From Cellulosimicrobium sp. Marseille-Q4280 (GTDB lineage Bacteria > Actinomycetota > Actinomycetes > Actinomycetales > Cellulomonadaceae): a DNA stretch of 64,000 bases. The notes below the pieces were generated by a model. That model saw nothing but the letters and a program-made list of their open reading frames with translations, made no database searches and was not told the origin of the DNA. Below, piece by piece: positions 1 to 64,000 of this stretch. Numbering within the stretch: position 1 is the stretch's first letter; every line of letters starts with the position of its first letter. The stretch is from contig NZ_CALPBY010000005.1 in assembly GCF_943181405.1 (NCBI RefSeq), positions 248,001 to 312,000 of the forward strand, in the 5' to 3' direction. The position numbers and the translations under genes were made by a program.

Positions 1-2
1 CG

Positions 3-410
3 GAGCTCCTCGCCGGCCGGACCCTCGCGGACGTCGGCACCGTGCTCGACGGCGACGTGCTGGGCGACGACCCCGTCGACCGCTGGGTCGACGCGTCCGT
101 GCAGGCGCGCGAGGCGTTCCTCGCGCCGGACGCGCTCGACCGCGTGGTGCACCTGTCGTACGGGGAGACGTCCGCGGCGGAGTACTGCGCGCAGATGACG
201 TTCGACCTCGTGGTCCACGCGTGGGACCTCGCCCGGGCGACGGACGGCGACGAGGTCGTGGACCCGGCGCTCGTCGCGTGGGCGCTGCACTACGCGGAGG
301 CGCGCTCCACGCTGCTCGACCCGGGCCCGCTGTTCCGCGGCCCGCTCGACGTCGAGGACGACGCGGACGACCTCACGCGCCTGCTCGCCCTCACGGGCCG
401 CCGCCGCTGA
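3..410 (+). CDS. TIGR03086 family metal-binding protein (5' partial)
   Basis: The reading frame is open from the first bases of the window, so the N-terminus lies upstream; the GTG at 42 is probably internal. The visible 135 residues contain a V-H-x-W-D-L-A-R-A motif, typical of the DinB/mycothiol-dependent maleylpyruvate isomerase-like four-helix bundle, in which this His is one of three metal ligands. The exact reaction of TIGR03086 proteins is not established; they are presumed cytoplasmic, possibly mycothiol-linked enzymes. The gene converges on the lipoprotein gene on the other strand, with 19 bp between the stops. Confidence 0.75.
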   Translation, partial: ELLAGRTLADVGTVLDGDVLGDDPVDRWVDASVQAREAFLAPDALDRVVHLSYGETSAAEYCAQMTFDLVVHAWDLARATDGDEVVDPALVAWALHYAEARSTLLDPGPLFRGPLDVEDDADDLTRLLALTGRRR

Positions 411-429
411 CCGTCGGGGTCCGGGAGCA

Positions 430-975
430 TCAGGCGCCCGGGGTCTCCCCCGCGGCGTCGCACAGCTCGCGGTACTCCGTGAGGCCCTCGCGCGCCGAGG
501 CGACGTCGAGGTCGACCGACTCCTCGGTCCCCGTGTCGAGGTTCTCCTGGAGCTGGAGGAACGGCACGCGCACCGCGTCGACGGCGCCCTCGAACTCGGG
601 CGGCACCGTCACCGAGAGGCTGCCGAGCTCGATCCCGACCGCGGTCATCGTGCTCACGGTCTCGGTCCCGGCCCCGTCCTCGCTGATGCCGACGAGCGCG
701 GCGACGACGCGGCGCTCGAGCGGCTCGTCACCGTCGACGTACATCGCGGCGCACGCCTGCTGCGCCGTGAGGGTCTCGTCCGGGCTCGCGGTGCCGTCCG
801 TCGCGTCGGCGCCCGCACCGGTCGACGACGTGGCCGACGGCGTGGGGTCGTCCGGCTCGTCGGCCCCGCCCGAGCACGCGGTCAGCAGGGCGGCGCAGAG
901 CACGCCGGCGACGACGGCGGCGGACCGGGACAGGGCGGGTCGGGAGGAGACGGGTCGGAGGGCCATGGACAGCAT
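430..975 (-). CDS. Putative lipoprotein, function unknown
   Basis: About 181 residues. The N-terminus has a short basic region, a hydrophobic stretch and a lipobox L-T-A-C followed by S-G-G, so export and lipid anchoring at the Cys are expected. A Ser/Thr/Asp-rich linker then leads to an acidic globular domain of about 120 residues containing two further cysteines, in A-C-A-A-M near its start and E-L-C-D near the C-terminus, which could form a disulfide. I do not recognise a family. Start codons at 975 (chosen) and 966 are both possible and neither has a strong ribosome binding site. Confidence 0.7.
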   Translation of the reverse strand: MLSMALRPVSSRPALSRSAAVVAGVLCAALLTACSGGADEPDDPTPSATSSTGAGADATDGTASPDETLTAQQACAAMYVDGDEPLERRVVAALVGISEDGAGTETVSTMTAVGIELGSLSVTVPPEFEGAVDAVRVPFLQLQENLDTGTEESVDLDVASAREGLTEYRELCDAAGETPGA

Positions 976-1096
976 GGAACCATCCGCACCGGGGAGCGCC
1001 CAACCCGGGGGCGGCCGGGTGAACGGCCGGCGAAGGGTCGGCGACGGGCGGCGCGGAACCCTGGCGCGCCACCGCCCGCGTGGCGAGACTGACGAC

Positions 1097-1918
1097 ATGG
1101 CCCTCGACGACCTGCCCCGTCTTCTGCTCCCGGTGGCGACACGCGCAGGGCGACCGGCCGTCGTCGCGCACCGCGGGAGCTCGTCCGTCGCACCGCAGAA
1201 CACGCTGGCCGCGTTCGAGTCGGCGTGGCGCGCGGGTGCCGACGCGATCGAGCTCGACGTGCACCTCACGGCGGACCGCCGCGTAGTCGTGCTCCACGAC
1301 GACACCGTCGACGAGACGACCGACGGCACGGGTCGCGTCGCCGACCTGACCCTCGACGCGCTGCGCGGGCTCGACGCCGGGGCCTCCTTCTCGCGCGCCT
1401 ACGCCGGGCAGCGCGTCCCGACGTTCGAGGACGTCACGCGCCTGGTGGCGGAACGGCCCGGCATCGACCTGCTCGTCGAGCTCAAGGGGATCTGGTCGGC
1501 CGACGACGCCCGGCTCGTCGCGAAGGAGGTCGACGCCGCGGGACTCGCCGGGCGCGTCGTCGTGCAGTCGTTCTGGCCGCCGACCGTCGCCGCCCTGCGC
1601 GACGCCGCGCCGCACCTCGCGCGCGGTCTCCTCCTCGCGCTGCGTCCCGACAGCACGGACGAGCTCGTGCAGGTGTGCGCCGACCTGGGCGTCGCGGCGT
1701 GCAACCCGGAGCTCGCGCTGCTGCGGCGCGAACCGGACCTCGTGGACGTGCTGCACGACGCCGGTCTGCGTGTCCTCGTGTGGACGGCGGACGAGCCCGG
1801 GGAGTGGCTCGACCTGCTCCGTCGCGGGGTCGACGGCGTCGTCACCGACCGGCCCGACCGCCTCGCGGGCTGGCTCGACGGCCGTCTCGGCACCCCGGAC
1901 GCCCCGCTCGCCGGGTGA
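1097..1918 (+). CDS. Glycerophosphodiester phosphodiesterase family protein
   Basis: 273 residues, the usual length for a single-domain GDPD, which hydrolyses glycerophosphodiesters to glycerol-3-phosphate and an alcohol. The N-terminal A-H-R-G motif, the I-E-L-D-V metal-binding strand and V-V-L-H-D-D are all present, as is the C-terminal G-V-D-G-V-V-T-D-R-P segment. The classical P-E-N-T motif reads P-Q-N-T here, a substitution seen in some family members. There is no signal peptide, so the enzyme is probably cytoplasmic. The ATG at 1097 follows a weak -10-like GAGACT by 6 nt, so the transcript may be leaderless. Confidence 0.85.
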   Translation: MALDDLPRLLLPVATRAGRPAVVAHRGSSSVAPQNTLAAFESAWRAGADAIELDVHLTADRRVVVLHDDTVDETTDGTGRVADLTLDALRGLDAGASFSRAYAGQRVPTFEDVTRLVAERPGIDLLVELKGIWSADDARLVAKEVDAAGLAGRVVVQSFWPPTVAALRDAAPHLARGLLLALRPDSTDELVQVCADLGVAACNPELALLRREPDLVDVLHDAGLRVLVWTADEPGEWLDLLRRGVDGVVTDRPDRLAGWLDGRLGTPDAPLAG

Positions 1919-1935
1919 GGCGGCGCCGCGCGACC

Positions 1936-1941
1936 TAGCCT
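1936..1941 (+). promoter_or_regulatory. -10 box of a leaderless promoter before the pfkB locus
   Basis: TAGCCT fits the actinobacterial TANNNT -10 consensus and ends exactly 6 nt before the ATG at 1948, so transcription would start on that A. This marks 1948 as a likely real translation start, although the PfkB frame only opens at 2081 in this sequence. Confidence 0.45.
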
Positions 1942-2080
1942 CGACGGATGAGCGCGACGACCCCGGCCCCGGCACCCGCCCCGGCGTCCCCGGACACCGC
2001 CCCCGCGGTGCCTCTCGCCCCGACCACGGGGCTGCGCCCCTCCCGCCACGATCGCCCCGACCGAGGCCCGCACGCCCACG

Positions 2081-2995
2081 GTGTGCGTCCTCGCCCTCAC
2101 GCCGCTGCTCACGATCGAGATCGAGCCCGCGGGGCCGCACGAGTCGTCGCCCGAGGTGCACGTCCACCCGGGCGGGCAGGGACTGTGGCTCGGGCGCATG
2201 GCGTACTCGCTCGGCGCGCGCGTCGTCGTGTGCGGACCGTTCGGCGGGGAGACCGGCACGGTCGCGGCGCACCTCGCGCGCGCCGAGAACCTCGAGCTCC
2301 GCACGGTCGGGACGGGCGGCAACGGCGCGTTCGTCCACGACCGGCGCAGCGGCGAGCGCACCGAGGTCGTGACGATGGACCCGTACCCCCTCAACCGGCA
2401 CGAGGTCGACGACCTGTACAGCACCGTCCTCGTGAGCGCCCTCGACGCCGCCGTCACGATCCTCACCGGTTCGGAGACGGCGGTCGGCGTGCCCGCGTCG
2501 TTCTTCGGCCGGCTCGCGCGCGACCTCCACGCGTCCGACCGTCAGGTCGTCGCGGACCTGTCCCGCGACCAGGCGCGCGCCGTCTGCGACGCGCCCGGCG
2601 TCGTGCTGAAGATGAGCCACGAGGAGCTCGTCGAGGGCGGGTTCAGCGACGACGACTCCGAGACGGCGCTCCTCGCCTCCGCCCGGGGGATGGTCGACGC
2701 CGGCGTGCGGGCCGTCGTCGTCTCGCGCGCGCAGGACCCCACGCTGCTCGTGACGCGCGAGCACACCTACCGCGTCACGACCCCGCGCGTCACGACCGTG
2801 GACCACCGCGGCGCGGGCGACTCGATGACCGCCGGGATCGCCGTCGGGCTGGGGCGCGGTCTCGAGCTGCCCGACGCGGTCCGCATGGGCGCCGCCGCGG
2901 GGGCGCTCAACGTCACGCGGCGGGGGCTGGGCACCGGTCGCCGCGACCAGATCGAACGCTTCGCGCGGCGTGTCACGGTGCGCGAGGCCTCCTGA
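2081..2995 (+). CDS. PfkB family carbohydrate kinase (1-phosphofructokinase-like), possible 5' frameshift
   Basis: Encodes a ribokinase/PfkB-fold sugar kinase of about 304 residues from GTG 2081. The G-x-G-D catalytic loop reads R-G-A-G-D-S-M-T-A-G near residue 245, containing the general-base Asp and anion hole. The substrate-side motif G-G-Q-G-L-W-L-G-R-M near residue 31 fits the 1-phosphofructokinase/tagatose-6-phosphate kinase subgroup; the true sugar phosphate cannot be told. A Pro/Ala-rich stretch begins at ATG 1948 with a leaderless promoter, but in the adjacent frame. Removing one G from the GGGG run near 2027-2030 fuses it to the kinase. The gene probably forms an operon with surE, 28 bp downstream. 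Confidence 0.82.
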   Translation: MCVLALTPLLTIEIEPAGPHESSPEVHVHPGGQGLWLGRMAYSLGARVVVCGPFGGETGTVAAHLARAENLELRTVGTGGNGAFVHDRRSGERTEVVTMDPYPLNRHEVDDLYSTVLVSALDAAVTILTGSETAVGVPASFFGRLARDLHASDRQVVADLSRDQARAVCDAPGVVLKMSHEELVEGGFSDDDSETALLASARGMVDAGVRAVVVSRAQDPTLLVTREHTYRVTTPRVTTVDHRGAGDSMTAGIAVGLGRGLELPDAVRMGAAAGALNVTRRGLGTGRRDQIERFARRVTVREAS

Positions 2996-3023
2996 CCGAC
3001 CGACGACCCACCCGGAGGACATC

Positions 3024-3779
3024 GTGCACGCACTCGTGACCAACGACGACGGGATCGACTCCCCCGGCCTGGCCGTGCTCGCCGGCGCGGCCCTCGACGC
3101 CGGCTACGACGTGACCGTCGCCGCCCCTGCCCGCGAGTCCTCCGGGGCGAGCGCGTCCCTGCTCGGCGCCGAGCACGACGGACGCCTCGTCGTCGAGCCC
3201 CGGGACGCGCCCGGTCTGCCCGAGGGCGTGACGGCGTCCTTCGCGGTCCGCGCCGCGCCGGCGCTCATCGCGTTCGTGGCGGCGTACGGCGGGTTCGGCC
3301 CGAAGCCCGACCTCGTGCTCTCGGGCGTGAACAAGGGCGCGAACACGGGCAACGCGATCCTGCACTCCGGCACCGTCGGCGCGGCGCTGTCCGCGACGAC
3401 GCACGGCATCACGTCGATCGCGGTCTCCGTCGACGCCGCCGAGCCGCGGCACTGGGAGACCGCGCGGCTGGTCACGGACCACGTGCTCGACTGGGTGCGC
3501 AGCACGCCCCTCGAGGGGCGCACGCTCAACGTCAACGTCCCCGACTGCCCGACGGACCGGCTCCGCGGGCTGCGCTCGGCACCCCTCGCGACGTTCGGTC
3601 TCGTGCAGGCGCGCGTGCACGAGGACGGCGACCGCCACCTCATGCTGCAGTACTCGGGGACGGAGCGGCACTCGGAGCCCGAGTCGGACACCGGCCTGCT
3701 GACGCGCGGCTGGGCCACGGCGACCCTGCTGCGCGCGCCGTTCGCCGACGCGAGCGTGGAGATCCCCGGGCTCGGGTAG
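3024..3779 (+). CDS. surE: 5'/3'-nucleotidase SurE
   Basis: 251 residues, the normal size for SurE, a cytoplasmic metal-dependent phosphatase acting on nucleoside monophosphates. The N-terminal V-T-N-D-D-G-I-D-S-P-G motif gives the two Asp metal ligands, and S-G-V-N-K-G-A-N-T-G is the second conserved metal/phosphate loop. The GTG at 3024 was chosen because GGAGG lies 5 nt upstream and because it puts the first beta strand at the N-terminus; the longer frame from 2970 overlaps pfkB. It is co-directional with pfkB and probably co-transcribed. Confidence 0.93.
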   Translation: MHALVTNDDGIDSPGLAVLAGAALDAGYDVTVAAPARESSGASASLLGAEHDGRLVVEPRDAPGLPEGVTASFAVRAAPALIAFVAAYGGFGPKPDLVLSGVNKGANTGNAILHSGTVGAALSATTHGITSIAVSVDAAEPRHWETARLVTDHVLDWVRSTPLEGRTLNVNVPDCPTDRLRGLRSAPLATFGLVQARVHEDGDRHLMLQYSGTERHSEPESDTGLLTRGWATATLLRAPFADASVEIPGLG

Positions 3780-3800
3780 ACCCTCCGTCCGTGCGGTCGT

Positions 3801-3864
3801 CCGCCGAGCACGGGGTCCGCCACCGGATCTGACCGGATCCGGTGGTCAGTCCCGTGCTCGGCGG
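3801..3864. terminator. Nested hairpin terminator between surE and mscS
   Basis: Outer arms CCGCCGAGCACGGG (3801-3814) and CCCGTGCTCGGCGG (3851-3864) pair over 14 bp. Inner arms CCACCGGATC (3820-3829) and GATCCGGTGG (3836-3845) pair over 10 bp. It lies between convergent genes and includes the stop and last codons of mscS, so it probably terminates both transcripts. Confidence 0.75.
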
Positions 3865-5474
3865 TCGCCGTCCCCGTGCTCGGGATCCGGGTCCTCGGCC
3901 TCGTCCTGGTCCCGCCGGGCGTCCGCCGAGGCGTCGAAGGCCTCCTCCTCCACGCGCGCGTGCTCGGCAGTGCGCTCGCGCTCCTCGATGACGTCCTGCC
4001 CCGGTCCGGAGAACGCCTTCGAGCGCTGCTCGCCCTCGGCGCTGCCGCTGAAGAACGCGGACTCGGCCGCCTCCGGCACGCCGTCCTCGTCGTGCCCGAC
4101 GGCGGGCAGCAGCCTCGTCTCGCCCGTGGCACCGCCAGCCGGGCCGGGGACGACCCCGACGAGCCGGGTCGGGTCCTCGCTCGGCACGGCTCCTGCCTTT
4201 CCCGCACGCCGGATCGTGCCGAGCACGACGGGCGCGTCGGCGCGTCGGGAGCCGCGGTCCGGGGGGAGCCGCGGCGGGCGCGACGGCGCGACGGGCGGCT
4301 CGTCGTCCGCCCGGTCGCCCTCGTCGTCGGGACGCCGGTCCGCGGGCCGGTCGGGTCCCGGGCCGTCCGCCTGGGCGTCGTCCGGGTGCGCGGCGAGCGC
4401 GGGCCTCCCCGCGTCGTCGGGCACGGTCGTGGCGGCACCCTCCCAGCGCGTGCGCGGCAGGCCCTGCGGTGCAGCCCGCTGCAACCAGTCCACGAGCCCT
4501 TCACGGACGAAGCAGCGCAGGTCGAACAGTGTCGGGGCGTCGTGCGCGCTGACGAGCGCGCGCACGCGCACGAGCCCTCCGACGGCGTCGGTCACCTGGA
4601 GGATCCCGACGCGCTCGTCCCACAGCTCGGTGAGGGCCAGCAGCCGCTTGAGCTCGGCGCGCATCGCGCCCACGGGCACCTCGAAGTCGAGGTCGAGCTC
4701 GACCGTGCCGAGCAGGTCCGCGGCGCGCCGTGTCCAGTTCTGGAACGGCGTCGTCGTGAAGTAGGTCGAGGGGAGGATGAGCCGCCGGTCGTCCCACAGG
4801 TGCACCACGACGTACGTCATGGTGATCTCCTCGATCCGGCCCCACTCCGCCTCGAGCACGACGACGTCGTCCACGCGGATCGCGTCGGTGAAGGCGATCT
4901 GCATGCCCGCGAAGACGTTCGCGAGCGACGTCTGCGCGGCGAGCCCGGCGACGATCGAGATGAGGCCGGCGGACGCGAGGAGGCTCGCCCCGGCCGCCCG
5001 CGCCTCGGGGAACGTGAGCAGGACGCCCGCGATCGCGCACACGACGATGACCGCGACGGTGAGGCGTCGCAGCACCGTGATCTGCGTCCGCACGCGGCGC
5101 GCGTGCCGGTTGTCCGCGGTGTCGATGCGGTACCGCTGCAGCGCGGAGTCCTCCAGCACGAACGCGAACGCACCCACCCACCACGCGCCGACCCCGATGA
5201 GCGTGATGAGGAGCAGGTGCTCGACGACGGGCAGCCACGGCGTCGACGCGTCCGTCGTGAGACGCACCGCGACCCACACCGCGAGGACCATGAGGATGGC
5301 ACGGTCCGGGCGGCGCAGCCGCCGCGAGAGGTCGCGCATCAGCTCGCTGCGCCGGCCGAGGCGCCGGACCACGGCCGAGAGGATCGTGCCGAGCAGGAAC
5401 GCGACCACGATCCCGGCGGCGACGGCACCCAGCGTCACGAGGATGTCCGTGGCGTTCTCGATCTCCGGTTCCAT
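3846..5474 (-). CDS. MscS-family mechanosensitive ion channel
   Basis: 542 residues. About five hydrophobic segments occupy the first 200 residues. The last, with A-S-A-G-L-I-S-I-V-A-G-L-A, is the pore-lining helix, followed by the conserved beta domain containing D-D-V-V-V, W-G-x-I-E-E-I and the P-S-x-Y-F-T-x-x-P-F-Q-N-W-T-R signature. The C-terminal 170 residues are an acidic, Pro/Arg-rich, probably disordered extension. The family opens on membrane stretch to release solutes. ATG 5474 is preceded at 6 nt by a TACCTT -10 box, indicating a leaderless message; the longer frame to 5534 has no such signal. Confidence 0.9.
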   Translation of the reverse strand: MEPEIENATDILVTLGAVAAGIVVAFLLGTILSAVVRRLGRRSELMRDLSRRLRRPDRAILMVLAVWVAVRLTTDASTPWLPVVEHLLLITLIGVGAWWVGAFAFVLEDSALQRYRIDTADNRHARRVRTQITVLRRLTVAVIVVCAIAGVLLTFPEARAAGASLLASAGLISIVAGLAAQTSLANVFAGMQIAFTDAIRVDDVVVLEAEWGRIEEITMTYVVVHLWDDRRLILPSTYFTTTPFQNWTRRAADLLGTVELDLDFEVPVGAMRAELKRLLALTELWDERVGILQVTDAVGGLVRVRALVSAHDAPTLFDLRCFVREGLVDWLQRAAPQGLPRTRWEGAATTVPDDAGRPALAAHPDDAQADGPGPDRPADRRPDDEGDRADDEPPVAPSRPPRLPPDRGSRRADAPVVLGTIRRAGKAGAVPSEDPTRLVGVVPGPAGGATGETRLLPAVGHDEDGVPEAAESAFFSGSAEGEQRSKAFSGPGQDVIEERERTAEHARVEEEAFDASADARRDQDEAEDPDPEHGDGDRRARD

Positions 5475-5480
5475 CCCCCC

Positions 5481-5486
5481 AAGGTA
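5481..5486 (-). promoter_or_regulatory. -10 box of leaderless mscS promoter
   Basis: On the minus strand TACCTT is followed by six G and then the mscS ATG at 5474, placing the transcription start on the start codon. Confidence 0.5.
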
Positions 5487-5577
5487 GGCAGCACACGCTC
5501 TCGGCGCGCGAGGCGGTGCCGAGACGCGCGTCACCGCGGGGCCGGCCGCGCGACGGGCGCCGGCCCGACGCCGGGCC

Positions 5578-5583
5578 TACCGT
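5578..5583 (+). promoter_or_regulatory. -10 box of leaderless promoter before the 5590 gene
   Basis: TACCGT ends 6 nt before ATG 5590, the same geometry as at mscS and the pfkB locus. The two divergent promoters lie within about 100 bp. Confidence 0.5.
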
Positions 5584-5589
5584 GGGCGC

Positions 5590-6006
5590 ATGATCTCGTG
5601 GGACCTCGCCCTCTCCCTGCGCGACGCCGGTCTGCGGTGGTCCCCCGCCTCCGGCGACCGGTTCCGGCTGCTGGCGACCGGTCCGGGCGGCGACGTCTTC
5701 ACCGTGAGCGACATGACGATCGAGCCGCACGAGTTCGACACGGGCGTCGTGCTCGGCTTCAACGGCACGACCGAGTGGGCGCTGGACTCCGTGGCGCTCG
5801 AGGACGCGCTGTGGCACCCCCTGGAGGACCAGCTGCGCGAGCTGCTCGGCGGCACGTTCCGGTGCCTCGAGCGGACCGGCGACGAGTACGTCGTGCACAC
5901 CGTGCTGCTCGACGACGCCGCGACCCACGCGGCCGCCGACCCGGCCGACGCCTACGGCCGGGCACTGCTCGCCCTCGTCACCGCCAGCACCGGGGACCGC
6001 CCCTGA
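5590..6006 (+). CDS. Conserved actinobacterial protein of unknown function
   Basis: 138 residues, soluble, no signal peptide. The sequence opens M-I-S-W-D-L-A-L-x-L-R-D-A-G-L and contains F-T-V-S-D-M-T and a central F-N-G-T-T-E-W-A-L-D-S-V motif. Similar actinobacterial proteins are often labelled pilus assembly protein CpaE-like, but no ATPase motif is present and I would not assign that role. It lies 8 bp upstream of the ThrE-type exporter, so the two are probably co-transcribed from the leaderless promoter at 5578. Confidence 0.75.
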   Translation: MISWDLALSLRDAGLRWSPASGDRFRLLATGPGGDVFTVSDMTIEPHEFDTGVVLGFNGTTEWALDSVALEDALWHPLEDQLRELLGGTFRCLERTGDEYVVHTVLLDDAATHAAADPADAYGRALLALVTASTGDRP

Positions 6007-6014
6007 CCGGCCCC

Positions 6015-7340
6015 GTGAACCGTCGGTGGCGGGACGGTCTGCGCGGTGCGCCGACCACGTTCCGCCGGGTCCTGCACGCCCTCGGGAGAGATCCGGCCCC
6101 CGTGGACGCGCCGGAGCCGCCCGACGTCCCTCCCGACCTCGTCCCGCTGCTGCGCGCGCTCGGCCGCGACCTGCTCGACTCCGGCCAGTCCGTCACGGAC
6201 GTGGAGGAGGCGCTGGAGGCCGTCGCGCAGCGGTACGGGGCGACGACCGTCGGGACGCTCGTCCTGCCCACGGGCGTCTTCGTGCGGGTCAGCACGGCGG
6301 GCGGGACGCTCACCGACTTCGCGGCCGCCGCCGGGAGCGGGCTGAACCTCGACCAGATCGGCGCGATCTACACGCTCGTCCGGCGCCTGCGGACGACCGA
6401 CGTGCCGCTCGCCGAGGCCCGCTCCGAGCTCCGCGCGATCCGGGCACGACCGCCCCGTTTCGGCGCGCCCGTGACGATCGTCGGGCACGGGCACCTCACC
6501 GTCGGGTTCGGCCTCGTGCTCAACCCGACGGCCCACCTGCTCCCGGTCTACCTCGTCCTCGGCATGTTCGTCGGGGCCCTGCGCTGGCTCGGGTCGCGGT
6601 GGCCGACGCTCGGCACCGCCCTCCCGGTCGTCGCGGCGTTCCTCGTCACGGTCGTCGCGACCGACGTCGTGCAGCCGTGGCTCGGCGACGAGCCGTTGAG
6701 CGTCCTCGTCCCCCCGCTCGTGTCGTTCCTGCCGGGCGCGGTGCTGACGGTCGCCGCGATCGAGCTGACGAGCAACCAGATCGTCGCGGGCGCGAGCCGG
6801 CTCGTGTACGGGGTGGCCCAGCTCCTGCTCCTCGTCTTCGGCGTCATCGCCGGCGCGGCGGTCGCGGGTCGGCTCGACGCCGCGACCGCGCAGCCGACGC
6901 TGGGCTGGTGGGCGCCGTGGCTCGGCGTGCTCGTCGTCGGCGTCGGGCAGATGTACTTCGCGTCGACGCCGCGCGGCTCGTTGCCCTGGGTGTGGGTCGT
7001 GCTGCTCGGCGCGTACGCCGCCCAGCTCCTGGGTGCGCTGGCCGCCGACCCGCTCGCGGGCTTCGTCGGCGCGCTCGCCGTGGTGCCGCTCGCGACGCTC
7101 GTCGAGCGGACCCGGAGAGGCCCGCCGGCCGTCGTCACGACGCTGCCCGCGTTCTGGCTCCTCGTGCCCGGCGCGCTGAGCCTGCTCGGTCTCTCGGACC
7201 TCGTGAGAGGCGGGCCCGAGGCCGCGCAGGAGCTCGCGAACGCGGCGGTCGCGGTGTTCGGGATCGCGCTCGGGACGCTCGTCGGCAGCGGCGTCACGCG
7301 GGACGCGAGTCGCGTGACACGTACCCTCTTCACATCCTGA
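6015..7340 (+). CDS. ThrE-type threonine/serine exporter family protein
   Basis: 441 residues with the two-part ThrE architecture. The soluble N-terminal half of about 130 residues contains L-L-x-S-G-x-S-V-x-x-V-E and G-x-F-V-R-V-S. A membrane portion of about ten hydrophobic segments follows, including P-G-A-x-L-T-V-A-A-I-E-L-T, N-Q-I-V-A-G-A-S-R-L and the late P-G-A-L-S-L-L-G-L. In Corynebacterium ThrE exports threonine and serine by proton antiport; the substrate here is inferred. GTG 6015 is the first start after the preceding stop, 8 bp away. Confidence 0.88.
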   Translation: MNRRWRDGLRGAPTTFRRVLHALGRDPAPVDAPEPPDVPPDLVPLLRALGRDLLDSGQSVTDVEEALEAVAQRYGATTVGTLVLPTGVFVRVSTAGGTLTDFAAAAGSGLNLDQIGAIYTLVRRLRTTDVPLAEARSELRAIRARPPRFGAPVTIVGHGHLTVGFGLVLNPTAHLLPVYLVLGMFVGALRWLGSRWPTLGTALPVVAAFLVTVVATDVVQPWLGDEPLSVLVPPLVSFLPGAVLTVAAIELTSNQIVAGASRLVYGVAQLLLLVFGVIAGAAVAGRLDAATAQPTLGWWAPWLGVLVVGVGQMYFASTPRGSLPWVWVVLLGAYAAQLLGALAADPLAGFVGALAVVPLATLVERTRRGPPAVVTTLPAFWLLVPGALSLLGLSDLVRGGPEAAQELANAAVAVFGIALGTLVGSGVTRDASRVTRTLFTS

Positions 7341-7659
7341 GCACGGGTTCCGCACCCCATTCGCGAGGCATCCTCGCGGAAATGGGCGCGACTGGACGTC
7401 TGACTAGTTGACGATTGAACGGTCGGTCGGGATCGCCACGCGCGTCCGGGAGCCGACCTCGTGGTGCGAGGGCCTGAGCGTCCCGCCACGACACGCACGC
7501 CGTCGTGGTCACCGCGCCCGCCCTTCGTCCGGCTGCCCCTGCCCGGGGCGGCCCCGCCGGGCCCCGTCGACCACGACCCGACGATCGGACCCCGGTTTGA
7601 CTCTGCTGCACCACGACGCCCGCGGTACCCGCCGGCCGACCCCCGGCGAGGACCGCTAG
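7341..7659. other. Intergenic region between thrE-like and vanY-like genes
   Basis: 319 nt with no convincing gene. It begins with a hairpin (7356-7386) that probably ends the exporter transcript. A TTGACG at 7408-7413 could be a -35 box but has no good -10 partner. A reading frame ending in the TAG at 7657-7659 starts only at TTG and shows no protein-like sequence. The last 60 nt carry the vanY ribosome binding site GAGGA. I found no riboswitch motif I could recognise. Confidence 0.5.
7356..7386 (+). terminator. Hairpin downstream of the ThrE-type exporter
   Basis: Arms CCCATT-CGCGAGG and CCTCGCG-(GA)-AATGGG pair with a three-base CAT loop and a two-base bulge. There is no U-tract, as is usual for actinobacterial terminators. 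It starts 15 nt after the exporter stop. Confidence 0.6.
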
Positions 7660-9084
7660 ATGGGCCGCCACTCCGCTCCGCGCACCTCGCTGCGCTCGAC
7701 CCTCGGTGCGACGGCTCGCCTCGACGCTCTCGTGCCGCCCGTGACGGGCCCGCGCGCCCGCCGCACCGCCGTCGGGACCGGCGCCGCCCTCGCGGCCGTC
7801 GCGCTCACGGCGACCACCGCCGCCGCCGCGTTCGTCGACCCCGCGGGGACCTCGACGCAGGGCGCGACGACGCCGGCCCCGGAGACGACCTCTCCCCTCA
7901 CGACGGCGGGCTCGCCGGCCGTCGTCGCGGACCCCGCGGTGATCGACGCCGCGAGCGACGCGCTCGTGCGCGCGGAGTACGTGACGAGCGAGCAGGCGGG
8001 GTCCCTCCCCGCCGCCCAGGCCGCGAAGATCGAGGAGACGCGGACGCGGCTCTCCGAGGCGATCACCGCGACCGGAGGCTCGGCCGACGTGCTGTCCGCC
8101 GCCGCACCGGAGGCCCCTGCCACCGAGGACGCAGCCGGCGCCGAGGACACGGCGGCCGCGAAGACCGCAGCGGCGGAGGACGCCGGCACCGAGGCTGCCA
8201 CGGCCGACAAGGCCGGCGAGGCCGCAGGTACCCAGGCTGCAGGTGCCGAGACGGCCGACCGGGACGCCGACAGGGCGAGCCGCAGCACCGAGCGCACGCG
8301 TCTCGACGAGCTGGCCGCACCGCTCACGGGGGGGCTCGTGGCCCCCACGCCGCTCGAGCCCGCCACGGACGGTGCGGCGGACGCCGAGCCGTCGGGCGAC
8401 GCGACGTCGGCAGCAGACGACGCTCCGGACGAGGACGCCCCGTCCGACGCGGCGACCGACGACGCCGCGGCCACGGAGAAGGCGGCGGCCGCCGAGCCTG
8501 CTGCCGAGGACGACGCCGCGACGGTCGCGCCCGCGAGCGCCGACGACATCACCGCGCTGACCGCCGAGCTGCGCACGCTGCTCGACGCGACCGAGGCGGG
8601 AGTCGCCGTCGAGGTCGTCCCCGGCCCGCCGTCGGCAGCCGAGGTGGCCGCCCAGCTCGACCAGTGGGCGACCTCCACGGCCGGGTACGGCAACGGTCAG
8701 ATCCCGGCCGAGGTGCTGTGCGAGCTGTCCTTCGCGCCCGGCGAGATGCTGCGCTGCGACGCCGACCACCAGATCGAGGCGCTCAACCTCAAGTACCGCG
8801 AGGCGTTCGGCACGGACCTGTCCGTCACCGACTCCTACCGCTCCTACGGCTCCCAGGTCTCGGTCAAGGCGTCGCGCGGCTACTACGCGGCGACCCCGGG
8901 GACGTCGGACCACGGCTGGGGCCTCGCGCTCGACCTCGGTGCCGGCGTGCAGAGCTACGGCACCGCGCAGTACGAGTGGATGCGGGCCAACGCCCCCGCG
9001 TTCGGCTGGGACAACCCCGAGTGGGCCCGCGCCGGCGGGTCCAAGAACGAGCCGTGGCACTGGGAGTACGGCGACCTCTCCTGA
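7660..9084 (+). CDS. M15-family D-alanyl-D-alanine carboxypeptidase (VanY-like)
   Basis: 474 residues. A hydrophobic segment at about residues 43-60 (T-G-A-A-L-A-A-V-A-L-T) anchors or exports the protein. A long Ala/Glu/Asp/Thr-rich low-complexity region spans about residues 145-305. The C-terminal domain of about 140 residues carries the M15B zinc site: S-D-H-G-W-G-L-A-L-D-L (His and Asp ligands, near residue 415) and E-P-W-H-W-E-Y (catalytic Glu and His ligand, near 463). The enzyme is expected to trim D-Ala from peptidoglycan stems outside the membrane. ATG 7660 follows a GAGGA site. Confidence 0.9.
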   Translation: MGRHSAPRTSLRSTLGATARLDALVPPVTGPRARRTAVGTGAALAAVALTATTAAAAFVDPAGTSTQGATTPAPETTSPLTTAGSPAVVADPAVIDAASDALVRAEYVTSEQAGSLPAAQAAKIEETRTRLSEAITATGGSADVLSAAAPEAPATEDAAGAEDTAAAKTAAAEDAGTEAATADKAGEAAGTQAAGAETADRDADRASRSTERTRLDELAAPLTGGLVAPTPLEPATDGAADAEPSGDATSAADDAPDEDAPSDAATDDAAATEKAAAAEPAAEDDAATVAPASADDITALTAELRTLLDATEAGVAVEVVPGPPSAAEVAAQLDQWATSTAGYGNGQIPAEVLCELSFAPGEMLRCDADHQIEALNLKYREAFGTDLSVTDSYRSYGSQVSVKASRGYYAATPGTSDHGWGLALDLGAGVQSYGTAQYEWMRANAPAFGWDNPEWARAGGSKNEPWHWEYGDLS

Positions 9085-9102
9085 CGCTCCCGCACCGCGC
9101 CC

Positions 9103-9136
9103 GACGCCCCGCGACCGCTCCCGGTCGCGGGGCGTC
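9103..9136. terminator. Bidirectional terminator between vanY-like gene and crt operon
   Basis: Perfect 15-bp stem: GACGCCCCGCGACCG at 9103-9117 pairs with its complement at 9122-9136 around a CTCC loop. It lies between the convergent carboxypeptidase and crtEb stops. Confidence 0.85.
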
Positions 9137-9156
9137 GTCGTCCCGAGGCGGCGGGG

Positions 9157-10029
9157 CTACGTGGTCAGCGCCGCCGCGACGAGGAGCATGGTCACGAGGA
9201 AGCCCGTCACGAGGTTGAGCCACAGGAACGTGCGCCACCCCGCGTTGGCGCGCTCGCAGTCGGCGTCGCGCACGTCCCGGAAGCGCAGCACGTTCACCGC
9301 GTACGGGAGCGGCAGGAGCGCGGCGAGGACTCCGGGCCACGGCAGGGCGGCGAGGACCACCGTCGCGGCGACGTACGCGCCCGCGGCCCCGAGCACGGTC
9401 GCGCGCGCCCCGACGACGGTCGCGACGGACCCGATGCCCGCCTCCCTGTCGGCCCGCACGTCCTGCACGGCGCCGAACGCGTGCGACGCCGCCCCCCAGA
9501 GGAAGAACCCGACGAGCACGGGCCACACGGTGCGCGCCCCGAGGTCGGCGCCGACGAGCACGAGCGCGTACAGCAGCGGCCCCACGAAGTGCATCGACGA
9601 CGTCGCCGAGTCGAGGAACGGCCGCTCCTTGAACCGCAGCACGGGTGCCGAGTAGGCGACCACGAGGAACACCACGAGCGCGAGCACGAGGCCCGCTGCC
9701 AGGTCGCCGAGCGCCAGGAGCCAGACGACGAGCGGGACGTTGGTCAGCGCGCACGCCCACAGGATGCGCCGGTGCGTCGCGCGCGCCGTCGCCGGGTCCG
9801 CGAGCGCCCCCTCGATCCCGCCCTTGCGGGGGTTGCGCAGGTCGCTCTCGTAGTCGAAGACGTCGTTCACGCCGTACATGAGCAGGTTGTACGGGCCGAG
9901 GAAGTACAGCGTCCCGACGACGAGCGCGACGTCGACGCGCCCGCCGGTCGCGACGAGGTACCCGGCGGCGAACGGGTACGCGGTGTTGATCCACGAGAAC
10001 GGGCGCGACGCCGCGAGCACCTCCTTCAC
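9157..10029 (-). CDS. crtEb: UbiA-family lycopene elongase (C50 carotenoid prenyltransferase)
   Basis: 290 residues, multi-pass membrane prenyltransferase. Both UbiA aspartate motifs are present: N-D-V-F-D-Y-E-S-D in the first cytoplasmic loop and D-V-R-A-D-R-E-A-G in the second. Together with the two cyclase subunits upstream, this identifies it as the elongase that adds two C5 units to lycopene to give C50 flavuxanthin-type intermediates (family knowledge from Corynebacterium and Micrococcus). The GTG start at 10029 overlaps the crtYf stop as GTGA, so translation is coupled. It is the last gene of the crt operon. Confidence 0.9.
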   Translation of the reverse strand: MKEVLAASRPFSWINTAYPFAAGYLVATGGRVDVALVVGTLYFLGPYNLLMYGVNDVFDYESDLRNPRKGGIEGALADPATARATHRRILWACALTNVPLVVWLLALGDLAAGLVLALVVFLVVAYSAPVLRFKERPFLDSATSSMHFVGPLLYALVLVGADLGARTVWPVLVGFFLWGAASHAFGAVQDVRADREAGIGSVATVVGARATVLGAAGAYVAATVVLAALPWPGVLAALLPLPYAVNVLRFRDVRDADCERANAGWRTFLWLNLVTGFLVTMLLVAAALTT

Positions 10030-10373
10030 GACGCGTCCCCTCCGGTGGCGGCGTCCGGTCCGGCGGCGTCGTCCGGTCCGACGGCACGACGACGACGTCC
10101 GAGGACCGTCCACAGCACCGGCATGCCGAGCGCCGCGGCGACCGCGTAGGCGAAGTCCTCGAGCGGCGCGCCCCAGAGGTACACGCCGAGGATCTTGTCG
10201 GGGTCGTAGACGTACAGGTCGGCGGCGATCATCAGCGTGTCGAACACGAGCGTGAGCACGCACAGGACGAGCACGGTGAGCGTGAGCGGAGCCGGGCGCA
10301 GCCGGCGCAGCACGCGCCACGACACCGCGACCAGCACGACGAGGACGATCACGTTGAGCACGATGTTCGTCAT
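10026..10373 (-). CDS. crtYf: C50 carotenoid cyclase subunit (lycopene cyclase domain)
   Basis: 115 residues with three hydrophobic segments and the lycopene-cyclase-domain signature G-A-P-L-E-D-F, where the P-x-E-(E/D) motif is thought to act in proton-initiated ring closure. It is the partner of the preceding 122-residue subunit; the two form a heterodimeric cyclase acting on the C50 precursor. The ring type (beta, epsilon or gamma) cannot be read from sequence alone. The C-terminal 25 residues are Gly/Ala/Asp-rich and hydrophilic. ATG 10373 overlaps the upstream stop by 4 nt. Confidence 0.88.
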   Translation of the reverse strand: MTNIVLNVIVLVVLVAVSWRVLRRLRPAPLTLTVLVLCVLTLVFDTLMIAADLYVYDPDKILGVYLWGAPLEDFAYAVAAALGMPVLWTVLGRRRRAVGPDDAAGPDAATGGDAS

Positions 10374-10738
10374 GCGTCACCGTCCCGGTCGGCGAGCCCG
10401 GCTCCCCCGCCGGGCGTCCGGTGCCGGCCGCGCAGCACCTGCTCGAGCAGCCGCCACACGACGAGCGCGACGTAGCAGAGCAGCGTGAGGAAGAAGACCT
10501 CCTCGATCGGGAGGTCCGGCGCGATCAGGACACCCGTCATCCACGGGCTCTCGCCGCGCGCGAAGATGCCGAGCACGAGCCCGGCGACGTCCCACAGGAG
10601 GAACCCGACGACGCCCAGACCGACGGTGAGGGCGGCACGGCGCGCGTCGTGCCAGAAGGCGAGACGGAACCGGCGGTCGATCACGGCCATGCCGCCCAGC
10701 GAGACGGCGAGCGCGCCGAGGTAGGCCAGTCCGGTCAC
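10370..10738 (-). CDS. crtYe: C50 carotenoid cyclase subunit (lycopene cyclase domain)
   Basis: 122 residues, three transmembrane segments, with the cyclase signature L-P-I-E-E-V-F-F. It is one half of the split C50 cyclase encoded with crtYf immediately downstream. The GTG at 10738 lies 7 bp after the crtI stop, so its ribosome binding site is inside crtI. The pair is homologous to the N- and C-terminal halves of fused archaeal and fungal-type cyclases. Assignment as Ye rather than Yf rests on gene order and length. Confidence 0.87.
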   Translation of the reverse strand: MTGLAYLGALAVSLGGMAVIDRRFRLAFWHDARRAALTVGLGVVGFLLWDVAGLVLGIFARGESPWMTGVLIAPDLPIEEVFFLTLLCYVALVVWRLLEQVLRGRHRTPGGGAGLADRDGDA

Positions 10739-10745
10739 CCCCGCG

Positions 10746-12431
10746 TCACCGCCGCACCGCGACGGGCCCGCCGAGGCGCTCGGGCCGCCGGCTCGCGTCG
10801 AGGAAGCCCGGCCGCAGCGGCTCCGGGAGCGGACGGGCGGACGTCTCGCCGAGCAGCCGCTTGGCGACGAGCTCGGCGCTGATCAGGCACATCGGCAGTC
10901 CCACGCCGGGGATCGTCCCACCTCCCGCGTGGTACAGCCCGTCGACGCGCGGCGACACCACCCCGGGACGCCACAGCGCGGACTGCCGCAGCGTGTGCTC
11001 CATGCCGAGGGCACCGCCGCGCCACGCCGACAGCTCGGTCGCGAAGTGCGCGGGCCCCAGGACGCGCCGGGTCACGACACGACCGGGCAGGTCGTCGATC
11101 CCCGCCCACGCGCCGACCTGGGCGAGGTAGCGGTCGGCGAGCCCTTCGAGCGCACGCTGCGACGGGGCGTCGGCGCCGAGCGCCGGGTCCGCGGGGAACG
11201 GGACGAGCACGAAGAGGTTCTCGTGGCCGGGCGGCGCGGCGGGCCTGCCCGACGCCGGCCCGTCCGTCGCGGTCGTGCGCGACACGTACAGGGAGGCCGG
11301 CTCGGGCACGCGCAGCCCGGTGACGGTGCTCCCCGCGTCCGTGCCGAGGATCGCCTCGAAGTTCCGTGGCCAGTCACGTGTGAAGAACAGCGAGTGGTGC
11401 GCGAGCTCGGGCAGCTCGCCACGCACCCCCGCGAGGACGAGCAGCGCCGAGACCCCGGGGCCGTGCGCGTCCCACCAGGAGTCGGGCCGCGTCGACCAGC
11501 GGCGGTCCAGCAGGCGGGTCTCGGTGTGGTGCAGGTCCGCGGCGCTCACGACGACGTCGGCGGCGACCACCTCGCCCGAGGCGAGCCGGACGCCGGTGGC
11601 GCGCCCGCGGCGTCGGGCACCGGGCTCGACCTCGATCGCCTCGACCTCGACGCCCGTGCGGATCTCGACGCCCTCGGCGCGCGCGAGGCGCTCGATCGCC
11701 TCGATCACGGTGTACATCCCGCCGCGCGGGTAGAGCACGCCGTCGACGAGGTCGAGGTGGCTCATGAGCGAGTAGAGCGCCGGCGCCCGGTACGGCGACG
11801 ACCCGAGGAAGACGGCGTGGTACCCGAGCACCTGGCGCAGGCGGGCGTCGTCGACCGTGCCCGCGGCGTGGTCCGCGAGGGTGCGTCCGAGCAGGCGCGC
11901 GAGCCGCGGCAGGCGGCGCACGACGTCGGGCGAGAGCGCGCGGTCGGGCCGCTCGAACGTCGTGTAGAGGAAGTGGTCGAGGGCGAGCCGGTAGGCCTCC
12001 GTGGCGTCGTCCGCGTACGCACCCATGCGCGCACCCGCCCCGGGCTCGAGGGCGTCGAACGCGGCGAGCGTCGCGGCGCGGTCGCGCGTGACCTCGAGCG
12101 TCGTGGCGTCCGGGCCGCCGGAAGACGCTGGGCCGTCGGTGCCGTCGGGCTCGAAGAAGACGCGGTAGGCCGGGTCGAGGCGCACGAGGTCGACGTGGTC
12201 CTCCACGCGCTCGCCGAGCAGCGCGAAGAAGTGCTCGAACACCTCGGGCATGAAGTACCACGACGGCCCGGTGTCGAACCGGAACCCGTCGAGCTCGAGC
12301 GTCCCGGCGCGACCGCCGACCGTGCCGTGCCGTTCGAGGAGCGTCACCCGCGCCCCGCCCCGCGCGAGCAGGGCGGCGGTCGCGAGCCCGGCGATGCCGC
12401 CGCCGACGACCGCGACGCGCGGGGCCCTCAC
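10746..12431 (-). CDS. crtI: Phytoene desaturase
   Basis: 561 residues. The FAD-binding dinucleotide fold is at the extreme N-terminus: V-V-G-G-G-I-A-G-L-A followed by L-L-E-R and G-G-R-A-G. The C-terminal region has the carotenoid desaturase signature around Y-H-A-G-G-G-T-I-P-G-V-G-L-P. The enzyme converts phytoene to lycopene at the membrane through four desaturations. GTG 12431 overlaps the crtB stop as GTGA and places the dinucleotide fold within the first 15 residues. The open frame continuing upstream to 13397 is only the shadow of crtB. Confidence 0.94.
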   Translation of the reverse strand: MRAPRVAVVGGGIAGLATAALLARGGARVTLLERHGTVGGRAGTLELDGFRFDTGPSWYFMPEVFEHFFALLGERVEDHVDLVRLDPAYRVFFEPDGTDGPASSGGPDATTLEVTRDRAATLAAFDALEPGAGARMGAYADDATEAYRLALDHFLYTTFERPDRALSPDVVRRLPRLARLLGRTLADHAAGTVDDARLRQVLGYHAVFLGSSPYRAPALYSLMSHLDLVDGVLYPRGGMYTVIEAIERLARAEGVEIRTGVEVEAIEVEPGARRRGRATGVRLASGEVVAADVVVSAADLHHTETRLLDRRWSTRPDSWWDAHGPGVSALLVLAGVRGELPELAHHSLFFTRDWPRNFEAILGTDAGSTVTGLRVPEPASLYVSRTTATDGPASGRPAAPPGHENLFVLVPFPADPALGADAPSQRALEGLADRYLAQVGAWAGIDDLPGRVVTRRVLGPAHFATELSAWRGGALGMEHTLRQSALWRPGVVSPRVDGLYHAGGGTIPGVGLPMCLISAELVAKRLLGETSARPLPEPLRPGFLDASRRPERLGGPVAVRR

Positions 12432-13342
12432 ACGACCGCCCGGTTGCGCGTCGCGACCGACCGGCCGCGCGGCATGGCGACCTGGCCGAGGAGCTGCGTG
12501 CTCGCCGCCCGTGCGGCGAGCGCGAGCTTCACCGGGTCGGCGACCCGCACGCGCACCCGGAGGATCTCCTCGGGCGGGGTCGCGCAGAGCCGCGCGAGGA
12601 GCCGGTCGTAGACGGCGAGCGTCGCGGCGACCGCTACCCGAGCGCGCACGGGGAGACCCGGGAGCGACGCGCGCGCCGCCGCGAGGTCGGCCTCGACCTC
12701 GGCGCAGAACGCCTCCACGTCCCGCCGGCGCAGGCGGTCGGGCACGACGCCGGGCAGGTACCGGCGGCCGAGGTCCGCGTAGTCGGTGCGCAGGTCGCGC
12801 AGGAAGTTGATCTTCTGGAACGCGGCCCCGAGCGCGCGGGCACCGTGGACCAGCGTCTCGTCGGGCGCGGTCAGCGGGTCGCGCGGGCCGCGGTGGGCGT
12901 TGAGGAAGACGGCGAGGCACATGAGCCCGACGACCTCCGCGGAGCCGTACACGTACCGCTCGTAGCTCTCGCGGTCGTGCACGTGCACGGTCAGGTCGGT
13001 GCGCATCGAGGCGAAGAAGGGGTCGATCTCGTGGTGCCCGATCCCGCACCGGCGCGCGGTCCGCGCGAACGAGTGCACGACGAGGTTCGTGGACCAGCCA
13101 CGCTCCAGCGCGCGCGCCGTCTCGGTCTCGAGCTCGTCGAGGACCTCGGCGGCGCCGTCGCCGCGCCGCGTGTCGACGACCTCGTCCGCGATGCGCACCA
13201 GACCGTACACGGCGTCGATCCCGTCGCGGGTCGCCCGGTCGAGCAGTCGCGCCCCGAGGCCGAACGAGGTCGAGTAGGACGCGAGCACGACCCTGCTCGT
13301 GCGCGCCGCCGTGCGGTCGTACAGGTCGTGCTCGGCGCCCAC
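12428..13342 (-). CDS. crtB: Phytoene synthase
   Basis: 304 residues, squalene/phytoene synthase family, condensing two GGPP to phytoene. Both Asp-rich motifs are visible: A-D-E-V-V-D and N-F-L-R-D-L-R-T-D-Y-A-D. The N-terminus D-L-Y-D-R-T-A-A is typical of actinobacterial CrtB. GTG 13342 was chosen because ACGGAG lies 7 nt upstream; an in-frame GTG at 13393 would start inside the promoter palindrome. It heads the crt operon. GGPP synthase (crtE) and a dedicated regulator are not adjacent and must lie elsewhere. Confidence 0.92.
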   Translation of the reverse strand: MGAEHDLYDRTAARTSRVVLASYSTSFGLGARLLDRATRDGIDAVYGLVRIADEVVDTRRGDGAAEVLDELETETARALERGWSTNLVVHSFARTARRCGIGHHEIDPFFASMRTDLTVHVHDRESYERYVYGSAEVVGLMCLAVFLNAHRGPRDPLTAPDETLVHGARALGAAFQKINFLRDLRTDYADLGRRYLPGVVPDRLRRRDVEAFCAEVEADLAAARASLPGLPVRARVAVAATLAVYDRLLARLCATPPEEILRVRVRVADPVKLALAARAASTQLLGQVAMPRGRSVATRNRAVV

Positions 13343-13394
13343 GCCACCACTCCGTCCAGGGTCGTCGAGGAACCGGGGAGCGCGCGGCCCCACG

Positions 13395-13418
13395 CATTCC
13401 TCAGCATGCTGAGGAATG
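13395..13418. promoter_or_regulatory. Perfect 24-bp palindrome upstream of crtB (candidate operator)
   Basis: The left arm CATTCCTCAGCA is followed directly by its exact complement TGCTGAGGAATG. It lies 53-76 bp upstream of the crtB GTG at 13342 and 25 bp from the galE stop, a position suited to repressor control of the carotenoid operon. MarR-type regulators control crt genes in related actinobacteria, but no regulator gene is adjacent here. Confidence 0.7.
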
Positions 13419-13443
13419 TCATGGTCTCATGCCGCAGCCGCGT

Positions 13444-14439
13444 TCACACGTCGGCGGGCACCTCGATCCGACGAGGACCGGCCTGCCACGCCTCCCACGC
13501 CGACGAGATGATCTCGGGCAGGCCCTGCGACGCGCGCCAGCCGAGCACCTCGTTGATGCGGCGCGGGTCGCCGACGAGCTGCGGCGGGTCGCCCGCGCGG
13601 CGCGGCTCGATCTCCGGCGTGACGTCGAGCCCGCTCACGCGACCGATCTCGTCGATGACCTCGCGCACGGACGACCCCTCCCCCGTGCCGACGTTGAACA
13701 CGTCGAACGGCCGCTCGTCGGCGTCGAGGTAGTCGAGGGACGCGAGGTGCGCCTGCGCGAGGTCGAGCACGTGGATGTAGTCGCGCAGGCACGTGCCGTC
13801 CGGCGTCGGGTAGTCGTCGCCGAAGATCTTGGGTCGCTCGCCGCGCTCGAGGCGGTCGAGGACCATCGGGACGAGGTTGAGGACCGCGGGGTCGCCGAGC
13901 TCGGGCCAGCCCGCACCGGCGACGTTGAAGTAGCGCAGCGCGACGAACCGCAGGCCCCACGCGCGACCGGCCGCGCGGCCGAGCCACTCGCCGACGAGCT
14001 TGGTCTCGCCGTACGGGTTGATCGGCTCGGCGTGCAGCTTCTCCTCGACCATCGACACCGACGGCATGCCGTAGGTCGCCGCGGAGGACGAGAACACGAG
14101 CCGGTCGACGCCGGCCGCCTGCATCGCGGTGACGAGGTTCGTGAAGCCGCCGACGTTCTGCTGGTAGTACCACGCGGGCTTCTCGACCGACTCGCCGACC
14201 TGCTTGCGTGCCGCGAAGTGGATGACGGCGCGCACGCCGTGGTCCGTGAGGGCTCGGGTGAGCACGTCGACGGCCTCGGGCGCCGCGACGTCGACCTGGA
14301 CGAGCTCCGCGTCGCCGACCCGGTCGGCCCGGCCGGTGCTCAGGTCGTCGACCACGACGACCTTCTCGCCCTTGTCCTGCAGCAGCCGCACCACGTGCGC
14401 GCCGATGTATCCCGCTCCGCCGGTCACCAGAATCGTCAT
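13444..14439 (-). CDS. galE: UDP-glucose 4-epimerase
   Basis: 331 residues, extended short-chain dehydrogenase fold. The NAD-binding T-G-G-A-G-Y-I-G motif begins at residue 6. The catalytic S-S-S-A and Y-G-E-T-K (Tyr-xxx-Lys) sit at about residues 116 and 142. The F-D-V-F-N-V-G-T-G-x-G region is also typical of GalE. It interconverts UDP-glucose and UDP-galactose. The ATG is 7 nt from a TAGGCT -10 box, indicating a leaderless transcript. It runs towards crtB but is separated from it by the crt promoter region. Confidence 0.94.
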   Translation of the reverse strand: MTILVTGGAGYIGAHVVRLLQDKGEKVVVVDDLSTGRADRVGDAELVQVDVAAPEAVDVLTRALTDHGVRAVIHFAARKQVGESVEKPAWYYQQNVGGFTNLVTAMQAAGVDRLVFSSSAATYGMPSVSMVEEKLHAEPINPYGETKLVGEWLGRAAGRAWGLRFVALRYFNVAGAGWPELGDPAVLNLVPMVLDRLERGERPKIFGDDYPTPDGTCLRDYIHVLDLAQAHLASLDYLDADERPFDVFNVGTGEGSSVREVIDEIGRVSGLDVTPEIEPRRAGDPPQLVGDPRRINEVLGWRASQGLPEIISSAWEAWQAGPRRIEVPADV

Positions 14440-14446
14440 GCGGGCC

Positions 14447-14452
14447 AGCCTA
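14447..14452 (-). promoter_or_regulatory. -10 box of leaderless galE promoter
   Basis: Minus-strand TAGGCT is 7 nt upstream of the galE ATG at 14439. Confidence 0.5.
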
Positions 14453-14503
14453 ACGGCGGGCCGCCCTGCCCCTCCGGGCCGTCCCGGCCGCGCGCACGGG
14501 ACC

Positions 14504-15442
14504 TCAGTGGTGCGCGGACGACTCGGTGCGCCGCATGTCGGGCGGCTCGATCTGGAACGTGCAGTGGTCGACGTCGAAGTGGCCGCTCAAGCAGGTCTTG
14601 AGCCGGCGCAGGACGTCCGTCCCCTCGCCGCGGGCGAGGCGATCCGCCTCGACCTCGACGTGGGCCGACATGACCGGCACGCCGGACGTGATGGTCCAGG
14701 CGTGCAGGTCGTGCACGCCGACGACGCCGGGGACGCCCTCCATGTGCTCGCGGACCGCGGCGAGGTCGACGCCCGGGGGCGTCGCCTCGAGCAGCACGTG
14801 CGCGACGTCGCGCAGCAGCAGGACGGCCCGCGGCAGGATCATGAGGCCGATCGCGACCGACGCGATCCCGTCAGCGCGGGGGAAGCCCGCCGCGACGGCG
14901 ACACCCGCGGCGACGACGGCGACGGAGCCGAGCAGGTCGCCCAGCACCTCCAGGTACGCCCCGCGCACGTTGAGGCTCTCGGCCTGGCCCGCGGAGAGCA
15001 GCCGCAGCCCGACGGCGTTGGCGGCGAGACCCACGAGCGCGACGACGATCATCACGCCCGCGCGGATGTCCGGCTCGGGCGCGCGCACCCGCCCGACGCC
15101 CTCGACGATCACGGTGACGGCCACGAACGCGAGGACGAGGCCGTTCGCGAGCGCGGCGAGGATCTCGGCGCGCTGCCAGCCGAACGTGCGCTGCGACGTC
15201 GCCGGGCGGGCGGCGAGCCAGCTCGCGAAGAGGGCGAGCGCGATCCCCGAGGCGTCCGTGAGCATGTGCCCCGCGTCCGCGAGCAGGGCGAGCGAGCCCG
15301 AGACGAGCGCGCCGACCACCTCGCCGACCATCACCGTCAGGGTGATGGCCAGCACGACGGCGAGCCGCTTGCGGTGCGCGCCGGTCGCGGTGCCGTGCGC
15401 GTGGTGCCCGCCGTGACCATGACCATTCCCGCGGCCGCTCAC
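14504..15442 (-). CDS. Cation diffusion facilitator (zinc-type metal efflux)
   Basis: 312 residues. The N-terminus is His/Gly-rich (G-H-G-H-G-G-H-H-A-H-G), a metal-collecting loop, followed by six hydrophobic segments. The TM2 metal motif H-M-L-T-D is intact. The TM5 site reads E-V-L-G-D where ZitB/CzcD proteins usually have H-x-x-x-D. The C-terminal cytoplasmic domain contains H-D-L-H-A-W. The family exports divalent metals by proton antiport. GTG 15442 overlaps the arsR stop as GTGA, so the exporter is translationally coupled to its metal-sensing repressor. Confidence 0.9.
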   Translation of the reverse strand: MSGRGNGHGHGGHHAHGTATGAHRKRLAVVLAITLTVMVGEVVGALVSGSLALLADAGHMLTDASGIALALFASWLAARPATSQRTFGWQRAEILAALANGLVLAFVAVTVIVEGVGRVRAPEPDIRAGVMIVVALVGLAANAVGLRLLSAGQAESLNVRGAYLEVLGDLLGSVAVVAAGVAVAAGFPRADGIASVAIGLMILPRAVLLLRDVAHVLLEATPPGVDLAAVREHMEGVPGVVGVHDLHAWTITSGVPVMSAHVEVEADRLARGEGTDVLRRLKTCLSGHFDVDHCTFQIEPPDMRRTESSAHH

Positions 15443-15759
15443 GACGCCTCCTCGGCGCGCGGGAGCGGCGCGAGGGCGACGTGCTCGGCGTCGGCGAGCA
15501 GGTGCGCCACCTCGGGACGAAGCAGGCGGTACCACGACGACCGTCCTTCGCGCCGGACGGCGACGACCCCGGCGTCGCGCAGCATCGTCAGGTGGGCCGA
15601 GACGGTGGACTGCGCGAGCCCGAGCTCGCGCGTGAGGTCGACGACGCGGCGCTCGGCGCCCGTCAGCAGGTGGACGAGCGCGAGGCGGCTCGGCTCGGCG
15701 AGCGCGTGCAGGAGCCGCGCGACGGCCTCGTGGTCGTGCGTCGAGCTTTCCATCGCCAT
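15439..15759 (-). CDS. ArsR/SmtB family metal-sensing repressor
   Basis: 106 residues with a winged helix: L-A-E-P-S-R-L-A-L-V-H-L-L, then the recognition helix L-A-Q-S-T-V-S-A-H-L-T-M-L-R and the wing V-R-R-E-G-R. The recognition-helix region has no Cys, so this is not an alpha3-type arsenic sensor. His/Asp residues in the C-terminal helix (A-H-L-L-A-D-A-E-H) suggest an alpha5-type zinc site. It probably represses itself and the CDF exporter. The ATG at 15759 lies within an 18-bp palindrome and 6 nt from a TAACAT box. Confidence 0.9.
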   Translation of the reverse strand: MAMESSTHDHEAVARLLHALAEPSRLALVHLLTGAERRVVDLTRELGLAQSTVSAHLTMLRDAGVVAVRREGRSSWYRLLRPEVAHLLADAEHVALAPLPRAEEAS

Positions 15760-15771
15760 ATGGCGATGTTA
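15751..15771. promoter_or_regulatory. ArsR operator overlapping leaderless promoter and start codons
   Basis: CATCGCCATATGGCGATG (15751-15768) is a perfect 18-bp palindrome. It covers both candidate arsR ATGs and half of the minus-strand -10 box TAACAT (15766-15771). A repressor bound here would block the promoter and the first codons together. Confidence 0.7.
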
Positions 15772-15803
15772 TCGCCGGATGCCGATGAATACCAGGCGGG
15801 CGT

Positions 15804-16157
15804 CTACCCCCAGCCGAGCTCGTGCAACCGGTCGTCGTCGATCCCGAAGTGGTGGGCGATCTCGTGGACCACGGTGATCGCGACCTCCTCGACCACCTCG
15901 TCGCGCGTCTCGCAGATCGCGAGCGTGGGATTGCGGTAGACGGTGATCCGGTCGGGCAGCGACCCCGCGGCCCACATCTCGCCGCGCTCGGTCAGCGGCA
16001 CGCCCTCGTACAGGCCGAGCAGCTCGGGGTCGTCCGCCGGCGCGTCGTCCTCCACGAGCACGACCACGTTGTCCATCTGGGCCGCCAGGTCCGGGGGCAC
16101 GAGGTCCAGCCCGTCGCGCACCGCGTCCTCGAACTCCTCGAGCGTCATCTCCACCAC
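15804..16157 (-). CDS. Metallopeptidase family protein (minimal zincin, PF06262-like)
   Basis: 117 residues. The zinc motif H-E-I-A-H-H, followed by F-G-I-D-D-D-R-L-H-E-L, lies near the C-terminus, as in small bacterial zincins conserved in Actinobacteria. Other family signatures are M-D-N-V-V-V-L-V-E-D, L-G-L-Y-E-G-V-P-L-T-E-R and I-T-V-Y-R-N-P. Its substrate is unknown and there is no signal peptide. GTG 16157 was preferred because GGAGG lies 8 nt upstream; the ATG at 16148 lacks spacing for one. Confidence 0.85.
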   Translation of the reverse strand: MVEMTLEEFEDAVRDGLDLVPPDLAAQMDNVVVLVEDDAPADDPELLGLYEGVPLTERGEMWAAGSLPDRITVYRNPTLAICETRDEVVEEVAITVVHEIAHHFGIDDDRLHELGWG

Positions 16158-16177
16158 GGGACCATCCTCCCCCGCTG

Positions 16178-16183
16178 TACACT
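16178..16183 (+). promoter_or_regulatory. Candidate -10 box of the tRNA-Glu promoter
   Basis: TACACT, preceded by TG, lies 15 nt upstream of tRNA-Glu. The -35 region is not recognisable. Confidence 0.35.
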
Positions 16184-16198
16184 GGCCGACGTCCTCGA

Positions 16199-16271
16199 GC
16201 CCCCATCGTCTAGCGGCCTAGGACCCCGCCCTTTCACGGCGGTAGCACGGGTTCGAATCCCGTTGGGGGTA
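16199..16271 (+). tRNA. tRNA-Glu (UUC)
   Basis: 73-nt cloverleaf. The acceptor GCCCCCA pairs with TGGGGGT, and the anticodon stem CCGCC/GGCGG encloses loop CTTTCAC with anticodon TTC. The T arm is GGGTTCGAATCCC-like. The CCA end is not encoded. Confidence 0.97.
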
Positions 16272-16306
16272 CGCAGGATCGTGCAGGACCGGCGGTCACC
16301 AGCCGA

Positions 16307-16337
16307 TTTACGGATCGGCTCCTCGGTACGGTACGAT
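16307..16337 (+). promoter_or_regulatory. Candidate promoter of tRNA-Asp/tRNA-Phe
   Basis: TTTACG (16307-16312) and TACGAT (16332-16337) are 19 bp apart, about 65 nt before tRNA-Asp. The spacing is slightly long. Confidence 0.3.
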
Positions 16338-16400
16338 CCTCTCGGTTCGAAAGCAGCCCGCCGGACGGCGAGAAGCGGAAGAACTTCAGCATCACAGCAA

Positions 16401-16474
16401 GGCCCTGTAGCGCAGTTGGTTAGCGCGCCGCCCTGTCACGGCGGAGGTCGCGGGTTCAAGTCCCGTCAGGGTCG
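16401..16474 (+). tRNA. tRNA-Asp (GUC)
   Basis: 74-nt cloverleaf. The acceptor GGCCCTG pairs with CAGGGTC (one G-U pair), and the anticodon loop CTGTCAC carries GTC inside the stem CCGCC/GGCGG. CCA is not encoded. Confidence 0.97.
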
Positions 16475-16481
16475 CGCGAGG

Positions 16482-16522
16482 CGAGAGCCCGGGCCGGTCG
16501 ACATCGGCCGCCCGGGCTCTCG
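16482..16522 (+). terminator. Hairpin between tRNA-Asp and tRNA-Phe
   Basis: CGAGAGCCCGGG (16482-16493) pairs with CCCGGGCTCTCG (16511-16522), a perfect 12-bp stem. It is a terminator or processing signal between the two tRNAs and ends only 6 nt before tRNA-Phe. Confidence 0.6.
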
Positions 16523-16528
16523 TGTCAA

Positions 16529-16601
16529 GGCTCTGTAGCTCAGTTGGTAGAGCGTTCGACTGAAAATCGAAAGGTCACCGGATCGACGCCGGTCGGAGCC
16601 A
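16529..16601 (+). tRNA. tRNA-Phe (GAA)
   Basis: 73-nt cloverleaf. The acceptor GGCTCTG pairs with CGGAGCC, the anticodon stem is TTCGA/TCGAA, and the loop CTGAAAA carries GAA. The order Glu-Asp-Phe is common in actinobacteria. Confidence 0.97.
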
Positions 16602-16608
16602 CCCACGA

Positions 16609-16644
16609 AGCCCCCGCCGGGGAGACATCGGCGGGGGCTTTCTC
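16609..16644 (+). terminator. Rho-independent terminator of the tRNA cluster
   Basis: AGCCCCCGCC (16609-16618) pairs with GGCGGGGGCT (16630-16639) and is followed by TTTCT, one of the few hairpins in the window with a U-rich tail. Confidence 0.9.
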
Positions 16645-16767
16645 GTCCCCCGACGCGTCTCGGCACGTCACAGGCGTGTCGAAGAGCTCTCCGTCGACGC
16701 GCGGGAGTTGCGGACCGACTCGGCTGCCGGTTGAGTGGGACGAGGATCACCGGCGAAGGGCGGAGAC

Positions 16768-17190
16768 ATGAGCGACTGGGTCGACGGGCGCATCCCGCCC
16801 GAGGAGCAGAAGCCGACGGTCGGGCAGCTCGTCGAGCGCCTCTCCGAGCAGGCGACGAGGCTCGTGCGTTCCGAGATCGCGCTCGCCAAGACCGAGCTCA
16901 AGGACAAGGCGATGCACGCCGGCGTGGGCATCGGGATGCTCGTCGTCGGAGCGGTGCTCGTGCTCTACGGTCTCGGCTTCCTCTTCGCCGCGGGCATGGA
17001 GGGCCTCGCCACCGTCATGCCGACCTGGCTGGCGGCGCTGATCGTCGGCCTCTTCCTCGTGCTCGTCGCCGGGACCCTCGCGTTCGTCGGGGTCAAGCAG
17101 CTCCAGCGCGGCGTCCCTCCCACCCCGACCGCCGCGGTCGACAGCATCAAGGAAGACGTCGAGACCATCAAGAAGGGGGTCCGCCCGTGA
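16768..17190 (+). CDS. Phage-holin-like family membrane protein (actinobacterial holin superfamily III/DUF1469)
   Basis: 140 residues. A hydrophilic N-terminal helix (L-V-E-R-L-S-E-Q-A-T-R-L-V-R-S-E) is followed by two membrane segments near residues 50-75 and 82-105 and a charged tail. Despite its family name this is a chromosomal protein regularly paired with a DUF3618 gene in actinobacteria; its role in the envelope is unknown. ATG 16768 follows an AAGGG...GGAG region; a GTG at 16735 is less likely. The DUF3618 gene overlaps its stop codon. Confidence 0.82.
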   Translation: MSDWVDGRIPPEEQKPTVGQLVERLSEQATRLVRSEIALAKTELKDKAMHAGVGIGMLVVGAVLVLYGLGFLFAAGMEGLATVMPTWLAALIVGLFLVLVAGTLAFVGVKQLQRGVPPTPTAAVDSIKEDVETIKKGVRP

Positions 17191-17486
17191 GCGCCGACAA
17201 GGCACCCGCGCCGTCCCAGTCCCAGATCGAGGACGAGATCGCGCGCACGCGCGCCGAGCTCGCGGGGACCATCGACGAGCTCACGACGCGGCTCGACCCG
17301 CGCGTCCAGGCCTCGCACGTGGCGCAGCAGGCGAAGCAGGCGGCGTCCGACACCGGTGCCTTCCTGTCGGGGGGCGGCTTCCCCGAGGAGGATCCCGACC
17401 GGTCGCGCAACGTCAAGCTGCTGCTGGGAGCCGCTGTCGCGGGGACCGCGCTCGTCGTCGCGGCGATCCTCCGCAGACGCTCCTAG
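17187..17486 (+). CDS. DUF3618 domain membrane protein
   Basis: 99 residues. The family signature I-E-D-E-I-A-R-T-R-A-E-L-A-G-T-I-D-E-L-x-x-R-L-D-P lies at the N-terminus, followed by an amphipathic helix and a single C-terminal membrane segment ending in I-L-R-R-R-S. The GTG start overlaps the upstream stop as GTGA, so the holin-like protein and this one are translationally coupled and probably act together. Function unknown. Confidence 0.85.
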   Translation: MSADKAPAPSQSQIEDEIARTRAELAGTIDELTTRLDPRVQASHVAQQAKQAASDTGAFLSGGGFPEEDPDRSRNVKLLLGAAVAGTALVVAAILRRRS

Positions 17487-17582
17487 GCCGTCGCGCGTCG
17501 TCGCGCCGCCCAGGTCGCCGCGCCCTAGGGCGGTCACGCCGCGCCGAACCCGGCACGGTCGTGGCGTCCGCCCAGCGCTCGA

Positions 17583-17795
17583 TCAGCCCTTGTCCGCGCC
17601 GTCGGCCGGCTCGCTGGCAGCGCCGAGCAGCGCACGCACCTCGGACTCGCGGTAGCGACGATGGCCACCCAGCGTGCGGATCGACGAGAGCTTTCCCGCC
17701 TTCGCCCAGCGGGTCACCGTCTTGGGGTCCACCCGGAAGAGGCTGGCGACCTCGGCGGGCGTGAGCAGAACCTCGGACTCTCCATGCATGGACAT
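17583..17795 (-). CDS. bldC: BldC-family MerR-like developmental regulator
   Basis: 70 residues, essentially one MerR-type helix-turn-helix. T-P-A-E-V-A-S-L-F-R-V-D-P-K-T-V-T-R-W-A-K-A-G-K and T-L-G-G-H-R-R-Y-R match BldC very closely. In Streptomyces BldC binds direct repeats cooperatively and controls the timing of development; in non-sporulating relatives its role is less clear. ATG 17795 was chosen 7 nt after the strong ribosome binding site AGGAGGAGG; a GTG at 17798 is too close to it. Confidence 0.93.
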   Translation of the reverse strand: MSMHGESEVLLTPAEVASLFRVDPKTVTRWAKAGKLSSIRTLGGHRRYRESEVRALLGAASEPADGADKG

Positions 17796-18191
17796 CACGG
17801 CACCTCCTCCTGGAACGCGCTGGTCCGGCTGATGCCCCGGATCACGACGACAGCACGACGCCAGTTCCCCTCCATTGTCGCAGGATGCGGATTTCGGGCG
17901 ACTTGACGGACGGGTGAATTAGGAGCCCTATGGTCGGAAGGGTCGGACAGTCGCTCGTGCGCCTTACGGGCACCCTGGGACGCGGCCGGCGGGCGACCCG
18001 GAACCCGGCCTCACCGCCGGGTTCGTGGAGAGGTTGTGACGGTACGCACGTCACCATCTCGGCACCTCGCTTGAGTGGCTGGAATAGGCCCCGAGCGTGT
18101 ACCGTTGGACTCTGAACAGACGAAACTACACCCCGGGGCCGCACGTCTGAGCACGGTGCCGCCCCGCTTCTACGTTGAGGGGGTCGGAGCC
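17796..18191. other. Long divergent intergenic region between bldC and DUF3073
   Basis: 396 nt without a credible gene. It holds a 9-bp hairpin with arms GAACCCGGC/GCCGGGTTC (18001-18024) and a second inverted repeat GTGAC-N9-GTCAC (18035-18053). AT-richer patches around 17915-17940 and 18085-18125 are likely promoter areas for the two divergent genes. I cannot assign a known RNA family. Confidence 0.5.
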
Positions 18192-18401
18192 ATGGGCCGC
18201 GGCCGTCAGAAGGCTAAGCAGACCAAGGTCGCTCGGGAGCTGAAGTACTACAGCCCCGAGACGAACTACAGGGCTCTCGAGCAGGAGCTCACCGGTCACA
18301 GCCGTACGGATCTCGCGACGGACTCCCGCTTCGGCGCCGAGTCGTCCGACGATCTCGACAGCTACGACCAGCGATACAACGGCTGGTCCGACGACCGCTG
18401 A
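18192..18401 (+). CDS. DUF3073 domain protein
   Basis: 69 residues, highly charged and soluble. The sequence begins M-G-R-G-R-Q-K-A-K-Q-T-K-V-A-R-E-L-K-Y-Y-S and contains L-E-x-E-L, matching the small actinobacterial DUF3073 family of unknown function. The acidic C-terminal half (S-S-D-D-L-D-S-Y-D) is probably flexible. ATG 18192 is preceded by a G-rich Shine-Dalgarno region with GGAG. The gene is followed by a very strong terminator. Confidence 0.88.
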   Translation: MGRGRQKAKQTKVARELKYYSPETNYRALEQELTGHSRTDLATDSRFGAESSDDLDSYDQRYNGWSDDR

Positions 18402-18463
18402 CGGTCGTCGCCCCGTCTCCCCTCCCGGCGACGGGGCCCCGCCCGTAGGTGCGATCTCCACGT

Positions 18464-18503
18464 ACGACGGCGCCGCCATCCGACGGGATGGCGGCGCCGT
18501 CGT
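18464..18503. terminator. Strong hairpin terminator after DUF3073
   Basis: A 17-bp perfect stem beginning ACGACGGCGCC (18464-18480) pairs with 18487-18503 around a six-base CGACGG loop. It lies between the convergent DUF3073 and purM genes. Confidence 0.85.
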
Positions 18504-18622
18504 CGCGCCCGGAGCCTGACGCCGCCGTCGCGCACCGGACCTGAGACGGGCCGCGACGCCCGCCGGCACGGTGACCGCGGAGAGATGGCAAACCGCAGGC
18601 AGCGGCGATCCCCGGGCGACCC

Positions 18623-19762
18623 TCAGGCCCGGTAGTCGTGCACGAGCCGGACCGCGCCGGCCTGCACGCCCTTGGTCCCGGCGACGAGGTCGCCGTCCGC
18701 GACGCCGTCCTGGCCGGCGGGGTCGAACGCCTCGACGGAGCCGAGCACCCACGCGGGCAGGCCGAGCGTCGCGCAGCGTGAGAGGGCGGCGTCCGCGCCG
18801 TCCGCGCCCACGATCGCGACCATGCCGACACCGAGGTTGAGCGTGCTCTCCAGGTCGGTGCGCGGCACCCCGCCGAGCTCGCGCACGAGCCGGAAGACCG
18901 GCGGCACGTCCCAGCTCGCGCGGTCCACGACCCCGACGAGACCCGCCGGCAGGACGCGCGCGAGGTTCGCCGCGAGGCCGCCGCCGGTGACGTGCGTGAA
19001 CGCGTGCACCTGCGCGGCCTCGTCGGCCGCGAGCGCGAGGCAGTCGCTCGCGTAGACGCGGGTGGGTTCGAGGAGCTCCTCGCCGACGGTCCGCCCGAGC
19101 TCGTCCACGTGGCGCTCGAGGCCCCAGCCCGCGTGCTGCAGCACCGCGCGCACGAGCGAGTAGCCGTTCGAGTGCAGTCCTGACGACGCGAGGCCGATCA
19201 GGACGTCCCCCTCGCGCACGCGGTCGGGGCCCAGGAGCGCATCCGCCTCCACGACGCCGGTCGCCGCGCCCGCGACGTCGTACTCGTCCGGGCCGAGCAG
19301 GCCCGGGTGCTCCGCGGTCTCGCCGCCGACGAGCGCGGTGCCCGCGACCTCGCACGCCGCCGCGATGCCGCGCACGATGCCGGCGATGCGCTCGGGCACG
19401 ACCTTGCCGCACGCGATGTAGTCGGTCATGAACAGCGGCTTCGCGCCCACGACGACGATGTCGTCGACGACCATGCCCACGAGGTCGAAGCCGATCGTGT
19501 CGTGGACGTCCATCGCCTGCGCGATCGCGACCTTCGTGCCGACGCCGTCGGTGGACGTCGCGAGGAGCGGGCGGCGGTAGCGGGTCAGCTCGGCGGCGTC
19601 GTAGAGGCCGGCGAAGCCGCCCACTCCCCCGAGGACCTGCGGGCCCTGCGTGCGACGCACGGCGTCCTTCATGAGCTCGACGGCCTTGTCACCCGCCTCG
19701 GTGTCGACGCCGGCGGCGGCGTAGGTCAGGCCGGCGGAGGTCTTCGGCACGTCGGCAGTCAC
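18623..19762 (-). CDS. purM: Phosphoribosylformylglycinamidine cyclo-ligase (AIR synthetase)
   Basis: 379 residues, the usual PurM length; catalyses ATP-dependent ring closure of FGAM to AIR, the fifth purine step. Signatures include S-T-D-G-V-G-T-K near residue 70, G-F-D-L-V-G-M-V-V-D-D, L-V-G-G-E-T-A-E and L-A-S-S-G-L-H-S-N-G-Y-S. GTG 19762 has GGAG 8 nt upstream; an in-frame GTG at 19783 is possible. It follows purF on the same strand with a 44-bp gap, so both are probably one operon. Confidence 0.95.
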   Translation of the reverse strand: MTADVPKTSAGLTYAAAGVDTEAGDKAVELMKDAVRRTQGPQVLGGVGGFAGLYDAAELTRYRRPLLATSTDGVGTKVAIAQAMDVHDTIGFDLVGMVVDDIVVVGAKPLFMTDYIACGKVVPERIAGIVRGIAAACEVAGTALVGGETAEHPGLLGPDEYDVAGAATGVVEADALLGPDRVREGDVLIGLASSGLHSNGYSLVRAVLQHAGWGLERHVDELGRTVGEELLEPTRVYASDCLALAADEAAQVHAFTHVTGGGLAANLARVLPAGLVGVVDRASWDVPPVFRLVRELGGVPRTDLESTLNLGVGMVAIVGADGADAALSRCATLGLPAWVLGSVEAFDPAGQDGVADGDLVAGTKGVQAGAVRLVHDYRA

Positions 19763-19806
19763 GGTCGTCGCTCCAGGTGTCACGGGATGGGAGAGGTGCG
19801 GTCGGG

Positions 19807-21354
19807 TCAGGGGTGCTGGAGCGCCCCGCCGCCGCCGGCGGTCACGGAGAGCGACCGCAGGCCGTCCTCGGGGGCGCCGAGCGGCAGCTCGGCCTGCTCG
19901 AGGAGGTGCTTGCCGAGCTGGTCGTCCGGCGGGAGCTCGATCGGGTACTTCCCGGTGAAGCACGCGGTGCACAGCTGGGACGCGGGCTGCTCCGTCGCGG
20001 CGATCATGCCCTCGGTCGAGATGTAGCCGAGGGAGTCGGCGCCGAGCGACTGCCCGATCTCGTGGGGCGAGAGCCCGTTGGCGATGAGCTCGGCGCGCGA
20101 GGCGAAGTCGATGCCGTAGAAGCACGGCCACTTCACGGGCGGCGAGCTGATCCGCACGTGCACCTCGGCCGCGCCGGCCTCGCGCAGCATGCGGATGAGC
20201 GCGCGCTGGGTGTTGCCGCGCACGATCGAGTCGTCGACGACGACGAGCCGCTTGCCGCGGATGACGTCGCGCAGCGGGTTGAGCTTGAGCCGGATGCCGA
20301 GCTGGCGGAGCGTGTCCGACGGCTGGATGAAGGTGCGGCCGACGTAGGCGTTCTTCGTGAGCCCCTGCCCGAACGGGATGCCCGACTCGGCGGCGTACCC
20401 GACCGCGGCGGGCGTCCCGGACTCCGGCACGGGGATGACGAGGTCGGCGTCGACCGCGTGCTCGCGCGCGAGCTGACGGCCCATCTCGACGCGGGCGGCG
20501 TGGACCGAGCGTCCGTTGATCGCGGTGTCGGGGCGCGCGAGGTACACGTACTCGAACACGCAGCCCGCGCGCTCGATGGGCGCGAAGCGCTGCGAGCGCA
20601 GGCCGTCGGCGTCGATCGCGATGAGCTCGCCCGGCTCGACCTCGCGCACGAACGACGCGCCGACGATGTCGAGCGCCGGGGTCTCGCTCGCGACGACCCA
20701 GCCACGCTCGAGGCGGCCGAGCACGAGGGGGCGCACGCCCTGCGGGTCGCGCGCGGCGTAGAGCGTGCGCTCGTCCATGAAGACGAGCGAGAACGCACCG
20801 CGCAGGCGCGGCAGGACCTCGAGGGCGGTGGCCTCGAGGGTGTGGTCGGCGTCGCCCGCGAACAGCGCGGTCACGAGCGCGGTGTCCGTGGTGTTGCCGC
20901 GCGCGAGCTCACCGCGCCGCTGGCTCCCGTACCGCTCGGCGACGAGGTTGACCAGCTCGGCCGAGTTGGTGAGGTTGCCGTTGTGGCCGAGGGCGACGGT
21001 CCCGGACGCGGTGGCGCCGAGCGTCGGCTGCGCGTTCTCCCACGTCACACCGCCGGTGGTGGAGTAGCGGCAGTGCCCGACGGCGATGTGCCCCGTCAGG
21101 GCGTTGAGCGCCGTCTCGTCGAACACCTGGGAGACGAGTCCCATGTCCTTGTAGACGAGGATCTGCTCGCCGTTGCTCGTCGCGATACCGGCCGACTCCT
21201 GCCCACGGTGCTGCAGGGCGTAGAGGCCGAAGTAGGCGAGCTTGGCGACCTCCTCGCCGGGCGCCCAGACCCCGAAGACGCCGCAGGCGTCCTGGGGGCC
21301 CTTCTCGCCGGGCATGAGGTCGTGGTTGAGAAGTCCATCTCCGCGGGGGGCCAC
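19807..21354 (-). CDS. purF: Amidophosphoribosyltransferase
   Basis: 515 residues; first enzyme of purine synthesis, transferring glutamine amide nitrogen to PRPP. The N-terminal nucleophile Cys is at residue 24 in D-A-C-G-V-F-G-V, implying removal of a 23-residue propeptide. The glutamine domain has Q-H-R-G-Q-E-S-A-G and G-H-N-G-N-L. The PRPP loop is V-V-V-D-D-S-I-V-R-G-N-T. Cysteines late in the sequence (K-W-P-C-F-Y-G, L-C-T-A-C-F) fit an Fe-S-type PurF. GTG 21354 matches the family N-terminus R-G-D-G-L-L-N-H-D-L. Confidence 0.95.
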   Translation of the reverse strand: MAPRGDGLLNHDLMPGEKGPQDACGVFGVWAPGEEVAKLAYFGLYALQHRGQESAGIATSNGEQILVYKDMGLVSQVFDETALNALTGHIAVGHCRYSTTGGVTWENAQPTLGATASGTVALGHNGNLTNSAELVNLVAERYGSQRRGELARGNTTDTALVTALFAGDADHTLEATALEVLPRLRGAFSLVFMDERTLYAARDPQGVRPLVLGRLERGWVVASETPALDIVGASFVREVEPGELIAIDADGLRSQRFAPIERAGCVFEYVYLARPDTAINGRSVHAARVEMGRQLAREHAVDADLVIPVPESGTPAAVGYAAESGIPFGQGLTKNAYVGRTFIQPSDTLRQLGIRLKLNPLRDVIRGKRLVVVDDSIVRGNTQRALIRMLREAGAAEVHVRISSPPVKWPCFYGIDFASRAELIANGLSPHEIGQSLGADSLGYISTEGMIAATEQPASQLCTACFTGKYPIELPPDDQLGKHLLEQAELPLGAPEDGLRSLSVTAGGGGALQHP

Positions 21355-21512
21355 GTACCTCAGTGTCTCACGGGGGCGGCCTCGTCCGGAGAACGCGCCC
21401 GCGACCGCTCCGGAGAACCACCCGCGGACCGGCGCGGGGCCGTTCACCGGAGCGTTACGTCGTCTCACCAGACAGTCGGGGGTTTCGCGGAGTGGTCGCC
21501 TCCCGCTTGAAT

Positions 21513-21540
21513 CTGGACTTACCCGATCGCGGCAGTCCAG
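21513..21540. promoter_or_regulatory. Inverted repeat upstream of the sulfate operon
   Basis: CTGGACT (21513-21519) and AGTCCAG (21534-21540) form a 7-bp inverted repeat with 14-bp spacing, 48 bp before the sbp start. A TTGAAT at 21507-21512 could be a -35 box. It may be an operator for a sulfur regulator. Confidence 0.4.
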
Positions 21541-21587
21541 TTTGCCGTGCGAGACGGCCCCCGGGCCCCCACCGAAGGACGAGACAG

Positions 21588-22634
21588 ATGCGACGCCACC
21601 GGACCACGTTCCCCCTCGCCGCCGCCGCCGCGGCCACCGCGCTGGTCCTCACCGCCTGCGCGCCGACCGCCGTCGACGGCTCCGGCGGTGGCGACGGCGA
21701 CGCGTCGGTCGAGCCCACCACGCTCTCGCTCGTGGGCTTCGCCGTACCCAAGGCGGGCAACGACGCGGCCCAGGAGCTGTGGGCCGAGACCGAGGACGGC
21801 CAGGGCGTCACCTGGGAGACGTCGTACGGCGCCTCGGGCGACCAGAGCCGCGCCGTCGCCGACGGCCTCGAGGCCGACTACGTCCACTTCTCGCTCGAGG
21901 GCGACGTCACGCGCCTCGTCGAGGCAGGGATCGTCGCCGACGACTGGGACGCGGGCGAGAACGCGGGCATCGTCAGCCAGTCCGTCGTCGTGCTCATCGT
22001 GCGCGAGGGGAACCCCGAGAACATCCAGGGCTGGGAGGACATCGTGAAGCCGGGCATCGAGATCGTCACGCCGAACCCTGGCTCGTCCGGCTCGGCACGG
22101 TGGAACATCCTCGCCGGCTGGGGCAGCGTCATCGCGAACGGCGGGACCGAGCAGGACGCGACCGAGTACCTGCGCCAGTTCTTCACCAACGCCGTGGCGC
22201 TGCCCGGCAGCGGGCGCGACGCCACGACGACCTTCACGGCCGGGACGGGCGACGTCCTCCTCTCCTACGAGAACGAGGCGATCCTCGCCCGCCAGAACGG
22301 CGAGACGTTCGACTACGTCGTCCCCGACCAGACGCTGCTCATCGAGAACCCGGCGGCCGTCACGGTCGACGCCGACCCGAAGGCGCAGAGCTACCTCGAC
22401 TTCGTCCTCACGGCCGAGGGGCAGCAGGCGTTCGTGAGCAAGGGCTTCCGCCCGCTCGTGGGCGAGGTGGAGGGCGAGGTCGAGGGAGCCAACGACCCGA
22501 GCGACCCGTTCCCCTCCATCCCGTCCCTGCTCACGATCGAGGACGACTTCGGCGGCTGGTCCGCGACCAACGAGAAGTTCTTCGGCGACGAGGGCCTCGT
22601 GACGACGATCCAGACCGAGACCGGGAAGCAGTGA
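21588..22634 (+). CDS. Sulfate/thiosulfate ABC transporter substrate-binding lipoprotein
   Basis: 348 residues. The signal peptide ends in a lipobox L-T-A-C at about residue 24, so the protein is tethered outside the membrane. The body matches the Sbp/CysP family: F-A-V-P-K-A-G-N, S-Y-G-A-S-G-D-Q-S-R-A-V, V-T-P-N-P-G-S-S-G-S-A-R-W and V-L-L-S-Y-E-N-E-A. It should bind oxyanions such as sulfate or thiosulfate. ATG 21588 follows an AAGGA site at 8 nt. It is the first gene of the importer operon; the permease gene starts 3 bp after its stop. Confidence 0.93.
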   Translation: MRRHRTTFPLAAAAAATALVLTACAPTAVDGSGGGDGDASVEPTTLSLVGFAVPKAGNDAAQELWAETEDGQGVTWETSYGASGDQSRAVADGLEADYVHFSLEGDVTRLVEAGIVADDWDAGENAGIVSQSVVVLIVREGNPENIQGWEDIVKPGIEIVTPNPGSSGSARWNILAGWGSVIANGGTEQDATEYLRQFFTNAVALPGSGRDATTTFTAGTGDVLLSYENEAILARQNGETFDYVVPDQTLLIENPAAVTVDADPKAQSYLDFVLTAEGQQAFVSKGFRPLVGEVEGEVEGANDPSDPFPSIPSLLTIEDDFGGWSATNEKFFGDEGLVTTIQTETGKQ

Positions 22635-22637
22635 CCC

Positions 22638-23534
22638 GTGACCTCCACCCTCGCTGAACGACCGGGCCGGGCGGCGCGCGAGCGCCCCCCGGCCCCGGCC
22701 GCGCGCGGCCGGGACGGCCGTGCCCGCCGCCGGACGCGCAACGGCCCGTACCGGCTCACGGCCGTCTCGGGACTCGGGCTCGGCGTCTCGCTCCTCTGGT
22801 TCTCCGCCCTCGCGCTCGTGCCGCTCGTGGCCGTCCTCGTCGAGACCTCCGCGGGCGGCTGGCCCGCGTTCGTCGCGGCGATCACGCAGCCCCAGACGGC
22901 GGCCGCGCTCACGCTCACCGTGTCCCAGGCGCTCGCCGTCACGGCCGTGAACGTCGTCATGGGCACGCTCGTCGCCTGGGTCCTCGTGCGCGACGCCTTC
23001 CCGGGCAAGCGCATCCTCGAGGTGCTCATCGACATCCCGTTCGCCCTCCCGACGATCGTCGCCGGGCTCGTGCTCCTCGCGCTCTACGGGCCGTCCGGGC
23101 CGCTCGGGGTCGACGTCGCGAACACGCGCGCCGCCGTCTTCCTCGCGTTCCTGTTCGTCACCCTGCCGTTCGTCGTGCGCAGCGTCCAGCCCGTGCTGGC
23201 CGAGCTCGACCGCGACGTCGAGGAGGCCGCGTCGTCCCTCGGCGCGACCCGCGCCACGACCTTCCGCCGGGTGATCCTGCCGGCGCTCGCCCCGGCGATC
23301 ACGGCCGGAGCGGCGCTGTCCTTCGCGCGGGCGATCAGCGAGTACGGCGCGCTCGTCCTGCTCTCCGGCAACCTGCCGATGCGCACCGAGGTCGGCTCCG
23401 TCCGCATCCTCAGCTACCTCGAGAACGGGCAGCCCGAGCAGGCCGCGGCCGTCGCGTCCGTCCTGCTGCTCGTGTCGCTGCTCGTCATCGCGACGATCCA
23501 GCTCGTCCAGAGGAGGGTGGCCCGCCGTGGATAG
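22638..23534 (+). CDS. cysT: Sulfate ABC transporter permease CysT
   Basis: 298 residues from GTG 22638. A basic N-terminal tail of about 40 residues precedes six membrane segments. The cytoplasmic EAA loop reads E-A-A-S-S-L-G-A-T-R-A-T-T-F-R-R-V-I-L-P, and S-E-Y-G-A-L-V-L-L-S-G-N-L is typical of CysT. It forms the heteromeric channel with CysW. Its end overlaps the cysW start by 8 nt, so expression is coupled. Confidence 0.92.
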   Translation: MTSTLAERPGRAARERPPAPAARGRDGRARRRTRNGPYRLTAVSGLGLGVSLLWFSALALVPLVAVLVETSAGGWPAFVAAITQPQTAAALTLTVSQALAVTAVNVVMGTLVAWVLVRDAFPGKRILEVLIDIPFALPTIVAGLVLLALYGPSGPLGVDVANTRAAVFLAFLFVTLPFVVRSVQPVLAELDRDVEEAASSLGATRATTFRRVILPALAPAITAGAALSFARAISEYGALVLLSGNLPMRTEVGSVRILSYLENGQPEQAAAVASVLLLVSLLVIATIQLVQRRVARRG

Positions 23535-24383
23535 CTCTCCCTGGGTGCGCCGCACGCTGCGCGCCGTCGTGGTCGTGTACCTCGTGATGCTCGTGGGCTG
23601 GCCGCTGACCCTCGTGGTGCGCGGCGCGTTCGCCGACGGTCTCGAGACGCTGCGCACCGCGCTGTCCGACCCGAGCGTCGTCTTCGCGCTCCAGCTCACG
23701 GCGTCGGTCGCGGTGCAGGTCGTCGTGATCAACACGCTCTTCGGCGTCGGGATCTCGATGCTGCTCGTGCGCTACGACTTCCCCGGCAAGGCACTGCTCA
23801 ACGCGCTGCTCGACCTGCCGCTGTCCGTCTCGCCGATCGTCGTGGGTCTCGCGATCGTCCTCGTGTACGGCCAGGACGGCTGGTTCGGACCGACGCTCGA
23901 GGACGCGGGACTCCAGGTGGTCTTCGCACCACCCGGCATCGTCATGGCGACCGCGTTCGTGTGCCTGCCGCTGGTGATCCGCGAGGTCGTCCCCGTGCTG
24001 ACCGAGATCGGCACCGACGAGGAGCTCGCCGCGACGAGCCTCGGCGCCACGTGGTGGCAGACGTTCCGCCGCATCACGCTGCCCGCGATCAGGTGGGCGG
24101 TCGTGTACGGCGTCGTCCTCACGCTCGCCCGCGCGCTCGGCGAGTTCGGCGCGGTGAAGGTGGTCTCCGGGAACTTCGAGGGCCGCACCCAGACGTCGAC
24201 GCTCCTCGTCGAGCAGCGCTACCAGGACTTCGAGCAGGGCACCGCGTACGCGGTCGCGTTCCTCCTCGCGTCCGTCTCGGTCGCGTGCATCGTCGCGGTC
24301 ACCTTCCTGCGCTCGGACACGCCCACCGCCGTCGCTTCCCCGCCCGCCCCCGCACCACCCACCCCGCGAAGGCCGCCTCATGA
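23527..24383 (+). CDS. cysW: Sulfate ABC transporter permease CysW, apparent 3' frameshift
   Basis: Recognisable CysW residues run for about 275 codons with six membrane segments. The EAA loop is [21 protein letters not shown], and [13 protein letters not shown] is the family signature. The frame as sequenced has no stop here and runs on, out of frame with cysA, to 25611. Adding one C to the run at 24362-24365 would give an ending T-P-A-K-A-A-S and a TGA at 24381-24383, forming the usual ATGA overlap with cysA. The end given assumes that correction. Confidence 0.85.
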
Positions 24384-25411
24384 GCATCGAGATCCGGAAC
24401 GTCCGCAAGACCTTCGGCGACTTCGTCGCGCTCGACGACGTCTCCGTCTCCGTCCCGACCGGCCGCCTCACCGCGCTCCTCGGCCCGAGCGGCGGCGGGA
24501 AGTCGACGCTCCTGCGCGTCGTCGCGGGCCTCGAGCAGCCGGACTCCGGCACGGTCGAGATCGAGGGCCGGGACGCGACGAACCTGCCCGCCCGGCGGCG
24601 CAACGTCGGCTTCGTCTTCCAGCACTACGCCGCGTTCAAGCACCTGAGCGTCGCGCGCAACGTCGCCTTCGGGCTGGAGATCCGCCGCACGCCGAAGGCC
24701 GAGACCGCCGAGCGTGTCGACGAGCTGCTGCGCCTCGTCCACCTCGAGAGCTTCGCGCACCGGCTCCCGTCGCAGCTCTCGGGCGGGCAGCGCCAGCGCA
24801 TGGCGCTCGCCCGGGCGCTCGCGATCCGCCCGAGCGTCCTCCTGCTCGACGAGCCGTTCGGCGCGCTCGACGCGAAGGTCCGCAAGGAGCTGCGCGACTG
24901 GCTGCGCCGGCTGCACGACGAGATCCCGGTGACGACCGTGTTCGTCACGCACGACCAGGAGGAGGCTCTCGAGGTCGCCGACGAGATCGTCGTCGTCAAC
25001 GAGGGCCGGATCGAGCAGGTCGGCACGCCCGACGACCTCTACGACCGACCCGCGAACGACTTCGTCATGAGCTTCCTCGGCCCGGTCACGCGGCTCGGCG
25101 GGATCCTCGTCCGTCCGCACGACATCCACGTCGAGGTGCTGCCCGACGGCGCCCCTCCCGCGGGCGCCGAGGCTCACCCCGCCGACGGCCCGGGCGCGGG
25201 CGGTGCCGTGACCGGCGTCGTCTCGCGCACCACGCGCGTCGGCTTCGAGGTGCGCGCCGAGGTGACGGCCGAGGACGAGGTGGTGAGCGTCGTCGTGACG
25301 CGGGCCGAGGCCCGGACGCTGGGCCTGGAGGCCGGGGTCGCGGTGCGGCTCGCACCCGCGGAAGGCGCGCCGACGTCCCGGGTCCCGGCGGGAGTCGCCG
25401 GGGCGGTGTGA
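24380..25411 (+). CDS. cysA: Sulfate ABC transporter ATP-binding protein CysA
   Basis: 343 residues. The ATPase motifs are complete: Walker [11 protein letters not shown]-loop F-V-F-Q-H-Y, signature L-S-G-G-Q-R-Q-R, Walker B L-L-L-D-E-P-F and switch His in V-T-H-D-Q-E-E-A. The sequence [10 protein letters not shown] is characteristic of CysA. A C-terminal regulatory domain of about 110 residues follows. It energises CysT/CysW. ATG 24380 overlaps the inferred cysW stop. Confidence 0.95.
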
Positions 25412-25448
25412 ACCGGGTCGGCCGACGCACGAGCGCACCCCGCTCCCC

Positions 25449-25454
25449 TATCCT
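25449..25454 (+). promoter_or_regulatory. -10 box of leaderless promoter before the 25461 gene
   Basis: TATCCT ends 6 nt before GTG 25461, so the membrane protein gene has its own leaderless promoter despite lying only 49 bp after cysA. Confidence 0.5.
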
Positions 25455-25460
25455 GCGTCG

Positions 25461-26750
25461 GTGGACCGCACCCGCTCGCGTCACCGCCGCGAGCGCGGCA
25501 CCTTCCGGTTCGTCGAGGTCGTCCCCGGCCCCAGGCTGGCCGTCCTGGACGGCCTGGCGACGGCGAGCGGCGCGTTCCTCGGCGGGCTCGTGGTCGCCCT
25601 GTTCGCCCTGATGGGTGTCGTCGTCGGCGGTGGGGAGCTGCTCGGCGGGATGCGGTTCGAGCTCGAGGAGCTCGGGCGAGGCGTCCTCGGCTGGTGGGCC
25701 CTTCTCCTCGCCCTCGCCGCCGCCTTGTTCGTGCCGCTCCGCGCGGCCTCGACGTCGCTCCTCGCGCGCGATCTCGTCGACACGGGACGTCCTCGCACGC
25801 AGGTGCCGCCCCGCGCCGTCCGCGAGCGCGTCGCGCGGTCCAGCCCGCCCGGTGCGGTCACCGGGCTCCTGTGGACGACGCTCGGCGTCGCGGTGCTCGG
25901 TGGCGGCGGCATCGGCGCGGCGATGCTCGCGTCCGACGACGGGCACGGCCCCGCCGTCCTCCTCGCGGGGGTCGTGCTGGCGGCCGCGAGCGGGCTGGGA
26001 CTCGTCGCGACGCGCGGGTGGCGTGAGCGCTGGGAGGTGACGCAGCGGCGGGTCCGCACGACCTGGGGCGGGAACGAGGAGCGTGCCGCCGAGGCTGCCG
26101 AGCGGCGCGTGCGCTCGATGCTGGGCCCCGAGCCCGTCACCACGGAGGCCAGGGCACGCGAACGGGTCGGTGCCCGACGGCGGAGGGTGGCGAGCGCCGT
26201 CGTAGGGATCGGCGGAGCGGTCGGCTTCGTCATGTTCATGGCCGGCCTCCTCGTGCGCCAGCCCGGGAAGCGAGCCCCGCGCCGGTACTACGGTCCGGCG
26301 GGAGAGACGGCGATCGACGTGCTCGTCGGCGTCGGGGGCGCCCTCGTCGCCGCAGCGCTGCTCGCTCTCGTCCTCTGGCTCGCCGCGACGGTCGTCCGGG
26401 CCGCGCACCACGAGCGTCGGGTCCGCGCCGCGCTGCGGGTCGAGCCGCCGACGCGGACGCTGCCGGACGCCGTCGTGCTGGACGTCGCCCACGCGCAGCA
26501 CTCGGCAGCGGGTCGGGCGGCGATCGGCTGGATCGCGCTGCTCGGGCTCGTCTCCCCGGTCGCGGTCGCGGCGGTGTCCGGGAGCATCCCGGTGCTGTGG
26601 TCGGCGGGGGCCGTCCGCGCAGCGGCGGTCGCCGGTGTGCTGTCCGGCCTGGTCGCGGTGGGCTACGTCGTCGCCGACGTGCGACGCTCCGCCGTGCTCC
26701 GGGCGCAGGTCCGGTCCCGGTGGGCGCCGGGTGACGGGTCGCCCACCTGA
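25461..26750 (+). CDS. Multi-pass membrane protein, function unknown
   Basis: 429 residues. I do not recognise the family. About eight hydrophobic segments are visible, arranged in pairs (about residues 27-53, 70-90, 135-185, 235-260, 285-315, 345-405). They are separated by Arg/Glu-rich cytoplasmic stretches of about 50 residues, the longest at 185-235. There is no catalytic motif and no signal peptide. GTG 25461 is supported by the leaderless promoter. The gene converges with the next one, with 27 bp between them. Confidence 0.75.
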   Translation: MDRTRSRHRRERGTFRFVEVVPGPRLAVLDGLATASGAFLGGLVVALFALMGVVVGGGELLGGMRFELEELGRGVLGWWALLLALAAALFVPLRAASTSLLARDLVDTGRPRTQVPPRAVRERVARSSPPGAVTGLLWTTLGVAVLGGGGIGAAMLASDDGHGPAVLLAGVVLAAASGLGLVATRGWRERWEVTQRRVRTTWGGNEERAAEAAERRVRSMLGPEPVTTEARARERVGARRRRVASAVVGIGGAVGFVMFMAGLLVRQPGKRAPRRYYGPAGETAIDVLVGVGGALVAAALLALVLWLAATVVRAAHHERRVRAALRVEPPTRTLPDAVVLDVAHAQHSAAGRAAIGWIALLGLVSPVAVAAVSGSIPVLWSAGAVRAAAVAGVLSGLVAVGYVVADVRRSAVLRAQVRSRWAPGDGSPT

Positions 26751-26777
26751 GCGACGCCGGCCCAGCAGGTCCGTGGA

Positions 26778-27164
26778 TCAGCGACCGCGCAGGCTCCGGC
26801 GGTCGGCGATCACGGCCCACACACCGGCGACCGCGGCGCCGAGCGCCGTGCAGGTGAGGAGGATGACGGAGAAGTAGACGCCGGGCTTGAGCACGCCCTG
26901 CGCGGCGTCGGACTGCAGCCACGCGCCACCGACCCCGAGCCCGACCACGAGGCCGAGGACGATCCCCACCGTGAAGAACGCGCGGTAGCGCGGCGCACGA
27001 CGCACGGTCGTCGGGTCGACGACCTCCTCGATCTCGACCTCGTCGGCGGGCACGTCGGCCGCGTCGTCGGCGGTCGGCTGAGGGCCGGACATCGCGTCGG
27101 ACGCCGCGCCGCCGGGCCGGTCGTCGGACCGGTCGTGGGGAGCGGAGGACTGCTGGGAGCTCAC
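26778..27164 (-). CDS. Small two-TM membrane protein with acidic N-terminus
   Basis: 128 residues. A Ser/Asp/Glu-rich, probably disordered cytoplasmic N-terminus of about 55 residues is followed by R-R-A-P-R-Y-R-A-F and two membrane segments with small-residue motifs (G-L-V-V-G-L-G-V-G-G). It ends in a basic D-R-R-S-L-R. Proteins of this shape are conserved in actinobacteria without known function. GTG 27164 is preferred to the longer frame at 27215 because a TAGGGT box lies 7 nt upstream. Confidence 0.75.
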   Translation of the reverse strand: MSSQQSSAPHDRSDDRPGGAASDAMSGPQPTADDAADVPADEVEIEEVVDPTTVRRAPRYRAFFTVGIVLGLVVGLGVGGAWLQSDAAQGVLKPGVYFSVILLTCTALGAAVAGVWAVIADRRSLRGR

Positions 27165-27171
27165 GAGGACG

Positions 27172-27177
27172 ACCCTA
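27172..27177 (-). promoter_or_regulatory. -10 box of leaderless promoter before the 27164 gene
   Basis: Minus-strand TAGGGT ends 7 nt before the GTG start at 27164. Confidence 0.5.
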
Positions 27178-27214
27178 CCTGCGCTGCCTGGGAGCTCGAT
27201 GCGAGCCGGACGCA

Positions 27215-27252
27215 CCGCGACCCGGGTCCGTCGGACGGAACCCGGGTCGCGG
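27215..27252 (-). terminator. Terminator of the secreted nuclease gene
   Basis: CCGCGACCCGGGT (27215-27227) pairs with ACCCGGGTCGCGG (27240-27252); CCGT/ACGG extends the stem inside. It lies 26 nt beyond the nuclease stop codon. Confidence 0.8.
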
Positions 27253-27277
27253 TCTCGATCAGTGCGTCAGGGGCGCG

Positions 27278-30200
27278 TCACCCGCAGGTGATGCCCTCGA
27301 ACGTGACCTTGTGCTGCTCGTAGCGCGGCGTGGCGCCCGGCACGTACCCGGCGACGGTCACCGAGCCGTCGTCGAGCGAGGCCTGACGGGTCGCGTACGA
27401 CTGGTACGCCGCCGTCCCCGGCTGGACCGCGGCGAAGCGCTTCTCGCCGAACGGCGTGTAGTGCCGGACGTCGATCGCCACGTCCTCGCCGTTGGTGGCC
27501 CGCACCGCGAGGTAGGCCCTGCCCGCGAGGCAGCGTGCCTCGGCCGTCACCGTGAGGTCGACGCCCGTCGGCTGCTCGGCCGCCTCGACCGTCACGGGGA
27601 TCCGCGCGGTCGTGCCGCTCGGCTCCGCGACGACCCACAGGTCGTAGGCACCCTCCCCGGCGTCGTCCGGCACGGTCGCCGTGAGCGTCGCCGCCCCGTC
27701 GGTCACCGTGGCCGTCCCGACGGCGTCGCCCGGGTTCTCCGGGTCGAACACCCCGTCGGCCGGGACCAGGTACCCCGTGACCGCGGTGTTCTGCGGCGAC
27801 CCGAGCGACGTGAGGTCGAGGCGCGACAGCGCGACGCTGACGTCCTCGCCCGCCGTGACCGGGCCGGGCAGCGCGTCGACGACCACGCGCGACCGCGCGA
27901 ACGACGGCTCGATCGGGGCGTCCGCCGAGTTGTCCGCGAGGTACGCGATCCACGCGTCACGGTCCACGAGACCGGAGTCGCGCGGGTCCGTGCCCTCGGT
28001 GAACACCCGGAAGTTGTCACCGCCGGTCGCGAGGAACGAGAACGTCGCGACGCGGTACTCGCCCGCGGGGTCGATCGGCTCGCCGTCGATCGTCACGGAG
28101 AGCACGTTGTCACCAGGTGCGGCGTTGCCGTCCGCCGTCGCCGCCGTCCAGCTCACGTTGTCCGACAGGCCGAGCGCGAGGTACGGGCGGGACGGCCGGT
28201 TGCCGTTCGCGTCCGTCTGCCACTGCTGCTCGAGCATCGTCACGACCTGCTCGCCCGTGAGGGTCACAGTCCACAGGTTGTTGACGAACGGGAGCACCGC
28301 GTTCGCCTCGGCGTACGTGATGACGCCGTCGTCGCCGTAGAGCAGCTCGCCGCGCAGGCCGCCCGGGTTGACGACGCCGAAGTCGGCGCCCCCGCGGTCC
28401 GGGTCGGCGAGCGTGTCGCGCAACGAGTTCGCGACGAGGTTGCCGAGCGCCGACTCCGACGCGCGGTCGTCCCGACCGGTCGTCGGTGCCGGGCCGGACC
28501 CGACGTAGACGCCGTTCACGTACGAGCCGCCCGTGAAGGCGGTCGTGATGTCCGCGGTCACCTCGCCCACCGGCTGCGAGCCGATGACGTCGGCCTCGGC
28601 GAGCGCCGGGTCGAGCACGTCCTTGACCGCCTGCACGCGCGGGTAGGTCGCGACGAGCTGCTCCCACGGCGTCGTCGTGCGCGGCACGTTGACGACGTCG
28701 TAGCTCACGACGTCGGCCGTCGTGTCGTCGACCTCGAGCGTGACGTGGCCGATGTTCTCGCCGTAGCTCCCGGTCTGGATGACCGGGCGCGTGCGGGTCT
28801 CGTCACCGGGGACCGGCGCCTCCCACGCGTACTGCTTGTGGGTGTGGCCGTTGAAGATCGCGTCGACCGACGGCGCGGTGCCCTCGACGATCTCGGCGAA
28901 CGTGCCGCCTGCGGCGACCTCCTCCTCGAGCGTCGCGCCGTCGGGCGTACCCGCGCCCGCGCCCTCGTGGTAGAGCGCGACGAGCACCTCGGCCTCGCCG
29001 TTGGACTCGTCGCCGTCCTGGAGCTGGGCGGCCACCCGGTTCACGGCCTCGACGGGGTCGCCGAAGTCGAGGTCCGCGATGCCCGACGGCGTGACGAGCG
29101 TCGGGGTCTCCTCGGTCACCGCGCCGATGAGACCGACGCGCACGCCGTCGATCTCGAGCACGTCGTACTCGGGGAGCGCCGCGTCCTGCGTGCCCTTCAC
29201 GTAGACGTTCGCGCCGAGGTAGTCCCAGTCCGCCGCGTCCGTCACACGACCGGTGAGGTCGTCGAAGCCCTGGTCGAACTCGTGGTTGCCCACAGCGGAC
29301 GTCTCGAGGTCGAGGGCGTTGAGCACGTCGATCGTCGGCTGGTCCTGCTGCGACGCGGACGCGAACAGGGACGCCCCGATGTTGTCGCCGACGGAGATGA
29401 ACGCCGTGCCCTCGGGGTTCCCGGCGCGCAGCTGCTCGACCGTCCCGGCGAACGACAGGGTGTTGTTCGTGACGACCCCGGTCTGGGCGTTCGTCACGTA
29501 CGGCTCGATGCGGCCGTGGAAGTCGTTGATCGCGAGCAGGTCGATCGTCGTGGTGCCCGGCCCGACGTCGCCGCCCAGCTCGAGACCGACCAGGACCGGG
29601 TCGTGGTCGGACGACCGGAACGGCGTCGTGTCGTAGAGGATCGACGCGTTGTAGTTGTAGCGGCTGTACTCGTTCGCGATGGGCTCGACCGAGTTGACGT
29701 TCCACACGTCGGTGCCCGTCACGACGCCGGCGGCGGCCTCCGAGGCGAACACGTGGTCGAGCGACCCGACGTAGCCGTCGAAGAGGTAGGTCTGCTCGCC
29801 GGTCGTCGCGCCGAGGTCGACGTAGCCCGCGTCCTTGAGGACCTCGAGCGGGTCCTCCATCGAGTACGAGTTGAAGTCGCCTGCGAGCAGCACCTTGTCG
29901 GTCCCCGCGTCCGCCGCGACGTCCTCGGCGAAGCCGACGAGCGCCGTCGCCTGCGCGACGCGCGACGCGTTGAACGCGCCCTGCCCGTCGCCGGAGTCCT
30001 CGTCGCCCGGCAGGACGGGGTCGCCCGAGCCCTTGGACTTGAGGTGGTTCGCGACGACGAGCACGTCGTCGTCGGTCGTCGCCGACCCACCGGCCGGCTG
30101 GAACACCTGCGCGAGCGGCTCGCGCGCGTTGACGAACGCCGCGTCGTCGAGCAGGACCTGCGACTCGCCGACCGGCTCGGCCGCGTCGACCTGGTAGATG

Positions 30201-32116
30201 TAGGCGAGCCGGATGACGTCCTCGTCGTCGGGCAGCGCTGCCGGCGAGGGGACGAACGCCCACTCGTCGGCGCCCGCGGCGGCGTTGAGCGCGTCGACCA
30301 GGTCAGACAGCGCCTGGTCACGGTCCTTCCCGAACGGCGCGGAGTTCTCGATCTCCATGAGCGCGACCACGTCGGCGTCGAGCGCGTCGATCGCCGCGAC
30401 GATCTTGGTCTCCTGGCGCTCGAGGTTCGCCGCGTCCGCCGCGCCGCGCGCGGCACAGCCGGTGCGGACCGTGATCGGGTTGTCCGCGCGGTCCGTGTAG
30501 TACTGGCAGCCCGTGAGCTGGTCACCGGTCGTCGTGAAGTAGTTGAGGACGTTGAACGTCGCGACGCTCAGGTTCCCGCCCACCTCGGCGGGCGCGGCCT
30601 CGCGCGTGTCCTCGAACGTCGCCGGCTGGACCTCGTCGGCGTTGCCGCCGTCGCCCGCGCGCAGGTGCGTGAGCGGCTGGAAGGTCCACGCGTCGAACCG
30701 GTAGTCGAGGATCACCGCAGAGGTGAACGTGACGCCCGCACCGACGCGCGCCGGGGCGCCGCCCGTGAGGTAGGGCAGCGGGATCCCCTTGTTGGCGGCG
30801 CTGTTGAAGTTGGTCGTCGCCCCGTCGTCGAGCACGACACCGCGCGCAGCCCGGTCCGCGACCGCGGCCTGGGCCTCGCCGGACCCGGGGCGCCCGACCG
30901 ACGTCGGCTGGAGGAACGGGTCCGTCCCCGCGGCGAGCAGGAACGAGCCGTAGTAGTTCGTGTCGTAGTTGTCGGCGATCGTGAAGTCGCCCGCGGGCTG
31001 GACGAGCATGCCCTCGAGCGGCTCGCGCTCGGCGTCGGTCGCGGGGAACGCGACGTCGGCGGCCTTCACGGCCTCGGCGGGCTCGTCGAGCACCGACCAG
31101 CTGCTCGCACCGGGCGTGATCTGCGTGAGCGTGAAGTACTCCGAGACGGTGCCGGTGACCTCGACGTGGTCGCCGACCTCGAGCTGCTCGGCCGCGGCCT
31201 TCGAGTACACGAAGATCGCGTCGGACGCGTCGTGGTCGTCGCCCAGGTCTCCGCCCGTGCCCTCGGTCTGGACGTACAGGCCGTCGTAGCCGCCCGTCGG
31301 GTACGTGGCGGTGACGACGCCGCGCGTCGTGACGGTCTGCCCGACGAGCGGGCTGGCCGCCCCCGTGCCCTGGATGTCCGCGATCGGGACGACCTCGCCG
31401 GGCTCCGGATCGGGATCCGGGTCCGGGCCACCGTCGCCGCCGGAGCTCGTCGGCGTCACCGCGTCGAGGACCGCGAAGTCCGCCGCGTTGTCGTCGGTGT
31501 CCGCGAAGCCGGTCCGGTTGAGCGAGCCGCCCGCGGTGTTCGCCCGTCCCGCGGGCGCCGCGGCCGACTCGTAGGTGTTCGAGCTGCCGTAGCCGAGGAG
31601 GTCCACGACCTGGGCCTGCGCCCCGACGACGTCGCCCACCGGGAGGGTGACCGCGCCGGGCGCGGACACGAGGGCGATGGTGCCGTTCTGGCCCTGGAAG
31701 TTCAGCCCGCCGGAGGCGTCCGGCTCGGGCAGCGCCGCCCCGGTGCTGCCGTTCGACCCACCGGCGACGAGGTAGTAGCCACCCGCCTCGATGGTGCCGG
31801 TGAGCGCGACCGTGCCGTTGGAGGCACCGGTCCCCGTCGCGGACCGGTACTGGACGGACCAGCCGTCGAGCGTCACGTCCTGCGCGGTGGGGTTGTAGAG
31901 CTCCACGAACTTGTTCGTGAACGGGGCGTTGGCGCTGCCGCCGCTCAGGTAGGCCTCGTTGATCACGACGCCGGAGCCGTCGACGGCGGTCGGCAGGGAG
32001 CCCGCCGCGGTGGCGGCGGTCGCCGACAGGGGGACGGCGAGCGCCGCGCTCAGCGTCGCTGCCACCACCTTTCCCCGTCGGTTCCCGCGCTGCGGCGGGA
32101 GGTGGTGGTGGGACAC
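27278..32116 (-). CDS. Secreted ExeM/NucH-type nuclease fused to 5'-nucleotidase, with lamin-tail domain
   Basis: 1612 residues. The order is: signal peptide (about 1-38); lamin-tail domain (about 45-210, with V-I-N-E-A-Y and K-F-V-E-L-Y-N-P-T); acidic Pro-Asp linker; OB-fold domain (about 240-330); ExeM-like endo/exonuclease domain starting near 513 (S-V-A-T-F-N-V-L-N-Y-F, then A-L-M-E-I-E-N); metallophosphoesterase/5'-nucleotidase domain from about 855 (L-A-I-N-D-F-H-G-R, G-N-H-E-F-D); 5'-nucleotidase C-terminal domain from about 1175 (N-P-G-G-L-R-G-E-L); and a C-terminal Ig-like region. It could break down external DNA to nucleosides and phosphate. GTG 32116 has AAGGAG 5 nt upstream. No cell-wall anchor motif is visible. 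Confidence 0.92.
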   Translation of the reverse strand: MSHHHLPPQRGNRRGKVVAATLSAALAVPLSATAATAAGSLPTAVDGSGVVINEAYLSGGSANAPFTNKFVELYNPTAQDVTLDGWSVQYRSATGTGASNGTVALTGTIEAGGYYLVAGGSNGSTGAALPEPDASGGLNFQGQNGTIALVSAPGAVTLPVGDVVGAQAQVVDLLGYGSSNTYESAAAPAGRANTAGGSLNRTGFADTDDNAADFAVLDAVTPTSSGGDGGPDPDPDPEPGEVVPIADIQGTGAASPLVGQTVTTRGVVTATYPTGGYDGLYVQTEGTGGDLGDDHDASDAIFVYSKAAAEQLEVGDHVEVTGTVSEYFTLTQITPGASSWSVLDEPAEAVKAADVAFPATDAEREPLEGMLVQPAGDFTIADNYDTNYYGSFLLAAGTDPFLQPTSVGRPGSGEAQAAVADRAARGVVLDDGATTNFNSAANKGIPLPYLTGGAPARVGAGVTFTSAVILDYRFDAWTFQPLTHLRAGDGGNADEVQPATFEDTREAAPAEVGGNLSVATFNVLNYFTTTGDQLTGCQYYTDRADNPITVRTGCAARGAADAANLERQETKIVAAIDALDADVVALMEIENSAPFGKDRDQALSDLVDALNAAAGADEWAFVPSPAALPDDEDVIRLAYIYQVDAAEPVGESQVLLDDAAFVNAREPLAQVFQPAGGSATTDDDVLVVANHLKSKGSGDPVLPGDEDSGDGQGAFNASRVAQATALVGFAEDVAADAGTDKVLLAGDFNSYSMEDPLEVLKDAGYVDLGATTGEQTYLFDGYVGSLDHVFASEAAAGVVTGTDVWNVNSVEPIANEYSRYNYNASILYDTTPFRSSDHDPVLVGLELGGDVGPGTTTIDLLAINDFHGRIEPYVTNAQTGVVTNNTLSFAGTVEQLRAGNPEGTAFISVGDNIGASLFASASQQDQPTIDVLNALDLETSAVGNHEFDQGFDDLTGRVTDAADWDYLGANVYVKGTQDAALPEYDVLEIDGVRVGLIGAVTEETPTLVTPSGIADLDFGDPVEAVNRVAAQLQDGDESNGEAEVLVALYHEGAGAGTPDGATLEEEVAAGGTFAEIVEGTAPSVDAIFNGHTHKQYAWEAPVPGDETRTRPVIQTGSYGENIGHVTLEVDDTTADVVSYDVVNVPRTTTPWEQLVATYPRVQAVKDVLDPALAEADVIGSQPVGEVTADITTAFTGGSYVNGVYVGSGPAPTTGRDDRASESALGNLVANSLRDTLADPDRGGADFGVVNPGGLRGELLYGDDGVITYAEANAVLPFVNNLWTVTLTGEQVVTMLEQQWQTDANGNRPSRPYLALGLSDNVSWTAATADGNAAPGDNVLSVTIDGEPIDPAGEYRVATFSFLATGGDNFRVFTEGTDPRDSGLVDRDAWIAYLADNSADAPIEPSFARSRVVVDALPGPVTAGEDVSVALSRLDLTSLGSPQNTAVTGYLVPADGVFDPENPGDAVGTATVTDGAATLTATVPDDAGEGAYDLWVVAEPSGTTARIPVTVEAAEQPTGVDLTVTAEARCLAGRAYLAVRATNGEDVAIDVRHYTPFGEKRFAAVQPGTAAYQSYATRQASLDDGSVTVAGYVPGATPRYEQHKVTFEGITCG

Positions 32117-32358
32117 GCTGACTCCTTCATCTCGTGCGGACGGCCCCGGAGCCTCGCGTCGGTGCCAGGGCGCGGACGCGACATCCCTGATGCCAGGGTC
32201 ATCGCAGCGCACGCGGATGAACGGACGGTTGCTGCCGGATCACCACCGCGAGAACGACACCGCACGTCGTCGTGCCGCGTCGGCCCCGCGAGCGGCGGCC
32301 GATCATCCACCGGACGCTAGTCCCCCGGGCCGCCGGTCGCCAGGCCGGCGCCCAGAAC

Positions 32359-32374
32359 GTTACGCACCGGTAAC
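32359..32374. promoter_or_regulatory. Inverted repeat upstream of the nuclease gene
   Basis: GTTAC-N6-GTAAC lies in the 292-bp gap between the nuclease and the sterol-carrier gene, about 245 bp before the nuclease start. It is a possible operator; no regulator can be named. A second repeat, CCCTG-N4-CAGGG-like, is near 32190. Confidence 0.3.
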
Positions 32375-32408
32375 ACGTCGTCCCCGCAGCACTGTGGGCG
32401 GAGGTGCG

Positions 32409-32780
32409 TCAGCGGGGCCGGGCAGCCTGGAGCGGCAGGAGCCAGGACAGGTCGGCCCGCTCGCCCGACGCGCGGACCCGGCCGGCCGCGACCGCGTCCG
32501 CCCAGGCGAGCTCCCCCGTCGCGAGGCCGAGCCAGGTCTCCGTATCGGTCTCGACGACGTTGGGCGGCGTGCCCCGCGTGTGGCGCGGACCCTCGACGGC
32601 CTGGACGGCGCCCGCGGGCGGGACGCGCACCTCGACCGCATGGCCCGGCGCGATGCCGGCGAGCTCCTCGAGCGTGAACCGCACCGCGGTCGTCACGTCC
32701 CGGCGCTCGGCGTGCCCGTCGCGCCAGGCCGCGAGGGCGAGACGTCCGACGGCGGGGTCGGTGCGGCGTCGGGCTGGCAT
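32409..32780 (-). CDS. Sterol carrier family (SCP2-like) protein
   Basis: 123 residues, small and soluble. The layout fits the bacterial SCP2-like fold used by actinobacterial sterol carrier family proteins: an N-terminal helix, [12 protein letters not shown], an [13 protein letters not shown] strand-helix and [13 protein letters not shown]. These are thought to bind hydrophobic ligands; the ligand here is unknown. The ATG lies 6 nt after a TAGGCT -10 box, indicating a leaderless transcript. Confidence 0.8.
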
Positions 32781-32786
32781 GGGACC

Positions 32787-32792
32787 AGCCTA
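32787..32792 (-). promoter_or_regulatory. -10 box of leaderless promoter before the SCP gene
   Basis: Minus-strand TAGGCT ends 6 nt before ATG 32780. Confidence 0.5.
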
Positions 32793-32853
32793 GGCACCGC
32801 TCGGGCCCCGGCGTGCCGGACCACCCGTCACGTCACGGGGCGACGCGAAGGGA

Positions 32854-34455
32854 TCAGGCCAGCGTGAAGAGCACGCGGCGGTCCACGACGGACGCCTCGC
32901 GCAACGTCACGCGGACGGGGTCGCCGAGCGGGAGGTCCGCGCCCTCCACGGGCGCGCGCACCGCCGGGTCGGCGAGCACGACCTGTCCGCGACGCTCGGG
33001 CCCGGCACCGGTCTCGCCCGTGCGCTCCCGGCGACGGTCACGCTCGCGGTCGTCCTCGACGTCGACGACGACGCCGTCGAACACCTCTCCGACACGCCCG
33101 GAGAGCAGCGCCGCCTCGACGACGTCGACGATCGCACGGTCGTAGGAGCTCGCCCGCTGCCCGGTCCGGGCCATCGTGCGCGGCAGCCCCGGCAACGCGT
33201 CGAGCACCCAGCGCGGCACCGGCTCGTCGGCGCACAGCGCGAGGCACACCTCGGTCCCGTACCGGTCGACGAGGCGGCGCAGCGGGGCGGTGACGTGCGC
33301 GTACTCGGCGGCGATGGCCGCGTGCGCGGCGTCGTCGGGCACGCCCGGCTCCTGGCCCGTACCGCCGAACGCCTCGTACGACGCCCCGCGGAACAGGCTC
33401 GTCGCCTCGGTGAGGAACGCCGCGTGCCGGGGCTGCGCGGAGTCGAGCGTCGGGACGAGGTCGCCGTACGCGACGTCGCGCGGCCAGTCGATGCCGAGGG
33501 CGCGAGCGGTGCGGCGCAGGCGGGCGACGTCACGCTCGTCGGCGTCCGGCAGCGCGCGGAAGATCCCCACGCCGCCGTCACGCATGATGCGCGCGGCGGC
33601 GATGCCCGTGAGGAGCGAGACCTGCGCGTTCCACCCCTCGGCCGGGAGGGTCGCGCGGAAGACGAGGCCGAACGAGCCGTCCTCGTGCGCGACGATCTCC
33701 TGCTCCGGGACCTCGAGCGAGACGCCGCCCCGGTCACGCTCGCGCGCGCGGCGCAGCTCGCCGACCACGCGCAGCAGCGCGAGCGTGCCGGCGGTCTCGT
33801 CCGAGCCGGCCGAGGCGTCCGCCCCCGCTGCGACCGGTGCGAGCGCGTCGATGCGCGCCTGCGCCTCCTCGTACGTGAGCCGGGCGCGCGAGCGCACGAC
33901 CGCCCGGCGCACGGTCGCGTCGACGATCTCGCCGGACGCGTCGAGCACGATCCGCCAGGCCGCCGCACGCCGGTCCTCGTCCGGCAGCAGGCTCGCCGCG
34001 CCCTCCGAGAGCGTGGCGGGGTGCAGCGGCGTGCGCTCGTCGGGGGCGTAGAACGTGCTCCCGCGCTCGTGCGCCTCGGTGTCGACCGCGCCGCCGGGCT
34101 CCACGAACGACCCCACGTCGGCGATCGCGTAGTGCACGACGTAGGCCGCGCCGTCCTTCGCACCGGCACCCGCCGGCTCGAGGAACAGGGCCTGGTCGAG
34201 GTCCATCGACCCGGGTGGGTCGATCGTGAGGAACGGGAGGTCGCGCAGGTCGGCCCGGCCGTCGCTGCGGGCGGGGCCGCCGGAGTCACCGAGGCCGTCC
34301 GCCGCCGCGCGTGCCCCCGCTTCCTCCGCCTCGGCGACGACCTCCGGCCCGAAGGCCGCCGGGATCTCCATCTCGCGCCGGAGCGCGGCGAGCGCCGAGC
34401 GGACGCCCCGGTCGACGTCGGGGGCGGGGGCGAGGCGGACCTGGGGGCTGGGCAC
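32854..34455 (-). CDS. RNB-domain ribonuclease (short RNase II/R family)
   Basis: 533 residues, shorter than RNase II (about 640) or RNase R (about 800) because the N-terminal cold-shock domains are missing. The RNB active-site motif D-P-P-G-S-M-D-L-D-Q-A carries the metal-binding aspartates and is preceded by L-P-F-L-T-I. Y-A-H-V-T-A-P-L-R-R and R-A-S-S-Y-D-R-A-I are conserved later RNB motifs, followed by a short S1-like C-terminal portion. The enzyme degrades RNA 3' to 5'. GTG 34455 lies 7 nt after TAGGGT, indicating a leaderless transcript. Confidence 0.9.
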   Translation of the reverse strand: MPSPQVRLAPAPDVDRGVRSALAALRREMEIPAAFGPEVVAEAEEAGARAAADGLGDSGGPARSDGRADLRDLPFLTIDPPGSMDLDQALFLEPAGAGAKDGAAYVVHYAIADVGSFVEPGGAVDTEAHERGSTFYAPDERTPLHPATLSEGAASLLPDEDRRAAAWRIVLDASGEIVDATVRRAVVRSRARLTYEEAQARIDALAPVAAGADASAGSDETAGTLALLRVVGELRRARERDRGGVSLEVPEQEIVAHEDGSFGLVFRATLPAEGWNAQVSLLTGIAAARIMRDGGVGIFRALPDADERDVARLRRTARALGIDWPRDVAYGDLVPTLDSAQPRHAAFLTEATSLFRGASYEAFGGTGQEPGVPDDAAHAAIAAEYAHVTAPLRRLVDRYGTEVCLALCADEPVPRWVLDALPGLPRTMARTGQRASSYDRAIVDVVEAALLSGRVGEVFDGVVVDVEDDRERDRRRERTGETGAGPERRGQVVLADPAVRAPVEGADLPLGDPVRVTLREASVVDRRVLFTLA

Positions 34456-34462
34456 GAGACCG

Positions 34463-34468
34463 ACCCTA
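34463..34468 (-). promoter_or_regulatory. -10 box of leaderless promoter before the RNB gene
   Basis: Minus-strand TAGGGT ends 7 nt before GTG 34455. Confidence 0.5.
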
Positions 34469-34519
34469 CCGAGCCCTGCCGGGCAGGGCAGGGCCGCACC
34501 TGTCCGGGCCGGGCGACGC

Positions 34520-34550
34520 GCGGGCCGGCCCGTCCCACCGGCCGGCCCGC
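34520..34550 (-). terminator. Terminator of the peptide-type ABC operon
   Basis: GCGGGCCGG (34520-34528) pairs with CCGGCCCGC (34542-34550), 8 nt beyond the last ATPase gene. Confidence 0.7.
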
Positions 34551-34558
34551 CCGTCCGC

Positions 34559-35436
34559 TCAGAGGTCCCGCGTGCCGAACCGGTCGCGTGACCCTGTCAC
34601 CGCTCCCCCGGCCGCGGCGGCCAGCTCCGCGCGCACCTCCGCGCGCAGCCGTCCCTGGTTCTCGGGGTCGGGCGCCGCGCCGAGCAGCAGCTTCGTGTAC
34701 TCGTGCTGCGGGTCGAGGATGACCTGGTCGGAGGGGCCACGCTCGACGACCTCGCCGCGGAGCATCACGATGATCTCGTCGGAGAAGTGCCGGGCCGTCG
34801 CGAGGTCGTGCGTGATGTAGAGGACGCCGAGGTTCTCCTCGCGCTGCAGCCGCGCGAGGAGGTTGAGCACCCCGAGGCGGATCGACACGTCGAGCATCGA
34901 CACCGGCTCGTCCGCGACGAGGAACCGCGCGCCGGGCGCGAGCGCGCGGGCGATCGCGACGCGCTGGCGCTGCCCGCCCGACATCTCGTGCGGCTGCTTG
35001 GCCGCGTAGACGTCGGCCGGGGTGAGGTTGACGCGCTCGAGCAGGTCGTGGACGCGACGCTCGACGTCGGCCCTCGACCGCGCGACCTTGTGGATGCGCA
35101 ACGGCCGCTCGAGGTGGTGCCCCACGGTGTGGAACGGGTTGAGCGACGCGAACGGGTCCTGGAAGACCATCTGGACCTGGTGCCGGTACGCGTCGAGCGC
35201 ACGGCCACGGGTCGCGGACGGCTTCCCGTCGAGCAGGACCTCGCCCGAGCTGGGTGTCTCGAGCTTCGCGATCATGCGCGCGACGGTGGACTTGCCCGAC
35301 CCGGACTCCCCGACGACCGCGATCGTCTTCCCCGGTTCGAGCGTGAAGGACACGTCGTCCACCGCGCGCAGCGTCGACCGCCGGAACCCGCTGCGGACGC
35401 GGAAGTCCTTGACGAGGTTGCGGACCTCGAGCGTGC

Positions 35437-35440
<4 letters not shown>
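34559..35440 (-). CDS. Peptide/nickel-type ABC transporter ATP-binding protein (DppF-like)
   Basis: 293 residues. Walker A G-E-S-G-S-G-K-S-T, Q-loop F-Q-D-P-F-A-S-L-N, signature M-S-G-G-Q-R-Q-R and Walker B F-L-V-A-D-E-P-V-S are complete. The C-terminal stretch Q-H-E-Y-T-K-L-L-L-G-A-A-P is the oligopeptide-type extension. It is the second of two ATPases and the last gene of a five-gene importer. Its ATG overlaps the preceding stop as ATGA. The substrate (oligopeptide or oligosaccharide) cannot be decided from sequence. Confidence 0.92.
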
Positions 35441-36347
<907 letters not shown>

Positions 36348-36351
<4 letters not shown>

Positions 36352-37523
36352 GCTCGCACCCTCTCCTTCTCGTCGGCGGTGCGCGTGGCGGGCGTGGGTC
36401 CGTCGTCGACCGCCCGACGGCGCGCGCTCGACGCGTCGTCGTCCGCGGTGGCGTGGCCCGCCGCCCCGAGCCCGGCCCTGCGCGCCTTGCGCACGCTCTT
36501 CACGGCGGCGGGGGCGTTGCGCAGCTTGGGGTTGATGATCTCGTCGATGGCGAAGTTCACGAGCGAGAGGCCGGCGCCGAAGACCGCGATCATGAGGCCC
36601 GGCGGGACGAACCACCACCACGCCCCCGCGCTCAGCGCGTTGCCGCCGTACGCGTCCATGATCATCGTCCCCCAGGTGATCGAGCCGTTGGGTCCGAGCC
36701 CGATGAAGGACAGGCCTGCCTCCCCGAGGATCGCGAGGATCACCGCGCCGAGGAACTGCGCGGCGAGCAGCGGGAGCAGGTTCGGCATGATCTCGACGAG
36801 CACGATGCGGAGGGTCTTCTCGCCCGCGACGCGTGACGCCGCGACGTAGTCGCGGGTGCGCAGCGACCGCGCCTGCGAGCGCAGGATCACGGCGGACCCG
36901 GCCCAGCCCGTGATGCCGAGGATGAAGGCGACGAGCCACAGGCTGCGGCTCTCGGCGTAGATGGCGATGACCATCATGAGCGGCAGGCCCGGGATCACGA
37001 GCATGACGTTCGTGCCGAGCGACAGGAACTCGTCCGTCCAGCCGCCGACGTACCCGGCCACGATCCCGAAGACGAGCGAGAGCGTGATCGCGATCGCGGC
37101 GGCGACCAGCCCGACGAGCAGCGATCCCTTCGCGCCGTACGCGAGCTGGGCGAGGACGTCGTAGCCGAGCTTCGTCGTCCCCAGGAGGTGCTCCGCGCTC
37201 GGGGGCTGCAGCGCCTCGTTGCCCGAGAACCGCGGGTCCTGCACGACGTACGGGGCCAGGAACGCGAAGAGCGTGATCCCGATCGTGATGACGAGACCGA
37301 CGGCGAGCTTCACGGAGAACGACGGCAGGAGCTGGCGGAACCCGCGGCGCGCCGTCTTCTCGGTCGGTGCCGCGGTGCCGACGGCGCTCGCCTCGACGAC
37401 CGCGCTCTCGACCGGCTGGGGCGCTCCCTCGTCGGCGGGCAGGCCGTCGACGGCCGCCTCGTCGAGGGGTACCGCCGGACCGGCGTTCTTGACGAGCTCC
37501 TGCTCGCGGATGTCGTCAGCCAT
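36348..37523 (-). CDS. Peptide/nickel-type ABC transporter permease (DppC-like)
   Basis: 391 residues, longer than a typical DppC (about 300) because of hydrophilic tails of about 65 residues at the N-terminus and 60 at the C-terminus. Six membrane segments lie between them. The EAA loop reads Y-V-A-A-S-R-V-A-G-E-K-T-L-R-I-V-L-V-E-I-M-P-N, and G-E-A-G-L-S-F-I-G-L-G is the conserved periplasmic-side motif. The start overlaps the DppB-like gene by 8 nt. Confidence 0.92.
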
Positions 37524-38508
37524 TGTGCCGCGTCCTCGGGTCGATGAAGCCGTACACCAGGTCCATGAAGAAGGTCGCCACCAGCACGGTGAGGGTGATG
37601 ACGAGGAACAGGCCCTGCATGAGCGCGTAGTCGTTGCCCTGGACGGCCGTGATCATGAGCTTGCCGAGGCCGGGGTACGTGAACACCTGCTCCATGACGA
37701 TCGCGCCCGTGACGACGAACGCGAGCGAGATGCCGAACCCGGCGATCGACGGCAGCGCGGCGTTGCGCGTCGCGTAGGTGAGGAGGATCCGCGACTTCCG
37801 CAGCCCCTTGGCCTCGGCCGTCGTGATGTAGTCCTCCGACATCGTCGAGACCATCATGTTGCGCATCCCGAGCAGCCAGGCCCCGAACGACGAGAGCACG
37901 ACCGTCAGCGCGGGGAGGAAGCCGTGGTGGATCACCGAGCCGACGAACGCCCAGCTCAGCTCGGGTCCGTCGAAGGTGAAGACGTCGTACCCGCCGATGC
38001 GCGGGAAGACCGGGTTCTGCACGGCGAAGAGGTAGGCGAGCAGGAGGGCGACCCAGAAGTACGGGAGGGACTGCAGGAGCGTGGAGGCCGGGATGAGGTT
38101 GTCCACCCACGTGCCGCGGCGCCAGCCGATCCACGCGCCGCCCGCGATGCCGATGACGAACGAGATGACCGTCGCGATCCCGAGCAGGCCGATCGACCAC
38201 GGGAGCGCCGCCCCGATGAGCTCGGTGACCGGCGTCGGGAACTTCGTGACGGAGACCCCGAGGTCCCCCTGCAGGATGTTGCCCCAGTAAGCGACGTACT
38301 GGTCCCACAGGGACTGGTCGGTGTCTGCTCCGAGGAGGAGCCGGATGGTCTTCTCGACCCCGGGTGCGACCTCGCCGCTGCGGGCCATCTTGGCCAGCAT
38401 GATGTCGGCGGGGTCGCCCGGCATGAGCCGGGGGATCAGGAAGTTCAGGGAGATGGCAGCCCACAGGGTGAACGCGTAGAACGCGATCCGCCGGGCGTAG
38501 TACTTCAT
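37516..38508 (-). CDS. Peptide/nickel-type ABC transporter permease (DppB-like)
   Basis: 330 residues with six membrane segments. The N-terminus R-R-I-A-F-Y-A-F-T-L-W followed by N-F-L-I-P-R-L-M-P-G-D-P is the DppB signature. The EAA loop is Y-I-T-T-A-E-A-K-G-L-R-K-S-R-I-L, and E-Q-V-F-T-Y-P-G-L-G-K-L occurs near the end. It forms the channel with the DppC-like protein. The binding-protein gene lies 53 bp upstream. Confidence 0.92.
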   Translation of the reverse strand: MKYYARRIAFYAFTLWAAISLNFLIPRLMPGDPADIMLAKMARSGEVAPGVEKTIRLLLGADTDQSLWDQYVAYWGNILQGDLGVSVTKFPTPVTELIGAALPWSIGLLGIATVISFVIGIAGGAWIGWRRGTWVDNLIPASTLLQSLPYFWVALLLAYLFAVQNPVFPRIGGYDVFTFDGPELSWAFVGSVIHHGFLPALTVVLSSFGAWLLGMRNMMVSTMSEDYITTAEAKGLRKSRILLTYATRNAALPSIAGFGISLAFVVTGAIVMEQVFTYPGLGKLMITAVQGNDYALMQGLFLVITLTVLVATFFMDLVYGFIDPRTRHNG

Positions 38509-38561
38509 CGGGTGCTTCCCTCGCTCATCACGGCTCCTCCTCGGTGCGGTTCAGCGGAGCG

Positions 38562-40253
38562 TCACTCGGCGGGCTTCAGGTTGCCGAGGACGTAGCCCGC
38601 GGAGACCGAGCCCCACGACGGCGGGAAGGCGTAGAGGTCGTCCTCCGTGGGCCAGCCCGTGTAGTCCGTGTCGTTGAAGAAGGTCTGCGTCGCGTTGATG
38701 ACGAGCGGGATGTACGGCAGGTCGCGCGTGATCTCCGCCTGGATCGTGGCGTAGGCCTCCTGCTTCGCGGCCTCGTCGTTCGTCGCGGCGGCCGCCTTCA
38801 CGGCCTCGTCGACGACGGGGTTGGCGTAGCGCGAGAAGTTCCACTCGCCCGGCTCGAGCTGCGTGCCGACGGCCTGCGTGTAGTCGCCCGAGAACCAGTC
38901 GCGGTAGATCTGGAACGGGTCGGCGACCGAGGTGCCGATGACGCCGCCCATGATGAGCTGGTAGCTGCCGGACTGGCGCGAGTCCGAGAACTCCTGCCAG
39001 CTCACCGTGCTCGCCGTGACGGCGATGCCCGCGGCCCTGGCCTGCTCCTCGATGAGCTTGGCGGCGTCGTTGTAGTCGGTCCATCCGTCGACCGAGGTCA
39101 GCGTCAGCTCGACCTTCTGGCCGTCCTTGGCGTAGATGCCGTCGTCGCCCTTGGCGTAGCCGGCGTCCTCGAGGATCTGCCCGGCCGCATCGATGTCCGC
39201 CGTCTGCGGGCTCTCCTCCTCCACGTCCGGCGAGATCCACTCGTCGTCGCGGCCGAGAAGGGCGAACGTCGGGGAGATCGTCCCGGCGAGGCCGACGAAC
39301 GCCTTGTCCGTGATCGTGCCGCGGTCGATGGCGAGGTCGAGCGCCTGGCGCACCGCGACGTCCGTCTGCGGGCCGGTGCAGCCGAGGTCGGCGTTGGCGC
39401 ACGTGTAGAGCACCGTCGGGTCCTGCGGCGTGTTGATGTAGCCGGTGGGGCCGCCGGACGAGGCGACGGCCTCGGGGTCCGGGACGAACATGCCCGCCCA
39501 GTCGAGGTCGCCCGCCTTGAGCAGGTCCTCGGCGGACTGGTTCGCGTCGATGCCGAGGTAGCGGACCTCCTTGACGGCGGGCTTGCCGTCCTGCCAGTAG
39601 TCCTCGTTCGCGACGAGCGTGTAGGCGGCGTCCGAGGTCGTCTTGACGGTGTACGGACCGGTGCCGACGGGCTCCTCGTTGGTGAAGGTCGTCATCTCCT
39701 CGGCCGACTTCTCCGACCAGACGTGCTCGGGGATCATCCACGAGGCGCCCAGGAGCGCGAACTCGTTGGTGTACTGCGGGCCGTCGAACGTGAGGACGAC
39801 CGTCGACTCGTCGGTCGCCTCGGCCGACGTGGCGTAGGCGGGCTTCGACGCCTCGTTGGTGAACGAGAAGACGACGTCGTCGACGGTGAAGTCCTCCCCG
39901 TCGTTCCAGGTCACGCCCTGACGGATCGTCACCGTGAGCTGCGTGCCGTCCTCGTTCCACTCGAACGACTCACCGAGCATCGGCGTCGGCTCGGCCGCCT
40001 GGGCCTTGTTGTAGACGAAGAGCGTCTCGTAGACCGGGCCGAGCGCGCCGTGCAGCACCGTCGGCGCGAAGGGGTTGAAGTTGGCGACGATCGGGGTCTG
40101 GGAGCCGGCCCACACGTTGAGCACCCGGCCTGCCGTCGCGCCGTCCTCGCCCTGGTCGTCCCCGCTGCTCGAGCAACCCGTCGCCAGGAGGGTCACGCCG
40201 GTCACGAGCGCAACCGCCGTGAGCAGACGCTTGCGCGCCGTGCTTCGAATCAT
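38562..40253 (-). CDS. Peptide/nickel-type ABC transporter substrate-binding lipoprotein
   Basis: 563 residues. The signal peptide ends in L-L-A-T-G-C-S-S-S, a lipobox, so the protein is membrane-tethered on the outside. The SBP_bac_5 fold is recognised from V-T-I-R-Q-G-V-T-W-N-D-G-E-D-F-T-V-D-D-V, V-R-Q-A-L-D-L-A-I-D-R and the C-terminal I-P-L-V-I-N-A-T-Q. Ligand unknown. ATG 40253 sits 6 nt after AAAGGA; the adjacent ATG 40256 is the alternative. It is the first gene of the importer operon. Confidence 0.92.
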   Translation of the reverse strand: MIRSTARKRLLTAVALVTGVTLLATGCSSSGDDQGEDGATAGRVLNVWAGSQTPIVANFNPFAPTVLHGALGPVYETLFVYNKAQAAEPTPMLGESFEWNEDGTQLTVTIRQGVTWNDGEDFTVDDVVFSFTNEASKPAYATSAEATDESTVVLTFDGPQYTNEFALLGASWMIPEHVWSEKSAEEMTTFTNEEPVGTGPYTVKTTSDAAYTLVANEDYWQDGKPAVKEVRYLGIDANQSAEDLLKAGDLDWAGMFVPDPEAVASSGGPTGYINTPQDPTVLYTCANADLGCTGPQTDVAVRQALDLAIDRGTITDKAFVGLAGTISPTFALLGRDDEWISPDVEEESPQTADIDAAGQILEDAGYAKGDDGIYAKDGQKVELTLTSVDGWTDYNDAAKLIEEQARAAGIAVTASTVSWQEFSDSRQSGSYQLIMGGVIGTSVADPFQIYRDWFSGDYTQAVGTQLEPGEWNFSRYANPVVDEAVKAAAATNDEAAKQEAYATIQAEITRDLPYIPLVINATQTFFNDTDYTGWPTEDDLYAFPPSWGSVSAGYVLGNLKPAE

Positions 40254-40325
40254 CATCGGTCCTTTCGCATGGACGACGCGCCGTCGCGTCGTTCGTCGTG
40301 CGCCCGGAGGCGTGTGCAGGAACAC

Positions 40326-40354
40326 TAACTAATTCGACGCAGCCCTCACGGCAA
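40326..40354 (-). promoter_or_regulatory. Promoter of the ABC importer operon
   Basis: On the minus strand TTGCCG (40349-40354) and TAGTTA (40326-40331) are separated by exactly 17 bp, 70-100 bp upstream of the binding-protein start. Confidence 0.5.
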
Positions 40355-40365
40355 TACGACAGGAA

Positions 40366-40377
40366 AGTTACCTAACT
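40366..40377. promoter_or_regulatory. Inverted repeat AGTTA-CC-TAACT, candidate operator
   Basis: The near-perfect palindrome lies 11 bp upstream of the -35 box. A second CTAACT half-site at 40325-40330 overlaps the -10 box, 47 bp away. This arrangement suits a LacI- or GntR-type regulator. Confidence 0.45.
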
Positions 40378-40427
40378 GATACACGCCGGCAACGGACGGC
40401 GCGATCCCGCCCGACGGCGGCCCTCGC

Positions 40428-41231
40428 TCAGCCCGTGCGGGTCGCCGTGTCGAGCGCTGCGCGGGCGGCCGCCGCGACGGCGGGGTCCGTGACCTCGTAC
40501 CCGGCGTCGCCGCCGCCCCCCGGGCCCGCGTCGTCGGCGACGACCCCCTTCGCCGAGAGGTGCACGGCGTCGACACCTACACCGACGAGGGCCGCGACGT
40601 CCTCGACGCGCACTCCCCCGCCCGCCATGACCTGGACGACCCCGCCGAGCGGCCCCCGCGCGCGGGCGGCGAGCTCGCCCAGCCGGCGCGCCCCGTCGAT
40701 GCTCCGCGGCGCACCGCCGGAGGTCAGCACGCGGCGCACCCCGAGGCCGGCGAGGACGTCGAGCGCGAGCAGCTGGTCCGCGACGACGTCGAACGCGCGG
40801 TGGAACGTGACCTCCGCGCCGCCCGCCGCCGCGACGAGCGCGCGCAGCGCGTGCGCGTCCACGACGCCGTCCGGGGTGAGCGCTCCGACGACGACGCCGC
40901 TCGCCCCCGCCTCGACGGCCGCCCGGACGTCCCGCACCTGCAGGTCGACCTCGTCGGCCGAGTAGACGAACCCGCCCGGCCGGGGCCGCACGAGGACGTG
41001 GACCTCGGGCCCGGGTACGCCCGCGGCGCCGCGCGACGCGTCCAGCGCCGCGGCGAGCAGGCCCGCGCTCGGCGTGAGACCGCCCGTGGCGCCGAGACCG
41101 ACGCACAGCTCGACCCGGCGCGCGCCGACCGAGGCCGCGACGCGCACCCCCTGCGGGTCCTGGACCGCGAGCTCGAGCGCGACGTCGCGCCCGCCCCGCG
41201 CGGTGGCGCCCTCGTACCCGCTGGTCGTCAT
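40428..41231 (-). CDS. cutC: CutC family protein
   Basis: 267 residues, TIM-barrel. Family signatures are L-E-L-A-V-Q-D-P-Q-G, R-V-E-L-C-V-G-L-G-A-T-G-G-L-T-P-S, V-L-V-R-P-R-P-G-G-F-V-Y, T-F-H-R-A-F-D and V-L-T-S-G-G-A-P. CutC was linked to copper tolerance in E. coli, but a direct copper role is doubtful and the reaction is unknown. ATG 41231 has GGGAG 7 nt upstream. It follows gdhA on the same strand with 87 bp between them. Confidence 0.9.
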   Translation of the reverse strand: MTTSGYEGATARGGRDVALELAVQDPQGVRVAASVGARRVELCVGLGATGGLTPSAGLLAAALDASRGAAGVPGPEVHVLVRPRPGGFVYSADEVDLQVRDVRAAVEAGASGVVVGALTPDGVVDAHALRALVAAAGGAEVTFHRAFDVVADQLLALDVLAGLGVRRVLTSGGAPRSIDGARRLGELAARARGPLGGVVQVMAGGGVRVEDVAALVGVGVDAVHLSAKGVVADDAGPGGGGDAGYEVTDPAVAAAARAALDTATRTG

Positions 41232-41318
41232 CCGTGCGCTCCCGTCGACGTACGGCCGGTCGGTCCGCGCCCCGTGCGCGCACCCGACGTCCGGCCGCCC
41301 GCCAGGGTAGACGACGCG

Positions 41319-42746
<1,428 letters not shown>

Positions 42747-42827
42747 TCACCTGCGTTCCCCACGTCACGTCCGTCCACCGGCTGAGAAACCCGACTGATC
42801 CGGTGCACTTTCAGTCGCCGGGTTGCT

Positions 42828-42833
42828 ATACCC
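42828..42833 (+). promoter_or_regulatory. -10 box of the SAM-IV leader transcript
   Basis: TATACC would place transcription start at about 42840, immediately before the first base of the riboswitch P1 stem. No strong -35 box is visible. Confidence 0.45.
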
Positions 42834-42841
42834 GTCACCAG

Positions 42842-42977
42842 GTCAAGAGCACCAGCGCCAAGCCCCGGCTCGCTGGTCGGCAACCCCCACGTCACGGCGG
42901 GGTGCTCCGGGAGATGACCAGGCCGCACGGGCACCCGCCGCACGCCGGCAGGACCCGCCCACGGCAAGCGTGATCGA
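42842..42977 (+). ncRNA. SAM-IV riboswitch
   Basis: The leader closely follows the mycobacterial SAM-IV aptamer as I recall it. P1 is GGTCA (42842) pairing with TGACC (42916-42920), and GAGCACC pairs with GGTGCTC. The core CCAGCGCCAAGCCCCGGCT is nearly identical to the family core, as are CGCTGG and GGCAACCC. After P1 comes a GC-rich stem and the 3' pseudoknot element ACGGCAAGCGTG. The aptamer ends about 24 nt before ATG 43001, close enough to mask the ribosome binding site. It should lower expression of the two downstream flavin reductases when S-adenosylmethionine is plentiful. Confidence 0.9.
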
Positions 42978-43000
42978 CGAGAACTGCGAGGAAGACACCC

Positions 43001-43612
43001 ATGACGAACCATCTCTCCCCCTCGGACCCGGCCACGGTGGTGGTCGTGTCCGGCAACCCGCGCGCGGGCTCCCGGACGCTCTCCGCGGCCGAGGCGCTCG
43101 CCCGCCGGGTCGCGGCCCACCTGGCCCCTGAGGCGCCTCCCCACGTCACGACGATCGACCTCGCGACGCTCGGGGGCGAGCTGCTCGCCCCCGAGCACCC
43201 CGCGGCCGACGCCGCGCGCGAGCGGCTCACCGCCGCGACGGTCGCCGTCGTGGCGACGCCCGTCTACAAGGCGTCCTACACCGGCCTGCTCAAGGCGTTC
43301 CTCGACCTCTACGGACCGGACGGTCTCGCGGGGGTCGTCGCGGTCCCGCTCGTCGTGTCGGGGAACCCGGCGCACGCGCTCGTCGGCGAGGTGCACCTGC
43401 GCCCCGTGCTCGTCGAGCTCGGCGCCGTCGTCCCCACCCGCTCTTTCACCGTGACCGAGCCGCAGCTCGCGGACCTCGAACCGGTGGTCGAGGCCTGGAT
43501 CGGCCGCGAGGGCGACGCGCTGCGTCGCGCCGTGACGCCGCTCCACCTCCCGTCGGACGGGCCCGACCGTGAGCCTGCCGTCGTCGACGCGTTCGCGGAG
43601 GTGGCCCGATGA
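43001..43612 (+). CDS. NADPH-dependent FMN reductase (SsuE/MsuE-like)
   Basis: 203 residues, flavodoxin-like fold. The N-terminal phosphate-binding loop reads V-V-S-G-N-P-R-A-G-S-R-T, and A-T-P-V-Y-K-A-S-Y-T-G-L-L-K-A-F-L-D is the flavin-site motif characteristic of SsuE/MsuE. Such enzymes supply reduced FMN to two-component monooxygenases that release sulfite from sulfonates. SAM-IV control supports a sulfur role. The gene overlaps the next one by 4 nt (ATGA). Confidence 0.9.
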   Translation: MTNHLSPSDPATVVVVSGNPRAGSRTLSAAEALARRVAAHLAPEAPPHVTTIDLATLGGELLAPEHPAADAARERLTAATVAVVATPVYKASYTGLLKAFLDLYGPDGLAGVVAVPLVVSGNPAHALVGEVHLRPVLVELGAVVPTRSFTVTEPQLADLEPVVEAWIGREGDALRRAVTPLHLPSDGPDREPAVVDAFAEVAR

Positions 43613-44202
43613 CCGCCGAGCCGGAGGCCCGCGCCGCCGACCTGTACCACCTGGAGGCGCTCCTGACCGAGCAGGACGAGCCGCAGCTCACGCCCGACGA
43701 GTACAAGTCCGTGTTCCGCGGCCACCCCGCGGGTGTCGCCGTGATCGCGCTCGAGCACGACGGGCGCCCCGTCGGCTTCACCGCGACGTCGGTCATCTCC
43801 GTGTCCGCCGCTCCCCCGCTGCTCGCGTTCTCGCTCGCCTCGACGTCCTCGTCGTGGCCCGCGATCTCCGCGGCGCGCACGCTCACGGTGAGCTTCCTCA
43901 CCGACCACCAGGACGACGTGTCCGCGCGGTTCGCGACGAGCGGGATCGACCGGTTCGCCGACGGCGGCTGGTCCCGCCTCGAGTCGGGCGAGCCCGTCAT
44001 CGACGGCGCGCTGTCGTGGGTCCGCGGTCGCGTCGTCCAGCGCACGCCCGTGGGCGACTCCTACCTCGTCTCGCTGCGTGCGCTCGCGTCGAGCGCGGGG
44101 CCCGGCGGCGGCGACCGGCGACCCGGAGAGAGCGGTGCGCCGTCACCGCTCGTCTACCACGACCGCACCTACCACCGGATCGGCGACCACTCGGTGCTGT
44201 GA
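43609..44202 (+). CDS. Flavin reductase-like domain protein
   Basis: 197 residues. The split-barrel flavin reductase domain is shown by F-R-G-H-P-A-G-V-A-V-I, G-F-T-A-T-S-V-I-S-V-S-A-A-P-P-L-L-A-F-S, L-T-V-S-F-L and the final Y-H-D-R-T-Y-H-R-I. About 35 N-terminal residues precede it, and a Gly-rich insertion occurs near residue 165. It is translated from an ATGA overlap with the FMN reductase and shares its SAM-IV leader. Having two different flavin reductases in one operon is notable; no monooxygenase gene is adjacent. Confidence 0.88.
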   Translation: MTAEPEARAADLYHLEALLTEQDEPQLTPDEYKSVFRGHPAGVAVIALEHDGRPVGFTATSVISVSAAPPLLAFSLASTSSSWPAISAARTLTVSFLTDHQDDVSARFATSGIDRFADGGWSRLESGEPVIDGALSWVRGRVVQRTPVGDSYLVSLRALASSAGPGGGDRRPGESGAPSPLVYHDRTYHRIGDHSVL

Positions 44203-44210
44203 CCGGGTGG

Positions 44211-44621
44211 TCACCAGCTCCAGCCGCGCGCGCTGAGCTCGAGCTCCTCGCGGAACCGCTCCTCGTCCCCCGCGCGGAAGCCGACCTGCAGGGGCATGTC
44301 CTCGACGGGAAGGCCGGTGAGCCGGCACGCCTCGCGCAGGAGCGCGTCGTACGCGCCCTGCACGGCCAGGTAGTGGTGCGCGCGGGCGTAGACCTCGGGG
44401 TCCGCCTCGATGCGGCGCAGCTCCGCCGCCAGCTCGCTGAGCCGGACCTGGAGGCCCAGGGTCACGAGGGGGTCGGGCGCGGCGACCCCACGCCGACCAT
44501 GACGCCGGGGTGGCCGCGGGCGGACCGGGAGCGGCCGGGGGTGGAGCGCGCGGAGCAGCACCCAGCACACGGCGGCGAGCGTGCACGCCGTCGCGCACCA
44601 GAGCATGACCTGCCACGTCAT
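44211..44621 (-). CDS. Single-pass membrane protein, function unknown
   Basis: 136 residues. One N-terminal membrane segment (V-M-L-W-C-A-T-A-C-T-L-A-A-V-C-W-V-L-L) is followed by a Pro/Arg-rich linker and an alpha-helical soluble domain (L-S-E-L-A-A-E-L-R-R-I-E-A-D-P-E-V-Y-A-R-A). I do not recognise a family. It converges on the flavin reductase gene, with 8 bp between the stops. ATG 44621 has only a weak GAGG upstream, so the start is uncertain. Confidence 0.7.
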   Translation of the reverse strand: MTWQVMLWCATACTLAAVCWVLLRALHPRPLPVRPRPPRRHGRRGVAAPDPLVTLGLQVRLSELAAELRRIEADPEVYARAHHYLAVQGAYDALLREACRLTGLPVEDMPLQVGFRAGDEERFREELELSARGWSW

Positions 44622-44748
44622 CGGAGCGGACCTCGTGAGCCCGTCCCGCGGGCTCCCCGCGGGACCTCGTAGGGACGTCCTCAGCCTACGGCGAGGTCGC
44701 CCGCGGGAGCCATGCGTAGGCGGCCGTCCTGCGTCGACCGGCCCGCGG

Positions 44749-45771
<1,023 letters not shown>

Positions 45772-45898
45772 GACGACAGCGGACCACCCGGCATCGCCCG
45801 GCGCAAGCGTCCGGGCGAGGCACTCACCTGTCGGGAGGACGTGAACGGGACGCGGTCAGGTACGGCTGTCCTTGCTGGCGGGACCGCCCCGTGGGTCC

Positions 45899-45917
45899 TA
45901 AACTGGAATCGTTCCAG
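45899..45917. promoter_or_regulatory. Promoter -10 and overlapping palindrome upstream of dps
   Basis: TAAACT (45899-45904) is a candidate -10 box. CTGGAA-TCG-TTCCAG (45903-45917) is a perfect inverted repeat that overlaps it, about 60 bp before the Dps start. A repressor there would block the promoter. Confidence 0.55.
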
Positions 45918-45976
45918 AAAAGATCGACGAGGTGCCGACCTGCACGACGGGCGGCACCGAGAGAGCGAGGAGCACC

Positions 45977-46462
45977 ATGACCACGCCGACCATCACCCGC
46001 GGCACCGCCCGCTTCCAGGCGTCCGAGACGCTGCGCGCCCACCTCCAGCGCGTGCTCGTGGATCTCGTCGACCTCCACCTCCAGGGCAAGCAGGCGCACT
46101 GGAACGTGACGGGCCGCGGCTTCCGCGACCTGCACCTCCAGCTCGACGAGCTCGTCGACGCCGCCCGGGAGCACAGCGACACCGTCGCCGAGCGCCTGCG
46201 CGCGCTCCAGGCCGTCCCGGACGGACGCACGGAGACCGTCGCGACGACGACCGACCTCTCCCCCTACCCCGCGGACCTGCTGTCCGTCGGCGACACGGTG
46301 ACCACGGTCGTCGAGCGCGTCGCGCAGACCGTCGCGGTCGTGCGCGAGGTGCACGACGCCGTCGACGCCGAGGACCCCACGAGCGCCGACCTCTTGCACG
46401 AGATCCTCGCCGACCTCGAGAAGCAGGCCTGGTTCCTCTCGTCGGAGAACCACGAGGTCTGA
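45977..46462 (+). CDS. Dps family DNA-binding/ferritin-like protein
   Basis: 161 residues, four-helix ferritin-like fold. The family motif L-H-L-Q-G-K-Q-A-H-W-N-V-T-G-R-G-F-R-D-L-H carries the His ferroxidase ligands, followed by L-D-E-L-V-D-A-A-R-E-H-S-D-x-x-A-E-R. Dps dodecamers oxidise and store iron and protect DNA under stress. ATG 45977 follows GAGGAG at 4 nt; the frame extends upstream to 45932 without a ribosome binding site. The promoter palindrome suggests stress- or metal-dependent control. Confidence 0.92.
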   Translation: MTTPTITRGTARFQASETLRAHLQRVLVDLVDLHLQGKQAHWNVTGRGFRDLHLQLDELVDAAREHSDTVAERLRALQAVPDGRTETVATTTDLSPYPADLLSVGDTVTTVVERVAQTVAVVREVHDAVDAEDPTSADLLHEILADLEKQAWFLSSENHEV

Positions 46463-46495
46463 CGCTCCACGTCCCCGACGCAGATCTCACGCCCT

Positions 46496-46520
46496 GGGAC
46501 CCGAGCGAGCTCGCGGTCCC
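46496..46520. terminator. Terminator between dps and the monooxygenase gene
   Basis: GGGACC-CGAGC pairs with GCTCG-(C)-GGTCCC around a two-base loop, between convergent stops. Confidence 0.6.
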
Positions 46521-46544
46521 GCCCGGTGCTCGCACCCGTCGAGG

Positions 46545-47699
46545 TCAGGCGATGGCGGCGGAGCGGTGCGCGGGACCGGCCAGCCCGAGCGTCTCCCGCA
46601 ACGTGGTGCCGGGGTACTCGGTGCGGAACAGCCCCGCGCGCTGCAGGAGAGGGACCACACGCTGCACGACCGCGTCGAGGTCCGTGGACAGCGACGACGG
46701 CCGGAGGAGGAAGCCGTCCGCGGCTCCCGCGACGGTCCAGTCCTCGACGGTGGCTGCGAGATCGCGCGCGGTGCCGACGTGCGTCAAGGACCCCGTGTCC
46801 CAGCTCACGCCCTCGAGGTCCTCGATGAGGTCGAGGCGCGCCTGCGCGCTCGCGCGGTCCTGGCCGACGACCACATAGGCGTCGACCAGGACGCGCAGGT
46901 CGTCGGGGCGCCGACCGACGTCGGCCGCCGCGGACCGCAGCCTCTCCCGCAGCGCGACGGCCTCGTCGCGGCTCGACGTGCGCACGCGGACGACGTCTGC
47001 GCGGCGTACCGCGAGATCCTCAGACTCGGGCGACGTCACGCGGACGACGACGGGCGGCCGGCCCTGCGGCGGGCGCGGCACGGTCGGCGCCTCGTCGACC
47101 ACGAAACGGATGCCGTCGCGGTCGACGCGGTGGACCGCCTCCCGGTCGCGGGAGCGGCCGCTCGCGACGTCCCGGGTCCGGGTGGCCCCGTCCTCCCAGC
47201 CCTCCCAGAGGCACGCGACGGCCCCGACGACCTCGGCCGCCTCGGCGACGCCGTCGGCTGCGCGCTGCGGACCCCTCCGTCCGGACGCGGCGGCGTCCGC
47301 GGGCGTCGTCGACCACCCGACCTGCCAACCGGCCCGGCCGTTGCTCACGTGGTCGATCGTCGCGAGGGCTCGGGAGACGTGGAACGGCTCGGCGTGCGTC
47401 GTGCTGACGGTCGGGACGAGGCCGATGCCCACGCTCCGTGGCGCGAGGCGGGATGCGACGAGCGCCGCGTCGAGCCGCCCGCGAGCGCCGCGACCGTGCT
47501 GGGGCGAGAACGCGTCGTCGAGCGTCACGAGGTCGAGCAGCCCGCGCTCGGCGGTAGCGACGAGCTCGACGAGACGCCTGGCGTCGAAGAGCCGCTGCGT
47601 CCGGGCGCCCGCCGTGCTCCACGCGGCGGGATGCGCACCCGCGTCGGTGAGGTCGACGCCGAGGTGGACGCGGTAGGGAGGGGTGGTCGTGCCGGGCAT
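46545..47699 (-). CDS. LLM-class flavin-dependent monooxygenase (NtaA/DszA-like)
   Basis: 384 residues, bacterial luciferase-like TIM barrel, slightly short for the NtaA/SnaA/DszA group (about 430-450). Family features are A-E-R-G-L-L-D-L-V-T-L-D-D-A-F, S-V-G-I-G-L-V-P-T-V-S-T-T-H, A-T-I-D-H-V-S-N-G-R-A-G-W-Q-V-G-W and a C-terminal A-D-G-F-L-L-R-P. Such enzymes use FMNH2 from a separate reductase to oxidise C-S, C-N or other bonds; the substrate is unknown. A Cys-rich upstream ORF and a long leader suggest sulfur-dependent regulation. No ribosome binding site is obvious before ATG 47699. Confidence 0.86.
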   Translation of the reverse strand: MPGTTTPPYRVHLGVDLTDAGAHPAAWSTAGARTQRLFDARRLVELVATAERGLLDLVTLDDAFSPQHGRGARGRLDAALVASRLAPRSVGIGLVPTVSTTHAEPFHVSRALATIDHVSNGRAGWQVGWSTTPADAAASGRRGPQRAADGVAEAAEVVGAVACLWEGWEDGATRTRDVASGRSRDREAVHRVDRDGIRFVVDEAPTVPRPPQGRPPVVVRVTSPESEDLAVRRADVVRVRTSSRDEAVALRERLRSAAADVGRRPDDLRVLVDAYVVVGQDRASAQARLDLIEDLEGVSWDTGSLTHVGTARDLAATVEDWTVAGAADGFLLRPSSLSTDLDAVVQRVVPLLQRAGLFRTEYPGTTLRETLGLAGPAHRSAAIA

Positions 47700-47850
47700 G
47701 GGTCATCCGTTCTCGAGGCACGCGGACGCACAGGCGCCCCGGCGAGGAGCAGGCCCGAGCGCTGCCGGACGCGGTGCACGGTGGCGAGGTCCAGGACGCG
47801 GCCGGCGACGGGCGTCGCGGGCGTCGGCGATGCAGGCGGTCGGCGGTCGG

Positions 47851-47967
47851 CTAGCGACGACAGAGGTGTCGGCCACGGGTCCGGGACCGCTCGTCCCGGC
47901 AGGCGGCGATCAGGAGGCAGGTCGCGGTGCGGCACGCCGCACCGCGCGACGGGAGGTGGCCCATCAT
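47851..47967 (-). CDS. Cys-rich leader peptide (upstream ORF) of the monooxygenase gene
   Basis: 38 codons from ATG 47967 (or 47964) to a TAG at 47851-47853, with a strong GGAGG 6 nt upstream. It encodes an Arg-rich peptide with four cysteines at positions 12, 17, 23 and 36 and a final R-H-L-C-R-R. It lies on the transcript predicted from the consensus promoter at 48033-48061, 151 nt before the monooxygenase ATG. Cys-codon-containing leader peptides that sense cysteine supply by ribosome pausing are known upstream of sulfur genes in actinobacteria. This assignment is by pattern and needs experimental support. Confidence 0.65.
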   Translation of the reverse strand: MMGHLPSRGAACRTATCLLIAACRDERSRTRGRHLCRR

Positions 47968-48032
47968 CGCCCCCCTCCGGTGTCGGCCTCACGACCATGT
48001 CGTCACCGGGACCGTGATGTCTCGGTGCGGGG

Positions 48033-48061
48033 AACCTACGAGGGCCCCCGGGGGGTGTCAA
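48033..48061 (-). promoter_or_regulatory. Consensus promoter for the monooxygenase leader transcript
   Basis: On the minus strand TTGACA (48056-48061) and TAGGTT (48033-48038) are separated by exactly 17 bp. Transcription would start near 48026, giving a 5' leader of about 327 nt. Confidence 0.65.
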
Positions 48062-48091
48062 CGCGATCCGGGCGGCTTCCCACATACTGGA

Positions 48092-48110
48092 CCAATGTTG
48101 TCAACATTGG
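48092..48110. promoter_or_regulatory. 19-bp palindrome CCAATGTTG-T-CAACATTGG
   Basis: Perfect 9-1-9 inverted repeat, 30 bp upstream of the monooxygenase -35 box and 18 bp from the tetR operator. It could bind an activator of the monooxygenase gene or be a second site for the divergent TetR regulator. Confidence 0.6.
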
Positions 48111-48127
48111 CCTCGGAAGGGCGTAGT

Positions 48128-48142
48128 TTGCACTCAGTGCAA
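48128..48142. promoter_or_regulatory. TetR-type operator TTGCACT-C-AGTGCAA
   Basis: Perfect 7-1-7 palindrome whose first six bases TTGCAC also serve as -35 box, 18 bp from the -10 TAGTGT. This fits autoregulation of the tetR-MMPL operon. Confidence 0.7.
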
Positions 48143-48151
48143 CGATGCACC

Positions 48152-48157
48152 TAGTGT
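48152..48157 (+). promoter_or_regulatory. -10 box of leaderless tetR promoter
   Basis: TAGTGT ends 6 nt before GTG 48164. Confidence 0.5.
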
Positions 48158-48163
48158 CGTGAC

Positions 48164-48826
48164 GTGATCCCCGAGCCCCCGCCCGCCGACCGGCGCGCCG
48201 CCCTCCGGCAGCGCCACCGGCGCGCCATCGTCGACGCCGCCGCGGCGCTCCTCGACGAGCGGAACGGCGCCCCGTTCACCGTCGACGAGCTCGCCGCACG
48301 CGCCGACGTCGCCCGCCGCACGGTCTTCAACCACTTCTCGTCCGTGGACGACGTCGTGGCAGAGGTCGGTGCGCGCGTGCTGGGCGAGGTCGCCGCCGAC
48401 TTCGGCGCGAGCGCCGCCGCGCCCCGGGACGACGAGCGCGACGGCTCGCTCTTCGACGAGCTCGCCGAGCTCCTGCGCGCGACCGATCTCGTCGCACCGA
48501 TGGCCTACCTGACGCGCGTGCTCGGCAGCGAGGGCTGCGCCGAGCCGTCGCCGCGCGTGACGGCGATGGTCGCGCGGACGTTCACCGACCTCAGCGAGAG
48601 GCTCGTCGTGGGCCTCTCGCGACGGCACCCCGAGGCCGACCTGCTCGACGTCCAGCTCCTCGTCGCGTCGTTCATGAGCGGCATCATGGTCGTCCACCGC
48701 CACTGGTGGGAGGCCACGGGCGCCGCGGACGACGCCGCGTCCCGGGAGGTCTGGAGCGGGCTGCTCGACCACCTCGTGGAACGCGCGCGGCACGGGCACG
48801 CCGCGCCGTCGGACCGCACCTCCTGA
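48164..48826 (+). CDS. TetR family repressor
   Basis: 220 residues. The N-terminal DNA-binding domain contains I-V-D-A-A-A-A-L-L, F-T-V-D-E-L-A-A-R-A-D-V-A-R-R-T-V-F-N-H-F-S-S, the standard TetR helix-turn-helix. The C-terminal ligand domain is unassigned. It directly precedes the MMPL transporter (78 bp), has a palindromic operator over its own promoter, and so is most likely the local repressor of the pump, relieved by a toxic or lipid ligand (inference). GTG 48164 is set by the leaderless promoter. Confidence 0.9.
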   Translation: MIPEPPPADRRAALRQRHRRAIVDAAAALLDERNGAPFTVDELAARADVARRTVFNHFSSVDDVVAEVGARVLGEVAADFGASAAAPRDDERDGSLFDELAELLRATDLVAPMAYLTRVLGSEGCAEPSPRVTAMVARTFTDLSERLVVGLSRRHPEADLLDVQLLVASFMSGIMVVHRHWWEATGAADDAASREVWSGLLDHLVERARHGHAAPSDRTS

Positions 48827-48904
48827 CGCACCCGGCACGACAGCAGCACCGACCGCCCGGACCACCCCCGCACCGTCCTGACCGCTCCCTCACGAAGGAC
48901 CCTC

Positions 48905-51589
48905 ATGGCTGAACTCCTCTACCGGCTCGGGCGCGCGTGCGCGCGCCGGGCACGGACCGTCCTCGCGGCCTGGCTCGCGATCCTCGTCCTCGCGGGCGCG
49001 GCGTTCGCCGCGTTCGGCGGCACCCTCGCGACCAGCTTCTCGATCCCCGGCACCCCGACGGCGGAGGTCACCGAGCGCCTGCAGTCCGAGCTCCCGGAGG
49101 CCTCGGGCGGCAGTGGCACCGTCGTGTTCCAGACGGAGGACGGCTCGGCGTTCACCGCCGAGCAGGAGGCCGCGATCGGCGAGCTGATCACGACGGCGGG
49201 CGACGTCGACGGCGTCGAGACCGTGATCGACCCGTTCGCGACCCAGACCGAGCTCGCCGACCAGGCCGCCCAGGTCGAGGACGGCCGCACGCAGATCGCC
49301 GACGGCCGCGAGCAGATCGAGGCCGGGCGCACGCAGCTCGAGGACGGCCAGGCGCAGCTCGACGCGGCACGTTCCCAGCTCGACGCCGGACAGGCCCAGC
49401 TCGACGAGGCCCGCGCCCAGGCGGAGGCCGCGGGCATCGCCGACCAGGCCGCACCGCAGCTCGACGCACAGCAGGCGCAGCTCGACGCCGGGCGGGCCGA
49501 GCTCGACGCGCAGGCGGCGACGATCACGGAGCAGCAGGCCGCGCTGGAGGACCAGAGCACCGAGCTCGAGGACCAGGCCGCTCAGCTCGAGCTCTCGGCG
49601 CCGCTGCTCGAGATGGCGTCGGACATCCGCATGGTCTCCGAGGACGGCAGCGCCGCGGTCGCGAGCGTGTCGTTCACCGAGCCGAACATGAGCATCGAGC
49701 AGCAGACGAAGGACGACCTCGTCGCCGTCTTCGCCGACGACCCGGTCGACGGGGTGCAGACGGACTTCTCCGCCGACATCACCCAGGGCGTCCCCCAGGT
49801 GTTCGGGGTGGGCGAGGCCATCGGCCTCGTCGTCGCGGCCGTCGTGCTCGTGATCATGCTGGGCACGCTGGTCGGCGCGGGGCTGCCGCTCCTCACGGCG
49901 CTGATCGGCGTCGGCATCGGCGCGCTCACCGCGATGTCGCTGTCCGGCGTCGTCGACATGTCGTCCGTCACCCCGGTGCTCGGGCTCATGCTCGGGCTCG
50001 CCGTCGGGATCGACTACTCGCTGTTCATCATCAACAGGCACCGGCGGCAGCTCAAGCAGGGCGACGAGGTGCACGAGTCGATCGGCCTCGCGAACGGCAC
50101 CTCCGGCAACGCGGTCGTGTTCGCGGGCGCCACGGTCCTCATCGCGCTGCTCGCGCTCAACGTCACCGGCATCCCGTTCCTCGGGCTCATGGGCACGGTC
50201 GGCGCGCTGTGCGTCGCGATCGCGGTCCTCATCGCCGTCACGCTGACCCCGGCGCTGCTGGGCATGATCGGGATGCGCATCCTCAGCAAGCGCGAGCGGG
50301 CCCGGCTCGCCGGGGCGACCTCCGCCGGCGGTGCGACGAGCGCGTCGGCGGCTACGGCGTCGGGCACGACCGGGGCGGACGCAGGCGCGGCGGCGCCGGG
50401 TGGCGCACCCGCGAAGCCCGTGCGACCCATGTCGACGCCGCGCGCCCTCGCGACGGTGCTGCTCAGCATCGCCGCCGTCGCGGTGATCGCCCTGCCCGCG
50501 CTGGACCTGCGGACCAACCTGCCGGACGGCTCGTCCGAGGCGCACGACTCCACGCAGTACCGCGCCTACTCGACCGTCGCCGAGCAGTTCGGGGAGGGCA
50601 CGAACGGGCCGCTCCTCGTCGTCGCCGACCTCCCGGGCGAGCCCACGGAGGACGAGGCGCTCGAGTACCAGGTCCGCATCGCGGAGGAGCTCTTCGCGCA
50701 GGACGACGTCGTGGCCGTGGCGCCGATCGGCACGTCGGAGGACCGCACCGTCGCCGCGTTCCAGGTCGTGCCCGCCGAGGGTCCGACGAGCGAGTCCACC
50801 GAGGAGCTCGTGCACAGCCTCCGCGACCTCGAGCTGCTGGACGGCGACGTGACGATCGGCGTCGCCGGTTCCGCGAGCGGCAACATCGACATCTCCGACA
50901 AGCTCGCGCAGGCGCTGCCGATCTACCTCGGGGTCGTCGTGGGGCTGTCGCTGATCATCCTGATCCTCGTGTTCCGGTCGATCTTCGTGCCGGTCGTCGC
51001 GACGCTGGGGTTCATCCTGTCCTACTTCGCCGCGCTCGGCGGGGTCGTCGCGATCTACCAGTGGGGCTGGCTGGCGGGGGTGTTCGGGGTCGAGACGCCG
51101 GGCCCGGTGCTCAACTTCCTGCCCACGCTGCTCGTCGGGATCCTGTTCGGCCTCGCGATGGACTACCAGCTGTTCCTCGGCTCGGGGATGCGCGAGGCGT
51201 ACGCCCACGGGGCTCCGGCGCGGATCGCCGTCGTGCAGGGCGTGCGCGCCGGCCGCGCCGTCGTCACGGCTGCCGCGATCATCATGATCTCCGTGTTCGG
51301 CGGGTTCGTGTTCTCGCACAGCGCGATGATCCGGCCCATCGGGTTCGCTCTCGCGTTCGGCGTGCTCGTCGACGCGTTCGTGGTCCGCATGCTCCTCGTC
51401 CCGGCACTCATGCACCTCGCCGGCGACAAGGCGTGGTGGCTGCCGCGCTGGCTCGACAGGATCCTGCCGGACGTGGACGTCGAGGGCGCCGCCCTCGAGC
51501 GCCGGCACCCGCACGAGCACGGGTCGGCTCCGGCCGAGCCCGCGCAGACCTCCGGCGGCGCGACCGAGCGGGAGCCCGCGAAGGGCTGA
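48905..51589 (+). CDS. MMPL family (RND-type) transporter with extracytoplasmic coiled coil
   Basis: 894 residues, 12 predicted membrane segments in two repeats. Each repeat carries a proton-relay Asp-Tyr pair: L-A-V-G-I-D-Y-S-L-F and L-A-M-D-Y-Q-L-F. The first external loop contains about 13 seven-residue repeats of the form D/A-G-R/Q-x-Q-L/I (about residues 125-230), predicting a long coiled coil as in MmpL/YhgE-type proteins. An Ala/Gly/Thr-rich cytoplasmic linker joins the halves near residue 480. The family exports lipids, siderophores or drugs; substrate unknown. ATG 48905 follows AAGGA. It is co-directional with tetR. Confidence 0.92.
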   Translation: MAELLYRLGRACARRARTVLAAWLAILVLAGAAFAAFGGTLATSFSIPGTPTAEVTERLQSELPEASGGSGTVVFQTEDGSAFTAEQEAAIGELITTAGDVDGVETVIDPFATQTELADQAAQVEDGRTQIADGREQIEAGRTQLEDGQAQLDAARSQLDAGQAQLDEARAQAEAAGIADQAAPQLDAQQAQLDAGRAELDAQAATITEQQAALEDQSTELEDQAAQLELSAPLLEMASDIRMVSEDGSAAVASVSFTEPNMSIEQQTKDDLVAVFADDPVDGVQTDFSADITQGVPQVFGVGEAIGLVVAAVVLVIMLGTLVGAGLPLLTALIGVGIGALTAMSLSGVVDMSSVTPVLGLMLGLAVGIDYSLFIINRHRRQLKQGDEVHESIGLANGTSGNAVVFAGATVLIALLALNVTGIPFLGLMGTVGALCVAIAVLIAVTLTPALLGMIGMRILSKRERARLAGATSAGGATSASAATASGTTGADAGAAAPGGAPAKPVRPMSTPRALATVLLSIAAVAVIALPALDLRTNLPDGSSEAHDSTQYRAYSTVAEQFGEGTNGPLLVVADLPGEPTEDEALEYQVRIAEELFAQDDVVAVAPIGTSEDRTVAAFQVVPAEGPTSESTEELVHSLRDLELLDGDVTIGVAGSASGNIDISDKLAQALPIYLGVVVGLSLIILILVFRSIFVPVVATLGFILSYFAALGGVVAIYQWGWLAGVFGVETPGPVLNFLPTLLVGILFGLAMDYQLFLGSGMREAYAHGAPARIAVVQGVRAGRAVVTAAAIIMISVFGGFVFSHSAMIRPIGFALAFGVLVDAFVVRMLLVPALMHLAGDKAWWLPRWLDRILPDVDVEGAALERRHPHEHGSAPAEPAQTSGGATEREPAKG

Positions 51590-51605
51590 CGCCCGCCGGT
51601 GCTCG

Positions 51606-51663
51606 CCGAACCCCGGGTCGTGCGTCGATCGTCGTGCTGATCGGCGCACAACCCGGGGTTCGG
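51606..51663. terminator. Bidirectional terminator after the MMPL gene
   Basis: CCGAACCCCGGGT (51606-51618) pairs with ACCCGGGGTTCGG (51651-51663), extended by inner TGCG/CGCA and GATC/GATC pairs. It lies between convergent genes. Confidence 0.8.
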
Positions 51664-51694
51664 CACGTCACCGATGGTCAGGCTCGCGGGAGAG

Positions 51695-52837
51695 TCAGGA
51701 TCGAGCGACGTGGACCGTCGCGAGGATCGCGCGGTGGTCGGCGTCGGCGATCTGCACCGAGCGGACGTCGGTCACGACGTTCTCCCGGTCCGTCACCACG
51801 TGGTCGAGGTCGAGCAGCGCGGGCGTGCCGAGCCGCGCCGACCACGACAGGTTGAGCCCCTGACCGACGCTGCGCGTCGCGTCGTGGAACCGGTCGCCGA
51901 GCAGGCTCCGGAACGACGCGTGGTCGTAGGTCGCGTTGAAGTCGCCGACGAGCACCTGCGGCAGCGGGTCGTCCTGGACGCGTGCGGTGAGCCGCAACAG
52001 CTCCGCCTTCCACTGGTGCGTGATCTCGGGGAGCGGCGGCACCGGGTGCACGGCCGTGACGCGCACCGGGCGCCCGTCGACCTCGACGGTCGCCGCGGGC
52101 ATGGCGAACGTCGAGAACTCCGTCATGTCGACGTCGTCGAGCGGCAGCGCGCTCCACAGCCCGCTCCCCGGCGACCCCGTCCCGACCTTCGCGTCCACGT
52201 GGTGCGGCAGCACGTCCTCGATCCCCGCGGCGACGAGCCGGTCGCGGAAGTCCGTCGTCAGCTCGACGACCGCCAGGACCTGCACGTCCTCGGCACGGAC
52301 CAGCTCGACGACCTGCTCCGCGTCGGCCTGACCGAACCACGCGTTGACGCCGAGCACACGCAGCGGCGCTGCCCCGGCGGGCGGCGCCGCCTGGTCCGGG
52401 ACGAAGAACGGCGCGAGCCAGATCGCGTGCCCGACGACGCACGCCGCGACGAGCACGGCGAGCAGTCGACGCCGCGCGACCACCACGACGACGAGGAGCA
52501 GCGCGGCGAGCGCCCCGACCCACGGCGTCATGCCCACGAGCTGCGCGAACGGCGTCGCGGCGTCGAACGGGACCAGCCGCACGAGCGTCATGGCGGCTAC
52601 GACGACCGTCAGGGTGACCAGGACCGCTCCCAGTACCGGCCCGCCGGGGCGGCGACGCGTCGTCACGCGCGCCCGGCTCGTCGCCGAGGTCCGCGGCCGG
52701 GAGGCGCCCCGCGACGTCCCGGCGCGCGGGGTGCGCGCCGGGCCCGCTGCCCGCGGGGTGCGTGCCGTGCCCGGCGCCCGCGGGGTGCTCGACGGCCGGG
52801 CCGCTCCCGACGCCCGCGGCGTGCGCTGCCGTGTCAT
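51695..52837 (-). CDS. Membrane-anchored endonuclease/exonuclease/phosphatase family protein
   Basis: 380 residues. A Pro/Arg/Ala-rich cytoplasmic N-terminus of about 65 residues (repeats of the type A-R-T-P-R-A) is followed by three membrane segments to about residue 150. An external EEP domain comes next: V-L-G-V-N-A-W-F-G, V-L-A-V-V-E-L-T (metal Glu), V-L-V-G-D-F-N-A-T and final D-H-R-A-I. This topology matches the actinobacterial group of three-TM EEP proteins whose substrate is unknown. ATG 52837 was chosen as the start of the basic tail. Confidence 0.88.
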   Translation of the reverse strand: MTRQRTPRASGAARPSSTPRAPGTARTPRAAGPARTPRAGTSRGASRPRTSATSRARVTTRRRPGGPVLGAVLVTLTVVVAAMTLVRLVPFDAATPFAQLVGMTPWVGALAALLLVVVVVARRRLLAVLVAACVVGHAIWLAPFFVPDQAAPPAGAAPLRVLGVNAWFGQADAEQVVELVRAEDVQVLAVVELTTDFRDRLVAAGIEDVLPHHVDAKVGTGSPGSGLWSALPLDDVDMTEFSTFAMPAATVEVDGRPVRVTAVHPVPPLPEITHQWKAELLRLTARVQDDPLPQVLVGDFNATYDHASFRSLLGDRFHDATRSVGQGLNLSWSARLGTPALLDLDHVVTDRENVVTDVRSVQIADADHRAILATVHVARS

Positions 52838-53017
52838 GGCACGGGACTCTGGCACCCGGAGCGCCAGGACGCGACGGGCGGCACGACGTCGGACCCCGAC
52901 CTCCACGAAACCCGCGCAGTCGACGCGTCGACCGCCGATCCGTGGGGACGCACGGCGATGCCCCGGCCGCCGACATGCGTACGGCGACCGGGGCTGTGCT
53001 CCGACGGCAGGGTGTCG

Positions 53018-55393
53018 TCAGCCGAAGATGCGCGGCAGGGTCTCGCGGAACGCGGCGTCGGCCTCGGCCAGCGCGATCGTGAACAGGCCGTCGACCTCGA
53101 GCGCCTCACCGGAGTCGGACGCGACCGACGGCTCGGTGCCCGTCTCGCCGATCTTCACGACCGGCACGCCGCGCGCGACGCACGCGTCGATCAGCTGAGC
53201 CTCCTCGCTGCCCCCGTTCGTCTGAGGAACGGCCACGAGCGCCCGCGCCGTCGACTCCGAGAACAGCGCCTCGAACGGCGTGACGCCGTCGCGCTCGACG
53301 ACAGCGTCGAGCGACACCGTCGCCCCGACGCCGAACCGCAGCGACGCCTCGAGCAGCGCCTGGACGAGCCCGCCCTCCGAGAGGTCGTGCGCCGCGGAGA
53401 CGAGGTCGTCGCGGCTCGCGTTGACGAGCACGCCGGCGAGCGCCTTCTCGGCCGCGAGGTCCACGCGCGGCGGCACGCCGCCGAGGTGACCGTGCTCGAC
53501 GTCGGCCCAGGCCGACCCGTCGAGCTCGCCCCGCGTGGTGCCGAGCAGGTAGATGCTCTCCCCCGCCTCGCGCCAGCCGGACGGCGTGGCGTGCGCGACA
53601 TCGTCCAGAACGCCGAGCACCCCGACCACGGGCGTGGGGTGGATCGACGAGTCGATCTGGCCGGGCTCGCCCGTCCCGTTGTAGAGCGAGACGTTTCCGC
53701 CCGTCACGGGGACGCCGAGCTCGCGGCACGCGTCCGCGAGGCCCTCGATCGCCTCGACGAGCTGCCACATCGAGTCGGGGTCCTCGGGCGAGCCGAAGTT
53801 GAGGCAGTCCGTCACCGCGAGCGGGCGGGCGCCCGTCGTCGCGACGTTGCGGTAGGCCTCCGCGAGCGCGAGCTGCGCGCCCGTGCGCGGGTCGAGCTTG
53901 CCGTAGCGGCCGTTCGCGTCGGTCGCGAGCGCGACGCCGAGGCCCGTGGACTCGTCGACGCGGACCACGCCCGAGTCGTCGGGCTGCGCGAGCGCGGTGT
54001 TGCCCTGGACGAACCGGTCGTACTGGTTCGTCACCCACTCCTTCGACGCGAGGTTCGGGGAGGTGAGCAGGCGCAGCGCGGTGGCGCGGAGCTCGTCGCC
54101 CGACTCCGGCCGCGCGAGGCGAGCGGCGCCGTCGGGACCCGAGACCGTGTCGGCGTTGAGGCCGTCCTGCCACGACGGGCGCGCGTACGGGCGGTGGTAC
54201 ACCGGTCCCTCGTGCGCGACCGTCTTCGGGTCCACGTCCACGATGCGCTGCCCGTGGTGGTCGATCGTCAGGCGGCCGGAGCCGTTGACCTCGCCGATGA
54301 CGGCGGTCTCGACGTCCCACTTGCCGGTGATCGCGAGGAACGCGTCGAGCTTGTCGGGCGCGACGACCGCCATCATGCGCTCCTGCGACTCCGACATGAG
54401 GATCTCGCCCGCGTTGAGCGACGGGTCGCGCAGCAGGACGTCGTCGAGCCACACGTGCATGCCGCCGTCGCCGTTGGAGGCGAGCTCCGACGTCGCGCAC
54501 GAGATGCCCGCGGCGCCGAGGTCCTGGATGCCCTCGACGACCTTCGCCGCGTAGAGCTCGAGGCAGCACTCGATGAGGACCTTCTCCATGAACGGGTCGC
54601 CCACCTGGACGCTCGGGCGCTTCGCGGGGACGCCGTCCTCGAACGTCTCGGACGCGAGGATCGACGCGCCGCCGATGCCGTCGCCACCCGTGCGCGCACC
54701 GAAGAGGATGACCTTGTTGCCCGTTCCGGACGCGTTCGCCAGGTGGATGTCCTCGTGCCGCAGCACGCCGAGGCACAGCGCGTTGACGAGCGGGTTGCCC
54801 TGGTAGGAGCCGTCGAACACGAGCTCGCCGCCGATGTTCGGCAGCCCGAGCGAGTTGCCGTAGCCGCCGACGCCGCTCACCACGCCGTGCACGACGCGCG
54901 CCGTGTCCGGGTGGTCGACCGCGCCGAAGCGCAGCTGGTCCATGACGGCGACCGGGCGCGCGCCCATCGAGATGATGTCGCGCACGATGCCGCCGACGCC
55001 CGTCGCGGCGCCCTGGTAGGGCTCGACGAACGACGGGTGGTTGTGCGACTCGACCTTGAACGTCACGGCCCAGCCGTCGCCGATGTCGACGACACCCGCG
55101 TTCTCGCCGATGCCGACGAGCAGGTGCTTCTTCATCTCGTCCGTCGTGGCCTGGCCGAACTTCGACAGGTGCACCTTGGACGACTTGTAGGAGCAGTGCT
55201 CGGACCACATGACGGAGTACATCGCGAGCTCCGCGGCCGTGGGGCGGCGCCCCAGGATGTCGCGGATGCGCTGGTACTCGTCGGGCTTGAGACCGAGCTC
55301 GGCGTACGGCTGGACCTCGTCGGGGGTCTCGGCGGCGTGCTCGACGGTGTCGAGAGCGGGGCGTGCAGAAGCCTGGGATGCGGGGGCGGTCAT
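53018..55393 (-). CDS. purL: Phosphoribosylformylglycinamidine synthase subunit PurL (small type)
   Basis: 791 residues, the small PurL that works with separate PurQ and PurS (neither is in this window). It forms FGAM from FGAR, the step before PurM. Signatures include [39 protein letters not shown] and D-L-G-A-A-G-I-S. The C-terminal half repeats the fold with D-L-S-E-G-G-L. ATG 55393 follows a GAGGG site; the longer frame to 55537 is not needed. Confidence 0.95.
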
Positions 55394-55567
55394 CGGTTCC
55401 CTCGGGTGGGCGCTGGCGGGGAGCGCACGACGGCGCGCGACCAGTCTACCGGCGGGCCACCTCGCCGTCGGCGCGGCCGTTCCGCGAGATTGCGGCGAGA
55501 CCTGCCATGAGACCGGCCGCGAGACCCGTCGCTCCACGGGCGGCGATCGTCGTGTACTGTCGCCAAC

Positions 55568-55585
55568 ATACCGCGCGGTCGGTAC
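55568..55585. promoter_or_regulatory. Operator copy 1: ATACCG-N6-CGGTAC upstream of the ADH operon
   Basis: The 18-bp element has arms ATACCG and CGGTAC. Read on the minus strand it is GTACCG-ACCGCG-CGGTAT, differing in one base from the element at 63727-63744. It lies 36 bp before the ADH start and is probably a TetR-family operator. Confidence 0.65.
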
Positions 55586-55620
55586 GGGACTCTGGACGAC
55601 GACGTCAAGGAGGTGCGGCG

Positions 55621-56739
55621 ATGGAGATCGTCGGCGCCGTGCTCGAACGGACGGGTGCCGCGGCGCCCTACGCCACCTCGCGCCCGCTGCGCGTCACGAC
55701 CCTCGAGCTGGACCCGCCCGGGCCGGGCGAGCTCCTCGTGCGCATCGAGGCCGCAGGGCTCTGCCACTCCGACCTGTCCGTCGTGGACGGCAACCGTCCC
55801 CGGCCCGTGCCGATGCTGCTCGGGCACGAGGCGGCGGGGATCGTCGAGGAGGCGGGCGACGGCGTCGACGACGTCCGGGCCGGCGACCGCGTCGTCATGA
55901 CGTTCCTCCCGCGCTGCGGCGCGTGCCCCGAGTGCGCGACCGACGGCCGCCTGCCGTGCCGCGCGGGCAGCACGGCGAACGCGGCGGGCACGCTCGTCGG
56001 CGGCGCGCGGCGCCTGCGCCGAGACGGCGCACCCGTCCACCACCACCTCGGCGTCTCCGCGTTCGCGACGCACGCCGTCGTGAGCCGCACGTCCGTCGTC
56101 CCGGTGGACGACGACGTCCCGCCCGACGTCGCGGCCCTCCTCGGCTGTGCGGTGCTCACCGGGGGCGGGGCCGTGCTCAACGCGGGGCGCCCGCGACCGG
56201 GCGAGCCGGTGCTCGTCGTCGGGCTGGGCGGCGTCGGCATGGCCGCTCTGCTCGTGGCCCGGGCGCTGGGCCACGAGGTGATCGGCGTCGACGCGGTCGA
56301 GGACAAGCTCGCGACAGCCCGCGCGCTCGGCGCGTCCGCCGTGCACACGCCCGCGTCGCTGGCGGAGGCCGCGGTCCGGGCGCCCGTGGTCGTCGAGGCC
56401 GCGGGCAGCGCCCGCGCGTTCGAGACCGCGTTCGCCGCGACCGCGCCCGGCGGCACGACCGTGACCGTGGGCCTGCCCGGCCCCGACGCCCGGTCGTCGG
56501 TCTCCCCGCTGACGCTCACCGCGGAGGCGCGCACCGTCGTCGGGAGCTACCTCGGCTCGGCCGTGCCCGCGCGCGACATCCCCCGCTACGTGCAGCTCTG
56601 GCGCGACGGCGTGCTCCCGCTGGAGCGCCTCGTGTCCGCGCACGTGGCCCTCGACGACCTCTGCTCCGCGATGGACCGCCTGGCGACCGGCGCGGAGCTG
56701 CGCCAGCTCGTCCGACCGAACGAAGGGACACCCCGATGA
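55621..56739 (+). CDS. Zinc-dependent alcohol dehydrogenase (MDR family)
   Basis: 372 residues. The catalytic zinc ligands are in G-L-C-H-S-D and G-H-E-A-A-G. The structural zinc cluster of four cysteines is [17 protein letters not shown]. The NAD fold reads [10 protein letters not shown]. It oxidises alcohols to aldehydes; the group resembles those acting on aromatic or long-chain alcohols. AAGGAGG lies 7 nt upstream of ATG 55621. The SDR gene follows with an ATGA overlap. Confidence 0.92.
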
Positions 56740-57521
56740 CCGAGACCCCCACCGAGCAGGGCACCGGCCGACCACCCCGCACCGCGATCGTCACCGGCGG
56801 CGCGCGCGGCATCGGCGCCGCGATCGCCCGGCGGCTCGCCGCCGACGGCCTGCGCGTCGCCGTCGTCGACCTGCGCGAGGAGCAGGCCGCCGAGACCGCG
56901 AAGGGCATCGAGGACGACGGCGGCCGTGCCGTCGCGATCGGCGCGGACGTCGCGGACGCGGCGGCCGTCGAGACCGCCGTCGCGCGCGTCGTCGACGAGC
57001 TCGGCGCTCCGACCGTCCTGGTGAACAACGCCGGCATCCTGCGCGACAACCTGCTGTTCAAGATGTCCGACGACGACTGGGACGCCGTCCTCGGCGTCCA
57101 CCTGCGCGGCGCGTTCCTCATGACCCGGGCCGTGCAGCGCCATCAGGTCGAGGCACGCTGGGGGCGGGTCGTGAACCTGTCCAGCACGTCCGCGCTCGGC
57201 AACCGCGGCCAGGCGAACTACTCCGCCGCGAAGGCCGGGATGCAGGGGTTCACCAAGACGCTCGCGATCGAGCTCGGCCCGTTCGGCGTGACCGCGAACG
57301 CGATCGCCCCCGGGTTCGTCGCCACGGACATGGTCCGCGAGACGGCCGCGCGCGTCGGGATGGGGTTCGAGGAGTTCTGCGAGCTCGCCGCCCAGGAGAT
57401 CCCGGTGCGGCGCGTCGGGCAGCCCGAGGACATCGCGGCGCTCGCGTCGTTCCTGTGCTCGAAGGAGGCCGGGTTCGTCTCGGGCCAGGTCGTCTACGCG
57501 GCGGGAGGTCCGCGCGCATGA
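56736..57521 (+). CDS. SDR-family 3-oxoacyl reductase (FabG-like)
   Basis: 261 residues. The cofactor motif is T-G-G-A-R-G-I-G, N-N-A-G-I is conserved, and the catalytic Ser and Tyr-xxx-Lys are in N-L-S-S-T-S-A-L-G-N and Y-S-A-A-K. The closing G-Q-V-V-Y-A-A-G-G is FabG-like. The enzyme reduces 3-oxoacyl thioesters or oxidises the hydroxy form. It is translationally coupled to both neighbours and probably acts with the MaoC hydratase in fatty-acyl or polyketide-like catabolism. Confidence 0.92.
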   Translation: MTETPTEQGTGRPPRTAIVTGGARGIGAAIARRLAADGLRVAVVDLREEQAAETAKGIEDDGGRAVAIGADVADAAAVETAVARVVDELGAPTVLVNNAGILRDNLLFKMSDDDWDAVLGVHLRGAFLMTRAVQRHQVEARWGRVVNLSSTSALGNRGQANYSAAKAGMQGFTKTLAIELGPFGVTANAIAPGFVATDMVRETAARVGMGFEEFCELAAQEIPVRRVGQPEDIAALASFLCSKEAGFVSGQVVYAAGGPRA

Positions 57522-58030
57522 GCACCGCGTCCACCGGCCCGACGCCGGCCCCGCCGACCCCGCGGACCGACACCGTGATCCGGGTGGCGTCGGTCGCCGA
57601 CCTGCCGTCCGCCGTCGGGCGCTCGGCCACGTCCGAGCGGTGGGTCGTCGTCGACCAGGCGCGCATCGACGCGTTCGCGGACGTCACGGAGGACCACCAG
57701 TGGATCCACGTCGACCCCGAGCGCGCCGCAGCCGGACCGTTCGGCGCGCCCGTCGCGCACGGCTACCTCACGCTCTCGCTCCTGCCAGTCCTCACCGCGG
57801 GCCTGCTCGACGTGGGCGGCGTCGCGATGCACGTGAACTACGGCCTCGACTCCGTGCGCTTCCTCACCCCGGTGCGCGCCGGTGCGCGCGTGCGTGCGAC
57901 GTCGACCGTCACGGGGGTGGACGACTCCCCGCGCGGGGCCCGCGTCCGCATCCGCGTGAGCGTCGAGGTCGAGGGTGCGGACAAGCCCGCGCTCGTCGCG
58001 GACACGGTCGTCCTCGTCGTCCCGGCCTGA
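57518..58030 (+). CDS. MaoC-family (R)-specific enoyl-CoA hydratase/dehydratase
   Basis: 170 residues, single hot-dog domain. The catalytic Asp/His motif appears in the D-x-x-x-I-H-V-D-P hydratase loop (Q-W-I-H-V-D-P-E-R-A). G-P-F-G-A-P-V-A-H-G-Y-L-T-L-S-L follows, and N-Y-G-L-D-S-V-R-F-L-T-P-V lies later. It would hydrate enoyl-CoA as partner of the preceding SDR. ATG 57518 overlaps the SDR stop, with GGGAGG upstream. A terminator follows. Confidence 0.92.
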   Translation: MSTASTGPTPAPPTPRTDTVIRVASVADLPSAVGRSATSERWVVVDQARIDAFADVTEDHQWIHVDPERAAAGPFGAPVAHGYLTLSLLPVLTAGLLDVGGVAMHVNYGLDSVRFLTPVRAGARVRATSTVTGVDDSPRGARVRIRVSVEVEGADKPALVADTVVLVVPA

Positions 58031-58079
58031 CCGGCCGGGCCACCCATCGGCGCGGGCGGTCACGAACCGCGAGCGCCAC

Positions 58080-58112
58080 GAGGCCCGTCCCGCAGCACGC
58101 GGGGCGGGCCTC
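58080..58112. terminator. Terminator between MaoC and tetR genes
   Basis: GAGGCCCG pairs with CGGGCCTC, with an inner CCCGC/GCGGG stem, between convergent stops. Confidence 0.8.
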
Positions 58113-58132
58113 CCGTCAGCCTCCGCGTGTCG

Positions 58133-58813
58133 TCACCCTCGGGCGCCACGGCCGAGGACCCCGACGAGCACGCCCCAGACCAGCCGGTCGAACCGCGCGT
58201 CGAGGTCCGGCGGCTCCGGCGGGGTGACGGGCGACGCCGCGCCGAGCGCGGCCGCGATGCTCGGGTGCTCGCCGTCGCCGGCGACGGCGACGAGACGAGC
58301 AGCGAGCTCTGCGTCGGCACCCCGCCGCACCTCCGCGTCGACGAGAGAGCGGACGACGGTGTTGACGATCGCGAAGGCCTCGAGCTTCGTGGGACCCGGC
58401 ACCTCGACGCGCGCGAGCGCTGCGAGCGCACGCTCGGCGTACGCCATCGACCGCGGCCCCGTCCCGACCCTGCTCCCGAGCGCGTCGAGGAGCCACGACC
58501 GGCGGAGCAGCAGTGCCCGCACCCGTCGGGCGAGCTCCACGACAGCGTCGACGCCATCGCCCTCCAGCGTGAGGTCCAGGTCGGCGAACGCCTCGTCGAC
58601 CATGAGGTCGACGAGCTCGGCCCGCCCCGTGACGTAGCGGTACAGCGATGCCGGCGCCGTTCCCGCCGCCGCGGCCGCGGACCGCATCGTCACGCCGTCC
58701 AGCCCGTCGGCGTCCGCGACGCCACCTGCCGCACGGCCGAGACCTTCGCGGGTCAGAGCGGGCGCCGGGCCCCGCGCGCCCCGTTCCGGACGGTCCCACA
58801 CAGTCGGCGCCAC
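58133..58813 (-). CDS. TetR family regulator
   Basis: 226 residues. The helix-turn-helix is V-T-M-R-S-A-A-A-A-A-G-T-A-P-A-S-L-Y-R-Y-V-T-G, typical of TetR with a TetR_C-type ligand domain (L-L-x-R-R-S-W-L). It is divergent from the alpha/beta hydrolase gene, and a 21-bp inverted repeat lies between them, so it most likely represses both. GTG 58813 has GGAGG 5 nt upstream. Confidence 0.9.
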   Translation of the reverse strand: MAPTVWDRPERGARGPAPALTREGLGRAAGGVADADGLDGVTMRSAAAAAGTAPASLYRYVTGRAELVDLMVDEAFADLDLTLEGDGVDAVVELARRVRALLLRRSWLLDALGSRVGTGPRSMAYAERALAALARVEVPGPTKLEAFAIVNTVVRSLVDAEVRRGADAELAARLVAVAGDGEHPSIAAALGAASPVTPPEPPDLDARFDRLVWGVLVGVLGRGARG

Positions 58814-58837
58814 GACACCCTCCGTCCTGCTAGCCTC

Positions 58838-58858
58838 ACTGCGAACAACAATCGCAGT
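58838..58858. promoter_or_regulatory. Operator ACTGCGA-N7-TCGCAGT
   Basis: Perfect 7-bp arms with an AT-rich spacer, located between the divergent tetR and hydrolase genes. It is the probable binding site of the adjacent TetR regulator. Confidence 0.65.
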
Positions 58859-58873
58859 TTATGGGAGATCGGC

Positions 58874-59788
58874 ATGGTCGGCAACGCGCAGTGGACACCC
58901 ACCCGGTACGCGCACAACGGGCAGGTGCGGATCGCCTACGACACGTTCGTCGGTAGCTCCGGCGACCCGCTGGTGCTCGTCATGGGGCTCGGGACGTCGA
59001 GGTTCTGGTGGCCGGACGGCCTGTGCGCAGCCCTGGCCGACGTCGGCTTCCAGGTGCTCCGCTACGACCAGCGTGACGCCGGCGAGTCGACGCGCATGCC
59101 GGAGGTGCGGACCACGAACCCGTTCGTGGCGCTCACCCGCGGCACGGGCGAGGCCTACACCGCGGAGGACATGGTGGACGACGCCGTCGCCGTGCTCGAC
59201 GCCGCCGCCATCCCTGGCGCGTTCGTCGCCGGGCACTCGATGGGAGGCCTCCTCGCGCAGCGGCTCGCGATCCGGCACCCGGACCGGGTGCTCGGGCTGG
59301 TCTCCGGGGGCGCCGTCCCCTCCGACGCCTCCGGCCTCACCACCTGGCGGCACCTGCGGCTGCGCACGATGGTCCGCCTCGCCCGGACGACGTTCGACGC
59401 AGGGCGACAGGGTGACATCGACGCCTCGGTCGCCCTGGCTCGGCTCATCGCCTCGTCCACCTACCCGGCCGACGAGGACGCCGTCCGCACCTGGGCGCAG
59501 CGCGAGGCCGACAGCGGACCTCGCGACGCGAAGGCCCAGAGTCGTCAGATCGGCGCGCCCTGGAGCGGCGGGCGCCTCGCCGACGTCGTCGCGCCGACCC
59601 TCGTCGTCCACGGCGAGGAGGACCCCCTCGTCAAGCCGAGCGCCGCGCGCGCGATCGCCGGCGCGATCCCCGGGGCGCGCGTGCGGATCCTCCGCGGCGT
59701 CGGTCACGATCTCCCCGCGCCGTCGTGGGCCGAGTATGCGCGGGAGGTCCGGGCGCTCGCCGACCGGACCCGGGCGGCGAGCGCCTGA
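58874..59788 (+). CDS. Alpha/beta-fold hydrolase
   Basis: 304 residues. The nucleophile elbow is G-H-S-M-G-G, the oxyanion region is V-M-G-L-G-T-S, the acid is in H-G-E-E-D-P-L-V and the catalytic His in G-V-G-H-D-L-P. Y-D-Q-R-D-A-G-E-S-T is typical of the esterase/dienelactone-like group often found beside degradative genes. Substrate unknown. ATG 58874 follows GGGAG at 6 nt. It converges on the thiolase gene with only 4 bp between stops. Confidence 0.9.
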   Translation: MVGNAQWTPTRYAHNGQVRIAYDTFVGSSGDPLVLVMGLGTSRFWWPDGLCAALADVGFQVLRYDQRDAGESTRMPEVRTTNPFVALTRGTGEAYTAEDMVDDAVAVLDAAAIPGAFVAGHSMGGLLAQRLAIRHPDRVLGLVSGGAVPSDASGLTTWRHLRLRTMVRLARTTFDAGRQGDIDASVALARLIASSTYPADEDAVRTWAQREADSGPRDAKAQSRQIGAPWSGGRLADVVAPTLVVHGEEDPLVKPSAARAIAGAIPGARVRILRGVGHDLPAPSWAEYAREVRALADRTRAASA

Positions 59789-59792
59789 CTCG

Positions 59793-61019
59793 TCAGGGCA
59801 CGCGCTCGAGCACCATCGCCATGCCCTGCCCGCCGCCGACGCACATCGTCTCCAGCCCGTACCGTCCGCCGGTCTCGGCGAGACCGTGGATCAGCGTGGA
59901 GGTGATGCGCGCGCCCGTCATGCCGAACGGGTGTCCGACGGCGATCGCGCCGCCGTGGACGTTGAGGCGCTCGACGTCGACGCCGAGCTCCTTCGCGCTC
60001 GGCAGCACCTGCGCCGCGAACGCCTCGTTGATCTCCACCAGGTCGACGTCGTCGATCGTCAGCCGGGCGCGCTCGAGCGCCTGGCGGCTGGCCTCGACGG
60101 GGCCGAGGCCCATGATCTCGGGCGACAGCCCGCTCACCCCGGTCGAGACGATGCGGGCGAGCGGCTGGAGCCCGAGCTCGTCGACCACGCGGCCGCTCAC
60201 CACGACGACCGCCGCGGCCCCGTCGTTGAGCGGGCAGCAGTTGCCCGCCGTCACGGTCCCGTCGGGGCGGAACACCGGGTCCAGGCCCGCGAGCGACTCG
60301 ACGGTCACGCCCGGGCGAGGACCGTCGTCGGCCGTCACGCGCGTGCCGTCCGGGAGGGTGACGGGGGTGATGTCGCGCGACCAGAACCCGCTCGCGATGG
60401 CCGCCTGCGCGCGCTGCTGGCTCAGCGCGGCGTACTCGTCCTGCTCGCGGCGCGAGGTCCCGGTGAGCTGCGCGACGTTCTCCGCCGTCTGGCCCATCGC
60501 GACGTAGACGTCGGGGAGGTCGCCCGCGAGACGCGGGTCGGTCCACGACTCGGCGCCGGCCTCCGAGCGGAGCGCCGTGCGCCCGACGGCGGCCGCGAAC
60601 CGGGGGTTGGTGAGGTCCTCCCCCGGGATGTGGTCGGCCGTGCCGCGCGCGGTGCTGCTCACGGACTCCACGCCTGCCGAGACGAACACGTCGCCCTCGC
60701 CCGCGCGGATCGCGTGGAACGCCATGCGCGTGGTCTGCAGGCTCGACGAGCAGTAGCGGTTGACGGTCGTGCCGGGCACGCCGTCGAGCCCGAGCAGCAC
60801 GGCGACGACGCGGGCCATGTTCATGCCCTGCTCACCTCCGGGCTGCCCGCACCCGAGCAGCAGGTCCTCGACCCGGCCGGGGTCGAGCGTGGGTACCTGG
60901 GCGAGCGCGGCCCGGACCATGTCGGCGGCGAGGTCGTCCGGGCGCACCCCCCGCAACGACCCCTTGAACGCGCGCCCGATGGGCGAGCGGGCGACGGCGA
61001 CGACGTAGGCCTCCTGCAC
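59793..61019 (-). CDS. Thiolase (acetyl-CoA C-acyltransferase)
   Basis: 408 residues. The acyl-enzyme Cys is in N-R-Y-C-S-S-S-L-Q-T near residue 90. The other active-site motifs are N-E-A-F-A, H-G-G-A-I-A-V-G-H-P-F-G and C-V-G-G-G-Q-G-M-A. Degradative FadA-type thiolase, cleaving 3-oxoacyl-CoA. GTG 61019 is the only early start in frame. It lies 72 bp downstream of the acyl-CoA dehydrogenase on the same strand, probably one operon. Confidence 0.94.
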   Translation of the reverse strand: MQEAYVVAVARSPIGRAFKGSLRGVRPDDLAADMVRAALAQVPTLDPGRVEDLLLGCGQPGGEQGMNMARVVAVLLGLDGVPGTTVNRYCSSSLQTTRMAFHAIRAGEGDVFVSAGVESVSSTARGTADHIPGEDLTNPRFAAAVGRTALRSEAGAESWTDPRLAGDLPDVYVAMGQTAENVAQLTGTSRREQDEYAALSQQRAQAAIASGFWSRDITPVTLPDGTRVTADDGPRPGVTVESLAGLDPVFRPDGTVTAGNCCPLNDGAAAVVVVSGRVVDELGLQPLARIVSTGVSGLSPEIMGLGPVEASRQALERARLTIDDVDLVEINEAFAAQVLPSAKELGVDVERLNVHGGAIAVGHPFGMTGARITSTLIHGLAETGGRYGLETMCVGGGQGMAMVLERVP

Positions 61020-61091
61020 GGTGGCCTCCCTTCGGTGGTGGGGAACTCGGTGGCGGGGACTCGGGGACGGTGATCGGTGGTGCCGGACGGT

Positions 61092-62288
61092 TCAGACGAA
61101 CGCCTGGATGCCGGTGATGGCCCGCCCGACGATGAGGGTGTTCATGTCCCGCGTGCCCTCGTAGGTGTAGACGGCCTCGGCGTCGGCGAAGTAGCGCGCG
61201 ACGCCGTGGTCGAGCTGGATCCCGTTGCCGCCGAGGACCTCGCGGCAGCGCGCGACGGTCGCCCGCATGCGCGTCGTCGCGAAGGACTTGGCGAGCGCGG
61301 CGTGCTCGTCGCGCTGGCGCCCCTGCTCGGCGAGCACCGAGAGCTGGCGGCACAGCGCGATGCTCGCCGTGATGTCGGCGAGGGACTCCGCGAGCTTGTC
61401 CTGCACGAGCTGGAACGACCCGAGGGGGCGCCCGAACTGCTCGCGCGACGCCACGTAGGCGACCGCGGCCTCGTACGCACCGACGGCGAGCCCGACCGCC
61501 TGCCACGCGACCTCCGCGCGCGTGGGTCGCAGGACCGCGGCGACGTCGCGGAACGAGGAGACGCGCTGGAGCCGGTCCTCCTCGGCGACCTCGACGCCGT
61601 CGAGCTCGATGTCGGCGTTCTGCACGGTGCGCAGCGCCTGCTTGCGCTCGATCTTCGTGACGGTCAGACCAGGCGAGCCCGTGCGGACGAGGAAGCCCTT
61701 GACCTCGTCGTCGGCGACGTCCTTGGCCCACACGACGATCACGTCGGCGAACGTCGCGTTGCCGATCCAGCGCTTCGCCCCACGCAGGGTCCACGTGTCG
61801 CCGTGGCGCTCGGCCGTCGTGCGCAGGCCGCGCGCGGTGTCGGAACCGGAGTACGGCTCCGTGAGCCCGAACGCACCCATCAGCTCGCCCCGGCCCATCG
61901 GGGGCAGCCACCGCTCGCGCTGCTCAGGCGACCCGCCGCCGGCGATCGCGGTCATCGTGAGGCCGGTCTGGACGCCCACGAACGTCGCGATCGACGGGTC
62001 GACCCGCGCGAGCTCGAGCGCGACCCAGCCGCGGTAGAGCATCCCGTTCTCGAACCGCGCCGTCTCGGGCAGGTGCGCGCCGAACAGACCGAGATCGGCG
62101 AGCCCGGGGATCAGGTGGTGGGGGAACTCGGCGCGGTCCCAGCAGTCGTCCGCGATCGGGCGCACCTCGCGCTCGAGGAACTCGCGGATGCGCAGGACCC
62201 GTTCCTGCTCGTCGGGCGCGAGCTCGGTCTGCACCCCGTAGAAGTCGCTCGTGAGCGTCGTGGGCGGGGCCACGGTGGTCGTGGACAT
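61092..62288 (-). CDS. Acyl-CoA dehydrogenase (glutaryl-CoA dehydrogenase-like)
   Basis: 398 residues with the usual three-domain fold. F-G-L-T-E-P-Y-S-G-S-D is the FAD/substrate motif and K-R-W-I-G-N-A-T-F-A-D fits the glutaryl-CoA dehydrogenase branch. The catalytic base Glu is in Y-T-Y-E-G-T-R-D-M-N near residue 375. Whether it also decarboxylates cannot be said. ATG 62288 has GGAGG 5 nt upstream. The divergent QsdR-like regulator and an AT-rich operator region lie directly upstream. Confidence 0.92.
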   Translation of the reverse strand: MSTTTVAPPTTLTSDFYGVQTELAPDEQERVLRIREFLEREVRPIADDCWDRAEFPHHLIPGLADLGLFGAHLPETARFENGMLYRGWVALELARVDPSIATFVGVQTGLTMTAIAGGGSPEQRERWLPPMGRGELMGAFGLTEPYSGSDTARGLRTTAERHGDTWTLRGAKRWIGNATFADVIVVWAKDVADDEVKGFLVRTGSPGLTVTKIERKQALRTVQNADIELDGVEVAEEDRLQRVSSFRDVAAVLRPTRAEVAWQAVGLAVGAYEAAVAYVASREQFGRPLGSFQLVQDKLAESLADITASIALCRQLSVLAEQGRQRDEHAALAKSFATTRMRATVARCREVLGGNGIQLDHGVARYFADAEAVYTYEGTRDMNTLIVGRAITGIQAFV

Positions 62289-62330
62289 GCGTGCCTCCGG
62301 TGGATCGTCGGTGATCTCCTCGCGGCCAGT

Positions 62331-62356
62331 GTGCATCAAAATCCAAAATGTTGCAC
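62331..62356. promoter_or_regulatory. AT-rich inverted and direct repeat between acyl-CoA dehydrogenase and regulator
   Basis: GTGCA and TGCAC flank 16 bp that contain a tandem repeat CAAAATC-CAAAATG. This is the most AT-rich patch of the surrounding 8 kb and is likely the operator and promoter area of the divergent genes. Confidence 0.5.
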
Positions 62357-62375
62357 GCATCGGTCGACGCGGCGG

Positions 62376-62381
62376 TAGAGT
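62376..62381 (+). promoter_or_regulatory. -10 box of leaderless promoter before the QsdR-like gene
   Basis: TAGAGT ends 7 nt before ATG 62389. Confidence 0.5.
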
Positions 62382-62388
62382 GCCCGGC

Positions 62389-63117
62389 ATGGCAGGTGAC
62401 GACGACGCGCCCGGCACGACGGCAGGTGGGACCACGGCCGCGACAGCCCTCGCCCCCGGCGTGCCCCGCGCCGACGGCCGGCTCGGGCACGTCGGGACGG
62501 CCGCCGCGCCGTCGTGGCTGTCGGAGCGGCTCGTCTCGGGGACGCACGCCGACACGGTCACGGCGTTCCGGCGCGCGCGCGAGACGTTCATCGCGGGCGA
62601 GCGGATCGACATGGGTCGGCTCGCGACGTCCCTCGGCGTGGACCGCACGAGCCTGTTCCGGTGGGTCGGCAACCGCGACGCGCTGCTCTCCGAGGTGCTG
62701 TGGTCCCTCGCCGTCCCCACGCTCGAGCAGGCCGACGACGCGGCCGCCGGACTGCACGGGGCCGAGCGCGTCGCGTCCGTGCTCACGACGTTCGTCCGCG
62801 ACCTCATCACGGCCGGGTACTTCCGCACCTTCCTGCAGCGCGAGCCCGCCCGCGCCCTGCGCCTGCTGACCACCAAGGAGAGCCAGATCCAGCGGCGCTA
62901 CGTCGCCGAGGTGGAGGCGCTCGTCGACGCCGAGCTCTCGCCCCGGCCGCTCGGGCGCGACGTCGCCCCGCGCGAGCTCGCCTACCTGCTCGTCCGCATC
63001 AGCGAGTCGTTCACGTACGCCGACCTCATCGCGGGCGACGTGCCGAGCGCGGCGCGCGCGCAGACGGCGTTCGAGCTCGTGCTGCACCTCGACCGACCCG
63101 ACCCCGCGGCGTCGTGA
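62389..63117 (+). CDS. QsdR-type TetR family regulator
   Basis: 242 residues. An unusually long N-terminal extension of about 45 Gly/Ala/Thr-rich residues precedes a TetR-like helix-turn-helix: I-D-M-G-R-L-A-T-S-L-G-V-D-R-T-S-L-F-R-W-V-G-N-R-D. The L-F-R-W-V-G-N-R-D segment and F-L-Q-R-E-P-A-R-A-L-R-L-L-T resemble QsdR, a regulator of gamma-lactone degradation in Rhodococcus. It likely controls the divergent acyl-CoA dehydrogenase-thiolase operon. The start is fixed by the leaderless promoter. Confidence 0.86.
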   Translation: MAGDDDAPGTTAGGTTAATALAPGVPRADGRLGHVGTAAAPSWLSERLVSGTHADTVTAFRRARETFIAGERIDMGRLATSLGVDRTSLFRWVGNRDALLSEVLWSLAVPTLEQADDAAAGLHGAERVASVLTTFVRDLITAGYFRTFLQREPARALRLLTTKESQIQRRYVAEVEALVDAELSPRPLGRDVAPRELAYLLVRISESFTYADLIAGDVPSAARAQTAFELVLHLDRPDPAAS

Positions 63118-63190
63118 CGCACGCTGCCGCGCCCGACCGATCGCCGTCGTGCGCGCCACCCGATCCCCGTCGCCTCCCCCGGAGGAGCCC

Positions 63191-63637
63191 GTGACCACTC
63201 CGCCCGCCCCGCCCGCCTACGGCCACCGCTCGCCGTTCCCGACCCGCTGGAACGACGACGACGTCTACGGCCACGTGAACAACACCGTCTACTACGAGGC
63301 GATGGACACCGCGATCAACACGTGGCTCGTGCGCGTCGCGGGACTCGACCGCCTGACCGGTCCCGCGATCGGGCTGTGCGTGAGCAGCTCGTGCGAGTAC
63401 CGCGCGTCGGCGTCCTTCCCGGACCCGCTGGAGGTGGGCGTGCGGGTGGGACGCCTCGGGACGTCGAGCGTCGCGTGGGAGCTGGGCATCCTGCGCGCGG
63501 GTGAGGACGTGCCGATCGCCGAGGGCCGGTTCGTGCACGTCTTCGTGGACCGCGAGACGCGTCGCCCGACCCCCGTCCCGGCGGGCATCCGGGCCGCGAT
63601 CGAGCGCGACCTCCTGGTCCCCGCAGCGGTGAGCTGA
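63191..63637 (+). CDS. Acyl-CoA thioesterase, hot-dog fold (4HBT-like)
   Basis: 148 residues. The catalytic loop R-W-N-D-D-D-V-Y-G-H-V-N-N-T-V-Y-Y-E is the 4-hydroxybenzoyl-CoA-thioesterase/FadM-type signature. It releases acids from acyl-CoA. GTG 63191 follows GGAGGAG directly upstream. It lies 73 bp after the QsdR-like gene and is probably co-transcribed with it. Confidence 0.9.
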   Translation: MTTPPAPPAYGHRSPFPTRWNDDDVYGHVNNTVYYEAMDTAINTWLVRVAGLDRLTGPAIGLCVSSSCEYRASASFPDPLEVGVRVGRLGTSSVAWELGILRAGEDVPIAEGRFVHVFVDRETRRPTPVPAGIRAAIERDLLVPAAVS

Positions 63638-63645
63638 GGTTGGGC

Positions 63646-63678
63646 ATCTGTCGTCGCGAGGAAGCGATGGCGACAGAT
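63646..63678 (+). terminator. Terminator after the thioesterase gene
   Basis: ATCTGTCG (63646-63653) pairs with CGACAGAT (63671-63678), with an inner TCGC/GCGA stem. It starts 9 nt after the stop. Confidence 0.7.
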
Positions 63679-63724
63679 CCAGCACTCAGCGGTCCGAGGT
63701 GAGTCGAGGAGTCCTGGGGCAGCG

Positions 63725-63746
63725 TCATACCGACCGCGCGGTATGA
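63725..63746. promoter_or_regulatory. Operator copy 2: TCATACCG-N6-CGGTATGA
   Basis: Perfect 8-bp arms around ACCGCG, 66 bp before the phosphotransferase start. The core matches the element at 55568-55585 in inverted orientation, with one mismatch in 18 bp. Confidence 0.7.
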
Positions 63747-63811
63747 TCGCTTGAAGCCGGTCGATCCGGCGTCCCGACGACGCGCGACGCAGCGCGGAGA
63801 GGTGGTCGACG

Positions 63812-64000
63812 ATGACCCGACCGACGGCGAGCCCGCCCGGGCTCGACGTGCACCGGCTCGACCAGTGGTTGCGCCGGACGCACCCCGAGCTCGCCACGGA
63901 GCGACCCGTCTCCGCGACCGTGATCGCCGGGGGCCGGAGCAACCTCACGTACCGCGTCGAGGGCGCAGCCGTCCCGCTCGTGCTGCGCCGGCCGCCGCTC
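63812..64000 (+). CDS. Phosphotransferase (APH) family protein (3' partial)
   Basis: The 63 visible residues start at ATG 63812 and run off the window. L-D-Q-W-L-R-R-T-H-P-E-L is followed by V-I-A-G-G-R-S-N-L-T-Y-R-V, the nucleotide-binding glycine-rich loop of aminoglycoside-phosphotransferase-like kinases, and L-V-L-R-R-P-P-L. Relatives of this type are usually encoded with acyl-CoA dehydrogenases and may phosphorylate hydroxyacyl-CoA. This fits the catabolic neighbourhood and the shared operator. Confidence 0.85.
   Translation, partial: MTRPTASPPGLDVHRLDQWLRRTHPELATERPVSATVIAGGRSNLTYRVEGAAVPLVLRRPPL

Follow-up and report, generated by a model that had tools for sequence, protein, structure and literature searches.

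The locus considered here raises the question of what a short, cysteine-rich open reading frame (ORF) is doing ahead of a monooxygenase gene, in a 64,000-nucleotide stretch of the Cellulosimicrobium sp. Marseille-Q4280 genome (hereafter the window). The gene (46545..47699, minus strand, as are all elements in this paragraph) encodes an FMN-dependent luciferase-like monooxygenase of the NtaA/DmoA/DszA type, with 384 aa, one Cys and no internal Met. An earlier note had described a consensus promoter, a strong ribosome binding site (RBS) and an ORF of 38 codons, four of which encode Cys; all of these were recovered on the minus strand as described: the promoter pattern TTGACA-17-TAGGTT at 48033..48061 (TTGACA at 48061-48056, 17 nt, TAGGTT at 48038-48033), the RBS GGAGGGGG at 47978-47971 and the ORF at 47967-47851, with Cys at codons 12, 17, 23 and 36. 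The word consensus was too strong for the promoter. A relaxed scan detected the pattern in all 13 loci examined, window included, but the -10 box fits only 3 of 6 consensus positions, and a strict-rule scan of the window locus reported no promoter because of this poor box. A transcript starting at 48026 would carry a leader of 327 nt, as computed from the coordinates, before the monooxygenase ATG at 47699. The ORF translates to MMGHLPSRGAACRTATCLLIAACRDERSRTRGRHLCRR; its Cys codons are TGC, TGC, TGC and TGT in order, and it ends with CTC TGT CGT CGC TAG. Between the ORF and the gene lies a spacer of 151 nt (47700..47850; C 0.46, G 0.32), a candidate Rho loading region, with a conserved AGAACGGAT inside GAGAACGGAT (47714-47705). 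GC-rich repeats had been claimed for this spacer, but a repeat finder gave no direct or inverted repeat of at least 10 nt; the spacer is C-rich instead.

High-GC DNA is rich in spurious ORFs, and the leader ORF might accordingly have arisen by chance. Among 2000 dinucleotide shuffles of the window leader, an ORF with at least four Cys and a Shine-Dalgarno (SD) match of at least 5 nt was generated only 4 times; the counts were 38 of 2000 when an SD match of 4 nt sufficed, and 19 of 2000 for three Cys or more under the 5-nt SD threshold. The orthologous loci contradict a chance origin as well. In the genus Cellulosimicrobium, 12 of 17 genomes, including that of the window, possess an ortholog of the monooxygenase at E <= 1e-100, and an SD-led Cys leader precedes 10 of the 11 other orthologs, ending in CCR in nine cases and CRR in one (for example, MDRRESSTAVSTPHAPTCPCPVRGAAVVPCPVGAPVRVTCCR). 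The SD stands at the same place in these 10 of 11 orthologs (GAAGGAG in the ten genus leaders), length changes preserve the reading frame, and the Cys of PCP is present in all ten leaders, while their middle part differs by whole codons. The end of the window leader, TGTCGTCGC followed by the stop, aligns with the end of the leader of L007. Compared with its relatives, the window leader has a non-conserved N-terminus and ends with CRR instead of CCR, and it is weaker than most, as the common codon TGC encodes the first three of its Cys and only the last is TGT. Given both the shuffle test and the conservation, we regard a chance ORF as scarcely credible. The alignment across relatives that the earlier note had proposed thus came out as it had anticipated, in that the ORF is conserved beside the monooxygenase together with the Cys codons at its end. 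The opposite outcome, a lost leader beside a retained monooxygenase, was seen in a single relative, the eleventh ortholog (L014), where the leader is wholly lost and the promoter, the gene and AGAACGGA before the gene are kept.

The leaders share a codon signature. Of the 50 that were compared, window included (49 distinct peptides; L044 and L015 left out), 46 use the rare TGT for their last Cys; this codon stands 1-4 codons ahead of the stop in 47, and an Arg codon comes next in 37. This positional clustering comes in part from the selection of the leaders, most of which were required to have two or more Cys among their last nine residues; codon choice was no criterion. Altogether, the Cys codons of the 50 leaders amount to 137 TGT and 40 TGC, against 13 TGT and 136 TGC (n = 149) in 44 long control ORFs of high GC3. 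The enrichment of TGT at the last Cys codon gave a P value of 2e-28 in Fisher's test, which is too small given that the sequences are related and that the ORF filter disfavours TGT.

The strong RBS and the four Cys could also befit a small functional Cys-rich protein, for instance a metal-binding one, rather than a leader peptide. The peptides of the relatives vary from 8 to 47 aa, and across genera they have little in common beyond the terminal Cys; one of the shortest type, MRMCCCRH, precedes an ABC-transporter-like gene. Such a short peptide, and the restriction of the similarity mostly to the terminal Cys, render a protein function highly improbable. We consider that the ORF, its conservation and its codon bias support the presence of a genuine cysteine leader peptide gene, as far as sequence comparison can tell. 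The window ORF matched none of the known leader-family profiles at E <= 1. Likewise, out of seven leaders of relatives tested against the profiles, three of the TCCR/TCRH/CSCR kind matched nothing at E <= 10; those of the HIDL kind from L083, L111 and L106 exceeded the cut-off of NF042934, and that of L021 matched below it. Outside the family (59 loci, L054-L112), only 10 loci passed the leader criterion, their ends being mostly like RPHIDLQRVAGALCCS and mostly lacking the SAM-IV core pattern upstream. A leader of the classic type, MSVSVPTWYLTERRDVDLRRVASALCR, which scores over the NF042934 cut-off, was also noticed elsewhere in the genome of the window (L283, 1474-1557), ahead of a gene we take to be transporter-like.

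The orthologous loci revealed a second regulatory element. In ten relatives of the genus, a SAM-IV riboswitch (RF00634) lies between the promoter and the leader; its scores range from 77.7 to 87.9 bits, the gathering score being 38. By contrast, no match to SAM-IV was found at 47680-48180 of the window even at E <= 10; when the locus was searched for known RNA families at E <= 10, the six matches obtained were weak and unrelated, fell below their gathering scores without exception and were dismissed. The earlier note did not mention SAM-IV, which sits directly before the leader ORF in most relatives, because the genome of the window has lost it at this locus. Only the start of the riboswitch region persists. 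The 5' end of the window leader (47988..48031, minus strand, including GACATGGTCGTGAG at 48001-47988) can be aligned collinearly to the 47-49 nt with which this region opens in the relatives, up to GGTCGTGAG, where the aptamer begins. At most 3 of 500 shuffles scored as well as this alignment for nine of the ten relatives; for L007 the number was 36 of 500. The simplest reading is that an internal deletion of roughly 130 nt removed most of the riboswitch. Going by these alignments, the SAM-IV half is lost at the window locus and the cysteine half alone is kept. A genome search detected two SAM-IV copies elsewhere, one before a reductase pair at 42841 and the other before a gene that we take to be cysteine-desulfurase-like; a leader was seen at neither. 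In the same genome, locus L113 bears a divergent pair of riboswitches about 145 nt apart, SAM-IV (7948-8063, minus strand) and SAM-I (S box; 8209-8310, plus strand), which precede presumed desulfurase-like and rhodanese-like genes, respectively.

The deletion of most of SAM-IV invites the idea that the leader ORF of the window is a decaying remnant, in which cysteine control has become ineffective after the loss of the riboswitch. Other traits of the locus point the same way: (i) the N-terminus and codon use of the leader have diverged, (ii) the second monooxygenase gene that adjoins the first in relatives is absent here, where a Dps gene of convergent orientation on the opposite strand comes next, and (iii) the window enzyme has a Cys, unlike those of the riboswitch-bearing members of the genus. 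Nevertheless, the ORF, the strong RBS, the terminal TGT-CGT-CGC-stop and the spacing are all intact, a combination that the above shuffles rarely reproduced (4 of 2000). We therefore judge decay to be unlikely. In the relative L114, the operon continues with what we take to be a second monooxygenase gene and amino-acid-type ABC transporter-like genes.

The association of riboswitch and leader was counted across the family at 34 homologous loci with at least 43% identity to the window protein (window, L002-L018, L020, L036-L045, L047, L049, L050, L052 and L053; the duplicates L033, L034, L035, L046, L048 and L051, as well as L019 and L021 of other families, stand outside). SAM-IV above the gathering score lies upstream in 25 of the 34, the window being among the nine without it. 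Both SAM-IV and a Cys leader occur at 24 loci and the leader alone at eight (window, L013, L036, L038, L040, L041, L042 and L053); L015 has SAM-IV with a doubtful leader, an ORF of a single Cys, and L014 has neither element. Two of the leaders were admitted by judgement: that of L038, with one Cys in the last nine residues, by its likeness to those of L013 and L042, and that of L044 from its ATG form. SAM-IV was present in 110 of the 121 family genomes sampled. We picked 60 SAM-IV loci by hand from a longer list, mostly from its lower-scoring part; this set is not random, includes close species and overlaps with the named loci at least once (L162 = L043). A Cys leader followed 19 of the 60, its ATG 10-45 nt (median 32) downstream of SAM-IV, and under a stricter rule demanding an SD-led Cys leader 18 of the 60 qualified, against 0.06 expected from shuffles. 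At the 41 loci with no leader found, the ATG of the gene itself was located within 150 nt of SAM-IV in 36 (median 25, range 4-107).

Leaders precede what we take to be monooxygenase genes, ABC transporter genes and a symporter gene, and no leader was found among the picked loci where SAM-IV stands before presumed ssuE-like reductase and desulfurase-like genes. This contrast serves as an internal control, showing that the leader does not accompany the riboswitch by itself. The pairing is not strict either, as at least three similar monooxygenase genes (L164, L178 and L184) lie 30-32 nt behind SAM-IV with no leader found in between. Nor is it confined to the family, since L083 (a Frankiales MAG) and L111 (Streptomyces), which were read closely together with the family members among the 80 loci of the homolog search, carry SAM-IV followed by the classic-type leaders over the NF042934 cut-off mentioned above, and since further leaders were found at class level. 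In the latter survey, six of 40 SAM-IV loci, again chosen by us from a longer list and not at random, passed the leader criterion, and five were accepted (e.g., MHCCCTSIYT and MCCCCLSLAHR); L277 was discounted, as a longer SD-led ORF starts inside its leader.

How might the leader act on the monooxygenase gene? The earlier note had recognized the layout of ribosome-mediated attenuation by cysteine supply. One part of this proposal agrees with the data, namely an SD-led short ORF with conserved Cys codons and a terminal TGT, but the mutually exclusive hairpins and the intrinsic terminator that belong to the classical form were not detected. A hairpin attenuator was rejected for the window locus, in which no terminator-like site was found. 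The predicted fold of the leader was no more stable than those of its shuffles (z = +1.37; 92 of 100 folded at least as well), and in the leader alignment only 3 of 40 predicted pairs showed two-sided change, with an unfavourable covariation term of +1.1.

Alternatively, attenuation could be translational, if an RNA structure hid the start of the monooxygenase gene until stalling of a ribosome at the Cys codons opened it; this is the mode ascribed to cysteine genes of M. smegmatis in one report (PMC13236596). In our models the start region is already 0.30-0.64 unpaired with no ribosome bound, and simulated stalling in nine sequences did not open it, the shift being less than 0.1 in eight of them; the exception was a single stall in L003 (0.30 to 0.49). 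As covariation lends no support either, we consider translational attenuation distinctly unlikely at this locus.

The spacer suggests a different solution. In leaders controlled through Rho in the manner of TnaC, a C-rich, G-poor region follows the leader stop, and a stalled ribosome shields the Rho loading site. C exceeded G in all 39 spacers measured (median C 0.50, G 0.29); this number leaves out L040, L041, L042, L044, L047, L049, L052 and L053, and the picked loci with a gap of at least 230 nt (L162, L191, L195 and L199). Among control upstream regions, from which four ortholog spacers were excluded, 5 of 34 reached a C-G difference of 0.14, the level of the least C-rich spacer. A C-rich spacer behind Cys codons pressed against the stop fits a stalled ribosome that shields a Rho loading site, as has been proposed for cys leaders of Mycobacterium (PMC1262725), and it weakly suggests Rho-dependent termination within the spacer.

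Accordingly worded, the explanation that we think probable is that the ORF encodes a leader peptide which responds to cysteine and controls a sulfur-scavenging flavin monooxygenase, with plentiful Cys-tRNA leading to termination, probably via Rho, and with SAM-IV gating the leader in most of the family. Ribosomes would initiate at the strong leader SD and reach the Cys codons just 5' of the stop. If Cys-tRNA is plentiful, the ribosome would complete the leader and depart, the C-rich spacer would be exposed, and transcription would stop before the enzyme gene, probably by Rho. If Cys-tRNA is scarce, the ribosome would pause on the terminal TGT and cover the start of the spacer, and transcription would continue. 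In most of the family, a SAM-IV located 10-45 nt before the leader ATG would gate leader translation as such, and the operon would be switched on when SAM and cysteine are both low. In the genome of the window, where most of SAM-IV is deleted at this locus, the cysteine half alone would be left to respond.

The gene under control suits this scheme. The monooxygenase passed PF00296 (101.5 bits, gathering cut-off 27.9) and failed TIGR03860 for NtaA/DmoA FMN monooxygenases (245.9 bits, cut-off 279.7), and its relatives in the PDB are NTA monooxygenase, YtnJ/MoxC and DszA. Past the match start, 22 of 33 homologs contain neither Cys nor Met and 10 have one or two Met; L014 is the only one of the 33 to have a Cys (one), as the window enzyme also does. 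In 66 background ORFs, the median of Cys plus Met was 1.6%, and 12, some of which are these same genes, had at most 0.6%, so sulfur-poor ORFs are no rarity. It is known, however, that cells starved of sulfur make sulfur-poor proteins, and therefore the low Cys and Met content indicates that the monooxygenase is likely a sulfur-scavenging enzyme. Within the genus (n = 12), a Cys in the enzyme was observed only in the window, which has lost the riboswitch, and in L014, which has lost the whole leader.

The window harbours one of the two other SAM-IV copies, at 42841..42943 on the plus strand (RF00634, 71.7 bits), directly 5' of two reductase genes and with no leader ORF seen. The first gene (43001-43612, plus strand) we take to be NADPH-FMN-reductase-like, and the second (43609-44202, plus strand) matches the flavin reductase family PF01613; neither product contains Cys or internal Met. 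Some 2.3 kb separate this block of SAM-IV and reductases (42841-44202) from the monooxygenase gene end, and the two reductases (43001..44202) are likely partners of the monooxygenase.

Actinobacterial Cys-rich leader peptides were reportedly treated by Canestrari and co-workers in 2020. Several profiles describe such leaders (NF042934 cis_reg_atten, NF042933 Ms5788A and NF042936 Ms4527A), to which the window leader is similar in being a short ORF of Cys codons before sulfur genes. It differs from them in being SD-led rather than leaderless, in lacking the HIDLxR motif and in matching none of the models. For mycobacteria, cysteine-responsive attenuation by Cys-rich leaders is described in three reports (PMC9094748, PMC9031893, PMC13236596). 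The candidate leaders of cys operons in Mycobacterium, P. acnes and B. longum (Seliverstov et al. 2005, PMC1262725) also resemble ours: their Cys codons lie close to the stop, a terminator hairpin is lacking, and Rho was suggested as one possibility. They belong to other genes, and the accessible text of that paper reports no riboswitch. Riboswitches acting together with a translated upstream ORF are known from M. tuberculosis (Mbox-rv1805A, PMC12810186; B12-ppe2/metE, PMC11260477), with Rho-dependent termination in the Mbox case; the portions of these reports at hand do not describe the ORFs as amino-acid-sensing leaders. The uORFC-8-2 motif before cysS in Rhodobacterales (PMC8632094) is alike in its tandem Cys codons and unlike in its intrinsic terminator and its phylum, and the available text mentions no riboswitch.

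Actinobacterial Cys leaders, SAM-IV, and riboswitches working with an upstream ORF in M. tuberculosis are therefore already known. What is new at the window is a leader that appears to function as the known Cys leaders do, matches no profile and comes from a lineage with a riboswitch before the leader; SAM-IV is absent from the window locus itself, and in the relatives with a leader it precedes the leader ORF and not the structural gene. In the literature searched, which covered few subscription journals and gives no proof of novelty, we did not find a Cys leader described behind SAM-IV.

It is attractive to speculate that a two-input switch controlling the scavenging of organosulfur is widespread in actinomycetes, with SAM-IV gating the translation of a leader peptide that senses Cys-tRNA via slow TGT codons, the two modules being gained and lost separately and the window representing a natural deletion of the SAM half. 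We hold this broader proposal to be evenly poised between right and wrong. If it is true, SAM and cysteine, two signals of sulfur sufficiency, are joined in one leader RNA, and the gene regulated by the riboswitch is itself a sensor. Homologous genes provide natural variants with both modules, either or neither. Moreover, a short ORF that ends in TGT codons and lies behind SAM-IV would be a practical signature for sulfur-scavenging operons, helping to assign uncharacterised NtaA/DmoA-type monooxygenases to sulfur nutrition.

Some minor observations deserve mention. The published Met leader of metL in S. lividans, MSTTSDRTPATEATTTPGARCMCRRMCAF, carries three Cys near its end (PMC8079986), and it may be a Cys leader. 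At the window locus, the element GTCCAGTATGTGGGAAG (48076..48092, minus strand), just 5' of the -35 box, recurs with identical or near-identical letters upstream in the genus loci and in changed copies in L012 and L014; it is a possible regulator site. Two palindromes, CCAATGTTGACAACATTGG (48092-48110), which was not seen in relatives, and TTGCACTGAGTGCAA (48128-48142), which has counterparts there, lie between a TetR gene and the promoter, and are possible candidates for TetR operators.
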